A stretch of DNA of 46,299 nucleotides from Fidelibacterota bacterium (GTDB taxonomy: Bacteria; Fidelibacterota; Marinisomatia; Marinisomatales; UBA1611): assembly GCA_028338895.1 (NCBI GenBank), contig JAOLAV010000007.1, positions 1-46,299 on the forward strand, read 5' to 3'. Made by a program: the position numbers and the translations under genes. The notes beneath the pieces are model-generated. The model worked only from the letters and a program-made list of their open reading frames with translations. It made no database searches and was not told where the DNA came from. Below, piece by piece: positions 1-46,299 of this stretch (position 1 is its first letter; every line of letters begins with the position of its first letter).

Positions 1-2
1 CA

Positions 3-494
3 AACTACATGGCAAAAAGACTAGAAAACCACTATCCTATTTTATACCGTGGTACAAGTGGTCTGTCCGCGCATGAGTTCATCATTGATATACGTCCCAT
101 AAAAGAAAAATCTGGAATTAGTGAAGAGGATATTGCGAAACGACTTATGGATTATGGCTATCACGCTCCAACGATGTCTTGGCCTGTTCCAGGGACCATG
201 ATGATAGAACCCACCGAAAGTGAATCGAAGTCTGAGCTTGATCGTTTCTGTGATGCAATGATCTTAATAAAAGATGAAATTGATCAAGTCGTCTCCGGGA
301 AATTTGATAAGATGGATAATCCTTTAAAAAATGCTCCTCACACATCCATGCACAGTTTGTCCGATGATTGGGATCATAAATACTCAAGGCATCAAGCTTG
401 CTTCCCCGGTGAATGGCAAAAAGAACATAAATACTGGCCTTCTATTGGAAGAATTGATAATGCTTTTGGTGATCGAAACCTTGTCTGCACTTGA
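3..494 (+). CDS. gcvP: Glycine decarboxylase (P-protein), C-terminal end, partial and inverted
   Basis: This is the C-terminal ~160 residues of the PLP-dependent glycine cleavage P-protein, which decarboxylates glycine and passes the aminomethyl group to GcvH. The frame is open to the window edge: N-Y precedes the first ATG at 9, as in the family's NYMAKRLE stretch, so the 5' part lies outside the window. Recognisable family signatures are [39 protein letters not shown] and the near-terminal [14 protein letters not shown]. The normal C-terminal Cys-Pro-Pro-like tail is replaced by a TGA at 492-494. That stop arises because the sequence switches there to the reverse complement of the middle of the same gene. 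The PLP-lysine region is not in the window. The piece is homologous to GcvP with high certainty; whether it is a functional gene in this arrangement is doubtful. Confidence 0.85.
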
Positions 495-2143
495 GCGCCT
501 GAGTTTGGCTGCATTGAAATAGCATCAAACCCTGTAATTTCAATAAGAGATTCATTTAATTCATCTATTAATTCAAAGTATCCTTGAGCTTGATTGTCTG
601 GTGAAAAGGGGTGAATATTCCCGAATTCTGGCCAGGTAACAGCAACCATTTCAGTTGTACTATTTAGCTTCATGGTACACGACCCAAGAGGAATCATACT
701 TGTGTTGAGTGCTAAATCTTTGGACTCCAGTATATGCATATAGCGCAACATTTGAGTCTCGGATCTATACTTATGAAAGACAGGGTGTTCTAAATATGTA
801 GAATCTCTTTGCAGGGTCTCCGGAATTGATTCTTTTGAATGAATACTTCGCTTAATGTTAAAAATAGACAATATCTGATCCAAGTCTTCACTTGTTGTTG
901 TTTCGTCTAAAGATATTCCAATCGAGCCATCACCAAAGTCTCTAAAATTAGTTTTTTTAGCGAGAGCTTTCTCTTTCCATACTGTTGCCGTGACCCGAAT
1001 TGTATCAAAAAAGGAGGAATGAAGAACTTCATGGCCTGCTTCTAAAAATGAATTAGCAAGAGTTTGAGTATGTTTATTTACCCTTTTTCCAATATTTTGT
1101 ATGCCTTCGGGACCATGGTAGACTGCATACATACCGGACATTATAGCGAGTAGTACCTGCGCTGTACATATATTTGATGTGGCTTTCTCTCGTCGAATAT
1201 GTTGCTCGCGTGTTTGGAGTGCCATCCGGAGAGCTCGGTTTCCGTTGAAGTCTTGAGAGACACCAATAATTCGACCTGGAATCTTTCTTTTAAATTTATC
1301 TGTTGTTGCAAAAAAAGCGGCATGAGGGCCACCAAATCCCATTGGGACTCCAAATCGTTGGGAGTTCCCTATCGCAACATCCGCACCCATTTCACCGGGT
1401 GGTTTCAATAGAGTTAGAGCGAGTAAATCCGTTGCCATACAAACAAATGATTGGTTTGCTTTTGCTAATTCACATATAACTGAGTAATCATCTATAAAGC
1501 CATCCGTATCAGGATACTGAATAAGCACACCAAAAACAGAGTCCTCTAGGGTTTCTTCATTAACGGCATCAATAACAACTTTAATTCCAATGGGCTCTGC
1601 TCTTGTTTTTAACACATCGATTGTTTGAGGATGACATTTATCAGACACAAGATATGTTTTCTTTTCAGAGTTTTTTGTACTATTAAAAAACATGATCATT
1701 GCTTCGGCTGCAGCGGTTCCTTCATCCAGAAGAGAGGCATTTGCTAATGGCAATCCCGTAAGATCTGTAACCATAGTTTGGTAATTAAGTAAAGCCTCAA
1801 GTCTTCCTTGACTGATCTCTGCTTGGTATGGTGTATATTGCGTATACCAACCTGGATTCTCCATAATATTTCTAAGGATTACGGTGGGTACATTTGTCCC
1901 GTAGTACCCCATGCCAATCCAGGAATGAAAGACCTTATTTTTATCTGCTAGCTCGCGTAATCTCTTTATGACTTCAACTTCAGTCTTTTCTATAGCATGG
2001 GTCTCTTCACGGCTAATTTGGATATTCTTTGGGACCACATTATCAGAAAATTGATCGAGAGATGAATAGCCTAATTCGCTAAGCATTTCTATAATCTCTA
2101 AATTTTTAGGACCTATATGTCTATCTGAAAATGGAAAAGGCAT
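392..2143 (-). CDS. gcvP: Glycine decarboxylase (P-protein), N-terminal portion, interrupted
   Basis: This reads as the N-terminal domain and the start of the C-terminal domain of a single-chain P-protein. It begins [12 protein letters not shown] (typical FxxRHIGP start) and shows the family stretches [82 protein letters not shown] and [11 protein letters not shown]. Homology ends at SMQPNSGAQ near position 491. The last ~30 codons of the open frame, down to 392, are antisense to the inverted C-terminal piece and are not real GcvP sequence. An intact gene would be about 950 residues. No Shine-Dalgarno sequence is seen before the ATG. A full-length gcvP in the living organism is likely if the junction is an artefact. 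Confidence 0.9.
488..494. other. gcvP: Head-to-head breakpoint inside gcvP
   Basis: Left of this point the plus strand encodes the extreme C-terminus of GcvP. Right of it the minus strand encodes GcvP up to SMQPNSGAQ, near residue 550. The two pieces point in opposite directions and the intervening ~240 residues are missing from the junction. CTTG at 490-493 fits both sides (CACTTG of the C-terminal side, TTGAGCGCC of the other), so a short microhomology is likely. This is the pattern expected of an inverted amplification or assembly chimera near a contig end; a real inversion is the alternative. Confidence 0.8.
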
Positions 2144-2329
2144 GTGTTAAACGACCGTTTTTTTTTAAAAATTGATACTGATTTTAAATAAAAAGATCTA
2201 TTAAGTCTAAAACCAATTTTTAAAACAGAGTTGCTTTTTTACAAAAATATAGGGTAATAAAAAATACGTATTATAAGTGATTTATATTTTCTTCTTTATT
2301 TAATTAATGAATAACTTTCGAGGCTGAAA

Positions 2330-2413
2330 ATGAATAAATATTATTTAATTAAAATCAAGAGCATAGTGTTCAAGGATCAGATAAAAAACTCTTTACGAGT
2401 AGTTAGTTCTTAA
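2330..2413 (+). CDS. Possible 27-residue small protein
   Basis: In the 320-base stretch between gcvP and the zinc-ribbon gene, an ORF starts at ATG 2330, with GAGG about 6 bases upstream (2319-2322), and ends at TAA 2413. It encodes a basic 27-residue peptide beginning MNKYYLIKIK. A strong terminator hairpin starts 8 bases after the stop, which makes this look like a small independent transcription unit. I recognise no family. It may be chance in AT-rich DNA, or the transcript may be a non-coding RNA or a leader. The rest of the gap (2144-2329) shows nothing I can identify. Confidence 0.25.
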   Translation: MNKYYLIKIKSIVFKDQIKNSLRVVSS

Positions 2414-2420
2414 AAATACA

Positions 2421-2448
2421 AAAGGCACCCATGAGGTGCTTTTTTTTT
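2421..2448 (+). terminator. Rho-independent terminator
   Basis: AAAGGCACC (2421-2429) pairs with GGTGCTTTT (2435-2443) around the 5-base loop CATGA. This gives a 9-pair stem with one G-T pair, running into T residues to 2448. It sits only 16 bases before the ATG of the zinc-ribbon gene. It therefore either ends a short upstream plus-strand transcript (see the possible small ORF) or acts as an attenuator in the leader of that gene. Confidence 0.7.
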
Positions 2449-2463
2449 ATATTGGGATAATAT

Positions 2464-3177
2464 ATGTCTATAGATAATCTAGTTGAGTTACAGGAGATTG
2501 ACACAAAGTTAAAAGATCTTAGCGATTTACTTGGGGATTTACCCTCAAAAATAGATGAGCTAGATTTGCAGGAACAGTCGACCAAAGACACCCTCTTGTC
2601 AAACAAATCAAGGCTTAAGGAGCTAGAGGTCGAGATGCATAAAAGAGAAGTCGATGTCGACCAGGTAAATGGAAAGGTCAATAAACTAAAAGACCAACTA
2701 TTTCTTGTTACAAACAACAAGCAGTACGATGCTTTGATGCTGGAGATTGATCATCTGAAAGATCAAAGAAGCTCCTTTGAAACAGAATCCCTTGAGTTTC
2801 TAGAAGAGAAAGAAACTCTAACCAGTTCCGTTACTTCGATGGAGTCTGAATTAGGTGACCTGACACAGGATTTATCGAATAGAAGGGTAAAGCTAGAGTC
2901 TGCAATAGCGGACTCAGCGGTAGAAAAAAAGTCTTTAGATCGTATGAGGGACAATCATTTATCCGGTATTGATTCCAACATAATATCAACTTATGAAAAA
3001 GTAAAGAATCATCGAGAGGGTCTTGGAGTCGTCGAAATCTCGGGAGGAGCTTGCGGGGGTTGTGGTGCGCACGTTCCACCACAAGTGATAACCGAAGTTA
3101 GAGCAAAAGAAGGCCTCCATAGCTGTGATGTTTGTGGAAGGTTTCTTTATAATAATACAAAATTGATCATTAATTAA
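2464..3177 (+). CDS. Zinc-ribbon coiled-coil protein (DUF164 / zf-RING_7 family)
   Basis: A 237-residue protein. Residues ~5-175 are almost entirely heptad-like coiled coil rich in Leu, Lys, Glu and Asp. The C-terminus is a four-Cys zinc ribbon with C197-x2-C200 (ACGGCGAHVPP) and C221-x2-C224 (SCDVCGRF). This matches the DUF164 family, whose chlamydial member CT398 (CdsZ) is reported to bind sigma-54 holoenzyme and the type III export apparatus. Its role in other bacteria is unclear, so no function is assigned here. The gene is followed after 5 bases by rnpB on the same strand. That neighbourhood is common for this family, and the two may be co-transcribed. Only a weak ribosome-binding signal is seen before the ATG. 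Confidence 0.85.
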   Translation: MSIDNLVELQEIDTKLKDLSDLLGDLPSKIDELDLQEQSTKDTLLSNKSRLKELEVEMHKREVDVDQVNGKVNKLKDQLFLVTNNKQYDALMLEIDHLKDQRSSFETESLEFLEEKETLTSSVTSMESELGDLTQDLSNRRVKLESAIADSAVEKKSLDRMRDNHLSGIDSNIISTYEKVKNHREGLGVVEISGGACGGCGAHVPPQVITEVRAKEGLHSCDVCGRFLYNNTKLIIN

Positions 3178-3182
3178 TAATT

Positions 3183-3551
3183 GAGTCGGTCGGATGGTTG
3201 CTCCAGACTTGTTTGTTCAACTTTGGAGAGGAAAGTCCGGGCACCGCAGAACAGAATGCTCCATAACGAGGAGAGATAAGCATCCGCTTATAATGGATAG
3301 TGCAGCAGAAAATAGACCGCCTTCGGGTAAGGGTGAAAAGGTGGTGTAAGAGACCACCAGATTCTGAAGAAATTTAGAATGCTTGTAAACCCCATTCGGT
3401 GCAAGATCGAATAGCCTCTGAGATGTTGTTCGCATCAATTGAAGAGCGGGTAGATTGCTAGATATTTGTGGTAACACAAATGCCAGATGAATGACCATCT
3501 TTTAAAACAGTTCGCTGTTTTAGAAACAAAACTCGGCTTATAGACCGACTC
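3183..3551 (+). ncRNA. rnpB: RNase P RNA, bacterial type A
   Basis: This is the catalytic RNA that removes 5' leaders from pre-tRNAs. The 5' GAGTCGGTC (3183-3191) pairs perfectly with the 3' GACCGACTC (3543-3551), forming helix P1. Conserved blocks follow in order: GGAGAGGAAAGTCCGGGC in the CR-I region, GGGTGAAAAGG then GTAAGAGACCACC, TGTAAACCCC, GCAAGATCGAATAG, GCGGGTAGATTGCTAGAT, ATGAATGACCATC, and ACAAAACTCGGCTTATAGACC near the 3' end. Together they make the call certain. P1 is followed by ATTTTTG, so P1 may double as a weak terminator. The L15 motif that contacts the tRNA CCA end reads TTGTAAAC (3383-3390) where the canonical sequence is GGTAAAC, a loss of the first G of GGU. recJ follows 14 bases downstream. 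Confidence 0.96.
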
Positions 3552-3565
3552 ATTTTTGAAATATT

Positions 3566-5260
3566 ATGCATTGGAAATTTCCTTCATTAGAGCCACAAAA
3601 GATTGCAAAGATCATAAACCAAATTGATCTTCCAGAATCTATTGCCAGTATCCTTACCCAGCGAAAAATAAATGAGCCACAATTAATCAAAGATTTTTTA
3701 TCTCCAAGCCTTTCTCAATTATTTGACCCTTTTTTGATGAAAGATATGGATATTGCAGTATCTCGAATAATTCAGAATATTAAAAAAGATATTCCTATTT
3801 TTATTTTAGGCGATTATGATGTGGATGGTACATCTGCCGTATCTTTACTTAGCCTTGGAATCTCAAAGTTAGGAGGGAAAGTCGTACCCTATATTCCAAA
3901 TCGTAAGAGAGAAGGGCATGGTTTATCTTATGAAGCATTAGAAACTGCAGTTAATTCTAAAGCAGACCTACTAATCACCTGCGATTGTGGGATCAATGAT
4001 ATAAAAGAAATAAAGAGTGCAAATGATTTGAGTTTAGATGTCATTATCACAGACCACCATATACCTAGTGATAAATTGCCAAACGCTTATGCTATTTTAA
4101 ATCCCAAACAGAATGATTGTGAATACCCATTTAAAAATTTATGCGGAAGTGGTCTTGCTTTTAAATTAATCTCAGCGCTTATTGAGAGGCTTAATGAAAA
4201 ACGATTTTCAGCACAAGACTTTATAGATATTGCCGCTCTAGGAACATCTGCTGACCTAGTATCTCTAGAAAGTGAGAATAGAGTCATTGTTTACTATGGT
4301 CTTCGATCTATGCAAAAAAGTAAGCGACTTGGCATGCAATTACTGTTAAAAGCTGGTAATGTTAAGGAACCCATGACTTTATCGGTTTCAAAAATTAATT
4401 TTCAGATATCTCCATTGATAAATGCAGCCGGCAGATTAGGCGATGCAAACCTGGTTGTTAAATTATTGATGACAAATGATGTGAATGAAGGTTCAAAAAT
4501 TATAAATGTATTGGACGAAGAAAATAAAAAGCGTCAAGTGATTCAGAGTCAAGTCATGATCGAGGCTGTAAAAAGAGCGACGACTATTAGCGATAATAAT
4601 AAAGTCATTCTTATGGAAGCAGATGGGTGGCACCCTGGAGTTATTGGAATAATAGCAGCAAGAATAAAATCGAAGTTTAAGCGACCGACTATCATTGTTA
4701 CATTTGATCCGGATGGTAATGGTAATGGTTCGGCTCGCAGTCTTAATGGTTTTAATATCTATGATGCTTTATCTGAAGTGAAAGATCATTTAATCTCTTT
4801 CGGCGGGCATCCACAAGCAGCAGGTTTTACTTTACATAAAAATAAATTTAACTCATTTAAAAACTCACTACTAAAACATACAGATCAAATGTCCTTTAAT
4901 AATGTAAGTAGAGAATTAAAATTGGATGGTTGTTTGAATCTTTCAGAAATTGACTATGCATTTGTTAAGATAATTCAATGTTTAGCCCCATTTGGACCAG
5001 GGAATCCTGTACCAAAATTTGCTTTAAAAAGACTCGAAATTATTGGAAACCCGTTGATAATTGGGAATGGAAGCCATCTACGTTTTCAGGTAAAACAAAA
5101 TCATAAAAACCTAAATGTTGTCGCTTTTGGTTTGGCTGAATCATATGGGGACCTCATCCTAGGTAAGCTAATTGATATTGCCGGTTTTCCTGAAATTAAC
5201 TTTTGGAAAGGTGAAAAATCTCTCCAGTTTAATGCGCAGGATATTCGGCTCTCTGATTAA
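3566..5260 (+). CDS. recJ: Single-stranded-DNA-specific 5'-3' exonuclease RecJ
   Basis: RecJ degrades 5'-tailed single-stranded DNA in RecF-pathway recombination, mismatch repair and base excision repair. At 564 residues it has the usual length. DHH-phosphoesterase motifs are in order: GDYDVDG at 82-88, TCDCG around 138-142, ITDHH at 161-165, and an ALGTSADLV motif near 224-232. The DHHA1 nucleotide-binding motif FGGHPQAAG lies around 412-420, with a C-terminal OB-like region after it. All metal-ligand Asp and His positions that I can align appear to be present. The ATG lies just after rnpB and has no Shine-Dalgarno sequence, as for most genes here. Confidence 0.95.
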   Translation: MHWKFPSLEPQKIAKIINQIDLPESIASILTQRKINEPQLIKDFLSPSLSQLFDPFLMKDMDIAVSRIIQNIKKDIPIFILGDYDVDGTSAVSLLSLGISKLGGKVVPYIPNRKREGHGLSYEALETAVNSKADLLITCDCGINDIKEIKSANDLSLDVIITDHHIPSDKLPNAYAILNPKQNDCEYPFKNLCGSGLAFKLISALIERLNEKRFSAQDFIDIAALGTSADLVSLESENRVIVYYGLRSMQKSKRLGMQLLLKAGNVKEPMTLSVSKINFQISPLINAAGRLGDANLVVKLLMTNDVNEGSKIINVLDEENKKRQVIQSQVMIEAVKRATTISDNNKVILMEADGWHPGVIGIIAARIKSKFKRPTIIVTFDPDGNGNGSARSLNGFNIYDALSEVKDHLISFGGHPQAAGFTLHKNKFNSFKNSLLKHTDQMSFNNVSRELKLDGCLNLSEIDYAFVKIIQCLAPFGPGNPVPKFALKRLEIIGNPLIIGNGSHLRFQVKQNHKNLNVVAFGLAESYGDLILGKLIDIAGFPEINFWKGEKSLQFNAQDIRLSD

Positions 5261-5317
5261 CTAAATAGAATTTGTAAGTTTTGTTATTAACCAACAATAA
5301 AGTTATTATAAATAAAT

Positions 5318-6472
5318 ATGAATAAATTATTTTTCACACAAGAGCATTACATGATACGCGATATGGTTCGCAAATTTGCAGAGACAGAAATAGCACCGGT
5401 TGCAAGAGAACTTGATGCAACAGGTACCTTCCCCAGAGAATTAGTTAAAAAAATGGGAAAGTTGGGAATAATGGGAATTAATGTTCCTGAAAAATATGGA
5501 GGAGCGGGGCTAGACATGGTCTCCTTTGCAACAGCAATTATTGAACTTGCAAGAGTAGATGCTTCTGTTGCCATTACAATGGCAGCACATACATCACTGG
5601 GAACATTACCCGTTTTATTGTTTGGCACGGAGGAACAAAGGCAAAGATATCTCCCTGGACTAGCATCTGGGAATACGCTAGGTGCATTTGGCCTTACTGA
5701 GCCACAAGCAGGAAGTGATGCTGGTGCTACAAAAACAAAAGCGGTTCGCAGCGGGAATGATTATATCGTAAACGGGGGTAAAATTTTTATCACAAATGCA
5801 GGAGAAGCACAGGTTCTTTCTTTTACTTCTCAAGTAATCGAAGGAGACAAAAATGTTGGGATTGCAGCTTTTATAATACAGACAGATACACCAGGGCTTG
5901 AGATTGGAGAAAAAGAAAAAAAAATGGGTTGGAAAGCAAGTGATACTCGACAACTATTTTTTAAAGATATGAAAATTCCAGCCGATGCAATGCTAGGTTC
6001 TCCATCAGATGGTTTTAAAACATTTATGAAGACTCTTACCTCTGGAAGAGTTTCTATTGGAGCTTTGTCGATTGGTACTGCACAAGGTGCATATGAGATC
6101 GCGCTTAAGTATTCAAACGAAAGAGAGGCTTTTGGTAAGCAGATTAATAAATTTCAGTCAGTTGGTTTTAGTTTGGCTGACATGGCAACAAAGATTGAAG
6201 CATCGAAGTTACTTGTTTATAATGCTGCTTGGATGAAAGATAATGGATATGATATAACAAAAGAGGCGGCAATGGCGAAGCTCTTTGCAAGTGAAACGGC
6301 AATGGAAGTGACAACGGATGCTATACAGGTACTCGGTGGATACGGATATGTAAAAGATTACGATGTAGAAAGGTTTTTCAGGGATGCTAAGATTCTTGAG
6401 ATAGGCGAAGGTACAAGTGAAATACAGCGCCTCATTATTTTAAGATCAATATTAAAAGATTTACAGGTTTAA
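5318..6472 (+). CDS. Acyl-CoA dehydrogenase (short-chain/butyryl-CoA type)
   Basis: An FAD enzyme that oxidises an acyl-CoA to the trans-2-enoyl-CoA, passing electrons to electron-transfer flavoprotein. At 384 residues it is a standard family member. Visible motifs are LGAFGLTEPQAGSDAG (FAD/substrate-binding signature), NGGKIFITNAG, the RVSIGALSIG stretch, REAFGKQI, QVLGGYGYVKDY, and EIGEGTSEIQRLII with the catalytic Glu at about 364. That base position is the one used by short-, medium- and branched-chain members. The exact chain-length specificity cannot be read from sequence. The stop overlaps the ATG of pgpH (TAATG), so the two are probably co-translated, although no metabolic link between them is obvious. 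Confidence 0.93.
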   Translation: MNKLFFTQEHYMIRDMVRKFAETEIAPVARELDATGTFPRELVKKMGKLGIMGINVPEKYGGAGLDMVSFATAIIELARVDASVAITMAAHTSLGTLPVLLFGTEEQRQRYLPGLASGNTLGAFGLTEPQAGSDAGATKTKAVRSGNDYIVNGGKIFITNAGEAQVLSFTSQVIEGDKNVGIAAFIIQTDTPGLEIGEKEKKMGWKASDTRQLFFKDMKIPADAMLGSPSDGFKTFMKTLTSGRVSIGALSIGTAQGAYEIALKYSNEREAFGKQINKFQSVGFSLADMATKIEASKLLVYNAAWMKDNGYDITKEAAMAKLFASETAMEVTTDAIQVLGGYGYVKDYDVERFFRDAKILEIGEGTSEIQRLIILRSILKDLQV

Positions 6473-8781
6473 TGAAAAAAAATAGATTATTGAGTTCTAT
6501 AGGAAAGTATTTATTATTAGATAAATATTGGATTCAATACTCTATTATTTTTGGTCTTATCATTTTGATTGGATTCTTATTCCCCAAAGGAAAATCCTTA
6601 AAATATTCCTATCAAATAAACGACGTGACAAGAAGCCCAATTATTGCGCCTTTTACTTTCCCAATTTTAAAATCAGAAGAAAAGTTAGAGCTTGATCTGG
6701 AAGAACGGAAAAAGTCCGTTCCTTATATATTTAATCGCAGCGATCAAATTGTCTCCAAACAGTCTGTTGCGTTAGAAAATTTCTTTTTAGATATTGAAAA
6801 ATTAAGGTCAGCAAACTGGAGGTTAGATGTATCCAAAAGATTAGTCTATGAACGTAGATATCATAAGCAGTATGAAAAAGCCCGTTTAGAATATATTACT
6901 GACAGTACAAACCTTTTATTTTTGAAAACAGATTTTTCCCAACGCTTTCCCTTCGTTTCAGAAAAAAAAGATTGGCTTTCTTATATAGTCACAAGTGTAG
7001 ATCCGAAAAGTTTAAAAGATATAAAGTTAAATAAAGAACTCGTTTCTCAAATCTGCCGGAATCGATGGACAGAAGGGATCTACGATATTTCTATTGATAA
7101 AATCACAAGCAAAGAGGTGATGATTATCCAAGGTGATTACCCTGATTTAGCACCCCCAAATGATTTTAATGATTTACAATTGGCCTGGATTAAAGCCAGA
7201 AAAGAACTATTAGCCTCCTCCAAAGAAGAGGATGTTTTCCGGGTAATTGGATATGATATTATTGTAGAGTTTATGAAGCCTAACTTTCTTTATGATGTAC
7301 AATTAACCAAAAAAAGACAAGAAGAGAGCTTGTCTAAAGTTCCAAGAAGTCATGGGGTCATCCTTAAAAATGAATTAATAGTAGATGCAAACATCCGGAT
7401 AACAGATGATGTCTTATCTAAGCTTAATTCACTGGCCTCTTTTGTTTCAAGAGAGCAGCAGGGTTCAGATCTGTATAAACTTTTTGGTAGCTTTTTAGGA
7501 AGGGTGATGCTTCTTTCCGTAATTATATCTCTCTTTTTTGCCTTCCTTGTGGTTTATCGTGTTTCAATTTTTCAAGACTGGAAGATGGTTCTACTAATTT
7601 CAATAATATTTTTATTACAAATGGGATTTGCAAATATCGTTGTGATACAATTAGAGTGGTCTGAGTTTTTGATTCCAGTTACCGTTGGAGCAATGTCTTT
7701 AACTATTTTATTTGATTCTCGAATTGGATTTATGGCGACTACATCTCTGGCTATTATGATGGGACTAATGATGGGGCAGAATATAGACTTGGTCATTGTT
7801 TCCCTTTTTACCGCAACAATCGCTGTTTATAATATTAGAGAACTTCGCAAAAGAAGCCAGCTTTTTACAACGATGTTTGCTTTAATTGCTGCTAGTATTT
7901 TTGTTATCGTAGGTCTTGGCTTATTCAAAGAGCATAGTTGGGAAATAATTTTAAGAGATATTCAGTTTTTAACCTTAAATAGCATACTTGCCCCGATCCT
8001 TACGTACGGATTAATTGGTCTTTTTGAACTATTATTTGAAGTAACCACAAACCTGACTCTGATTGAATTACTTGATTACGATCACCCACTATTAAAACGT
8101 TCTCAGAGAGAGACCAATGGAACATTTAATCATAGTCTCGTTGTTGGGAATCTTGCGGAGGCATGTGCAAATGCTATAGGAGCACATTCTTTGCTTTGTC
8201 GAGTTGGAGCTTATTACCACGATATTGGTAAAATGGCAAAGTCGGAATACTTTATCGAAAATCAATTTAGCGGCGATAATAAGCATGATAAAATAACTCA
8301 CACGATGAGTGCTAAAATAATAAAGTCACATGTAAATGAAGGTCTTCAATTAGCAAGCCAATATGGACTGCCTAAAATTGTTTCAGACTTCATACCAATG
8401 CATCATGGAACCACTCGTGTTGAATATTTTTACCGTATGGCATTGAAAGATGCGGAGGTAAATGGAGGTAAAGTTGAAGAGTCAGCATTTAGATACCCGG
8501 GGCCAAAGCCGAATACAAAAGAAACAGGTATTTTAATGATTTGTGAGGCAATTGAAGCGGCAGTACGTTCTATAAAAAATCCAGATATTTTTAAAATTGA
8601 AACAATGATTAATAAAATAATAAATCAAAGAATAGAAGATGGTCAGTTGGATGAATGCCCACTTACCTTGAGTGAATTAAATAAAATCAAAGGATCTGTT
8701 GATGGTACAACAGGTATGCTACCCGTTTTAAGAGGTATATACCATATTAGAATAGAGTATCCGGATGAACCAAAAAAATAA
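6472..8781 (+). CDS. pgpH: 7TM-HD cyclic-di-AMP phosphodiesterase PgpH-like
   Basis: A 769-residue membrane protein with the PgpH layout. One N-terminal membrane segment lies around residues 24-38. A large extracytoplasmic 7TMR-HDED domain runs to about 340, and a block of hydrophobic helices spans about 343-520. A cytoplasmic HD domain follows, with H554 (NHSLVVGN), H583-D584 (YYHDIGK) and a downstream IPMHHGT motif. Family members hydrolyse c-di-AMP to pApA. This implies a diadenylate cyclase elsewhere in the genome, which is inference. The gene starts inside the stop of the dehydrogenase gene and is followed by ybeY after 11 bases, a frequent pairing in many bacteria. Confidence 0.93.
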   Translation: MKKNRLLSSIGKYLLLDKYWIQYSIIFGLIILIGFLFPKGKSLKYSYQINDVTRSPIIAPFTFPILKSEEKLELDLEERKKSVPYIFNRSDQIVSKQSVALENFFLDIEKLRSANWRLDVSKRLVYERRYHKQYEKARLEYITDSTNLLFLKTDFSQRFPFVSEKKDWLSYIVTSVDPKSLKDIKLNKELVSQICRNRWTEGIYDISIDKITSKEVMIIQGDYPDLAPPNDFNDLQLAWIKARKELLASSKEEDVFRVIGYDIIVEFMKPNFLYDVQLTKKRQEESLSKVPRSHGVILKNELIVDANIRITDDVLSKLNSLASFVSREQQGSDLYKLFGSFLGRVMLLSVIISLFFAFLVVYRVSIFQDWKMVLLISIIFLLQMGFANIVVIQLEWSEFLIPVTVGAMSLTILFDSRIGFMATTSLAIMMGLMMGQNIDLVIVSLFTATIAVYNIRELRKRSQLFTTMFALIAASIFVIVGLGLFKEHSWEIILRDIQFLTLNSILAPILTYGLIGLFELLFEVTTNLTLIELLDYDHPLLKRSQRETNGTFNHSLVVGNLAEACANAIGAHSLLCRVGAYYHDIGKMAKSEYFIENQFSGDNKHDKITHTMSAKIIKSHVNEGLQLASQYGLPKIVSDFIPMHHGTTRVEYFYRMALKDAEVNGGKVEESAFRYPGPKPNTKETGILMICEAIEAAVRSIKNPDIFKIETMINKIINQRIEDGQLDECPLTLSELNKIKGSVDGTTGMLPVLRGIYHIRIEYPDEPKK

Positions 8782-8792
8782 TATTAGTCTAA

Positions 8793-9236
8793 ATGATTAA
8801 AGTCTCTATCGATTGTGATCCGGTATTAGAGCCTCCTAACAATGGAATAGTTTTTGAACTTGTTTTACTTACGTTGAATAATCATAATTTTAAAAAAAGT
8901 GATATTACTATAATCTTTGGAAATGATAGCCTCCTCACAAAATTAAAAAAAGAATTTTTTCAAAAAGATCAATTAACAGATGTAATTGCTTTTCGTCTAA
9001 ACGATTATGAATTACCAGAAATTGAAGGAGAGATTTATATAAGTCTTCCTAGAGCTAAAGAAAATGCAAAGCTATATAAAGAAACATATGATAAAGAAAT
9101 CTTGAGGCTTATTGTGCATGGTTGTTTGCACTTAATTGGATTTGATGATAGAACAAAATTAGAAAAATTAGAAATGACCACAATGGAAAATAAAGTTTTA
9201 AAACTTTTTAAGCATGAAAATATTTTTGAGGATTAA
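8793..9236 (+). CDS. ybeY: Endoribonuclease YbeY (rRNA maturation)
   Basis: YbeY is a metal-dependent RNase needed for 16S rRNA 3' end maturation and ribosome quality control. At 147 residues the length is typical. The metal motif reads HGCLHLIGFDD, with H109 and H113 in place and D119 where most family members have the third His (HGxLHLxGYDH). I recall the same Asp from Bacteroidetes YbeY proteins, so this is likely a lineage variant rather than loss of activity. LTDVIAFRL, the usual motif upstream, is present. The gene sits between pgpH and mazG; mazG begins on the base after the ybeY stop. Confidence 0.93.
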   Translation: MIKVSIDCDPVLEPPNNGIVFELVLLTLNNHNFKKSDITIIFGNDSLLTKLKKEFFQKDQLTDVIAFRLNDYELPEIEGEIYISLPRAKENAKLYKETYDKEILRLIVHGCLHLIGFDDRTKLEKLEMTTMENKVLKLFKHENIFED

Positions 9237-10028
9237 ATGAATAAGCAAATTGCATCAAAGAATTTTATTACATTACTTGAGCTAGTAGAAAAGCTACGTG
9301 GACCTGATGGATGTCCCTGGGACCAAGAGCAAACCCACGAGTCCTTACTTCCATATTTTTTAGAGGAGACTTATGAAGTCTTAGAAAGTGTAGATGAAAA
9401 AAATTGGGTGACTTTCCAAGAGGAATTAGGAGACGTTCTATTGCACATTGCATTACAATGCCAAATTGCAGATGAGGATGGAAAATTTAGTATCGAAGAC
9501 TCAATCGAGACTCTTAATAAAAAACTTATTCATCGACATCCTCATGTCTTCTCTGATAAAAAAATTAATGGAGTAAATGAGGTAAAAAAAAATTGGGAAG
9601 AGATTAAACATTCTGAAAAAAAACGTGAGTCAAGACTAGATGGTGTTCCACTTGCTCTTCCAGCATTAACAAGAGCTCAAAGACTGCAACAAAAAGCTTC
9701 TTATGCTGGGTTTGACTGGGATAATATTGATGGTGCTTGGGCTAAAATGGATGAGGAAATAGAAGAATTAAAAAATGCTATATCCAATAAAGATGCCAAT
9801 AATATTCAGGAAGAGATAGGAGACGTTTTATTTTCAGTTGTTAATCTTTCACGATTTTTAAAATATCCGGCTGAAGATATGCTTCGTAAAACAAATATGA
9901 AGTTTTCAGATAGGTTTAAAAAAATTGAAAAAGAATTAGAAGCAAAAGGAAAAACCTTAGAGGGTTCTACTCTAGCTGAAATGGAAGAAATATGGGAAAG
10001 GGTTAAAGTCGAGTCGAGGGTAAAATAA
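9237..10028 (+). CDS. mazG: Nucleoside triphosphate pyrophosphohydrolase MazG
   Basis: MazG hydrolyses (d)NTPs to NMP and pyrophosphate, cleaning the nucleotide pool. The 263-residue length is the full two-domain form. The N-terminal MazG domain has LRGPDGCPWDQEQTHESL, EETYEVLE and EELGDVLLHI. The linker carries HRHPHVF and NWEEIK. The C-terminal domain has DEEIEELKNA and EEIGDVLFSVVNLSR. Both EExxE...ExxxD metal sets are intact, whereas in the E. coli protein mainly the C-terminal domain is active. The start follows the ybeY stop directly, with GAGG 5 bases upstream inside the end of ybeY. It is the last gene of the acyl-CoA dehydrogenase-pgpH-ybeY-mazG run. Confidence 0.95.
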   Translation: MNKQIASKNFITLLELVEKLRGPDGCPWDQEQTHESLLPYFLEETYEVLESVDEKNWVTFQEELGDVLLHIALQCQIADEDGKFSIEDSIETLNKKLIHRHPHVFSDKKINGVNEVKKNWEEIKHSEKKRESRLDGVPLALPALTRAQRLQQKASYAGFDWDNIDGAWAKMDEEIEELKNAISNKDANNIQEEIGDVLFSVVNLSRFLKYPAEDMLRKTNMKFSDRFKKIEKELEAKGKTLEGSTLAEMEEIWERVKVESRVK

Positions 10029-10134
10029 CGTAGGAAAAGAAGACATATTATAGCAAAAAACCTTTTTAAAAGTCAATGTTCTTATCCAAATCAAAATTAT
10101 ATATAATATATTCTAAGGCCTTCATAAATTTTTC

Positions 10135-10160
10135 TTGACTTAAAGATAGTCAATGTTTTT
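10135..10160. terminator. Weak hairpin between convergent genes
   Basis: TTGACT (10135-10140) and AGTCAA (10148-10153) form a 6-pair stem with a 7-base loop, followed by TGTTTTT. It lies in the 187-base gap between mazG and the convergent secreted-protein gene and could end the mazG transcript. The low GC content of the stem makes it uncertain. Nothing else is recognised in the gap. Confidence 0.25.
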
Positions 10161-10215
10161 GACTTATTTATTTTTTAATAATCTTTAATTTTTTATCAGA
10201 ATGGATTGTTACTAT

Positions 10216-11472
10216 TTAAGTTTTTCTTTCTTTTTTTCTAGCAGCTGGAAACAGAATATTGTTTAAAATAAGCCGATATCCTGGTGAATTCCGATGGAGT
10301 GAAAGATCTGTAGTTGGGTCCCCAACAAAATGTTGATAGTCTTCGGGGTCATGTCCACCATAAAATGTGAATGTTCCATTTCCAAAGTTTCCATGTAAAT
10401 ACTTAACTTGATCAGATGCCGGATCGTTCCCCATAATAACTATATGACTCTTTATTTTTTCTTTTTTAAATCCAGTTGTTTGTCCCATAAAACCTCTTAT
10501 TATTGAGACATGATTCTGTGTAAGCATTGTTGGAACAGGATCATATTTTGCTGAGAATTCAAATAGTGAAAAATAATCAGCTTTAGCTCCACGAGTTATT
10601 GGATTATTGCTTGGAGGAAAATCAATATCCGAAAACTCATAAATCATTGGGTCAGGTATTAATTTAAAATCAGTAAATGCAAAAGTTTGTGAGAAATCTA
10701 ATTTAGATTGAATAGATAAATCCATTTTAGTACCATTGAATACTGAGTGAACACCATCTGCATTACCCATTGCTAGTGCGATGTCATAGGAGTCTGTCGC
10801 AGAGCACATAGCAAAAAGAAAGCCACCATTCCCAACATAGTTTTTTATTTTTCGAGCGATTGATTTTTTTTGCTCATGAACGCTAGAATATCCAAGCCTT
10901 GTAGCGAGCTGTTCATACTGTGTTTTCTGATCTCGATACCATTGTGAATTTCTTTGACTACGATAAAATTTTCCATATTGGCCTGTAAAATCTTCATGAT
11001 GTAGATGAAGCCAGTCATATTTTTCAAGTTTTCCAATATGAACTTCTTCATCCCAAAGAGTTTCATATTTTACTTCCGCGTATGTAAGTGCCAAAGTAAC
11101 AGCATCATCCCAGGGCTGTTTATTTGGTGGAGTATAAATTGCAATCTCCGGCTTTTTTTCAAGTAGGGAGATATCCATATTATTTTGATCAATTATTGAA
11201 TAAATCTGTATAAGATTTTTAGAGTTTACCATTTCAAATGTAACGCCTTTAATCTTGCAATCACTTTGGATGAAAGGATATGAATCGACCAAAAAAGAAC
11301 CACCTCGATAGTTTAAAAGCCATTCAATATTAATTTTTTTTTCTAAAATTGAATATACTATCCCATATGCTTTTAGATGATCATTTTGTGATTGATCCAT
11401 TGGAATAATAATTTTTTGTGAAAAAGAAAAATTTAAAATAATAATAAAAATAAATAGGTAAAATCGAATCAT
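10216..11472 (-). CDS. Secreted protein often mis-named asparagine synthetase B; GATase1-like fold
   Basis: A 418-residue exported protein with a signal peptide ending FSFS-Q (mature protein probably starts at Gln19). It resembles a Bacteroidetes family that pipelines label asparagine synthetase B, but I see neither an N-terminal Cys2 glutaminase domain nor an ATP-PPi synthetase motif, so that name should not be used. The stretch GNGGFLFAMCSATDSYDIAL (C223) looks like the nucleophile elbow of a class I amidotransferase-like fold. His-rich YDWLHLHHEDF (152-162) and YGGHDPEDYQH lie before and after it. No enzymatic activity is established to my knowledge. The start overlaps the stop of the TPR gene by ATGA, and AAGGTG within the last codons of that gene could act as a Shine-Dalgarno sequence. 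It is the last gene of the four-gene operon. Confidence 0.75.
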   Translation of the reverse strand: MIRFYLFIFIIILNFSFSQKIIIPMDQSQNDHLKAYGIVYSILEKKINIEWLLNYRGGSFLVDSYPFIQSDCKIKGVTFEMVNSKNLIQIYSIIDQNNMDISLLEKKPEIAIYTPPNKQPWDDAVTLALTYAEVKYETLWDEEVHIGKLEKYDWLHLHHEDFTGQYGKFYRSQRNSQWYRDQKTQYEQLATRLGYSSVHEQKKSIARKIKNYVGNGGFLFAMCSATDSYDIALAMGNADGVHSVFNGTKMDLSIQSKLDFSQTFAFTDFKLIPDPMIYEFSDIDFPPSNNPITRGAKADYFSLFEFSAKYDPVPTMLTQNHVSIIRGFMGQTTGFKKEKIKSHIVIMGNDPASDQVKYLHGNFGNGTFTFYGGHDPEDYQHFVGDPTTDLSLHRNSPGYRLILNNILFPAARKKERKT

Positions 11473-13334
11473 ATAGTTTTCACCTTTTGAATTTTTCTTA
11501 TATGAAAACGTATTGGTTCTGAGTAAATAGAATTAGGGAATTCATTAATGATTTTCATATAATTTTCTAGAGCTTTTTCAATATTAGATAGTTTATATTC
11601 ATGTATTTGCCCGATTAGGATAACTCCTCGATCTTCATATTCTGAGCCTTTTAAGTTGGTTGCAAATTTAAGAGATTCATCAAGACTTCCGATTTTATAA
11701 TTTAAGAGACTTAAACGAAGGTTTACTAAAGGAGTAATTTTTGATTTCGGATAATTATCGAAAACGTACATTAACTCTTCTATAGCATTACCTGTTTTTT
11801 TCTGTCTTAAGAAATATTCTGACCTTAAAAAATAATGTAATGGAAGGTTACCTTCCTCTTTTTCAGAACTATATTTTGACAGAATTGTTCTAAGTTCCAT
11901 CAAATCATTAAAAGTTGAGTTCGTTGGACTAGTTTCTTTTAAAAAATCTTTTATGAGCAAAAGTGATGAATCTGGCTCTTCTGTAAGGAGATGTACTAAT
12001 AATATTCTTTCTTTTATTTTAACGGATGGTTTACTTTTGTAAAAGTCTTTCAGAAAAGACTTAGCCTTATCTAGATTTCCTTTAGCAATAAAAGTATCGG
12101 CAATTCTTAATTTAATTTTTTCGTTTAGTAATATTCCTGGTTTATTATTTAATGCTTTATTAAACAAATTGTACGCCTTGTCAAAATCTTGCAAAACTTT
12201 GAATTGAACTTCACCAATTCTAAAATATACCTCAGCAAGTATTGCGGGGTTTTTTATAGATATTATTAATGAATCGTAGACCTGAAGACTAGATTTTAAG
12301 TTTTCAATAGACATTGTTTTTGAGGATATAAATTGATCTTGAAAAAAAATATTATCATCATAAAAATATGGTATCAAAAACACTTCATCCATTGTGATAA
12401 TTTGTTTTTCAACTGTTTTTGCAAGTCCGATTAATGCTTTATCTGTGATCTTAGAATTTAAATTTTGATTTAAAATAAAATTATAAGCATAGGTTGAATA
12501 TTTGAATTGATTTTCTTCATTTAAATCAGCAGCAAATTCCAACCAGCTTTTAAAATCGCGACTACCTAATAATGTCCACTTCTCTTTTGCTTTCATTGCA
12601 AGTTCATATTTTTGCTGTTTGAAATAAAATTGACTTATTATATTAAGTATTTTTTCTGGGTTTATTTCTGCCGCATATATGAGCTTCTGCTCGATTATTT
12701 TCTGAGCCTCGACTTCATCACTCATAATTAAAATTCGTTTTTCTATAAGACTGCTATTCTTTTTTTGATATATCAGATGGAGAATAAATTGATCCATCGC
12801 TAGATCATATTCCCTTTTTGTTTGGTGAAAAAGACCAGACTCATAAGCTAAAAATGCTTTATCAAAGTTTTTTCTTCCTTTCGTAAGAATAAGATCGATA
12901 TTTTTTTGATCGCTATATTTTTCAAGTAGACTGATTAAAAGTCGATAATATGTTTTACTTGACTGAAATTTATCTAAGCCACTAGACCATGTTGCTTTGG
13001 CAAGTCCTTTTTGATCGTCAAGGTAGTAAAATTCGCTGAGATATAGATACACTCGAGTATCATTAGGTGAATTAACTAGCCTTTTCCTCATGAGCTGAAT
13101 CCCTTCTTCATATTTTTGATTATTTTGATACAAAGATTTTAGGCTACTAAATGATTGATAATGAGTTGGCTTTTTTTCTAATATATCTCTGTATACAGAG
13201 ATTGCGGCATCAATTTCTCCTTCCCGTTCAAGCATCTTTGCCGTTTTTAAAGCTCCATTGTAAGAGGGATTATTTTGACTTATTAATAAACTTACGCCTG
13301 ATAAAAAAACTGAAAGTATTATCCTATTTTGCAT
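11469..13334 (-). CDS. Exported tetratricopeptide-repeat protein
   Basis: A 621-residue protein with a short signal peptide (SGVSLLIS-Q) and helical repeats throughout. TPR-like units are clear near the N-terminus (DAAISVYRDILEKKPTHYQSF, EEGIQLMRKRLVNSPNDTRVY), in the middle (DKAYNLFNKALNNKPG, LDKAKSFLKDFYKSKPS) and at the C-terminus (GNAIEELMYVFDNYPKSK, EKALENYMKIINEFPNS). It is probably a periplasmic scaffold or adaptor. It overlaps the upstream DUF4175-like gene by 11 bases and the downstream GATase-like gene by 4, so its production is coupled to both. No specific family beyond TPR is recognised. Confidence 0.8.
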   Translation of the reverse strand: MQNRIILSVFLSGVSLLISQNNPSYNGALKTAKMLEREGEIDAAISVYRDILEKKPTHYQSFSSLKSLYQNNQKYEEGIQLMRKRLVNSPNDTRVYLYLSEFYYLDDQKGLAKATWSSGLDKFQSSKTYYRLLISLLEKYSDQKNIDLILTKGRKNFDKAFLAYESGLFHQTKREYDLAMDQFILHLIYQKKNSSLIEKRILIMSDEVEAQKIIEQKLIYAAEINPEKILNIISQFYFKQQKYELAMKAKEKWTLLGSRDFKSWLEFAADLNEENQFKYSTYAYNFILNQNLNSKITDKALIGLAKTVEKQIITMDEVFLIPYFYDDNIFFQDQFISSKTMSIENLKSSLQVYDSLIISIKNPAILAEVYFRIGEVQFKVLQDFDKAYNLFNKALNNKPGILLNEKIKLRIADTFIAKGNLDKAKSFLKDFYKSKPSVKIKERILLVHLLTEEPDSSLLLIKDFLKETSPTNSTFNDLMELRTILSKYSSEKEEGNLPLHYFLRSEYFLRQKKTGNAIEELMYVFDNYPKSKITPLVNLRLSLLNYKIGSLDESLKFATNLKGSEYEDRGVILIGQIHEYKLSNIEKALENYMKIINEFPNSIYSEPIRFHIRKIQKVKTI

Positions 13335-16300
13335 CTTCTAATTCCGTCCTAATGCTGGTAAGTGAATTAAAATAGCGTTTAATCATATTTTGATGGTTTT
13401 TTGAGTATCCGGCATTCACCGCTTTATTTAAAGCCTTTAAAGCGAGATCTTCTCTCTGCCCCATATCTGAGGGAAGGCCACCAGGTCCCTCAAAAAGATT
13501 ATTTTGTTTTGAAGAAGAAGACTTTCTTTCATCTTTTTTTCCTCTTTGGGTCATTGACGTTTGACTATCTAACATTCTTGAAAGGATTTTTTGTTGTCTT
13601 TTTTGCGTTTGCCTTTCAAATCTATTTAATTTCAAATCTTTGATTACTTTATCCATCTCGTCCGATATACCACTTAAATCACCGAGTTTATTTCCACCAG
13701 AATTTTGCATTTCCTTCATTAATTGATCTAGCGATTTACGAACAGACATTTGTTTTGAGAGCATCTGTTGCATCATTTTTTTTTGTGCGGATGCAGCCAC
13801 TTGACCCAAACTTAACTGCATGCCCTGTTCATTCAATGACTGCTGTTGACCAGCCATTTGCTGCATCATTTTTAAAAATTGTTCATAGCCGTTTGCTGAT
13901 CCTGATTTCTGCATCTCCTGCATACTATTAAAAAGAGCTAGTGCTGCTTCATTTAATCCCTCCATTGCCTTTTTTTGACTTTTTTTTGCTTTCGGCATGT
14001 CTCTTCCAACTAACTCTTCCTTTGCGGAGTTCATATTTGCACTTGCTTTTCCAACAGCTCTTCCAATATCAGGTGTTATTGCAAATGTCTCTTTTGATAG
14101 GGAAATCATTTTTTTTGTTATGGATTGGAGTTGGTCTTGAAGAAGTTGCTGGCGAGCCGCTAGTTCTTTGATTCGCGGAGAGTTCCTAGAAACTCCACTC
14201 AAATCATTTTTCAACTTTTCTTCTTGAGTAGATAAATATAGAAGGTCTTGTATTATTGATTCAAATTTTTTAGTTATTTCAGAAATTGATTCATTTTGAA
14301 AAGTTTCTTGAATTTTATCCATCTCTTCCAACATCTCTTGCATTTCATTAACTGATTTTTGGCTTGATATTCTGGCAGATTTCATGTTTTGATTCGAAAG
14401 GCTCTCCCTCGTTTCATTTAATGAGTTCTTAATATCTTCAGTAATATCACTTTCAGAGAGTGCCGACAAATCAGAAGCGACTTTTTCATTGAATGGCTTT
14501 ACTAATTCTGATGTTTCTTCAAGTAGAGATTTTATATTTTCAAACTCTTCTAGGTTACGTTCCTCTTGAGCAATTAGCCTTTCAGCCATAGCTTGAATCT
14601 CTTTATTTTTGTTCTCAGCCATATCTTGGCTTAATAATTCTTGTTGTTTTAAGAGCTGTTCCATTCTATTCTTTAATTCATCAAATTTTTGTTCTACCTG
14701 AAGCTGTTTAAATATTTCTAAATATCTTTCAAGTTCATCTTCAATCTCATTCATATTTTCAGCCAATTTATTTAAAGCTTCTTCCATAGACTTCATATCC
14801 ATCTCATCAAGTGCCTCTTCTAGTTCAGACATATTTTTAAGCATATCCCGAGGAATAATATTATTGATTAAGTCAGAAAGTTCTTCAAATTTATCAAGTA
14901 ACTCTGGAGAAAAGAGATTGTGCTTTTCTGCCTGTTCTGTAATGGCTTCTATTGCCTCGGACATCTTTTCTAAGTTTTTAAGTTCATCCTTAGCTTTTTC
15001 TAATGAATTCTCAATTGACTTTTGTTCTGCCCAGTCAAGTTCTTCACTTTTTAGAGCTTTCATCTCGAGCATTTCAAATTGTTTTTTTAATTCTTCGACT
15101 TCCTCAATCTCTATTGAAATATTATCTAGAAATTCATTTTCTGCAACCTCAGCTTTTTGATAAAGGATTTCTAATGAAGGAACTCTGGCAATAAATGTGG
15201 CTGAAATAGTTTTTTTTGGACCTGAAATTATATCATTATCCGTAAGTTCAAAATGAAAGTGAATTTCATCATCGGGCATAAGAAATAAGTCTCCTAGATC
15301 CCAAAGGCTCTTTATTTGTTGAGCAAGCGAGTCTTTACTAAGGTCAGGTAGACTAAACATAGCCACATAAGGATCTGATTTTAAATAGGAGGGCTTTCTC
15401 ACTTCATATGCAACCTGTAAATTTGTGAAACCATAATCATCCTGTATATTTAATTGAATTGGGATACTTTGATCATCTCCGAGTTCAGTAAAAGAAGAAG
15501 GTTGTATTATCGTTAAGATAGGGTCATAATCTGGAATTATTTCTACGCTGTATAATATAGGGTCACGGTTTGTTATACCTCGTTCATCAACTAAATTAAT
15601 TGAAAACTTAGCTTCTTCATTAATTGTAAAATAGCCAGATGCATTATTGTAATTAGAGTTCAAATTAACTTTATTTTCATCCATCAAAAGGTGTGCGGAT
15701 TCTAACATCCGATTAGAACTTAATTCCATTTGGACAATAGACCCTTTTAACCCCTTTATAACGGCAGTGTTACCTTCTTGAACTTGGTTGGGCAACCCAG
15801 AATAATCTGGAGGAATAATAGTGAGTTGAAATTTTTCAAGTGAAGGACGGTCTGTCACGAAAATAGTATCCGAATTTGACTCTACTTTTTCCCAGGATTC
15901 CCAAAAATATTTTGCTTTAACAACTGCTTTATAAGAATAATCCTGAAATAATTCAGGTAATAAAAAAGAATAAATACCCTTGCTGTTTGGAACCACTGAA
16001 AACTGAAGATTTAATGAATCTCGTTTTTTAGTTGAGACTTGAATTGGAGCTAAATATAAATTAACTGTGTCATTTATAATGATATTAGAGGATATATTAA
16101 TATTTAATTTTTCACCCCCTAGAATGTGAATGTTTCCTGTTTGGTTTGAGAGGATGAATGGTTTTGGCGCCGCATAATAAGTAGATGGATTACTCCAACG
16201 ATAAAAAGCATTTGAAGATTGTTCATAGGTTAATGAAAAAATCAAGGTTATAAAAACCCAAGCAATTAAAACATATTTTTTAATTTTATATGGTTTTTTT

Positions 16301-16737
16301 GAAGTAAAAACATTTTTAAATTTTAAATTATTTATTTTTTTAATGATTTTTTTTATAAATGCTTTAGCGAGTTCACTGGATTCATTTTCTTTTGTTCCAG
16401 ATTCAAGCTGCAGTGCATTCAATACTGTATCTGGTTTGTCTGGGAAAGATGTAGAGCCAAGCTTTTCAGCAATAATATTAAGCTTATAACGAGTGATTTT
16501 ATTTTCTTTTGCTCTATAAAACTGGAAAAATAGAATAAAAAATAGAATAAAAAAAAGTACAAAAATTAAGGTGAATAGAATCAATTTTATTTTTGTTGAA
16601 AAATAGAAAATAGACTCTAATTGTAAAGCTGTAAAAAATATTAATGATGTAAATAAGCTAAACCATAAAAAATAAATAAATAAATCTTGCTTTATTAAAA
16701 AAAACTGAGCTTTTTTGAGTTGTTCTTTTATTTGCAT
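13324..16737 (-). CDS. DUF4175-like inner-membrane coiled-coil protein
   Basis: A 1137-residue protein. Two membrane segments lie near residues 18-38 and 48-72 and a third near 154-172. Next comes an extracytoplasmic part of beta-rich Ig-like domains (about 180-520; PPDYSGLPNQ, DDYGFTNLQVAY, ELTDND). A very long Glu/Lys-rich coiled coil covers about 540-900, and the C-terminal region is rich in Met and Gln (KMMQQMAGQQQSLNEQGMQ, KKMMQQMLSKQ). This matches the DUF4175 family, of unknown function, found in Bacteroidetes, Gemmatimonadetes and relatives near MoxR/VWA-type genes. It is probably anchored in the inner membrane and reaches into the periplasm. Its ATG overlaps the stop of the DUF4159 gene (TAATG). 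Confidence 0.82.
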   Translation of the reverse strand: MQIKEQLKKAQFFLIKQDLFIYFLWFSLFTSLIFFTALQLESIFYFSTKIKLILFTLIFVLFFILFFILFFQFYRAKENKITRYKLNIIAEKLGSTSFPDKPDTVLNALQLESGTKENESSELAKAFIKKIIKKINNLKFKNVFTSKKPYKIKKYVLIAWVFITLIFSLTYEQSSNAFYRWSNPSTYYAAPKPFILSNQTGNIHILGGEKLNINISSNIIINDTVNLYLAPIQVSTKKRDSLNLQFSVVPNSKGIYSFLLPELFQDYSYKAVVKAKYFWESWEKVESNSDTIFVTDRPSLEKFQLTIIPPDYSGLPNQVQEGNTAVIKGLKGSIVQMELSSNRMLESAHLLMDENKVNLNSNYNNASGYFTINEEAKFSINLVDERGITNRDPILYSVEIIPDYDPILTIIQPSSFTELGDDQSIPIQLNIQDDYGFTNLQVAYEVRKPSYLKSDPYVAMFSLPDLSKDSLAQQIKSLWDLGDLFLMPDDEIHFHFELTDNDIISGPKKTISATFIARVPSLEILYQKAEVAENEFLDNISIEIEEVEELKKQFEMLEMKALKSEELDWAEQKSIENSLEKAKDELKNLEKMSEAIEAITEQAEKHNLFSPELLDKFEELSDLINNIIPRDMLKNMSELEEALDEMDMKSMEEALNKLAENMNEIEDELERYLEIFKQLQVEQKFDELKNRMEQLLKQQELLSQDMAENKNKEIQAMAERLIAQEERNLEEFENIKSLLEETSELVKPFNEKVASDLSALSESDITEDIKNSLNETRESLSNQNMKSARISSQKSVNEMQEMLEEMDKIQETFQNESISEITKKFESIIQDLLYLSTQEEKLKNDLSGVSRNSPRIKELAARQQLLQDQLQSITKKMISLSKETFAITPDIGRAVGKASANMNSAKEELVGRDMPKAKKSQKKAMEGLNEAALALFNSMQEMQKSGSANGYEQFLKMMQQMAGQQQSLNEQGMQLSLGQVAASAQKKMMQQMLSKQMSVRKSLDQLMKEMQNSGGNKLGDLSGISDEMDKVIKDLKLNRFERQTQKRQQKILSRMLDSQTSMTQRGKKDERKSSSSKQNNLFEGPGGLPSDMGQREDLALKALNKAVNAGYSKNHQNMIKRYFNSLTSIRTELEDAK

Positions 16738-17390
16738 TATTGAATAAGAGAAAAATATATAATATTGACACCCATCTTCAAAGCAGACTCTCTTAATGGT
16801 TGAGGGTCATTATGAACACTTGAGTCTTCCCAACCATCTCCTAAATCAGATTCATAAGTGTATAATAGAATCATCCTTTCGCCTTCGAAGAGAGCAAGTG
16901 CTTGGGGGGGCTTATTATCATGTTCATGAATTTTTGGAAGTCCATTTTCAAATCTGTAATAAGAATTAAAAATTAGATGATCATTTGGTAGAGGAACTAA
17001 GTCTTTATTTGGGAAGACTCTCTTTATTTCTCTTCGAAATGATTTATCCATCCCATAGTTATCATCCGCATGTAAAAAACCACCACTTGATAGAATAGAT
17101 CGAAGTACAATAATTTCATCTTCGGTTAAACTTATATTACCATGACCCGTCAAATAAAGGTAAGGATATTGTGATATTTTATCATCCGTAAGTTTCATTT
17201 TGACTTCATTCGGATATACTGAAATAGGTGTATTTAAATCTAAATAATTAAGAAGATTTGGAATGCTACTAGGATCACTATACCAGTCTCCTCCTCCATT
17301 ATAATGTATTCGGGCAATAGAGAAAGTTTGAGTTTTTATGTAGCTCACAGAGCAAAAAATGATAAATAAAATTATTCTTTTTTTAATCAT
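16737..17390 (-). CDS. DUF4159 exported protein
   Basis: A small protein with signal peptide MIKKRIILFIIFCSVSYIKT-Q, followed by the DUF4159 domain, which has a GATase1/ThuA-like fold. Visible family motifs are IARIHYNGGGDWY, YPYLYLTGHG, LRSILSSGGFLHADD, FRREIKRVFP, and GDGWED near the C-terminus. I chose the ATG at 17390 because the signal peptide starts naturally there; an in-frame ATG at 17405 would add five residues. It is the first gene of the four-gene minus-strand operon. In other FCB bacteria DUF4159 and DUF4175 genes neighbour each other, often with MoxR and DUF58 genes, which are absent here. Its function is unknown. Confidence 0.85.
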   Translation of the reverse strand: MIKKRIILFIIFCSVSYIKTQTFSIARIHYNGGGDWYSDPSSIPNLLNYLDLNTPISVYPNEVKMKLTDDKISQYPYLYLTGHGNISLTEDEIIVLRSILSSGGFLHADDNYGMDKSFRREIKRVFPNKDLVPLPNDHLIFNSYYRFENGLPKIHEHDNKPPQALALFEGERMILLYTYESDLGDGWEDSSVHNDPQPLRESALKMGVNIIYFSLIQ

Positions 17391-17505
17391 AAAATTATAA
17401 TGCAATAATCAATTCAATTGTTCCTTAAAATGGAATGGAAAAGTTAGCTAGTTTTAGACTCTGTTCTTGTAAGAATTGATGAATTAATCCAATTTTACAC
17501 ATAAA

Positions 17506-19362
17506 ATGATTACTAATAAAAATATTATAATTTTTATAATTCTGACTTTTATCTCAATTTTAAATGGTCAAGAAGCCGAAGCTAAGGCTGATAAAACATT
17601 TTTATTTGGATTAATTAAGTTTGATACAAACTCTCCGTATGAAGATGGCTACTGGATTAATAAGTGGTTTTATTCCCGAGAATTTGCATCTGCCACAAAT
17701 TTTATTCCAATTGAAATACGATATGGGCTTGGGGCAACAGGTAAGTCAAAAGGCAGTGCTTCATCTATTAGCGCAGAGTCATTTAAGGATGATCCGGGTA
17801 AAATTAGATATGACTCAGATGTTACAGCAATTAGCCAAGGTTCAGAAAATATTTGGGGGCCATCTATAGAAATAGATATTGGTTTATTAAATATACCATA
17901 TTATGTAACTGGTACAAGTTGGATGAATGTAATGACCGGATTAACATACAGATCTAGTAGCCTTTTTTCACCGGCGCAGGTACCGTATAAAGATTGGGGG
18001 AACACCAATCCGAGTTGGAGCGACACTGCATTTTTTTCACCTAAGTTAAAAGAGTATTTAGCCACGACTCACCTTCAATATCAGCCATTTAATAATTGGT
18101 ATTTAAATTTTCGTTATTCTTATGGGATTGCATCGGCTCTATTTTATTCACCTGATAAAATAATTTGGGATGAAAGTTTATCCGGATCGGGAACTTCTGC
18201 TGCAGGTTCCGCGGGAATAAGATTTATTCTTGATCCTGGTAAAAACAGTAGATTTACAGTTGGATTAGATTTTCGTTATTCTTACACGAAGATTCACACC
18301 ATTAATGATCCATTAGATAAGACACCAATTACAAGGTTTGATTTATCTAACTATGGTTTCTACGTTACGTTGTCAACATTTTATGGCGGAAAAAAAACAA
18401 GTGGAGATAAAGCAAAATCATACTATTACAGAAAAGACTATATAGAATCACTTAAGATTTTCAAACAGTTTATGTCTGAGTACCCCACTCATTCAAATAG
18501 ACACCGAGCAAAAGAATATATCAAAGATTCAGAGTATAAAATACCTTATCAAATTTTAGAGGAGGGTATTTTATTAGAAAAAAAAGGTAAAACGCAGAAT
18601 GCCTTAGATTTATATCAATATGCTCTTACAAAGGTCAAAAATGATTCTGTTATAGTAATGATTTTAGGTAAGCGTATAACTCAAATTGCTTTGTTATGGA
18701 TGATTGAGGCTGAAAAGAGATTAAAAGAAGATCGATATGTTGAAGCTTACAACCTTGTAAAGCATGTTGCTGAGTTTAGTATTGAGGGTCAAAAAGAAAT
18801 AAGACGATTTAAATCATGGGTTCTTTTAGGAGAAGGGAAGCAGTTTCAAGAATATGGTTTTATTGGCAAGGCAATGGGGAAGTATGCTGAAGGGCTTGCG
18901 ATGAATAAGGATCTTATATATGAGGTAAATGCTCTTCAATATAAAGCGGGAATTCAAATGGCAAATCTTGCTAAAAAAGCAGATGAATTCGATGAAGTAC
19001 AATTAGCCATTTACTCATTAGAATTCGCTCGAGAATTATCAGGGGGTATAGGCAAAAAAAATGAGGATTTATTAATTCAATTAAAAGATAGACTAAAGTC
19101 GTTAGATGATTATAAGTCTAGAGTTTTAATAGACCGTAAAATGATTAATGCACGATTAGAGCTTGCAAAAGCAAAAACTGAAAAATTAGAGGTAGGACTT
19201 TCAGTGCCGGATATCCAAAGGCTATTGGGTGAGCCTCATGAGAAGATACTAGGAAATGGTGGTACTAATATTGAAGAGCAACTATGGATATATTTCACAA
19301 ACAAAAAATCTTTGCAGCTTTCATTTGTTAATTTTATACTATTTAAAATTGAAGAGATTTAA
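17506..19362 (+). CDS. Outer-membrane barrel / TPR / BamE-like fusion protein
   Basis: A 618-residue exported protein with signal peptide ending SILNG-Q. Residues ~28-293 alternate aromatic and polar residues in beta-strand-like stretches (YYVTGTSWMNVMTGLTYRS, NWYLNFRYSYGIASALFYS, RFTVGLDFRYSYTK, NYGFYVTLSTFYGG), suggesting an outer-membrane beta-barrel. Residues ~300-530 are helical TPR-like repeats (DYIESLKIFKQFMSEYPTHS, GKTQNALDLYQYALTKVKND). The last ~55 residues (VGLSVPDIQRLLGEPHEKI ... EEQLWIYF ... LSFVNFILFKIEEI) resemble the SmpA/BamE fold. I do not know a named family with this order. It is divergent from the DUF4159 operon, with a 115-base shared upstream region. The domain calls are inferred from pattern only. 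Confidence 0.65.
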   Translation: MITNKNIIIFIILTFISILNGQEAEAKADKTFLFGLIKFDTNSPYEDGYWINKWFYSREFASATNFIPIEIRYGLGATGKSKGSASSISAESFKDDPGKIRYDSDVTAISQGSENIWGPSIEIDIGLLNIPYYVTGTSWMNVMTGLTYRSSSLFSPAQVPYKDWGNTNPSWSDTAFFSPKLKEYLATTHLQYQPFNNWYLNFRYSYGIASALFYSPDKIIWDESLSGSGTSAAGSAGIRFILDPGKNSRFTVGLDFRYSYTKIHTINDPLDKTPITRFDLSNYGFYVTLSTFYGGKKTSGDKAKSYYYRKDYIESLKIFKQFMSEYPTHSNRHRAKEYIKDSEYKIPYQILEEGILLEKKGKTQNALDLYQYALTKVKNDSVIVMILGKRITQIALLWMIEAEKRLKEDRYVEAYNLVKHVAEFSIEGQKEIRRFKSWVLLGEGKQFQEYGFIGKAMGKYAEGLAMNKDLIYEVNALQYKAGIQMANLAKKADEFDEVQLAIYSLEFARELSGGIGKKNEDLLIQLKDRLKSLDDYKSRVLIDRKMINARLELAKAKTEKLEVGLSVPDIQRLLGEPHEKILGNGGTNIEEQLWIYFTNKKSLQLSFVNFILFKIEEI

Positions 19363-19420
19363 AAATGTTTAAAGAAATCTCTTCTATTTATGAAAATAAA
19401 AATCCGGTATTTTCTAAAGA

Positions 19421-20617
19421 ATGAAATATCCAATTAAATTTATTTTCTTTTTTCTATTTTTTGCTTTTGTAATTGGCCAACCTGATGATCGAGACTACGA
19501 TGAGGAATTAAGATATCAGAATAATGCGATTAACTCTCTTAAGACAGAGATTAGTCAATTGCGCTCAAAAATAAAATCTGCTGAATCAAGAGAAAGATCT
19601 GCTTCAAGTCGTATTTCATCAATAGATGAAGAAATTTCATTGACTGCTAAATTGATCCAATCCTTAAAAAATGAGGAAGAAAAAACACGAAAACGAATTT
19701 TGCAGTTAAAAAGAAATATTTTAGAGAATGAACAGAAGTTAGAGTCTCTAAGGGCAAGATATAAAAAAAGAGTTGTTAACTCTTATCTCAAAGGTCGTTT
19801 AACAGATTTAGAGAGAGTCTTCTCTTCAACTACTTGGCGCCAAGCGATGTATAGAACTCATTATTTTAAAATTATTTCTGATATCGAAAAAAAAATGACG
19901 AAGAAAATTGAAAGACTACTAATTGATATTAGCCAGCAAAAGTTAGAACTTGAAGCTATGCTTCGAGATAACCTTAATCTAAAGCGCGATAAAGAAAAAG
20001 AAATGAGTTCTTATCGGAATATGCGTATAAATAGAGAAAAGGAACTGAACCGTATTAGAACCGATAAAAAAGCACTTGCAAATTATGTTAATGAAAAAGA
20101 AGCTGGAGTCCAGCAACTAGAAAGTATTATAAAACAAGTCTTAGAAGACAAAGCTCGATTTCAACGGGAAGCCAGAATACGACAGCAACAAGAAGCGCTG
20201 AAAACAAAAAGCTTTAAATCGCTAGCAGGACAACTTCCTTGGCCAGCTGAGGGAAGAATTATTGCAAAGTTTGGTCGCCAGTGGAATCCTAAATTAAAAA
20301 CAACAACAGAAAACCCGGGTATAGATATTAAAGGCCAGCCAGGTTCGGCAATACGAACAATTCTAGGAGGAGTGGTTACGACAATTACCTATATACGTGG
20401 ATACGGTACAACTATTATTGTTGACCATGGCGGTGGGTTTTATACCGTTTATAGCCATGTGACGAATATTCAAGCGACTGTAGATAGTGAAATTCGAAAT
20501 GGAGATGTTATCGCTTATATGGGTGATTCAGGTTCTATCAATGGATCAAAACTCCATTTTGAAATTTGGGGAAAAGGACAAAAGTTAGATCCAGAAAAAT
20601 GGTTACGAAAAAGGTAG
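19421..20617 (+). CDS. EnvC-like murein hydrolase activator (degenerate LytM domain)
   Basis: A 398-residue exported protein with a signal peptide (FAFVIG-Q) and a long coiled coil at about 30-255. A C-terminal LytM/M23 domain covers about 275-398. EnvC-type proteins activate periplasmic amidases during cell separation. Two of the four catalytic zinc residues are changed. The HxxxD motif reads N298-P-G-I-D302 instead of H-x-x-x-D, and the HxH motif reads K377-L-H379. It is therefore probably a regulator rather than a peptidase. YSHVTNI and the GDSGSINGSKLHFEIW block confirm the domain. The 3' end overlaps holB by 19 bases. Confidence 0.88.
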   Translation: MKYPIKFIFFFLFFAFVIGQPDDRDYDEELRYQNNAINSLKTEISQLRSKIKSAESRERSASSRISSIDEEISLTAKLIQSLKNEEEKTRKRILQLKRNILENEQKLESLRARYKKRVVNSYLKGRLTDLERVFSSTTWRQAMYRTHYFKIISDIEKKMTKKIERLLIDISQQKLELEAMLRDNLNLKRDKEKEMSSYRNMRINREKELNRIRTDKKALANYVNEKEAGVQQLESIIKQVLEDKARFQREARIRQQQEALKTKSFKSLAGQLPWPAEGRIIAKFGRQWNPKLKTTTENPGIDIKGQPGSAIRTILGGVVTTITYIRGYGTTIIVDHGGGFYTVYSHVTNIQATVDSEIRNGDVIAYMGDSGSINGSKLHFEIWGKGQKLDPEKWLRKR

Positions 20618-21744
20618 AGATTTCAATAAAAAGTGTTTTGCAAGAAAAGGTTTGGAACCGTTTACATAAAATTTCTTTATCAAGCCAAATCAGTAATGCT
20701 TATATATTTTCAGGACCTCCAGGGTCTGGTAAAGAAAATTTAGCTATTGAATTTTCAAAGCTACTTAATTGTGAAAACCCATCGAGCTATGGATGTAATC
20801 ATTGTCCATCATGTACTAGGTTTTTAAAATTACAACATGAAAATTTAAAACTAATATTTCCTCTTCCCGCACCATCTAAGAAAAGCGGAAGTTCAGTTAA
20901 TACTTTAGATGGTAAGAATGTTGAGATAGTTACCGAGTTAATTAATAAAAAATCCGTAGATCTCTTTTTTAAGATTAAAGTACCTGGAGCAACTAGAATT
21001 TTAATTAATTCGATTAGAGAACTTAGAAAGAGTCTTTATTTAAAATCTGAAAATTCAGGAAAAAAAATTGTATTGATTTTTGATGCACATCTTCTTTCCA
21101 TGGGCCAGGGTGAGGCAGCAAATGCTTTATTGAAGTTATTAGAAGAGCCCCCTGAGAATACATCTTTTATTCTAGTTACAGATCAAATTAATTTATTATT
21201 ACCAACTATTCTATCAAGGTGCCAATCTATTATTTTTCCAAAATTAAAGGATCAAGTGATTGAGGCTTGGTTTTCTTCTAAAAGGATTCATAAAGAGGAC
21301 ATCTCTTTTTTCACGGGATTGAGTAATGGTAATGTCCATCAAGCGGCTTTCTTAAATTCTTATAAAAAAGAAGATTTGATTGATTTAATTAATAATCTTC
21401 TTAATATTATTATAAATAAAAATCCAGATCAGTGGAGGACGTTTTTTCAAACGTATTCGAAATTAGCTAAAGATGATTTTATGCTGTTTTCATTTCATCT
21501 AACGCTTATAAAAATCTGGTTTCAAGGTGCAAATAGGTTGCAAAATAATATTGATCATATTTTACACCATACCCAATTAAAAATGGGTATGGAACGATTT
21601 ATTAGACTATATGACTGTGCTGACTATTCTTTGATTATTTCTGAGTTTGATGAACTAACAAATGCTGTAAAGCAAAATCTTTTTATGCCTTTAGTTTTAA
21701 CAAATTTTTTATTAAAAATACAAAAAAACATAAATAATCAATGA
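20599..21744 (+). CDS. holB: DNA polymerase III delta' subunit
   Basis: A clamp-loader AAA+ subunit. With the ATG at 20599 it is 381 residues. Walker A is GPPGSGK (39-45). The zinc module has Cys at 58, 66, 69 and 72 (GCNHCPSCTRF). LLKLLEEPPENTSFIL and the SRC motif (ILSRCQSIIFP) follow, as in DnaX/HolB proteins. The open frame extends to an ATG at 20566, but that adds 11 residues lying deep inside the end of the EnvC-like gene, so I prefer the later start. Its last bases overlap the ATG of metG (ATGA). It could only be confused with DnaX; the short length and lack of a tau-like tail favour delta'. Confidence 0.85.
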   Translation: MVTKKVEISIKSVLQEKVWNRLHKISLSSQISNAYIFSGPPGSGKENLAIEFSKLLNCENPSSYGCNHCPSCTRFLKLQHENLKLIFPLPAPSKKSGSSVNTLDGKNVEIVTELINKKSVDLFFKIKVPGATRILINSIRELRKSLYLKSENSGKKIVLIFDAHLLSMGQGEAANALLKLLEEPPENTSFILVTDQINLLLPTILSRCQSIIFPKLKDQVIEAWFSSKRIHKEDISFFTGLSNGNVHQAAFLNSYKKEDLIDLINNLLNIIINKNPDQWRTFFQTYSKLAKDDFMLFSFHLTLIKIWFQGANRLQNNIDHILHHTQLKMGMERFIRLYDCADYSLIISEFDELTNAVKQNLFMPLVLTNFLLKIQKNINNQ

Positions 21745-23234
21745 AAAAATCATTTTATATAACGACACCAATATACTATGTTAATGACAAACCTCATATT
21801 GGACACGCTTATACAACAATTTTAGCAGATGTTTTTGCTAGATATCATAGGAAAAAAGGTCAAAAAACCTTTTTTTTAACGGGACTTGATGAACATGGAC
21901 AAAAAGTTCAGCAAGCAGCTCAAGAAAATAGTGTTTCTCCAAAACAACATTGCGATGGAATGGTTACAAGGTTTACTGATTTATGGGAAAAACTACACAT
22001 TTCGAATGATGACTTTATTAGGACAACGGAAGATCGTCATAAAAAAGTTGTCCAAAAAATTCTTAGTAAAGTATTTAAATCAGGTGATATTTACGAGGCC
22101 GAGTATGAAGGGCTTTATTCCGTATCTGAAGAAAGGTTTATCACTGAAAAAGAAGCTGGAACTGGTAATTTTCGTGATATTAAAAAGTTAAAAGAAAAAA
22201 ATTATTTTTTCAAGATGAGTAATTATCAAAATACTTTAATTAAGTATATTCAAGACAATCCAAATTTTATACAGCCATTACATCGAAAAAATGAGATTTT
22301 AGGGTTTCTTCGTCAACCACTTAATGATCTATGTATATCAAGGCCAAAGACTCGATTAGATTGGGGGATAGAACTTCCATTTGATAATAACTATGTTACG
22401 TATGTATGGTTTGATGCTTTAATAAATTATATAACAGCTCCAGGTTATGGTGAAAATAAAGAGAAATTCAAAGAATTCTGGCCAGCTTCTTATCACCTGA
22501 TCGGGAAAGATATTTTGACAACTCATGCTGTCTATTGGCCCACAATGCTAATGTCAGCAGGTATTGAATTACCTGAAACAATTTTTGCTCATGGATGGTG
22601 GTTGATGGGTGATTCTAAAATGAGTAAGTCAATTGGTAATGTTGTTAACCCGATTGACTTAATAGATGATTACGGAGTTGACCCAGTACGATACTTTTTA
22701 ATGAGAGAGATGGTTCTTGGACAGGATTCAAACTTTACAATGGAATTATTCATTAATAGATACAATAGTGACCTTGCAAATGACTTTGGTAATCTATTAA
22801 GCAGAGTTTCAACATTAATGAAGAAAAACTATAATGGTGAAATACCTAGCCCTGGAGAGCTGAATGAATCAGAATTAAATATTAAAAGAGATTCAATAGT
22901 TCTAAACAAATCTGTAGATAAAATGATGAGAAAAATGCAATTAAATGAGTCTATTGAATTAATTATGAAGTTTGTTAGGAATGTAAATAAATACATGGAA
23001 AATAATGCGCCATGGAAGCTTGTCAAAAAGGACCTTAAAGCTGCTGCTACGGTTCTTTATACAGCTGCTGAAGCGCTTAGAATTAGCGCCGTATTGTTAT
23101 CTCCAATAATGCCGAATAGAACAGAGATTCTATTAGAGACTTTTAATGCTAAGGGGACAAATGAAAAATGGGGAGGACTCTTACCAGGTAGTAAAATAAA
23201 AGATCATGAGCCTTTATTTCCTCGCCTAAAATAA
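21741..23234 (+). CDS. metG: Methionyl-tRNA synthetase
   Basis: A class I synthetase charging tRNA-Met. HIGH is exact (19-22, KPHIGHAY) and KMSKS is exact (293-297, SKMSKSIGN). TGLDEHGQKVQ, WFDALINYI and GWWLMGDSK are further family motifs. At 497 residues it lacks the C-terminal EMAP-II-like tRNA-binding domain found in many MetRS. The zinc-knuckle region reads YEGLYSVSEERFITEKE without Cys, so it is the zinc-free kind seen in Bacillus subtilis. It is the last plus-strand gene before the convergent AGMO-like gene, which ends 3 bases away. Confidence 0.97.
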   Translation: MKKSFYITTPIYYVNDKPHIGHAYTTILADVFARYHRKKGQKTFFLTGLDEHGQKVQQAAQENSVSPKQHCDGMVTRFTDLWEKLHISNDDFIRTTEDRHKKVVQKILSKVFKSGDIYEAEYEGLYSVSEERFITEKEAGTGNFRDIKKLKEKNYFFKMSNYQNTLIKYIQDNPNFIQPLHRKNEILGFLRQPLNDLCISRPKTRLDWGIELPFDNNYVTYVWFDALINYITAPGYGENKEKFKEFWPASYHLIGKDILTTHAVYWPTMLMSAGIELPETIFAHGWWLMGDSKMSKSIGNVVNPIDLIDDYGVDPVRYFLMREMVLGQDSNFTMELFINRYNSDLANDFGNLLSRVSTLMKKNYNGEIPSPGELNESELNIKRDSIVLNKSVDKMMRKMQLNESIELIMKFVRNVNKYMENNAPWKLVKKDLKAAATVLYTAAEALRISAVLLSPIMPNRTEILLETFNAKGTNEKWGGLLPGSKIKDHEPLFPRLK

Positions 23235-23236
23235 AC

Positions 23237-24484
23237 TTAAATATTTATATTTTTTGAATTAAAAAAATAATAGTACGTTATTGCAAGTGAAGTAATACAA
23301 TAAGACATTAGTAAATATCCAAAAAACTGGCTTAAACCAAACCAAAAAAATTGTTCATTAAAAAGTAAGATTACTAGAATAGAAAATTTTAAAGATTCTG
23401 CATAGATTGAATATTTTTTTCTATCTAGTGCTGATGTATATGCGAAAATATGAACCATTAAAAATAGACCGTAGAAGTACATTGGATAAGTCATTTTTGT
23501 AGATATAATTGTGAAAAAGTGTAGCATTAGACCACCAGCAATTGAAAGTTGAAAGTATGACCAAATAATAAATAGTTTTGAGTTTCTAGTTTCATATTTT
23601 ACTTGTTCAGCTGGATTTTTATTAAATATGAGTGGATACTTTTCTTTCACATCATTTGGCCTCCAACCTGTTGGCATAAACCAAATTCGAAGTTTATCTT
23701 TTGTTTTTTTCGTTCTACTCGCATCTAAAAATAATTGCCATAAATGTTTATAATTAATAATAAATGGGTTCCATGTCTTTGCCGGATTCAAAATACCATA
23801 AACGGGTTCTTTATTTATAAGCTCTTTTTGATAGGTACCAAAAAGTTTATCCCATATAATTAAAATTTGGCCATAATTCTTATCAATATATTCAGGATTA
23901 ATTGCATGATGGACTCGATGGTGAGATGGAGTAATAATAATTTTTTCAAACCATCCCATTCTACTAATTAATCTAGTATGGTACCAAAATTGCATAAATA
24001 AATGAATTGGACCTATTATTTTAAAAATTAATGGAGAAATTCCTAAAAATGCTGCAGGTATCATTAAAAAAGCGCTGAATTGAACCATCTCAGAGATTGA
24101 TTGTCTAAGAGCACATGATAAATTGAATTCTTCACTACTGTGGTGAATAATATGTCTATTCCAAAATATATTTACTCGATGGTTTAAGCGATGCATCCAA
24201 TAGCCTGTGAAATCCTGAATTAAAAAAGCTATGAAGATCGCAACGCCAATTGGCTCTATTTTAAATAAAGTAAAGTTCTCGACTAGCCAAGGGTAGCTAA
24301 TTAAAATAAAGCTTATTTGTAATCCAGCTTTGGTTGTGTTCGTAATACCCGAGCTTAACGAAGATATCATATCGGTAGGATTATTAATTTTTAAACCTTT
24401 TTTAATAGCTATCAAAATTTCGATTATTATTAGTATTGAAAAGATTGGAATAGCGATAAAAAGAGATTGTATAAAAAAGTTCAT
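23237..24484 (-). CDS. Sterol desaturase/fatty acid hydroxylase family protein, alkylglycerol-monooxygenase-like
   Basis: A 415-residue integral membrane di-iron enzyme. The His clusters are all present: HRLNH (98-102), HIIHH (111-115, within NRHIIHHSSEEFN), H161, H169, and HHRVHH (188-193). The stretch HHSSEEFNLSCALRQS closely resembles animal alkylglycerol monooxygenase (AGMO/TMEM195), which cleaves ether lipids using tetrahydrobiopterin. The substrate here is unknown and could be another lipid. About 150 C-terminal residues form further membrane helices, as in AGMO. It stands alone on the minus strand between metG and tatD. Confidence 0.8.
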   Translation of the reverse strand: MNFFIQSLFIAIPIFSILIIIEILIAIKKGLKINNPTDMISSLSSGITNTTKAGLQISFILISYPWLVENFTLFKIEPIGVAIFIAFLIQDFTGYWMHRLNHRVNIFWNRHIIHHSSEEFNLSCALRQSISEMVQFSAFLMIPAAFLGISPLIFKIIGPIHLFMQFWYHTRLISRMGWFEKIIITPSHHRVHHAINPEYIDKNYGQILIIWDKLFGTYQKELINKEPVYGILNPAKTWNPFIINYKHLWQLFLDASRTKKTKDKLRIWFMPTGWRPNDVKEKYPLIFNKNPAEQVKYETRNSKLFIIWSYFQLSIAGGLMLHFFTIISTKMTYPMYFYGLFLMVHIFAYTSALDRKKYSIYAESLKFSILVILLFNEQFFWFGLSQFFGYLLMSYCITSLAITYYYFFNSKNINI

Positions 24485-24718
24485 TATGAAAAGACGCCAA
24501 TGTAAAAAATTAGTCTTAGCTGATGTTCAAAATTAAAACTCCATATCAAGGGATAAGGACTTTTCCCTGTAATTACATTAATAATGACAGTATTTTTAGA
24601 ATTAACCATTTATCCTAAGTTTAGGCTTTTTAATATTAAGAATAAAAACAATATATTTAATTTCATGATCGTGATAAATACTAATTTATGGAATCATTTT
24701 ATAATTATAAATAAGCAA

Positions 24719-25477
24719 ATGCTAACAGATACACATTGTCATCTTTTTTATGATGATTTGAAAAACGATATAAAGAATGTTTTACAGCGAGCTAAAGATT
24801 TAGGCGTTGAAAGATTTATTTGTGTTGCTACAAATCTTGAAGACGCCGAAGAATGTTTGAACCTCGCAAATAATTTTGATTCAATTTGGGCTTCAGCAGG
24901 TATTCATCCTCACGATGCAGGAGCAGCCCCACACGGTTTTCAAGAAGATCTTAAACGCTTGTTAGATCAGGAAAAGATGATAGCAGTTGGTGAAATGGGT
25001 TTGGATTATTTTCGAAATTTATCAGATAAGAAAAAGCAGCAAAAAGTATTTAGGCTGCAAATAGAAATAGCCCAAGAATTAAAGTTACCTATCATATTTC
25101 ATAATAGAGAAGCCGATTCAGATTTAATTTCGATTTTATCTGAATTCCCAGGAGTTTTGGGTGTTGCGCATTGTTTTTCCAGTACTTTAGAAACAGCCAA
25201 AAAATTGATTGAAATGGGGTATTATATTTCTTTTTCGGGTAACCTAACTTTTAAAAATAGTCATTTACCAATGGTAGCATCTGAACTACCACTAGAAAAT
25301 ATTTTGGTAGAGACAGATTGTCCGTATTTAAGTCCGGTACCTTTTAGAGGAAAGCCAAACGAGCCAGGGAGAGTGAGGTTTGTAGCTGAAAAGTTATCTG
25401 ATATTCATAAAATGAGTATTGAGGCGATTGCTCGAATTACTTCTGATAATGCATCTCGACTATTTGGAATAGATTAG
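24719..25477 (+). CDS. tatD: TatD family metal-dependent deoxyribonuclease
   Basis: A TIM-barrel 3'-5' DNase of the TatD family. With the start at ATG 24719 it is 252 residues and begins with the family's N-terminal metal motif TDTHCHL. Other motifs are SAGIHPHDA, AVGEMGLDYFR, PIIFHNREA, VAHCFS, and LVETDCPYLSP, carrying the remaining metal ligands. The open frame upstream (from 24584) adds 45 residues with no family similarity, so I reject that start. The 234-base gap upstream shows nothing definite. rsmA follows 5 bases after the stop, a common neighbour. Confidence 0.93.
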   Translation: MLTDTHCHLFYDDLKNDIKNVLQRAKDLGVERFICVATNLEDAEECLNLANNFDSIWASAGIHPHDAGAAPHGFQEDLKRLLDQEKMIAVGEMGLDYFRNLSDKKKQQKVFRLQIEIAQELKLPIIFHNREADSDLISILSEFPGVLGVAHCFSSTLETAKKLIEMGYYISFSGNLTFKNSHLPMVASELPLENILVETDCPYLSPVPFRGKPNEPGRVRFVAEKLSDIHKMSIEAIARITSDNASRLFGID

Positions 25478-25482
25478 ACTTA

Positions 25483-26247
25483 ATGAAATCTAATCGTCAT
25501 CCCTTTAGAAAAAAATGGGGACAGAATTTTCTTACGGATAGTAATTTATTAGATAAGATAGCGAGGACAATTAACCCAACTCTGGATGATACTATACTTG
25601 AAATAGGTCCTGGAGAGGGAGCTCTTACCGAACGTATATTCCCTTATGTCAAAGCTATGGCAGCAATTGAGATAGATCCTTTATTAATCGAGCATTTAAA
25701 AAACAGGCCTATATTACAAGGTTTATCACTAGTGCATGGAGATATTCTTTTGGAAGACATTGAAAGTTTACCCGTTGCAAATCCAGTTCGAGTAATTGGT
25801 AATATTCCTTACAATATTACCACCCCAATTATTTTTTGGTTAATAGAACAATTAGATTTTTGGGATGATGCATTCATTATGATGCAGAAAGAAGTTGCAG
25901 AGCGTTTGTCTGCAAAGCATAATACCAAAGCATATGGGCGGTTGACCGTTGTAACCAGTGCTTACCTTAATTTTGAATATTGTTTTACAATTAAACCAGA
26001 TGTCTTTATCCCTAAGCCGAAAGTTGATTCCGCAATTGTACGATTTTCAAAAAAGAAAAAACCATTAATTGAAGATGAAAAATACATCCAATTTAATAAG
26101 CTCGTAGCAACGGCTTTTTCTCAGCGAAGAAAAATGTTAAGAAATACTTTAAAAGGTTGGAGTATCTCGGATAAAATTAAAGAAAAAATTGGTTTTGATA
26201 GAAGGCCCGAGTCCTTAACTGTTGAAGAATTTATATCAATGGTTTAG
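25483..26247 (+). CDS. rsmA: 16S rRNA dimethyladenosine transferase RsmA (KsgA)
   Basis: It dimethylates two adjacent adenines (A1518/A1519 in E. coli numbering) in the 3' terminal helix of 16S rRNA during 30S assembly. At 254 residues it starts with the expected KKWGQNFLTD. SAM-binding motif I is LEIGPGEGALTE, followed by AIEID, the catalytic NIPYNI, MMQKEVAERL, and FIPKPKVDSAIV. The C-terminal RRKMLRNTLK is also typical. It is co-directional with tatD at 5 bases spacing. Confidence 0.96.
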   Translation: MKSNRHPFRKKWGQNFLTDSNLLDKIARTINPTLDDTILEIGPGEGALTERIFPYVKAMAAIEIDPLLIEHLKNRPILQGLSLVHGDILLEDIESLPVANPVRVIGNIPYNITTPIIFWLIEQLDFWDDAFIMMQKEVAERLSAKHNTKAYGRLTVVTSAYLNFEYCFTIKPDVFIPKPKVDSAIVRFSKKKKPLIEDEKYIQFNKLVATAFSQRRKMLRNTLKGWSISDKIKEKIGFDRRPESLTVEEFISMV

Positions 26248-26333
26248 TACTTGGATCTAAATTATTAATCTATTAAGATCGCCGGCTTTTATGATAATTT
26301 TATTTAGTTATAATATACCACAAACTACACTTT

Positions 26334-26341
26334 GGAGGTGA
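26334..26341 (+). promoter_or_regulatory. Perfect Shine-Dalgarno sequence of rpsU
   Basis: GGAGGTGA lies 5 bases before the GTG start of rpsU and matches the anti-Shine-Dalgarno sequence over its whole length. Most other genes in the window have no such sequence. A TATAAT-like box at 26309-26314 might be the promoter -10 element (weak). Confidence 0.8.
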
Positions 26342-26346
26342 TTTAA

Positions 26347-26592
26347 GTGGTTGAAGTCCAGGTAAGAGAAAAGGAATCTTTCGAACGAGCTCTACGTCGA
26401 TTTAAAAAGATGTGGGAACGCGCAGGCGTGCTCCGAGAAGTGAGGAATAGAGCTTTTTATGAGAAACCGAGCGATAGAAATCGAGAAGAAAAGAAGAAAA
26501 CCGTTCGCAGGATTAAAAGGTTAGCCAGGATTGAAGCATTGCGGAACGATCCGCGTGCGAGTAGGCAGAGACGCCGAACAAAACGTAAGTAA
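26347..26592 (+). CDS. rpsU: Small ribosomal subunit protein bS21
   Basis: An 81-residue, extremely basic protein of the 30S platform near the 3' end of 16S rRNA. It starts at GTG and begins [20 protein letters not shown], the signature of bS21; the tail is Arg/Lys-rich (RQRRRTKRK). In Bacteroidetes bS21 helps to hide the anti-Shine-Dalgarno sequence of the ribosome, and its own mRNA keeps a strong Shine-Dalgarno sequence, giving feedback control. The arrangement here fits that model. It is monocistronic, with its own leader and a strong terminator 22 bases after the stop. Confidence 0.96.
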
Positions 26593-26614
26593 TTTCCTGA
26601 AAAGGAATATTAAG

Positions 26615-26639
26615 AAAAGCCCTGATTTTCAGGGCTTTT
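26615..26639 (+). terminator. Strong rho-independent terminator after rpsU
   Basis: AAAAGCCCTGA (26615-26625) and TCAGGGCTTTT (26629-26639) form a perfect 11-pair stem with a 3-base TTT loop. The symmetric A and T flanks mean it could work in both directions. Confidence 0.9.
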
Positions 26640-26674
26640 CTATTAGAACGATTAATTAATAACCTGAATTCATT

Positions 26675-28012
26675 ATGATAATAAGAAGTATCTCAGGAGT
26701 TAGGGGTCTAACAGAAACACATCTTACCCCAAAATTATCCATTACATATGCTAAAGCATTACATGCTTTTCTACCGGAAGGTGTAATTATTGCAGGAAGG
26801 GACAGTCGTCCATCTGGCGATACAATCCTGAGTGCAATGACTGCTGAATTAATAAGGCTCGGAAGGTCCATTGTCCAATGTGGTATTGTTCCAACACCAA
26901 CAGTTCAGTTTATGGTTCACAACACCGAAGCAATTGGTGGCTTTATTGTTACTGCAAGTCATAACCCCATTGAATGGAACGGACTAAAATTTGTTAGAGG
27001 TGATAGTACTTTTTTTCATACCGATGAATGTGAAAAACTTTTTAAAATTGTTGATGAGGATGAAGAATCAGTAACTAGTTCTGAATCAGGTATGGCTTGG
27101 GAAGAAAAGAATGCTATTCAGAAACATATTATTTCATGTGTTAGTTTAAAATGTATATCTCTTAATCAAATAAGAAACAAAAAATTCAAGATTGTTATTG
27201 ATGCTGTAAATGGAGCAGGATCATTAGCTTTACCTGCAATGTTAGAGTCTTTAGGATGTCAAGTAATTGAGCTAAATTGTGAACCCAACGGTATTTTTAA
27301 TAGAGGTACCGAGCCTTTACCCGAACACTTAGCTGATTTGAGCCATGCTGTTATTGAACATGGTGCCGATGCTGGCTTTGCTGTTGACCCTGATGCTGAT
27401 CGATTAGCAATTGTAGATGAGAATGGAATCCCTCTTGGCGAAGAGTATACAATTGTTGTAGCTGTAGATGGATATTTAAATAACATCGAAGAAGAAGAAA
27501 CATTTGTTATAAACCTCTCCACATCCATGGCTCTAGAAACGTTAATACACCAAAGACAAGGTAAAGTTGAGAGATCTGCGGTCGGTGAAATTAATGTAGT
27601 AAAAAAAATGAATGAGCTAAATTCAAATTTAGGTGGTGAGGGTAATGGTGGTGTGATCTTGAGAGAATCACATTTAGGAAGAGATTCTTTAGTTGGTGTA
27701 ACCTTGGTATTGAACCGTATGGCACAGTCAGACGAGTCATTAAGTCAGATTCATGCAGCTCTTCCTCAATTTAAAATAATTAAGGATAAAATCAGTTTAA
27801 AAGATATTGATCCAGAACTTTTAATAAGTAAGGTTGAGGGGCTATTTAAAGATGCGGAGAAGACAACAATTGATGGTATAAAATTTACGTGGAAAGATAA
27901 ATGGGTTCATTTAAGGAAATCTAATACTGAGCCAATAATGAGGATATATGCAGAAGCATCAAGCCCCAATAGTGCTTTAGATTTAATTAACTGTATAAAA
28001 GAATTAACATAG
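26675..28012 (+). CDS. glmM: Phosphoglucosamine mutase (alpha-D-phosphohexomutase family)
   Basis: It converts glucosamine-6-phosphate to glucosamine-1-phosphate for peptidoglycan and LPS precursors. At 445 residues, motifs are in order: SGVRG near the start, AGRDSRPSG, active-site phosphoserine S95 in TASHNP, metal loop DPDADR (238-243), GEGNGGV where others have the GEGSGG sugar loop, and the phosphate-binding RKSNTEPIMRIY near the C-terminus. Bacteroidetes-type GlmM has the same TASHNPxxWN form. A phosphomannomutase/phosphoglucomutase of the same superfamily cannot be fully excluded. It begins 35 bases after the rpsU terminator and precedes the rRNA methyltransferase gene by 19 bases. Confidence 0.85.
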   Translation: MIIRSISGVRGLTETHLTPKLSITYAKALHAFLPEGVIIAGRDSRPSGDTILSAMTAELIRLGRSIVQCGIVPTPTVQFMVHNTEAIGGFIVTASHNPIEWNGLKFVRGDSTFFHTDECEKLFKIVDEDEESVTSSESGMAWEEKNAIQKHIISCVSLKCISLNQIRNKKFKIVIDAVNGAGSLALPAMLESLGCQVIELNCEPNGIFNRGTEPLPEHLADLSHAVIEHGADAGFAVDPDADRLAIVDENGIPLGEEYTIVVAVDGYLNNIEEEETFVINLSTSMALETLIHQRQGKVERSAVGEINVVKKMNELNSNLGGEGNGGVILRESHLGRDSLVGVTLVLNRMAQSDESLSQIHAALPQFKIIKDKISLKDIDPELLISKVEGLFKDAEKTTIDGIKFTWKDKWVHLRKSNTEPIMRIYAEASSPNSALDLINCIKELT

Positions 28013-28031
28013 ATAAAAGATACTGAAAAAT

Positions 28032-29447
28032 ATGAATGATACATTAAATACCCCCGTAATAAAAAAAGGTTTAGAACTTGAATTAGACATTGAATCGCTC
28101 GCTTATGGTGGAATGGGTTTAGCACGGAAGGATAATTTTGTTGTATTTGTAAAGGGTGCAATTCCAGGACAAAAAGTATTAGCTAAAATTTATAAAAAGA
28201 AAAATGGTTTTGCTGAAGCAAGAGTCTTAGACATCTTAACTGAGTCCCCTCATGCCGTTGAAGTAAAATGTAATCATTATTATATTTGCAGTAAGGTCCA
28301 GAACTTATCATATGAAGAACAGTTAAAAGAAAAAGCCAATCAAGTTGAAGATGCTTTTAGAAGACTAGGCAGCTTTACAGATTTTAAATTGAATAGCACT
28401 GTCGCAGCTGATCCTATTTTTAATTATCGAAATAAAATGGAGTTCACTTTTTCTCCATATAGATGGGTTTTGGATTCAGAGCCAGAAGGTGTAGATAGAT
28501 CTTTTGCTTTGGGACTACATATCCCGGGACGATATGATAAAATTTTAGATATAAAAAATTGCCATATTCAGCCAGAGATTGGTAATAAAATATTAAAGGT
28601 AGCGAGAGAAGTCTGTCTTTCTAATCTAGATTTAAAACCATATGATCCAAAAAGCCATGTCGGATTTTTAAGATATTTAATGATACGATATGGAGTAAAT
28701 ACTAATCAATTAATGATTAACATAGTTACATCTTATAATGATATAAATAAGTTATCTCCACTAACAGATACTCTACTTAAAGAGTTTCCAGAAATAACAT
28801 CTATGGTCAATAATGTAAATACTAGAAAAGCCGATGTTGCATATGGTGAATATGAAACATTGATCTTTGGCAATCCTTATATTGAAGAAAAAATGGGGGA
28901 CCTAACCTTTGAGATTTCAGCCAACTCATTTTTCCAAACAAATACTTTTCAAGGTTTAAGACTTTATCAGGAAGTTGAAAAAGCAGCGGAACTGTCTGGA
29001 AATGAAGTCATCTTTGATTTATATTGTGGTACTGGAACGATTGGGCTTTTCCTCGCAAATAAAGCGAAAGAAGTTTACGGATTTGAGATTATAAGGTCCT
29101 CACTTGAAGATGCTGAAAAAAATGCTGAAAAAAATGGAGTTGATAACATATTTTTTTTAAAATCAAATTTAGACACATTTTTTAAATCAGGTCAATTATC
29201 TCGAAAAATACCTAAACCAGATATTATTATATTAGACCCACCTCGAGCAGGAATGCATCCAGACATGACAAATTATTTACATAAGATAAAAGCAAAAAAA
29301 ATAATTTATGTTTCTTGTAACCCAACAACTCAAGCAAGAGATGCTAAAATATTAGCAGAGAAAGGCTATCATATAAAAAAGGCATCCATGGTCGATATGT
29401 TTCCTCATACACCACATATTGAAACGGTTGTTTTATTTTCTAAGTAA
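28032..29447 (+). CDS. rlmD: 23S rRNA (uracil-C5) methyltransferase, RlmD/TrmA family
   Basis: A SAM-dependent RNA m5U methyltransferase. An N-terminal TRAM domain (LELDIESLAYGGMGLAR ... VFVKGAIPGQKV) leads into the catalytic domain, with FDLYCGTGTIGLFLA (SAM binding), LDPPRAGMHP, and catalytic C429 in VSCNP. It is 471 residues long. The iron-sulfur motif normally C-x5-C-x2-C plus a later Cys reads C80-x5-C86-x2-V89, with C177 (NCHIQ) as the fourth position. One ligand is therefore missing and the cluster may be absent or altered. The exact target (U1939, U747 or a tRNA) cannot be fixed from sequence, so the symbol is tentative. Confidence 0.82.
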   Translation: MNDTLNTPVIKKGLELELDIESLAYGGMGLARKDNFVVFVKGAIPGQKVLAKIYKKKNGFAEARVLDILTESPHAVEVKCNHYYICSKVQNLSYEEQLKEKANQVEDAFRRLGSFTDFKLNSTVAADPIFNYRNKMEFTFSPYRWVLDSEPEGVDRSFALGLHIPGRYDKILDIKNCHIQPEIGNKILKVAREVCLSNLDLKPYDPKSHVGFLRYLMIRYGVNTNQLMINIVTSYNDINKLSPLTDTLLKEFPEITSMVNNVNTRKADVAYGEYETLIFGNPYIEEKMGDLTFEISANSFFQTNTFQGLRLYQEVEKAAELSGNEVIFDLYCGTGTIGLFLANKAKEVYGFEIIRSSLEDAEKNAEKNGVDNIFFLKSNLDTFFKSGQLSRKIPKPDIIILDPPRAGMHPDMTNYLHKIKAKKIIYVSCNPTTQARDAKILAEKGYHIKKASMVDMFPHTPHIETVVLFSK

Positions 29448-29473
29448 TACTTTTAAAAAAAATAATCTGGGAT

Positions 29474-29658
29474 TCAACTATTAAATTCGACATTACTGAG
29501 AATCCACTCAGTGCTCCTAATATTTTTTTTCAATTCATCTTTAAACCTGTAATGAAAAGGATACCATCGTCCTTGAATTTTTTGGAGATCAGTAATTGAG
29601 GTTATTTTAAAAGTTTTTCCCTCTTAGCATATAGTTTTTCTTTTATAGTTATATCTGG
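29474..29658 (-). pseudogene. Remnant of a LolA-like outer-membrane lipoprotein-sorting protein
   Basis: Directly downstream of the MMPL exporter on the same strand, ~60 codons read as the C-terminus of the LolA-like family that usually follows such exporters. The best part is TDLQKIQGRWYPFHYRFKD (29534-29590), continuing to WILSNVEFNS and a TGA at 29474. Upstream, a +1 frame (IKEKLYAKREKL) joins it if one T is added in the TTTT run near 29608-29611, so the fragment is also frameshifted. No start codon or signal peptide exists, and the N-terminal two thirds (~190 residues) is gone. I see this as a deletion-decayed gene. The family call rests on pattern memory, not a search. Confidence 0.6.
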
Positions 29659-29669
29659 TCAAAAAACTA

Positions 29670-31910
29670 TTACTCTCTATTTGGATTAGGAAGGATTAGG
29701 CACAACGCGGGAAGTAAAGTCAGATCGCAAATTAGCGCACAAGCAATCATGCTAGCAGATAAAAGTCCAAATTGGTAGGTAGGTAAAAAAGAAGAGAGGA
29801 ATAAAATAGAGAAACCGCCCACTAAGACACTTGTTGTTATCATAAGAGCCGAACCGGTATTAATTATTGTTTTTTGTATTGCTTCACGCCTACTTAACCC
29901 GAGTGATAATTCTTTCCTATATCTTAATAAAAAATGAAGGCTATCATCTACTGCAATACCTAGAGCGACCGAGAAAGTCATTGCCGTAGGTGGGCGAATT
30001 GAGACACCAAGCCAAGCAAGAAATCCTAAAACGGTGAATATTGGAATAAGGTTTGTTACTAAGCTTGCGAAAAGAATTGATTTTGATCTAAACATAAATG
30101 CCATAATAATACTTATAAGAACAAGGGCTATACTTAGACTATTTACTAATGATTGAACAAGGTAGTTGTTTGTTTTTAAAGCAACAACAGTTGTTCCAGT
30201 ATATTCAAGTGATAGATAGCTTGGGAAGGTAGATGCTAATGAGTCAAGTTTATCATATAATTTTTCCATCTTAGAAGAAGTCCTGTTTTCAATTAATCCC
30301 GATATTCGGAGTATTGTTTTATCCTCACTCATGAGTTTTATTTGTTGACTTGATTGTTGTGAAATAATTTGGTTGATAAAATTCTGATCGTAATTCTTAG
30401 ACTCCTCTTTTTTGACTCTTTTTATTGAATTGATAAGATCATTTAATGAGAAAAAACGGCTTTCAGTTAGTTCTTCTTTTAAGACGTTTTGGGTTATTTC
30501 TAAAAAATTTATAATTCTGGGATCGGTAGCTTTATTAATGTTTTCATTATTTTTAGGATCCAAGCGGATGAGAACCTCAAATGGAAGAACACCACCAAAA
30601 TATTTTTGAGTTAGCATTAAATCTTGGTATAATTTATTTTTTGGTCTGAGATCATCCATTAAGGATGAGTCACTCGAAATATCCTTAATTTTAAAAATTG
30701 CAACGGATGAAATAAGAATAGGCAAAAGAATGAAAACCCATGGTCTACGAGGGATAGCTTTGGATAGCCATAAAAGTAAAGGTGAAAAATAATTTTGTTC
30801 TGGATAATTAAATCGTTTCATTAAAATAATACCTGATGGAACGATTAAAATTGAAACAGCCCATGCAATCATTACTCCGCATGCAACTTCTAATCCAAAT
30901 TCTTGTAATATTTTAATACTGGTTGTGGTTAATGCTAAGAATCCGATTGCCGTTGTTAGGCTTGTTAAGAAAATCACTTTTGACATTTGGATCATTGTCT
31001 CATGCATAGCATCTATTGGAGCCATTCTCTTTTCGGCTAATTTTTCTCTGAAATGAGCTTGGATATGAATAGCATCGCCTATTCCAATTATAAATAACAG
31101 AGTAGGGACAATGTAGGTCATGATATTGATGTCGAGTCCAACCATTCCCATCAACCCTAACAACCAAATGACCGTAATAAGAACAGTTAGAATTGGAAGA
31201 AGAACGTTAACCCAGTTTCTAAAAAGAAAGCTTAAAATGCAGATGAGTAAAATTGCAATGGGAGGTAAAAATAGAAAATTATCTCTTACCATGTATTTAA
31301 CATATTCTGTCCTTAAAACAGAAACTCCAGAATATGTCCATTTTGGAGATGTATTATTTGTTAATATCTGAATATTCTCAAGAATTTTACTTCTATCACG
31401 ATGGTTGTTTACAATATCATCAAGACTAATTATTATTGAACCAAATTTGAAATCTTTAGATAGTACTCTTGAACCAATAGAAGGATCGGATTGTATGTAT
31501 TTTAGTCTTTTTAGAAGGCTATCATTATTTAATTCAGTATTTTGATTTGTAAAATCACCAATCCATGCTCTCGAATCAATATCACTCAAACTGAATATAG
31601 AGACGACATTAGAAATGCCATCGACCTCTTCAATATCATATATAAGATTTTCTAGTTCAGCATATAATGATTTATCAAAAACATCCACAGGTTGGTAAAT
31701 AAGTGTGATGATATTATCCTCACGTCCAAATTCTTCTCTAAACGAAAAATATTTTTCAACATTAGGATCTTTTTTTGAAAATAAATGTTCAATTGAAAAG
31801 TCTATTTTTAGATTTGGAATAAATGAAGACCAAAATAGAGTAACTAATAAAACAGAAGCTAATGCCTGTTTTGGATTTTTAAGGAGTAAACGAAAAAAAT
31901 AATCAATCAT
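29670..31910 (-). CDS. RND superfamily exporter, MMPL family
   Basis: A 746-residue transporter with the duplicated RND plan. Each half has one helix, then a large periplasmic loop, then five or more helices. The first half has TM1 near 17-31 and a helix block at ~215-375 with IIGIGDAIHIQAHFRE. The second half starts near 393, with a helix block at ~595-740 and the equivalent SVALGIAVDDSLHFLLRYRKE. The Asp residues in GIGDxxH and GIAVDDSLH are the likely proton-relay positions. Such proteins export lipids or hydrophobic molecules and often work with a LolA-like protein; here that neighbour survives only as a fragment. The gene diverges from valS across a 223-base gap in which I recognise no other gene. 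Confidence 0.9.
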   Translation of the reverse strand: MIDYFFRLLLKNPKQALASVLLVTLFWSSFIPNLKIDFSIEHLFSKKDPNVEKYFSFREEFGREDNIITLIYQPVDVFDKSLYAELENLIYDIEEVDGISNVVSIFSLSDIDSRAWIGDFTNQNTELNNDSLLKRLKYIQSDPSIGSRVLSKDFKFGSIIISLDDIVNNHRDRSKILENIQILTNNTSPKWTYSGVSVLRTEYVKYMVRDNFLFLPPIAILLICILSFLFRNWVNVLLPILTVLITVIWLLGLMGMVGLDINIMTYIVPTLLFIIGIGDAIHIQAHFREKLAEKRMAPIDAMHETMIQMSKVIFLTSLTTAIGFLALTTTSIKILQEFGLEVACGVMIAWAVSILIVPSGIILMKRFNYPEQNYFSPLLLWLSKAIPRRPWVFILLPILISSVAIFKIKDISSDSSLMDDLRPKNKLYQDLMLTQKYFGGVLPFEVLIRLDPKNNENINKATDPRIINFLEITQNVLKEELTESRFFSLNDLINSIKRVKKEESKNYDQNFINQIISQQSSQQIKLMSEDKTILRISGLIENRTSSKMEKLYDKLDSLASTFPSYLSLEYTGTTVVALKTNNYLVQSLVNSLSIALVLISIIMAFMFRSKSILFASLVTNLIPIFTVLGFLAWLGVSIRPPTAMTFSVALGIAVDDSLHFLLRYRKELSLGLSRREAIQKTIINTGSALMITTSVLVGGFSILFLSSFLPTYQFGLLSASMIACALICDLTLLPALCLILPNPNRE

Positions 31911-32116
31911 GCCATTTCTAAGATTTTTCTGAATTCTATAATTCTTTTTTAATATGATAATTTGATTACAATACTAATTAAGCATACAATATTACTCCAT
32001 TTAAAATCAATGCTGTTCTATTAATTATTAATCAATTTTTTGCTAGGATTTAGAATGTAAGGTTGTTCTAATTATTGTAAAATTAAACTGTAAATATATG
32101 ACTCATTTAATTATTT

Positions 32117-32125
32117 AAAGGTGAT
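32117..32125 (+). promoter_or_regulatory. Shine-Dalgarno-like sequence of valS
   Basis: AAAGGTGAT sits 8 bases before the valS ATG and matches the GGTGAT part of the anti-Shine-Dalgarno complement. It is the second-best ribosome-binding sequence in the window after that of rpsU. Confidence 0.5.
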
Positions 32126-32133
32126 TTATTCTA

Positions 32134-34764
32134 ATGCCTAAGTTAGACAAAGCTTATAATGCATCTCTAGTCGAAGATAAATGGTATGAACATTGGATAG
32201 ATAAAAATTATTTTTCGGCTGATCCTAATTCAAAAAAAGAACCATATACGATTGTAATTCCACCTCCTAATGTGACCGGAATGCTGACCGTTGGTCATGT
32301 TTTAAATAATACTATCCAAGATGTCCTTATTCGTAAAGCTCGGATGGAAGGAAAAGAGGCTTGTTGGATACCTGGAACAGACCATGCATCTATAGCAACA
32401 GAGTCAAAAGTTGTATCAATGCTTCAGGAAAAAGGTATAAATAAAGAGGATTTAACTAGAGAAGATTTTTTAAAATACGCTTGGGAGTGGAAAGACAAGT
32501 ATGGAGGGATAATAATTCGCCAGCTTAAAAAGTTGGGTTGTTCTTGTGACTGGGAAAAAGAAAGATTCACAATGGATAAAGATTATACAAAAGCAGTGCT
32601 TACAGCTTTTGTAGAGCTTTATAACAAAGGCTTAATTTATAAAGGACATAGACTAGTAAACTGGTGCCCAGTGTCCAAGTCTGCAATCAGTGATGAAGAG
32701 GTTATACATAAAGAAAAAAATGGTTTTCTGTGGCATTTTCGTTATTCAATTAAGGACTCGAATGATTTTCTTGTCGTCGCGACAACAAGGCCAGAAACCA
32801 TGCTCGGAGATACCGCTGTTGCCGTAAACCCAAATGATTCAAGATATAAAAATTTAGTAGGGAAAAAAATTATTCTGCCTATTACGGGTAGAGAAATTCC
32901 AATTATTTATGATGAATATGTCGACCCTGATTTTGGTTCAGGGTGTGTTAAGATTACACCGGCACATGACCCCAATGATTTTTTAATCGCTGAAAAACAT
33001 GGATTAGATTTTATTAATATAATGAATGAAGATGCATCATTAAATAAAAATACTCCTAAAGCATACAATGGTTTATCTAGGGAAGAGGGGAGAGCGAAAG
33101 TTATCAAAGACCTCGAAATATTAGGCCTTTTAGAAAAAACAGAAAATTACATAAATAAAGTTGGTTACTCTGAAAGAGGAAATGTTCCAATTGAATCGTA
33201 TCTATCTGAGCAATGGTTCATGCGAATGACTGAGCTTGCGAAGCCAGCGATAGATGCAATAAAAAACGATAAAATTAAATTTCATCCACCTCACTGGACA
33301 AAAACTTATAACCACTGGATGGACAATATAAAAGATTGGTGCATAAGTCGGCAATTATGGTGGGGGCATCAAATTCCAGTTTGGTATCATAATGATGATA
33401 AAACTAATATTCATGTATCTATTGATGGTCCTGTAGATATCGAAAACTGGACACAGGAATCAGATGTTTTAGATACTTGGGCTAGTTCATGGCTATGGCC
33501 TATTGCGGTACACTCATGGCCTGAAGATGGAGATAGTTTGAGAAAATTTTATCCAACTAATACCCTTGTGACGGGACCAGATATTATTTTTTTTTGGGTT
33601 GCTAGGATGATTATGACAGGATATGAATTCCAAAATGAAGCTCCTTTTAAAGATGTCTATTTCACATCACTTTTAAGAGATGAAACAGGTAAAAAGTTAA
33701 GTAAGTCTCTTGGTAATTCACCCGATCCGTTTGATTTATTCGAAGAATATGGTACTGACGCGGTTCGGTTTGGTGTTATGCTAATGTCTCCTCAAGGTCT
33801 TGACGTCTTGTTCTCTTCAGACAGGTTAGAAATTGGAAGAAACTTCATGAATAAATTATGGAATGCATGTCGCTTTGTCGATATGAATATTCCTGATGAC
33901 TGGGAAAGTCAAAAAATAAATGTTGATATTAAAAAATTAGACCTAGCTGAACAGTGGATTCTAAGTCGGTTATCAAAAACAATAGATGAGTACAACTTTC
34001 AACTAGATCGGTTTCATTTTAATGAAGCAGCAAAAGTTCTTTATGACTTCACATGGAATGATTTTTGTGACTGGTATGTTGAGATTGCAAAAATAAAATT
34101 TTACAGTACAAATTTTAAAAGTGCTGAGATTGCACGATTCATATCTGTTAAATGTCTTCGAACCATTTTAGGTCTTCTCCATCCATTCTCTCCGTTCATT
34201 ACAGAAGAGTTGTGGCAACATTTTAAAGTCAAAGATTCTGGAGATTTAATTGTTTCAAAATGGCCGGAACCAGAACTTTTTTATGACGAAATAATTGAAT
34301 CAGACATGTCGAATTTAAAAGAAGTCATTACGGCAGTTCGTTCAATTCGAAGTAGAATGAATGTTCCAAACTCAAAATCATCTGATCTTTTTGTGAGGTG
34401 CAATAAGAATCAAGAACTCTTTTTGACTACCCATCTTGACTTGATAAAAACACTTGCTAAAACAGATAATATATCAATGAGTTCTACATTGAAAAAACCA
34501 GTACAATCGGCGACTGCAGTTGCGAACGGTATGGAATTATATATACCATTAGATGGGCTAGTTGATCTAGAACAAGAAAGGTTACGCATGCAAAAAAGGG
34601 TCTTTGAAATAAAGAAGCTGCTTGGTGCAATAGATGGAAAACTTTCTAATCAAAACTTTCTTGAACGAGCACCTGAGAAAGTAATTTCAAAAGAGAAAAT
34701 AAATCATCAAAAATTATCTGATGAGCATATAAAATTGATGGCAAACTTGGAGATACTTAAATGA
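32134..34764 (+). CDS. valS: Valyl-tRNA synthetase
   Basis: A class I synthetase with an editing domain, 876 residues. PPPNVTGMLTVGH carries the HIGH-type motif (TVGH, 52-55). GTDHASIATE is a ValRS signature. The CP1 editing domain has TTRPETMLGDTAVAVNP and KITPAHDPNDF. DTWASSWLWPI and KLSKS (521-525, GKKLSKSLGNSPDP) mark the catalytic core. The C-terminal ~65 residues form the usual coiled-coil arm (LEQERLRMQKRVFEIKKLL). The stop overlaps the ATG of the DUF4139 gene (ATGA). Confidence 0.97.
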   Translation: MPKLDKAYNASLVEDKWYEHWIDKNYFSADPNSKKEPYTIVIPPPNVTGMLTVGHVLNNTIQDVLIRKARMEGKEACWIPGTDHASIATESKVVSMLQEKGINKEDLTREDFLKYAWEWKDKYGGIIIRQLKKLGCSCDWEKERFTMDKDYTKAVLTAFVELYNKGLIYKGHRLVNWCPVSKSAISDEEVIHKEKNGFLWHFRYSIKDSNDFLVVATTRPETMLGDTAVAVNPNDSRYKNLVGKKIILPITGREIPIIYDEYVDPDFGSGCVKITPAHDPNDFLIAEKHGLDFINIMNEDASLNKNTPKAYNGLSREEGRAKVIKDLEILGLLEKTENYINKVGYSERGNVPIESYLSEQWFMRMTELAKPAIDAIKNDKIKFHPPHWTKTYNHWMDNIKDWCISRQLWWGHQIPVWYHNDDKTNIHVSIDGPVDIENWTQESDVLDTWASSWLWPIAVHSWPEDGDSLRKFYPTNTLVTGPDIIFFWVARMIMTGYEFQNEAPFKDVYFTSLLRDETGKKLSKSLGNSPDPFDLFEEYGTDAVRFGVMLMSPQGLDVLFSSDRLEIGRNFMNKLWNACRFVDMNIPDDWESQKINVDIKKLDLAEQWILSRLSKTIDEYNFQLDRFHFNEAAKVLYDFTWNDFCDWYVEIAKIKFYSTNFKSAEIARFISVKCLRTILGLLHPFSPFITEELWQHFKVKDSGDLIVSKWPEPELFYDEIIESDMSNLKEVITAVRSIRSRMNVPNSKSSDLFVRCNKNQELFLTTHLDLIKTLAKTDNISMSSTLKKPVQSATAVANGMELYIPLDGLVDLEQERLRMQKRVFEIKKLLGAIDGKLSNQNFLERAPEKVISKEKINHQKLSDEHIKLMANLEILK

Positions 34765-36104
34765 AAAAAATCTTATTATTAGTACTATTCTTTAATTATT
34801 TAGTTAGCCAATCTGAAGATGCAACACTCACGATATATAAAGATGGTACAGCACTAATTAAACAGCCCGTTGGATGGTCTGTCCCATTAGGCCTCAGCTA
34901 TATAACATGGAATAGTTTACCAAATGGGATAGATAGAGACACTCCATTTTTAAATATTAGAGGTGTTGATATTTTATCACAAAGATTCAATAATAATATT
35001 TTCAAAGGTAATGATTTTTTTAATGGTCTCAGGGGGCAGCTCGTACAGGTTAAACCAAAAAGTAGCAAGCTAATTAAAGGTACCCTTCTAGAAATCAGTT
35101 CAAACTCTATTACTTTGGACCACTCATCTGGAATTATTTCATTTAATAGAAGCGAGATAGAATTCTTAGGAAGTAAAATAGAGAATACTGATTCACCAAT
35201 ATTCACTCCTTTTCTATCGTGGGACTTAAAGTCAAAATCAGCACAAGATGTTGAAGGAGAATTGGTTTATAAATCTAATAATTTCACTTGGACAACAGTA
35301 TATAGATTAATCATGCAAAATGAAGAAAAAGGCGAGCTAATTGCTGAAGCAGTAATCTCTAATGCTTCAGATATGAGTTTTGAGACTGCCAAAATTCAGT
35401 TGGTAGAAGGTAATTTAAATAAAGTTAAAATAAAAGCCCCTACTCCGGAGCGAATGAGTAGGACTTTTGCTGTCTCAAAATCAGAGGTACCTTCTTTAAT
35501 GAGTTCAGATGCATTGGGTGATTACTATATATATAGTCTAAATAATGAACACGATCTCGGTGCAAAAGAAAATATTACGATTCGTATGTATGGACCTTTA
35601 GATATTGGTTACACTAAAAAATATGTTTTTGAGAATAGTGAGCGCAGACAGAAAGAAGAACCTCTTGAAGTACAGCTATCCATGAATAATACGGAGTCCA
35701 ATGGCTTAGGGATTTCATTGCCAGGTGGTAAAGTTGAGATGTACTCTTTTAAACAAGGGCGAGGATTAGAATATATTGGGGCGGATAATATGGGGCAAGT
35801 ACCAAAAGGGCAGTCCACAACATTGACCTCTGGAAGAGCTTTTGATGTAATTGGTAATAGAAAGGTTCTAAATTACGATCGTCAAAGAAAGAGTGAAGAA
35901 GCTGTTATTGAAATAAGAGTCACAAATGCAAGAAATGAGGACGTTGATGTTTTACTTATTGAGCATATTAATGGTGATTGGGTTATAAAGGATGAATCTT
36001 TGAACTATCAGAAAAAAGATGCTTCTACTATTCAATTTCCTCTCACGCTTAATGCCGGGGAGACACAAAGTGTTTATTATACTTATCGAAAAGAATGGAA
36101 GTAA
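34761..36104 (+). CDS. Exported DUF4139-family protein
   Basis: A 447-residue secreted protein with signal peptide FFNYLVS-Q. The body is predicted beta-rich and resembles DUF4139 proteins. The N-terminal part carries LTIYKDGTALIKQPVGW and GLSYITWNSLP, where family members start with a similar track of vivYndglalV. Middle SWDLKSKSAQDVEGELVYKSNNFTWTTVYRL and C-terminal VTNARNEDVDVLLIEHINGDWVI match the family's Ig-like segments. The function of the family is not settled. Translational coupling to valS through ATGA probably reflects operon packing rather than function. Confidence 0.72.
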   Translation: MKKILLLVLFFNYLVSQSEDATLTIYKDGTALIKQPVGWSVPLGLSYITWNSLPNGIDRDTPFLNIRGVDILSQRFNNNIFKGNDFFNGLRGQLVQVKPKSSKLIKGTLLEISSNSITLDHSSGIISFNRSEIEFLGSKIENTDSPIFTPFLSWDLKSKSAQDVEGELVYKSNNFTWTTVYRLIMQNEEKGELIAEAVISNASDMSFETAKIQLVEGNLNKVKIKAPTPERMSRTFAVSKSEVPSLMSSDALGDYYIYSLNNEHDLGAKENITIRMYGPLDIGYTKKYVFENSERRQKEEPLEVQLSMNNTESNGLGISLPGGKVEMYSFKQGRGLEYIGADNMGQVPKGQSTTLTSGRAFDVIGNRKVLNYDRQRKSEEAVIEIRVTNARNEDVDVLLIEHINGDWVIKDESLNYQKKDASTIQFPLTLNAGETQSVYYTYRKEWK

Positions 36105-36124
36105 CCTTATAAAGGTCTAATCTT

Positions 36125-38197
36125 TTGAACTTTAGTGATCCTATTTCGATATTAAAAGGAGTTGGTGAGCAGCGCGAAAAAGTATTGAACCAAAATGGAA
36201 TAATTTCAATAGAAGACTTGCTCTATTATTTTCCTCGACGTTATCTAGATCGAACATCAATTACTCCCATAAAAGAATTTCAAAAAGGACAACTAGTAAC
36301 TTCAGTTGCAAAGGTTGAAACATTTGGTGAAAGAAGAATACGAAAAGGAAAAATGTTTCAGGTCATTGTCTCTGATGGCTCAGGATTATTAACTCTTTCA
36401 TGGTTTAATTCAATAAGTTATATAAAGAAAAAGTTTGCCATCGGCATAAAACTCGCAATACATGGTAAAGTCGATTGGTATAATGGGTTTTCAATGACTC
36501 ATCCTGAAATTGATTTTCTAGAGGAAGAAGATAATCCTTTGAAAACGGGTGAAATCATTCCGCTTTACCCCTTAACGAACGAATTAAGAGCAAGTGGAAT
36601 TGAACAACGTTTTTTACGAAGAATCGTAAAAGAGGTTCTAAGCCATTTTGAAAAATACCAAGATTACTTTTCTGAATCTTTTTTAAAAGAATATAAATTT
36701 ATTTCACTTGATAAAGCTTTACAGCAAATCCATTTTTCTCAAGATGGAGAAAAATTAAAGGATGCAATTAGAAGGCTTAAGTTTGATGAACATTTTTTTT
36801 TACAATTATTATTAGTTTATAAAAAAAATAAATTTCAATTCAATAAAGCAAAACCATTAACCGATATTGGACCTTATTTTAAAACAATATCAAGTAGGCT
36901 TCAATTTGAGTTAACAGATTCTCAAAAAAGAGTAGTTAAAGAAATTCATTCTGATTTAAAAAAGAGATCTCAAATGAATCGGTTAGTACAGGGTGATGTT
37001 GGGTGCGGTAAAACAATAGTAGCTATTTTAGCTGCATCCATTGCTGTTGGAAACAATTCACAGGTCGCAATTATGGCCCCGACTGAAATATTAGCAAGGC
37101 AGCATTACCATTCATTTAAAAAACATTTTGAGCAAATAAATATTCCATGTGGCTTGTTGATTGGGAATATGAAAAAAACCGAACGTATTCCCATATTAAA
37201 AGGATTAATAAATGGTAAAATACCTGTAATAATTGGGACTCATGCGCTAATTCAAGATGATGTTGACTTTAAAAGTTTAGGGTTTGTAATTATTGATGAA
37301 CAGCACCGCTTTGGAGTTAACCAAAGAGCTCTTTTAGTAAAAAAAGGAATCAATCCTCACTTTTTAGCAATGACGGCAACTCCTATTCCAAGAACACTTT
37401 CGATTACGTATCATGGAGATATGGGAATATCTATTATAGATGAAATGCCCTTGAACCGTATCCCTATAAAAACAAAAGTTGTTCAGCCAAAGAGAATGAA
37501 AAAAGTTTATGATTTTATTAAAAAAGAATGTTCTGCTGGCAGGCAGTGTATGATTGTATTCCCGCTTGTAGAGGAGTCTGAAAAACTAGATTTAGTAGCA
37601 GCAATAGAAGCTCATGTAGTATTGTCTAAAAGTGTGTTTTCCAATCTAGAAGTGGGGCTTGTACATGGAAGAATGAAATCAGAAGAAAAAGATTTTGTCA
37701 TTGATAGATTTGCAAAGAATAAAATAAATATTCTCGTTTCAACTACCGTAATAGAGGTCGGAATTGATATACCCAATGCAACCGTAATGTTAATAGAAAA
37801 TGCCGAAAGGTTCGGTTTAACCCAATTGCATCAACTAAGAGGGCGTGTCGGTAGGGGGACCTATCAAAGCTATTGTATTTTAGTAAGGCGAAATATAACA
37901 GATACATCGGGTAAACGTCTTAAAATTTTAGAAGAAACCAATAATGGTTTTAAAGTTGCAGATGAAGACCTTCGTTTAAGGGGGCCGGGAGAGTTTTTTG
38001 GTATAAGACAATCAGGCTTTTTTCAATTTAAAATTGCAAATTTAATTACTGATGGAGATATTATCCAAACGGCGAGAGGCATAGCAATAAGCTTAATTGA
38101 AAGAGATCCTTTTTTAGAACAAGAAAAAAATAATTTAATAAAAAAAGTGTTTTTTAAAACATATTCTTCCAAATTAGAAGATCTAAGAATTTCCTAG
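36125..38197 (+). CDS. recG: ATP-dependent DNA helicase RecG
   Basis: RecG remodels stalled forks and Holliday junctions. The 690-residue protein starts at TTG (36125), the only start giving the full N-terminus (MNFSDPISILKGVGEQR); AAAGG 8 bases upstream may help. The N-terminal wedge/OB domain has LLYYFPRRYLDR and TLSWFN. The helicase core has LTDSQKRVVKEI, Walker A GDVGCGKT (about 290-297), MAPTEILARQH, Walker B DEQHRFGV, TATPIPRTL, and VGIDIPNATVMLIENAERFGLTQLHQLRGRVGRG. DLRLRGPGEFFG is the RecG TRG region. It follows the DUF4139 gene by 20 bases. The 160-base gap after it shows nothing I can name. Confidence 0.96.
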   Translation: MNFSDPISILKGVGEQREKVLNQNGIISIEDLLYYFPRRYLDRTSITPIKEFQKGQLVTSVAKVETFGERRIRKGKMFQVIVSDGSGLLTLSWFNSISYIKKKFAIGIKLAIHGKVDWYNGFSMTHPEIDFLEEEDNPLKTGEIIPLYPLTNELRASGIEQRFLRRIVKEVLSHFEKYQDYFSESFLKEYKFISLDKALQQIHFSQDGEKLKDAIRRLKFDEHFFLQLLLVYKKNKFQFNKAKPLTDIGPYFKTISSRLQFELTDSQKRVVKEIHSDLKKRSQMNRLVQGDVGCGKTIVAILAASIAVGNNSQVAIMAPTEILARQHYHSFKKHFEQINIPCGLLIGNMKKTERIPILKGLINGKIPVIIGTHALIQDDVDFKSLGFVIIDEQHRFGVNQRALLVKKGINPHFLAMTATPIPRTLSITYHGDMGISIIDEMPLNRIPIKTKVVQPKRMKKVYDFIKKECSAGRQCMIVFPLVEESEKLDLVAAIEAHVVLSKSVFSNLEVGLVHGRMKSEEKDFVIDRFAKNKINILVSTTVIEVGIDIPNATVMLIENAERFGLTQLHQLRGRVGRGTYQSYCILVRRNITDTSGKRLKILEETNNGFKVADEDLRLRGPGEFFGIRQSGFFQFKIANLITDGDIIQTARGIAISLIERDPFLEQEKNNLIKKVFFKTYSSKLEDLRIS

Positions 38198-38357
38198 TTT
38201 TTATCTATTGGATTTTCTAGATCGTAAATGGATCAAATAAAGTTAGAGTCCTAATGTTTATGAAAGATAGATTTTTTAAAGAAACATTTTCAATCAATTA
38301 TTCATGATTTAAATTAGATGGCTTTGAATCAATTAAAAAAACAGTGTTTTAAACTTT

Positions 38358-38660
38358 ATGAGTAGTTTAATAGAAGATCAAGAAAAAATGTTTGCTTACC
38401 TAGTTGGTACATTTCAAACGAGTGCATTGATTTCATTAGGAGTTATGAAGAACCCGATGAGTAATCAAATTAACCAAAATCTAGATCAAGCATTATATTA
38501 TATAGGCTTAATCGAGATGTTGGAAGTGAAAACGGCGAGTAATTTAACTGAATATGAAAAACAGATATTAATAAATACATTGAGTGATCTCAAAATAAAA
38601 TTGATCGAACAAAAAAGTATCATAAAAAGTTCTGAAAAAAAGACTCAAAAGGAATCATAA
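38358..38660 (+). CDS. DUF1844 family small protein
   Basis: A 100-residue helical protein. SALISLGVMKNP ... NLDQALYYIGLIEMLEVKTASNLTEYEKQILINTLSDLKIK closely follows the DUF1844 pattern (ALihLGeipnP, LD.A...ID.L.mL.eKTkGNLt..E...L...L..LR). The function of the family is unknown. The stop overlaps the ATG of the DUF2723 glycosyltransferase gene (TAATG), so the two are coupled. Confidence 0.85.
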   Translation: MSSLIEDQEKMFAYLVGTFQTSALISLGVMKNPMSNQINQNLDQALYYIGLIEMLEVKTASNLTEYEKQILINTLSDLKIKLIEQKSIIKSSEKKTQKES

Positions 38661-41611
38661 TGTATTCTAACTACAGTCGTTTAAATCAAATCCTTGCATT
38701 CATTGTTTTCCTTTTATCTTTTCTAGTTTATTACGATACAATGGCTCCTACCGTTTCATACTGGGATTGTGGCGAGTTCATTGCCGTTGCACATACTCTA
38801 GGTGTCCCTCACCCTCCAGGAGCACCATTTTTTTTGTTACTGGGTAGAATAGCCTCAATCTTACCGTTCAGTGAAGATATTGCATTTAGAGTGAACCTGC
38901 TCTCTCCTCTTTCTAGCGCGTTAGCTGTCATGTTTTTGTATCTGATCGTGGTGCAAGTTGTGACTCATTGGAGAGGACGGTTAGAATCTTCTCTCGATGC
39001 TTTGATCGCTTTTGGCGGTGGTGTAATAGGCTCTCTAGTTTTTGCTTTTACCGACAGTCATTGGTTTAATGCTGTTGAAGCTGAAGTTTATGCATTCAGT
39101 ACATTTTTTACCGCAATAGTAGTTTGGTTAATTTTGCATTGGAGCGAAAAAGCGGATGAAAAAGGGAACGAAAGATATATTCTTATTATAGCGTATATGA
39201 TTGGCCTCGCAACAGGACTTCATTTATTAAATTTACTAACTCTACCATTTGTTGCTCTAGTTATATACTTCAGAAAATATAAATTTGAATGGATTTCTTT
39301 TGGAATCACAATGATTATTACAGCAGTCACTTTTTATATAATTCATGATGTCATTATAAAAGGTATGCCTAAGATAGCAGATTCAATTGGCGTCTTAGGA
39401 ACGGGATTACTTATCATAAGTATTTTTGGCTTAATGGTCTGGTCCATATTAAATCAGAAAAAATTAGCTTCTGTAATTCTTACATCTACGGTCCTAGTTA
39501 TAATTGGTTATTCAACCTATGCCCTAATTTTTATACGTTCCAATCAAAACCCGGGGATTGATGAAAATGATCCTGAGACAGTAGAGGCTTTTATTTCCTA
39601 TTTAGAAAGAGAGCAATATGGAAGCGTTGGTTTACTGCCAAGGCGTTTTAACGGTATTGAGCCTATACATGAAGTTGTTGGATACCCTGAAGGTCCAAAA
39701 AGAGAGTTCTCAAGTGCTCAAAATAAACAATATCGAGGCTATAAAGTAAGCGAGCAATGGGATTATTTTTGGAACTATCAGGTCCGAAAAATGTATAATC
39801 GATATTTTTTGTGGCAATTTGCTGGCCGCGGTCCAGCTTCAGATCCTAGCGTTATTAATATGGGGGCAAACTCAAGAGAAGATGGAATTGACCTAACACA
39901 ATTTGGTCTTCCCTTGGCATTTATTCTAGGTTTAATTGGCATGTTTTACCATGCTTACCGTGATGAAAAAATGGCTTTTTCCGTAATGTCTTTATTTGTG
40001 ATGACTGGCTATGCCATAATTTTATATTTAAATCAAGATGACCCACAACCAAGAGAGCGAGATTACTCATATGTAGGCAGTTTCTTTGCTTTCTCTATTT
40101 GGATAGGTGTTGGAACATCAGCTATCAGTGAGATGATAACTAAATATCTTAAAAATAATGAATTAAGCAAAAGACTAATTACAGGCTTTCTTATTTTGCA
40201 AATAATTTTCATACCAATGGCAATGGCAAAAGCAAATTATCACTCTCACGATCGTTCGGGGAACTTTGTTGCATGGGACTATAGTTATAATCTGCTTCAA
40301 TCTTGTGGGCCAAACGGTGTTTTATTTACAAATGGGGATAATGATACTTTTCCCCTATGGTATCTACAAGAAGTCGAAAAAGTTAGAACTGATGTCGCCG
40401 TTGTGAATTTGAGTCTACTCAATACTCCTTGGTATATTAAGCAATGGAGGGACAAGCGAACAAAAGAGCATCGTTTCATTAGTAAATCTCTTACAGATCG
40501 AAAAGTTGATCAACTTACATCCAGTTTACAACGGTGGGAGAAGAAGAAAGTAACCATCCCAGTTAAAAATGATTCCCTGAATAAAGATGGCTTTATAGAA
40601 TGGGAAATGAAACCAACCTATGGTGGGCAAGCATTAAGAGTTCAGGATATGATGATCATGCGTATTATTAATGATGCTGCTTGGAATATCCCTATTTATT
40701 TTGCCGTAACAGTATCTCAGCAAAATAGAATAGGCTTAGATCAATACTTAGATATGCAAGGTTTAACTTTTCAATTAAAAAGTCATAAAACAAAACCTGT
40801 TGATGCTGATAAAATGTATGAAAACTTAATGACGAATGTAGGTTCTAATGATTGGTCTACAAATTTTGATCATGAAAAATTTTATGATCTAAAAGATGGT
40901 GAAGATTATTTAAGTTGGTCAAGAGATTACCAAGCGGGCTATATTTTTAGAAATTTAGGTAATGATAAAATTTTCTTTAATCAGCAAACTCAAAGATTAT
41001 TACAGAATTATCGTAGTGCGTATATGCAGCTAGCGGTTACATACTATATGGATTTTCAGAGAAAACAGCGAAAAAAGAATAAATCGGAAGAAGATCTGGT
41101 TCAATTAAAAACTAAAATTATCAAAACTCTGAATCGTATGAGTGAAAATATTCCCGAGAAAACAATTCCTATACAATCTGAAGATTTACATTATCAAGTT
41201 GCCCGTATTTATGGAGACTTGGGTGAAAAAGAATCAATGCGGAGTATCCTAGAACAGTTAGTCGATCGAGGTAATGGCCGACCTCTAAATAGAGTTGAAT
41301 ATGCGAATACCTTTTATAAAGAATTAAATGATATTGATAAAGCCATATCTATTTTGGATAGAATGAGGGAAGATTATTTGCAAATTGAAGGAATGGTTAC
41401 GACAAGGGGTTTTAATAAAAAATCTATTAAAGAGTCTAAGTGGGTAAGGTGGAAAGAGGCATATCCAGAAATAGTTTCTTCGCTTGTTTACATCTATAGG
41501 GAAAATAATAGATCTCAAGATGCTGAAGTTGTATTGTCGGACTGGGTATTAAGAAATCCTTCAGATAAGAATGCACAGAAGATTTTAGAAGAAGTTCGCT
41601 CTGGCGGATAA
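38660..41611 (+). CDS. DUF2723 multi-spanning glycosyltransferase (GT117-type)
   Basis: A 983-residue membrane protein. The N-terminal catalytic region is typical of DUF2723: ILAFIVFLLSFLVYYDTMAPTVSYWDCGEFIAVAHTLGVPHPPGAPFFLLLGR. The acidic motif WDCGEF in the first loop corresponds to the catalytic Asp/Glu of GT-C enzymes. About 10-12 membrane helices run to residue ~525, followed by a soluble region to 983 containing NGDNDTFPLWYLQEVE and helical repeat-like segments. The human relative TMEM260 is a protein O-mannosyltransferase (CAZy GT117), so protein O-glycosylation in the periplasm is a reasonable inference. The next gene is a GT2 enzyme that could build the lipid-linked donor. Confidence 0.87.
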   Translation: MYSNYSRLNQILAFIVFLLSFLVYYDTMAPTVSYWDCGEFIAVAHTLGVPHPPGAPFFLLLGRIASILPFSEDIAFRVNLLSPLSSALAVMFLYLIVVQVVTHWRGRLESSLDALIAFGGGVIGSLVFAFTDSHWFNAVEAEVYAFSTFFTAIVVWLILHWSEKADEKGNERYILIIAYMIGLATGLHLLNLLTLPFVALVIYFRKYKFEWISFGITMIITAVTFYIIHDVIIKGMPKIADSIGVLGTGLLIISIFGLMVWSILNQKKLASVILTSTVLVIIGYSTYALIFIRSNQNPGIDENDPETVEAFISYLEREQYGSVGLLPRRFNGIEPIHEVVGYPEGPKREFSSAQNKQYRGYKVSEQWDYFWNYQVRKMYNRYFLWQFAGRGPASDPSVINMGANSREDGIDLTQFGLPLAFILGLIGMFYHAYRDEKMAFSVMSLFVMTGYAIILYLNQDDPQPRERDYSYVGSFFAFSIWIGVGTSAISEMITKYLKNNELSKRLITGFLILQIIFIPMAMAKANYHSHDRSGNFVAWDYSYNLLQSCGPNGVLFTNGDNDTFPLWYLQEVEKVRTDVAVVNLSLLNTPWYIKQWRDKRTKEHRFISKSLTDRKVDQLTSSLQRWEKKKVTIPVKNDSLNKDGFIEWEMKPTYGGQALRVQDMMIMRIINDAAWNIPIYFAVTVSQQNRIGLDQYLDMQGLTFQLKSHKTKPVDADKMYENLMTNVGSNDWSTNFDHEKFYDLKDGEDYLSWSRDYQAGYIFRNLGNDKIFFNQQTQRLLQNYRSAYMQLAVTYYMDFQRKQRKKNKSEEDLVQLKTKIIKTLNRMSENIPEKTIPIQSEDLHYQVARIYGDLGEKESMRSILEQLVDRGNGRPLNRVEYANTFYKELNDIDKAISILDRMREDYLQIEGMVTTRGFNKKSIKESKWVRWKEAYPEIVSSLVYIYRENNRSQDAEVVLSDWVLRNPSDKNAQKILEEVRSGG

Positions 41612-42644
41612 AAAGCCAAAAGTCTCTGTAATAATACCTCATTGGAATGGTATTGATGTTTTATCTGAATGTTTAAATTCTTTAAAAAAAACAAATTATA
41701 ATTCATTTGAAATCATTGTTTCCGACAATGCCTCAACTGACGATAGTCAAATTTGGATAAAAAAAAATCATCCAGATATTTATTTAATTGAAAACTCTAA
41801 GAATTTTGGGTATGCTGGTGGTTGTAATATTGGAGCAAAAGCTGCATCAGGTGAGTATTTAATATTTTTAAATAATGATACTGTTCAAAATCCAGATTGG
41901 ATAAAATTTTTAGTTGATCGACTGGATAATAATAAAAAAATCGCTGCTGCTCAGCCAAAGATTCTAAATTATTATAAAAAAGATGTCTTTGACTATGCCG
42001 GTGGATCTGGTGGCTATATGGATATTTTTTGCTACCCTTTCGCTAGAGGCCGTTTATTTCTAGAACAAGAAATAGATAAGAATCAGTATAGTAATGCTCA
42101 GCAATGTTTTTGGGCATCGGGAACGGCACTAATCGTTCGTAAAAAAATATTTTTAGAGTCAGGGGCATTTGAAGAAATATTTTTTTCACATATGGAAGAG
42201 ATAGATCTGTGCTGGCGACTTCAAGCCATGGGACATGAAATTTGGGTTGAACCACGGTCATTAGTCTATCATAAAAATGCAGTTTCATTGCCAATGAACT
42301 CTCATAAAAAATATTATCTAAATCATCGTAATTCTCTTATCATGATTTTTAGTAATTATTCTATATTAATCACATTATACCTAGGGAGTCTGCGCTTAAT
42401 ACTTGAATTAATCGCCTGTATGTATACTCTTTTAAAATTTGATTTTAATCATTTTACTGGTATTGTAAAATCAATTATTTGGATTCTATTACATCCTCTT
42501 CAAATAATAAAAAAACGTTCAAGGTTTAAAAAAATAAAAAGAGTAAGTGATAAACAAATAATGCGAATGCTAACAAAAGACTCTATTGTTCTTCAGCATT
42601 ACTTTTTCAGAAAAAAGACTTACTTGGAGATAGTCTCTAAATAA
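41601..42644 (+). CDS. Family 2 glycosyltransferase with non-canonical (CTG) start
   Basis: A GT-A fold inverting glycosyltransferase of about 347 residues. Homology begins at KPKVSVIIPHWNGIDVLSECL, then EIIVSDNASTDDS, NFGYAGGCNIGAKAASGEYLIFLNNDT (the NND motif is the metal-binding DxD equivalent), AAAQPKIL, GTALIVRK, and FFSHMEEIDLCWRLQAMGHEI. C-terminal hydrophobic helices follow. No ATG, GTG or TTG occurs before this homology in frame: an in-frame TAG lies at 41586 and the codons after it are AAG AAG TTC GCT CTG GCG GAT. CTG at 41601 would give L/M-ADKKPKVSVII and overlaps the DUF2723 stop by 11 bases. The first ATG, 42018, would remove the catalytic half. A substituted ATG is the alternative. 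It resembles rhamnosyltransferase-type GT2. Confidence 0.8.
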   Translation: MADKKPKVSVIIPHWNGIDVLSECLNSLKKTNYNSFEIIVSDNASTDDSQIWIKKNHPDIYLIENSKNFGYAGGCNIGAKAASGEYLIFLNNDTVQNPDWIKFLVDRLDNNKKIAAAQPKILNYYKKDVFDYAGGSGGYMDIFCYPFARGRLFLEQEIDKNQYSNAQQCFWASGTALIVRKKIFLESGAFEEIFFSHMEEIDLCWRLQAMGHEIWVEPRSLVYHKNAVSLPMNSHKKYYLNHRNSLIMIFSNYSILITLYLGSLRLILELIACMYTLLKFDFNHFTGIVKSIIWILLHPLQIIKKRSRFKKIKRVSDKQIMRMLTKDSIVLQHYFFRKKTYLEIVSK

Positions 42645-43468
42645 GAGTTATAAATATCTCTTCGATCTGGATCTAGTTCTTTCATATCTTTTAAAAGTTC
42701 TTTTCTACCTAGAATTGCAAAAACTTCTGCTATCCTTTCTGACTTTACTTTTAAAAAATACTGAGTACTATTGTCACGGCCTATATCTCGATAAGATTCG
42801 TCTAATCCATCGAGCATAATATTTAGTTCCTTAATAGTACCATCAATATCACCTTCTTCGAATAAATCCATTGCGATGTAGCATGCTAACCGGGCTTTCC
42901 TTAATCCTATATTCCGACTGAGATCATCAACGTCATTAATTCGATTACTCCATCCTTTTTTATAATCAGATGCTGAGCCACGGATAGCAATATCTCTAGC
43001 AAGCTCGTATGAACCGTTTCCACCATTAAATTCATACGTATCTATTTCACCCGCTAGTATTAAATGCCCATAAAAAGCTAGGAATCCTGTTAAAGGTTCA
43101 AACAAAACAGGATCGTAATATAAATTGGTACTTGAATTGTAATAAAACTGGATACTTTTATCAAAATACCTTAGGTCTTTACCATTTGAAAACATTGCTT
43201 GGGAGTTATATATAGTCTCATTTCCCTTCACTGTAACACTTTCAAAAATAATTTGGACATAAAGGTCAATTTTAATATCTGAATAGGTATCATTCCATGT
43301 TGTGTTCTGAAAAAAATGTTTTACATCATTTGATAAATTTATTATATCTTGTTTTTCTTCACTTCGCAAAAGTCTGTCGTCGATAGTTACGTTAACTGAA
43401 GTGAATTGCCCGGATAATGTTGCAATTATCAATATATTAACAAAAAAGAATGACCATCCTTTAACCAT
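42620..43468 (-). CDS. DUF4835 family exported protein (PorD-like)
   Basis: A 282-residue secreted protein with signal peptide ATLSG-Q. FTSVNVTIDDRLLRSEEKQDIINLSNDVKHFFQNTTWNDTYSDI matches the N-terminus of DUF4835 proteins, and LTGFLAFYGHLILAGEIDTYEFNGGNGSYELARDIA ... GLRKARLACYIAMDLFEEGD matches the rest. DUF4835 is Bacteroidetes-typical, and some databases call it PorD of the type IX secretion system; I am moderately sure of that equivalence. No other type IX gene is in the window. The 3' end overlaps that of the convergent GT2 gene by 25 bases. Confidence 0.8.
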   Translation of the reverse strand: MVKGWSFFFVNILIIATLSGQFTSVNVTIDDRLLRSEEKQDIINLSNDVKHFFQNTTWNDTYSDIKIDLYVQIIFESVTVKGNETIYNSQAMFSNGKDLRYFDKSIQFYYNSSTNLYYDPVLFEPLTGFLAFYGHLILAGEIDTYEFNGGNGSYELARDIAIRGSASDYKKGWSNRINDVDDLSRNIGLRKARLACYIAMDLFEEGDIDGTIKELNIMLDGLDESYRDIGRDNSTQYFLKVKSERIAEVFAILGRKELLKDMKELDPDRRDIYNSYLETISK

Positions 43469-43539
43469 GATTAGAAATTGAGTTAAACCTTTTTTTTTTA
43501 CAAGGTGTTTGTCGCATTACTATCTTTGTAATTTTATGC

Positions 43540-44967
43540 ATGATAAATATAAAACATTTATTAAAGTTGGTTAAAAATAAATCTGTACATAAAGTTTTAA
43601 AGATTGCAGGCGAGATTTCTGAAAAAGAATCAATCCCGGCTTACGTTGTTGGTGGTTTTGTCCGCGATCTTATCATGGGGAAAAAAATAAATGATATAGA
43701 TATTATGACTATTGGAGATGGCATTGAATTTGCAAAGAAAATAGCGGAACAAATTGAGGTGAAAAAGGTTATTCCTTTTGAAAAATTTGGTACCGCTTTG
43801 ATACCGAATAAAGATATTCAAATTGAAGTTGCCACAGCTCGTAAAGAGAGCTACGAATCTACCTCACGTAAACCAACTGAAGTAATTTATACAGATCTTA
43901 AAGGTGACCTAGTCCGTAGAGATTTCACCATTAATGCTATGTCAATGGATATTCATCCAAAAAAAATAGGAAATATAACAGACCCATTTGAAGGAATGCT
44001 CGATATAGAGCATAGAGTTTTAAGGACACCTCTAGATCCTGATGAAACATTTTCAGAAGATCCATTAAGAATGATGCGTGCAGCTTATTTTTCATCTAAA
44101 CTTGGTTTTAAAATCGAAGATAAATGCTTCCAATCAATACAAAAGCAGTCGCACAGAATTGATATTGTTTCGTGGGAACGAATTAGAGATGAATTCATTA
44201 AAATCTTGAAAACAGATAAACCCTCCATAGGTTTAAATATCTTACAGAAAACAGGATTAATGAAAATTGTTTTTCCTGAAATAGATAAGATGTATGGCAT
44301 GGATCAAACAGCAGAATGGAATCATAAAGATATTTTTACGCATACACTTCAAGTTGTAGATAATGCAGCAAGTCTAAGCGATAAGATGGAGATTCGATTC
44401 GCGGCACTTGTTCATGATATTGCAAAACCAAATACACGACGTGTTGATGAAAAAAAAGGTTATACGTTTCATGGTCACGATGCAATTGGAGAAAGGATGA
44501 TATTAAAAGTTGCTAAAAGACTACGACTGTCAAATAACCTTAAATTTTACCTTGAGAGGTTGACCCTTCTTCATCTTCGACCGATCTCGCTAGTTAAAGA
44601 TATTGTTACAGATTCAGCAGTGAGGCGACTAATGGTAGCAGCAGGAGAAAATTTAGATGATCTAATGATCCTTTGTAGAGCAGATATTACAACGAAGAAT
44701 CCCAAAAAAGTGACCCAATATCTAAAAAACTTTGATAAGGTTGAAATTAAAATGTCAAATGTAATTGAGAGAGATAATATGAAAAACTTTCAATCACCGA
44801 TCAAAGGTAAAGAGATCATGTCTATTTTTTCTCTTAAAGAAGGTAAGAAAGTGGGACTTGTAAAACGTCAAATTGAAGAAGCTATTCTAGATGGATTAAT
44901 TGAGAATACATATGATGCTGCCTATGCTTTTTTATTAAAAAAGAAAGAGATGTTATCAAAATTATGA
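43540..44967 (+). CDS. cca: CCA tRNA nucleotidyltransferase / poly(A) polymerase family
   Basis: A class II nucleotidyltransferase that adds or repairs the tRNA 3' CCA. The 475-residue protein has the GGFVRD motif (38-43), catalytic DID (52-54), FGTA, RRDFTINAM, DPDETFSEDPLRMMRA (the EDxxRxxR recognition motif) and an RNA-binding region. An HD domain follows with HTLQVVDN ... AALVHDIAKP near residue 290. A poly(A) polymerase or an A-adding-only enzyme is possible, but a lone Bacteroidetes-like protein of this length is usually the full CCA enzyme. The RNase P RNA in this window has an L15 variant suggestive of tRNA genes without encoded CCA, which would make this gene essential. A TATCTTTG box at 43521-43528 resembles the Bacteroidetes -7 promoter element TAnnTTTG, though no well-spaced -33 element was found. 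Confidence 0.9.
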   Translation: MINIKHLLKLVKNKSVHKVLKIAGEISEKESIPAYVVGGFVRDLIMGKKINDIDIMTIGDGIEFAKKIAEQIEVKKVIPFEKFGTALIPNKDIQIEVATARKESYESTSRKPTEVIYTDLKGDLVRRDFTINAMSMDIHPKKIGNITDPFEGMLDIEHRVLRTPLDPDETFSEDPLRMMRAAYFSSKLGFKIEDKCFQSIQKQSHRIDIVSWERIRDEFIKILKTDKPSIGLNILQKTGLMKIVFPEIDKMYGMDQTAEWNHKDIFTHTLQVVDNAASLSDKMEIRFAALVHDIAKPNTRRVDEKKGYTFHGHDAIGERMILKVAKRLRLSNNLKFYLERLTLLHLRPISLVKDIVTDSAVRRLMVAAGENLDDLMILCRADITTKNPKKVTQYLKNFDKVEIKMSNVIERDNMKNFQSPIKGKEIMSIFSLKEGKKVGLVKRQIEEAILDGLIENTYDAAYAFLLKKKEMLSKL

Positions 44968-44999
44968 TAATCCAAATTGAGCTTAATTGATTAAAATAA

Positions 45000-46016
45000 A
45001 TGAAAATAAATAATTTCAAAAATTGCCTTTTTATCCTAAACTTATTATTTCCCTTAACAGCCCATTCTGGAGGATATAGTCTAGATGATTGTATTCAATG
45101 GGCATTAGAAAGTAAGAAAACTATTTTATCTTCTAACCTAGGTATTGAATTAGCAGAAAAAGATTTTAAAAGTTCATATAGTGGACTATTGCCATCTGTA
45201 CAGGCTTATTCAAATCGGAATTATACTCAATTTTCTGAAAGAGTTGATATTATTCCAATTTTTAATGACACTATTTATACCAGCTCAACTGAGAATTTGT
45301 CAGCAGGAGTTTCTTTAAATCAAACTCTTTACGATGGAGGACGATCATTTAATCAAGTAAAAAATTCAAAAGAAAACTTAAAGATAGCAAAGTTAAATCA
45401 AAGGATATCAAAAATACAAGTAATCCAAAATGTCATAAAAGCCTACTATGGATTATTAAAGGCACAGCAACTTTATGAGGTTGCAGAAAAAAATCTAGAA
45501 ATGTCAAACCAGCAAGTTTCTTTGATAAGTAAACAATTTGATTTAGGTGTTATTAAAAAAACTGATTTATTGAAAGCCCGAGTTTCATTAGGTCAAGCAA
45601 AAGTAGATTTATTGAATAAAAAAACAAACTTATCAAACTCTCGAAGAATATTATTTAATTCAATTGGAATACAAGACTTTGGTCAAAAGATCACTGCTAT
45701 TGAAGAGACTTGGTCTTTACCAAATATTCCATCGAGTGCCGATATTCTAAGATTTTTAAAAACAAAGAACCCTTCTCTTTTAATCTCGGATATACAAATC
45801 TATTTAGGAGGTCTTAATTATAAAACAGCACGAGCCCTAAGACTACCTTCTTTGAATACTTCTTTAACTTATTCGGCCAATGGAACAACAATAAATGAAT
45901 TGCAAAACGCACTAAAAGAAGATTGGTCTTTAGGTATGAACTTGTCTTTATCTATTCCTATTTACACCGGGAAATCATTATACCTTAATCAACAAAAAAC
46001 AAAGATTTTTTATTAA
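45000..46016 (+). CDS. TolC-family outer-membrane efflux protein, frameshifted N-terminal part
   Basis: An outer-membrane channel protein of the TolC family for efflux or type I secretion. A signal peptide (LLFPLTAHS) precedes YSLDDCIQWALES, the usual start of the mature OEP domain. Helical coiled-coil and strand repeats follow (GIELAEKDFKSSYSGLLPSVQAYSNRNYTQ, SAGVSLNQTLYDGGRS, NQVKNSKENLKIAKLNQRISK, QVIQNVIKAYYGLLKAQQLYEVAEKNLE, QFDLGVIKKTDLLKARVSLGQAK). The frame ends early after GKSLYLNQQKTKIF because of a six-T run at 46006-46011. With five Ts the reading would continue straight into the C-terminal half (next entry). It is the last gene in the window; efflux partners would be expected downstream. 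Confidence 0.88.
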   Translation: MKINNFKNCLFILNLLFPLTAHSGGYSLDDCIQWALESKKTILSSNLGIELAEKDFKSSYSGLLPSVQAYSNRNYTQFSERVDIIPIFNDTIYTSSTENLSAGVSLNQTLYDGGRSFNQVKNSKENLKIAKLNQRISKIQVIQNVIKAYYGLLKAQQLYEVAEKNLEMSNQQVSLISKQFDLGVIKKTDLLKARVSLGQAKVDLLNKKTNLSNSRRILFNSIGIQDFGQKITAIEETWSLPNIPSSADILRFLKTKNPSLLISDIQIYLGGLNYKTARALRLPSLNTSLTYSANGTTINELQNALKEDWSLGMNLSLSIPIYTGKSLYLNQQKTKIFY

Positions 46017-46299
46017 ACAGGCAGAATATGATTATGTAACACGACTTAATGATTTAAGAGTCCAGGCTGAGCTTATCCGAGAATCCTTAAATAATTATGC
46101 TGAAATTATTCCACTAAATGAATCAGTTGTAAATTCGGCTGAGGAAGATTTAAAACTTGTAACGAAAAGATATACCTTAGGGTCGGTAACAATCCTAGAA
46201 GTGTTAGATGCACAGGTATCTTTGATCCGCTCAAACTCAACTTTAATAAATATTATTCATGATGCCCGTATTCAAGAGTCCAATTTAAAAGGTTTACTT
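46012..46299 (+). pseudogene. TolC-family protein, C-terminal part after the frameshift (window-truncated)
   Basis: From 46012 a second frame reads IKQAEYDYVTRLNDLRVQAELIRESLNNYAEIIPLNESVVNSAEEDLKLVTKRYTLGSVTILEVLDAQVSLIRSNS and runs off the window edge. RYTLGSVTILEVLDAQ is the classic C-terminal TolC repeat (RYxLGxxxxxEVLDAQ). It directly continues the upstream part, with one base of shift at 46006-46011. The gene is either truly broken or, just as likely, carries a sequencing error in a homopolymer. There is no start codon of its own. Confidence 0.8.

Follow-up and report, generated by a model that had tools for sequence, protein, structure and literature searches.

What could a protein do in the cell envelope that joins an outer-membrane barrel, a TPR region, and a BamE-like tail in one exported chain? 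This question is raised by an intact open reading frame at positions 17506-19362 (+ strand) of the stretch of DNA analyzed in this study (46,299 nucleotides, hereafter the window). The frame starts with ATG and encodes a protein of 618 amino acids without cysteine, referred to as X. The initial annotation had proposed the three parts, regarded their order as unusual, and connected the gene with outer-membrane biogenesis or division.

A signal peptide was predicted from the sequence at about residues 1-21 (17506..17568, +), with cleavage near ...ILNG/QE. An AlphaFold model of X was generated from a 48-row alignment (mean pLDDT 83.9, pTM 0.62). Specifically, it comprises an 8-stranded OmpA-type outer-membrane beta-barrel (residues 64-294; 17695..18387, +; AlphaFold, Foldseek, Pfam), a TPR-like helical solenoid predicted to be periplasmic (residues 299-512; 18400..19041, +; AlphaFold, Pfam TPR_2, Foldseek), a long connecting helix (residues 516-556; 19051..19173, +; AlphaFold secondary structure), and a BLIP/SmpA-OmlA (BamE-like) C-terminal domain (residues 562-618; 19189..19359, +; hhalign, Foldseek, Pfam, conservation). 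Helices were modeled from residue 299 onward, and a C-terminal helix and a short sheet at residues 567-617. AlphaFold, Foldseek, Pfam searches of the individual members, and a controlled profile comparison all upheld the order of barrel, TPR, and BamE-like tail in one exported chain. The predicted architecture was thus confirmed on the basis of these models, and its boundaries (barrel end at 294, tail at about 562-618) are nearly identical to those of the initial annotation.

The eight modeled strands of the barrel span residues 64-78, 117-129, 141-151, 176-192, 198-215, 226-241, 248-267, and 275-294. In a Foldseek search of X against the PDB, the barrel of E. coli OmpA was found at ranks 1 and 2 (probability 1.00, TM-score by target up to 0.62); OprG, Ail, OmpW, and OmpX stood lower among the matches listed. 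The barrel suspected earlier was borne out by the eight strands and the OmpA-class matches, its closure between strands 1 and 8 being judged from these matches only. Sequence homology of the barrel to OmpA was not detectable by hhalign (probability 0.4), the generic Pfam model OMP_b-brl matched 7 of 33 members, and only strands 1-3 and 7 showed a clearly alternating hydrophobicity. The long loops (79-116, 152-175, 216-225, and 268-274), predicted to be extracellular, lie on one side of the model, and the short turns and both termini on the opposite side. With its signal peptide, short periplasmic turns, and long outer loops, X has, by prediction, the features of an OmpA-type 8-stranded barrel, and the proposed outer-membrane location is supported to the same extent. 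A chance or artefactual barrel was ruled out by model confidence, the OmpA-class Foldseek matches, and conservation.

In X, as in E. coli OmpA and other OmpA-type two-domain proteins, an 8-stranded barrel at the N-terminus precedes a periplasmic C-terminal part. This topology and fold, together with its wide retention as a single copy, would suit a general envelope stabilizer whose TPR/BLIP arm binds many partners or lipids and has no specific tie to the neighboring operon. We consider such a role possible, but on the unlikely side. The C-terminal peptidoglycan-binding domain of OmpA was not found in X by Pfam; in the model, its place is taken by the TPR and BLIP-like domains. Furthermore, no segment of X is better conserved than its last extracellular loop (268-274; 0.71 versus 0.64 for the strands), which is unusual for a purely structural barrel.

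In the central region, TPR helical hairpins were recognized by Pfam (TPR_2 in 22 of 33 members), AlphaFold, and Foldseek. With X of the window alone, Pfam matches were weak and the TPR match lay below the cut-off. The solenoid was modeled with a pLDDT of about 90-97 through residue 440. Rhodothermus marinus BamD ranked third in the Foldseek search against the PDB via the TPR, and LapB and other TPR proteins were matched as well. A TPR specific to BamD was rejected, as the TPR profile scores LapB and CpoB higher than BamD. TPR and an outer-membrane barrel also occur in one chain in the export proteins PgaA, BcsC, and Slam. There, the TPR precedes a larger barrel, whereas in X a small barrel comes first. 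PG1058/PorE of the T9SS is likewise a multidomain envelope protein with TPR; it carries an OmpA-like peptidoglycan-binding domain, which X does not. PG1058/PorE is not known to have a barrel of its own.

The tail of X carries the motif G(M/L)x..(V/I)..LLG.P...(Q/E)LW.Y...L.F....LFKIE, and shares the fold and the pattern GMT..V...LG.P ... W.Y ... L.F with BamE/SmpA-OmlA (PF04355) of the BLIP-like superfamily. The Pfam BamE model matched the tail alone with E 0.088 and 13.1 bits, below the gathering cut-off of 23.2. Of 33 members, 4 were matched by this model at E<=0.1, with 0.0033 as the best value. A comparison of the tail profile with E. coli BamE by hhalign gave probabilities of 46-60. When 294 E. 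coli ORFs were screened as a control, BamE scored highest with 46 and the next non-BamE ORF reached 3.6, which ruled out a chance BamE motif. A separate model of the tail (79 residues, mean pLDDT 77) had the BLIP-like protein 3d4e, E. coli BamE, BLIP, and B. henselae BamE among its top Foldseek matches; their probabilities were 0.96-0.99, but their E-values of 0.18-0.4 were weak, as expected for 79 residues. When the tail profile was searched against PDB sequences, weak matches to enteropeptidase led; BLIP-like 3d4e had an E-value of 0.031 and BamE E-values of 1.5-1.8, a result that does not decide the matter by itself. By hhalign and Foldseek, the tail therefore has a BLIP/BamE-like fold with its motif, as the initial annotation had expected. 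SmpA_OmlA, BLIP, DUF3192, DUF2874, and PepSY form one superfamily for which binding or inhibitory roles have been suggested (PMC2954215). We therefore name the tail BLIP/SmpA-OmlA-like rather than BamE. BamE is patchy even within proteobacteria, and weak BamE matches can reflect OsmE-like proteins (PMC3359395).

As BamD was the third match of the whole model and the tail resembles BamE, X could be read as an accessory protein in the assembly of outer-membrane proteins, its own barrel being equipped with a BamD-like TPR and a BamE-like domain. This appears very unlikely to us. The TPR profile is nearer to LapB and CpoB, and two lineages without X must still assemble their outer-membrane proteins. 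In contrast to BamE, X is not a small lipoprotein: its 618 amino acids fuse the tail to a barrel and TPRs, X itself lacks a lipobox, and no lipobox-like motif was found within the first 45 residues in any of 48 relatives. Separate BamE-like lipoproteins of about 150 amino acids coexist with X in the same genomes. Moreover, the BamE-like tail recurs as a module in other Marinimicrobia proteins. It was observed at the end of a 600-amino-acid ORF (L151, G040:C68), in which an M48 peptidase takes the N-terminal position of the barrel and is followed by TPRs and the same C-terminal module, hinting that TPR and BamE-like tail are a recurrent pair in the phylum. A lipoprotein family of roughly 285 amino acids in the genomes that carry X (L148, L149) has a BamE-like end with an EQW(I/V)Y motif. 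Given the separate lipoproteins and the reuse of the tail, X is not a BamE and does not replace it. The reuse also means that a BamE-like tail implies no role in BAM and does not by itself identify the pathway of X; annotation of such modules as BAM parts can mislead.

The closest relatives of X were found in genomes of Marinimicrobia (SAR406), ocean bacteria that are among the most abundant uncultured marine phyla. Contigs were scanned with one peptide pattern, which reaches close relatives only. A single copy of X was present in 52 of the 61 relatives, and sampling across the phylum recovered it in 141 of 199 genomes (71/93 among the better assemblies). The order of barrel, TPR, and tail was the same in all 30 divergent members inspected, which belong to other families and classes, so that the architecture proposed in the initial annotation recurs deep in the phylum. 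With a per-domain E-value below 0.05, the tail profile matched 28 of these 30 members, and the pattern G-M...P...EL.(V/I)Y was still seen in the remaining two. No model covering the whole of X exists in Pfam or NCBIfam, in agreement with the view that the architecture is unusual; no meaningful family emerged from searches of NCBIfam and PHROGs, and literature searches found nothing on the family. X thus represents an unnamed, conserved family in which known domains are newly arranged. It is predicted to reside in the outer membrane throughout the phylum, and its domain order was not found in the libraries searched.

Downstream of X in the window lie an EnvC-like gene, holB, and metG. The EnvC-like coiled-coil/LytM protein is encoded 58 bp downstream of X (19421..20617, +; Pfam M23, with EnvC as the best NCBIfam match but below the cut-off). 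Its position raises the possibility that X is the outer-membrane partner of an EnvC-like amidase activator in division or septal peptidoglycan splitting. In most members of f1, the family of the window, and in a small number of lineages elsewhere, envC directly follows X at a distance of mostly about 60 bp. No terminator-like site was found between the two genes. In the orthologues sampled, the LytM domain is missing the initial His of both HxxxD and HxH; these losses of two zinc-ligand histidines are consistent with a putative non-enzymatic amidase activator. Furthermore, AdvA of A. baumannii, which like the neighboring gC contains a DUF4175 domain, is a critical division protein (PMC7481262). 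In the remaining loci, however, X and envC are 0.6-7.5 kb apart, typically about 1.7 kb, mostly with antisense genes between them where the stretch was inspected. At six loci (L115, L116, L122, L123, L127, and L129), two antisense genes were seen. By eye, the intervening genes encode an AI-2E/PerM-type permease and a cyclic-nucleotide-binding protein, and a division operon with FtsEX was rejected on these grounds. Neither regular co-occurrence nor a conserved operon of X with envC was found. As EnvC is kept in genomes without X and X often stands apart from envC, the role in outer-membrane biogenesis or division suggested in the initial annotation is unsupported. The link of X to EnvC and division is weak, and we regard a partnership of the two as unlikely.

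On the other side of X, a divergent operon of four genes was analyzed. The gene next to X, 100 bp away, encodes a secreted DUF4159 protein (gD; 16737..17405, -; Pfam E 1.9e-63, signal-peptide-like N-terminus). It is followed by genes for a DUF4175 protein with N-terminal hydrophobic segments, a candidate inner-membrane protein (gC; 13324..16737, -; Pfam E 4.4e-24, synteny), a secreted TPR protein (gB; 11469..13334, -; Pfam TPRs, signal-peptide-like N-terminus), and a conserved secreted protein of 418 amino acids with no convincing family match (gA; 10216..11472, -; signal-peptide-like N-terminus, synteny). As listed, gD starts with TTG at 17405, and the alternative ATG at 17390 results in a cleaner signal peptide (MIKKRIILFIIFC). 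The genes for DUF4159 and X are divergent neighbors in most loci, and the pair is common across the order and its families and recurs in other classes. In several deeper lineages, the DUF4159 gene lies 0.5-3.5 kb from X or is absent from the stretch fetched.

The joint presence and absence of these genes was explored in 70 genomes of the order, a set made up of genomes with a completeness of 85 or more and the window's own. Among the 70, X was found in 56, DUF4159 in 57 (two of them weak matches), and EnvC homologues in all 70, although the EnvC match in three f15 genomes was weak and could be another M23 protein. X and DUF4159 are both absent from the families f13 and f15 and from genome G012, barring the two weak DUF4159-like matches in f15. 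At the f13 loci, the whole block from gA to gD and X is missing, and one unrelated small gene lies between mazG and EnvC. At the f15 loci, gA, gB, gC, and X are missing and the order of holB, metG, tatD, ksgA, and glmM is kept. A full-length EnvC is in place at the loci of both families, which argues against X as its partner. There, in genomes of 0.7-1.0 Mb (L154-L156 of f15), only a shortened DUF4159-like gene of about 195-200 amino acids is left, directly divergent from EnvC; in the two genomes with a match, its identity to gD is 27-29%. Based on the losses in f13 and f15, X tracks the DUF4159/DUF4175 block and not EnvC. Since X and gA-gD are contiguous, a single physical deletion or an assembly gap could explain their joint absence without functional dependence, and this observation needs to be read with care. 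A general stabilizer without a tie to the operon is disfavored by the position of X next to the operon, by their joint absence, and by the streamlined lineages that live without X. In light of the evolutionary evidence, the operon, seen in the initial annotation only as a divergent neighbor, is the better candidate for the partners of X.

We therefore propose, with moderate confidence, that X has an OmpA topology and acts as both outer-membrane anchor and scaffold for an envelope complex to which the gA-gD products also belong. The 8-stranded barrel would anchor X in the outer membrane, and, as in OmpA, the chain would both enter and leave the barrel on the periplasmic side. The C-terminal half would then hang in the periplasm as a TPR arm with a BLIP/BamE-like protein-binding tip. 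Together with the DUF4175 protein gC, probably anchored in the inner membrane, and the secreted proteins gD, gB, and gA, X might form a trans-envelope assembly; we infer the orientation of TPR and tail, the formation of this complex, and the role as a scaffold from the predicted structure and the gene neighborhood. The uncharacterized DUF4159/DUF4175 genes would thereby gain a candidate outer-membrane component, yielding a testable five-gene envelope module. A further-reaching and highly speculative reading, the least probable of those considered, is an undescribed trans-envelope machine of Marinimicrobia, in which X would be a self-contained platform for outer-membrane assembly or quality control with its own anchor, BamD-like TPR, and BamE-like domain.

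Finally, one contig with the X locus (L065) is titled as Thaumarchaeota archaeon (SAT137) and is probably a mis-binned Marinimicrobia contig.
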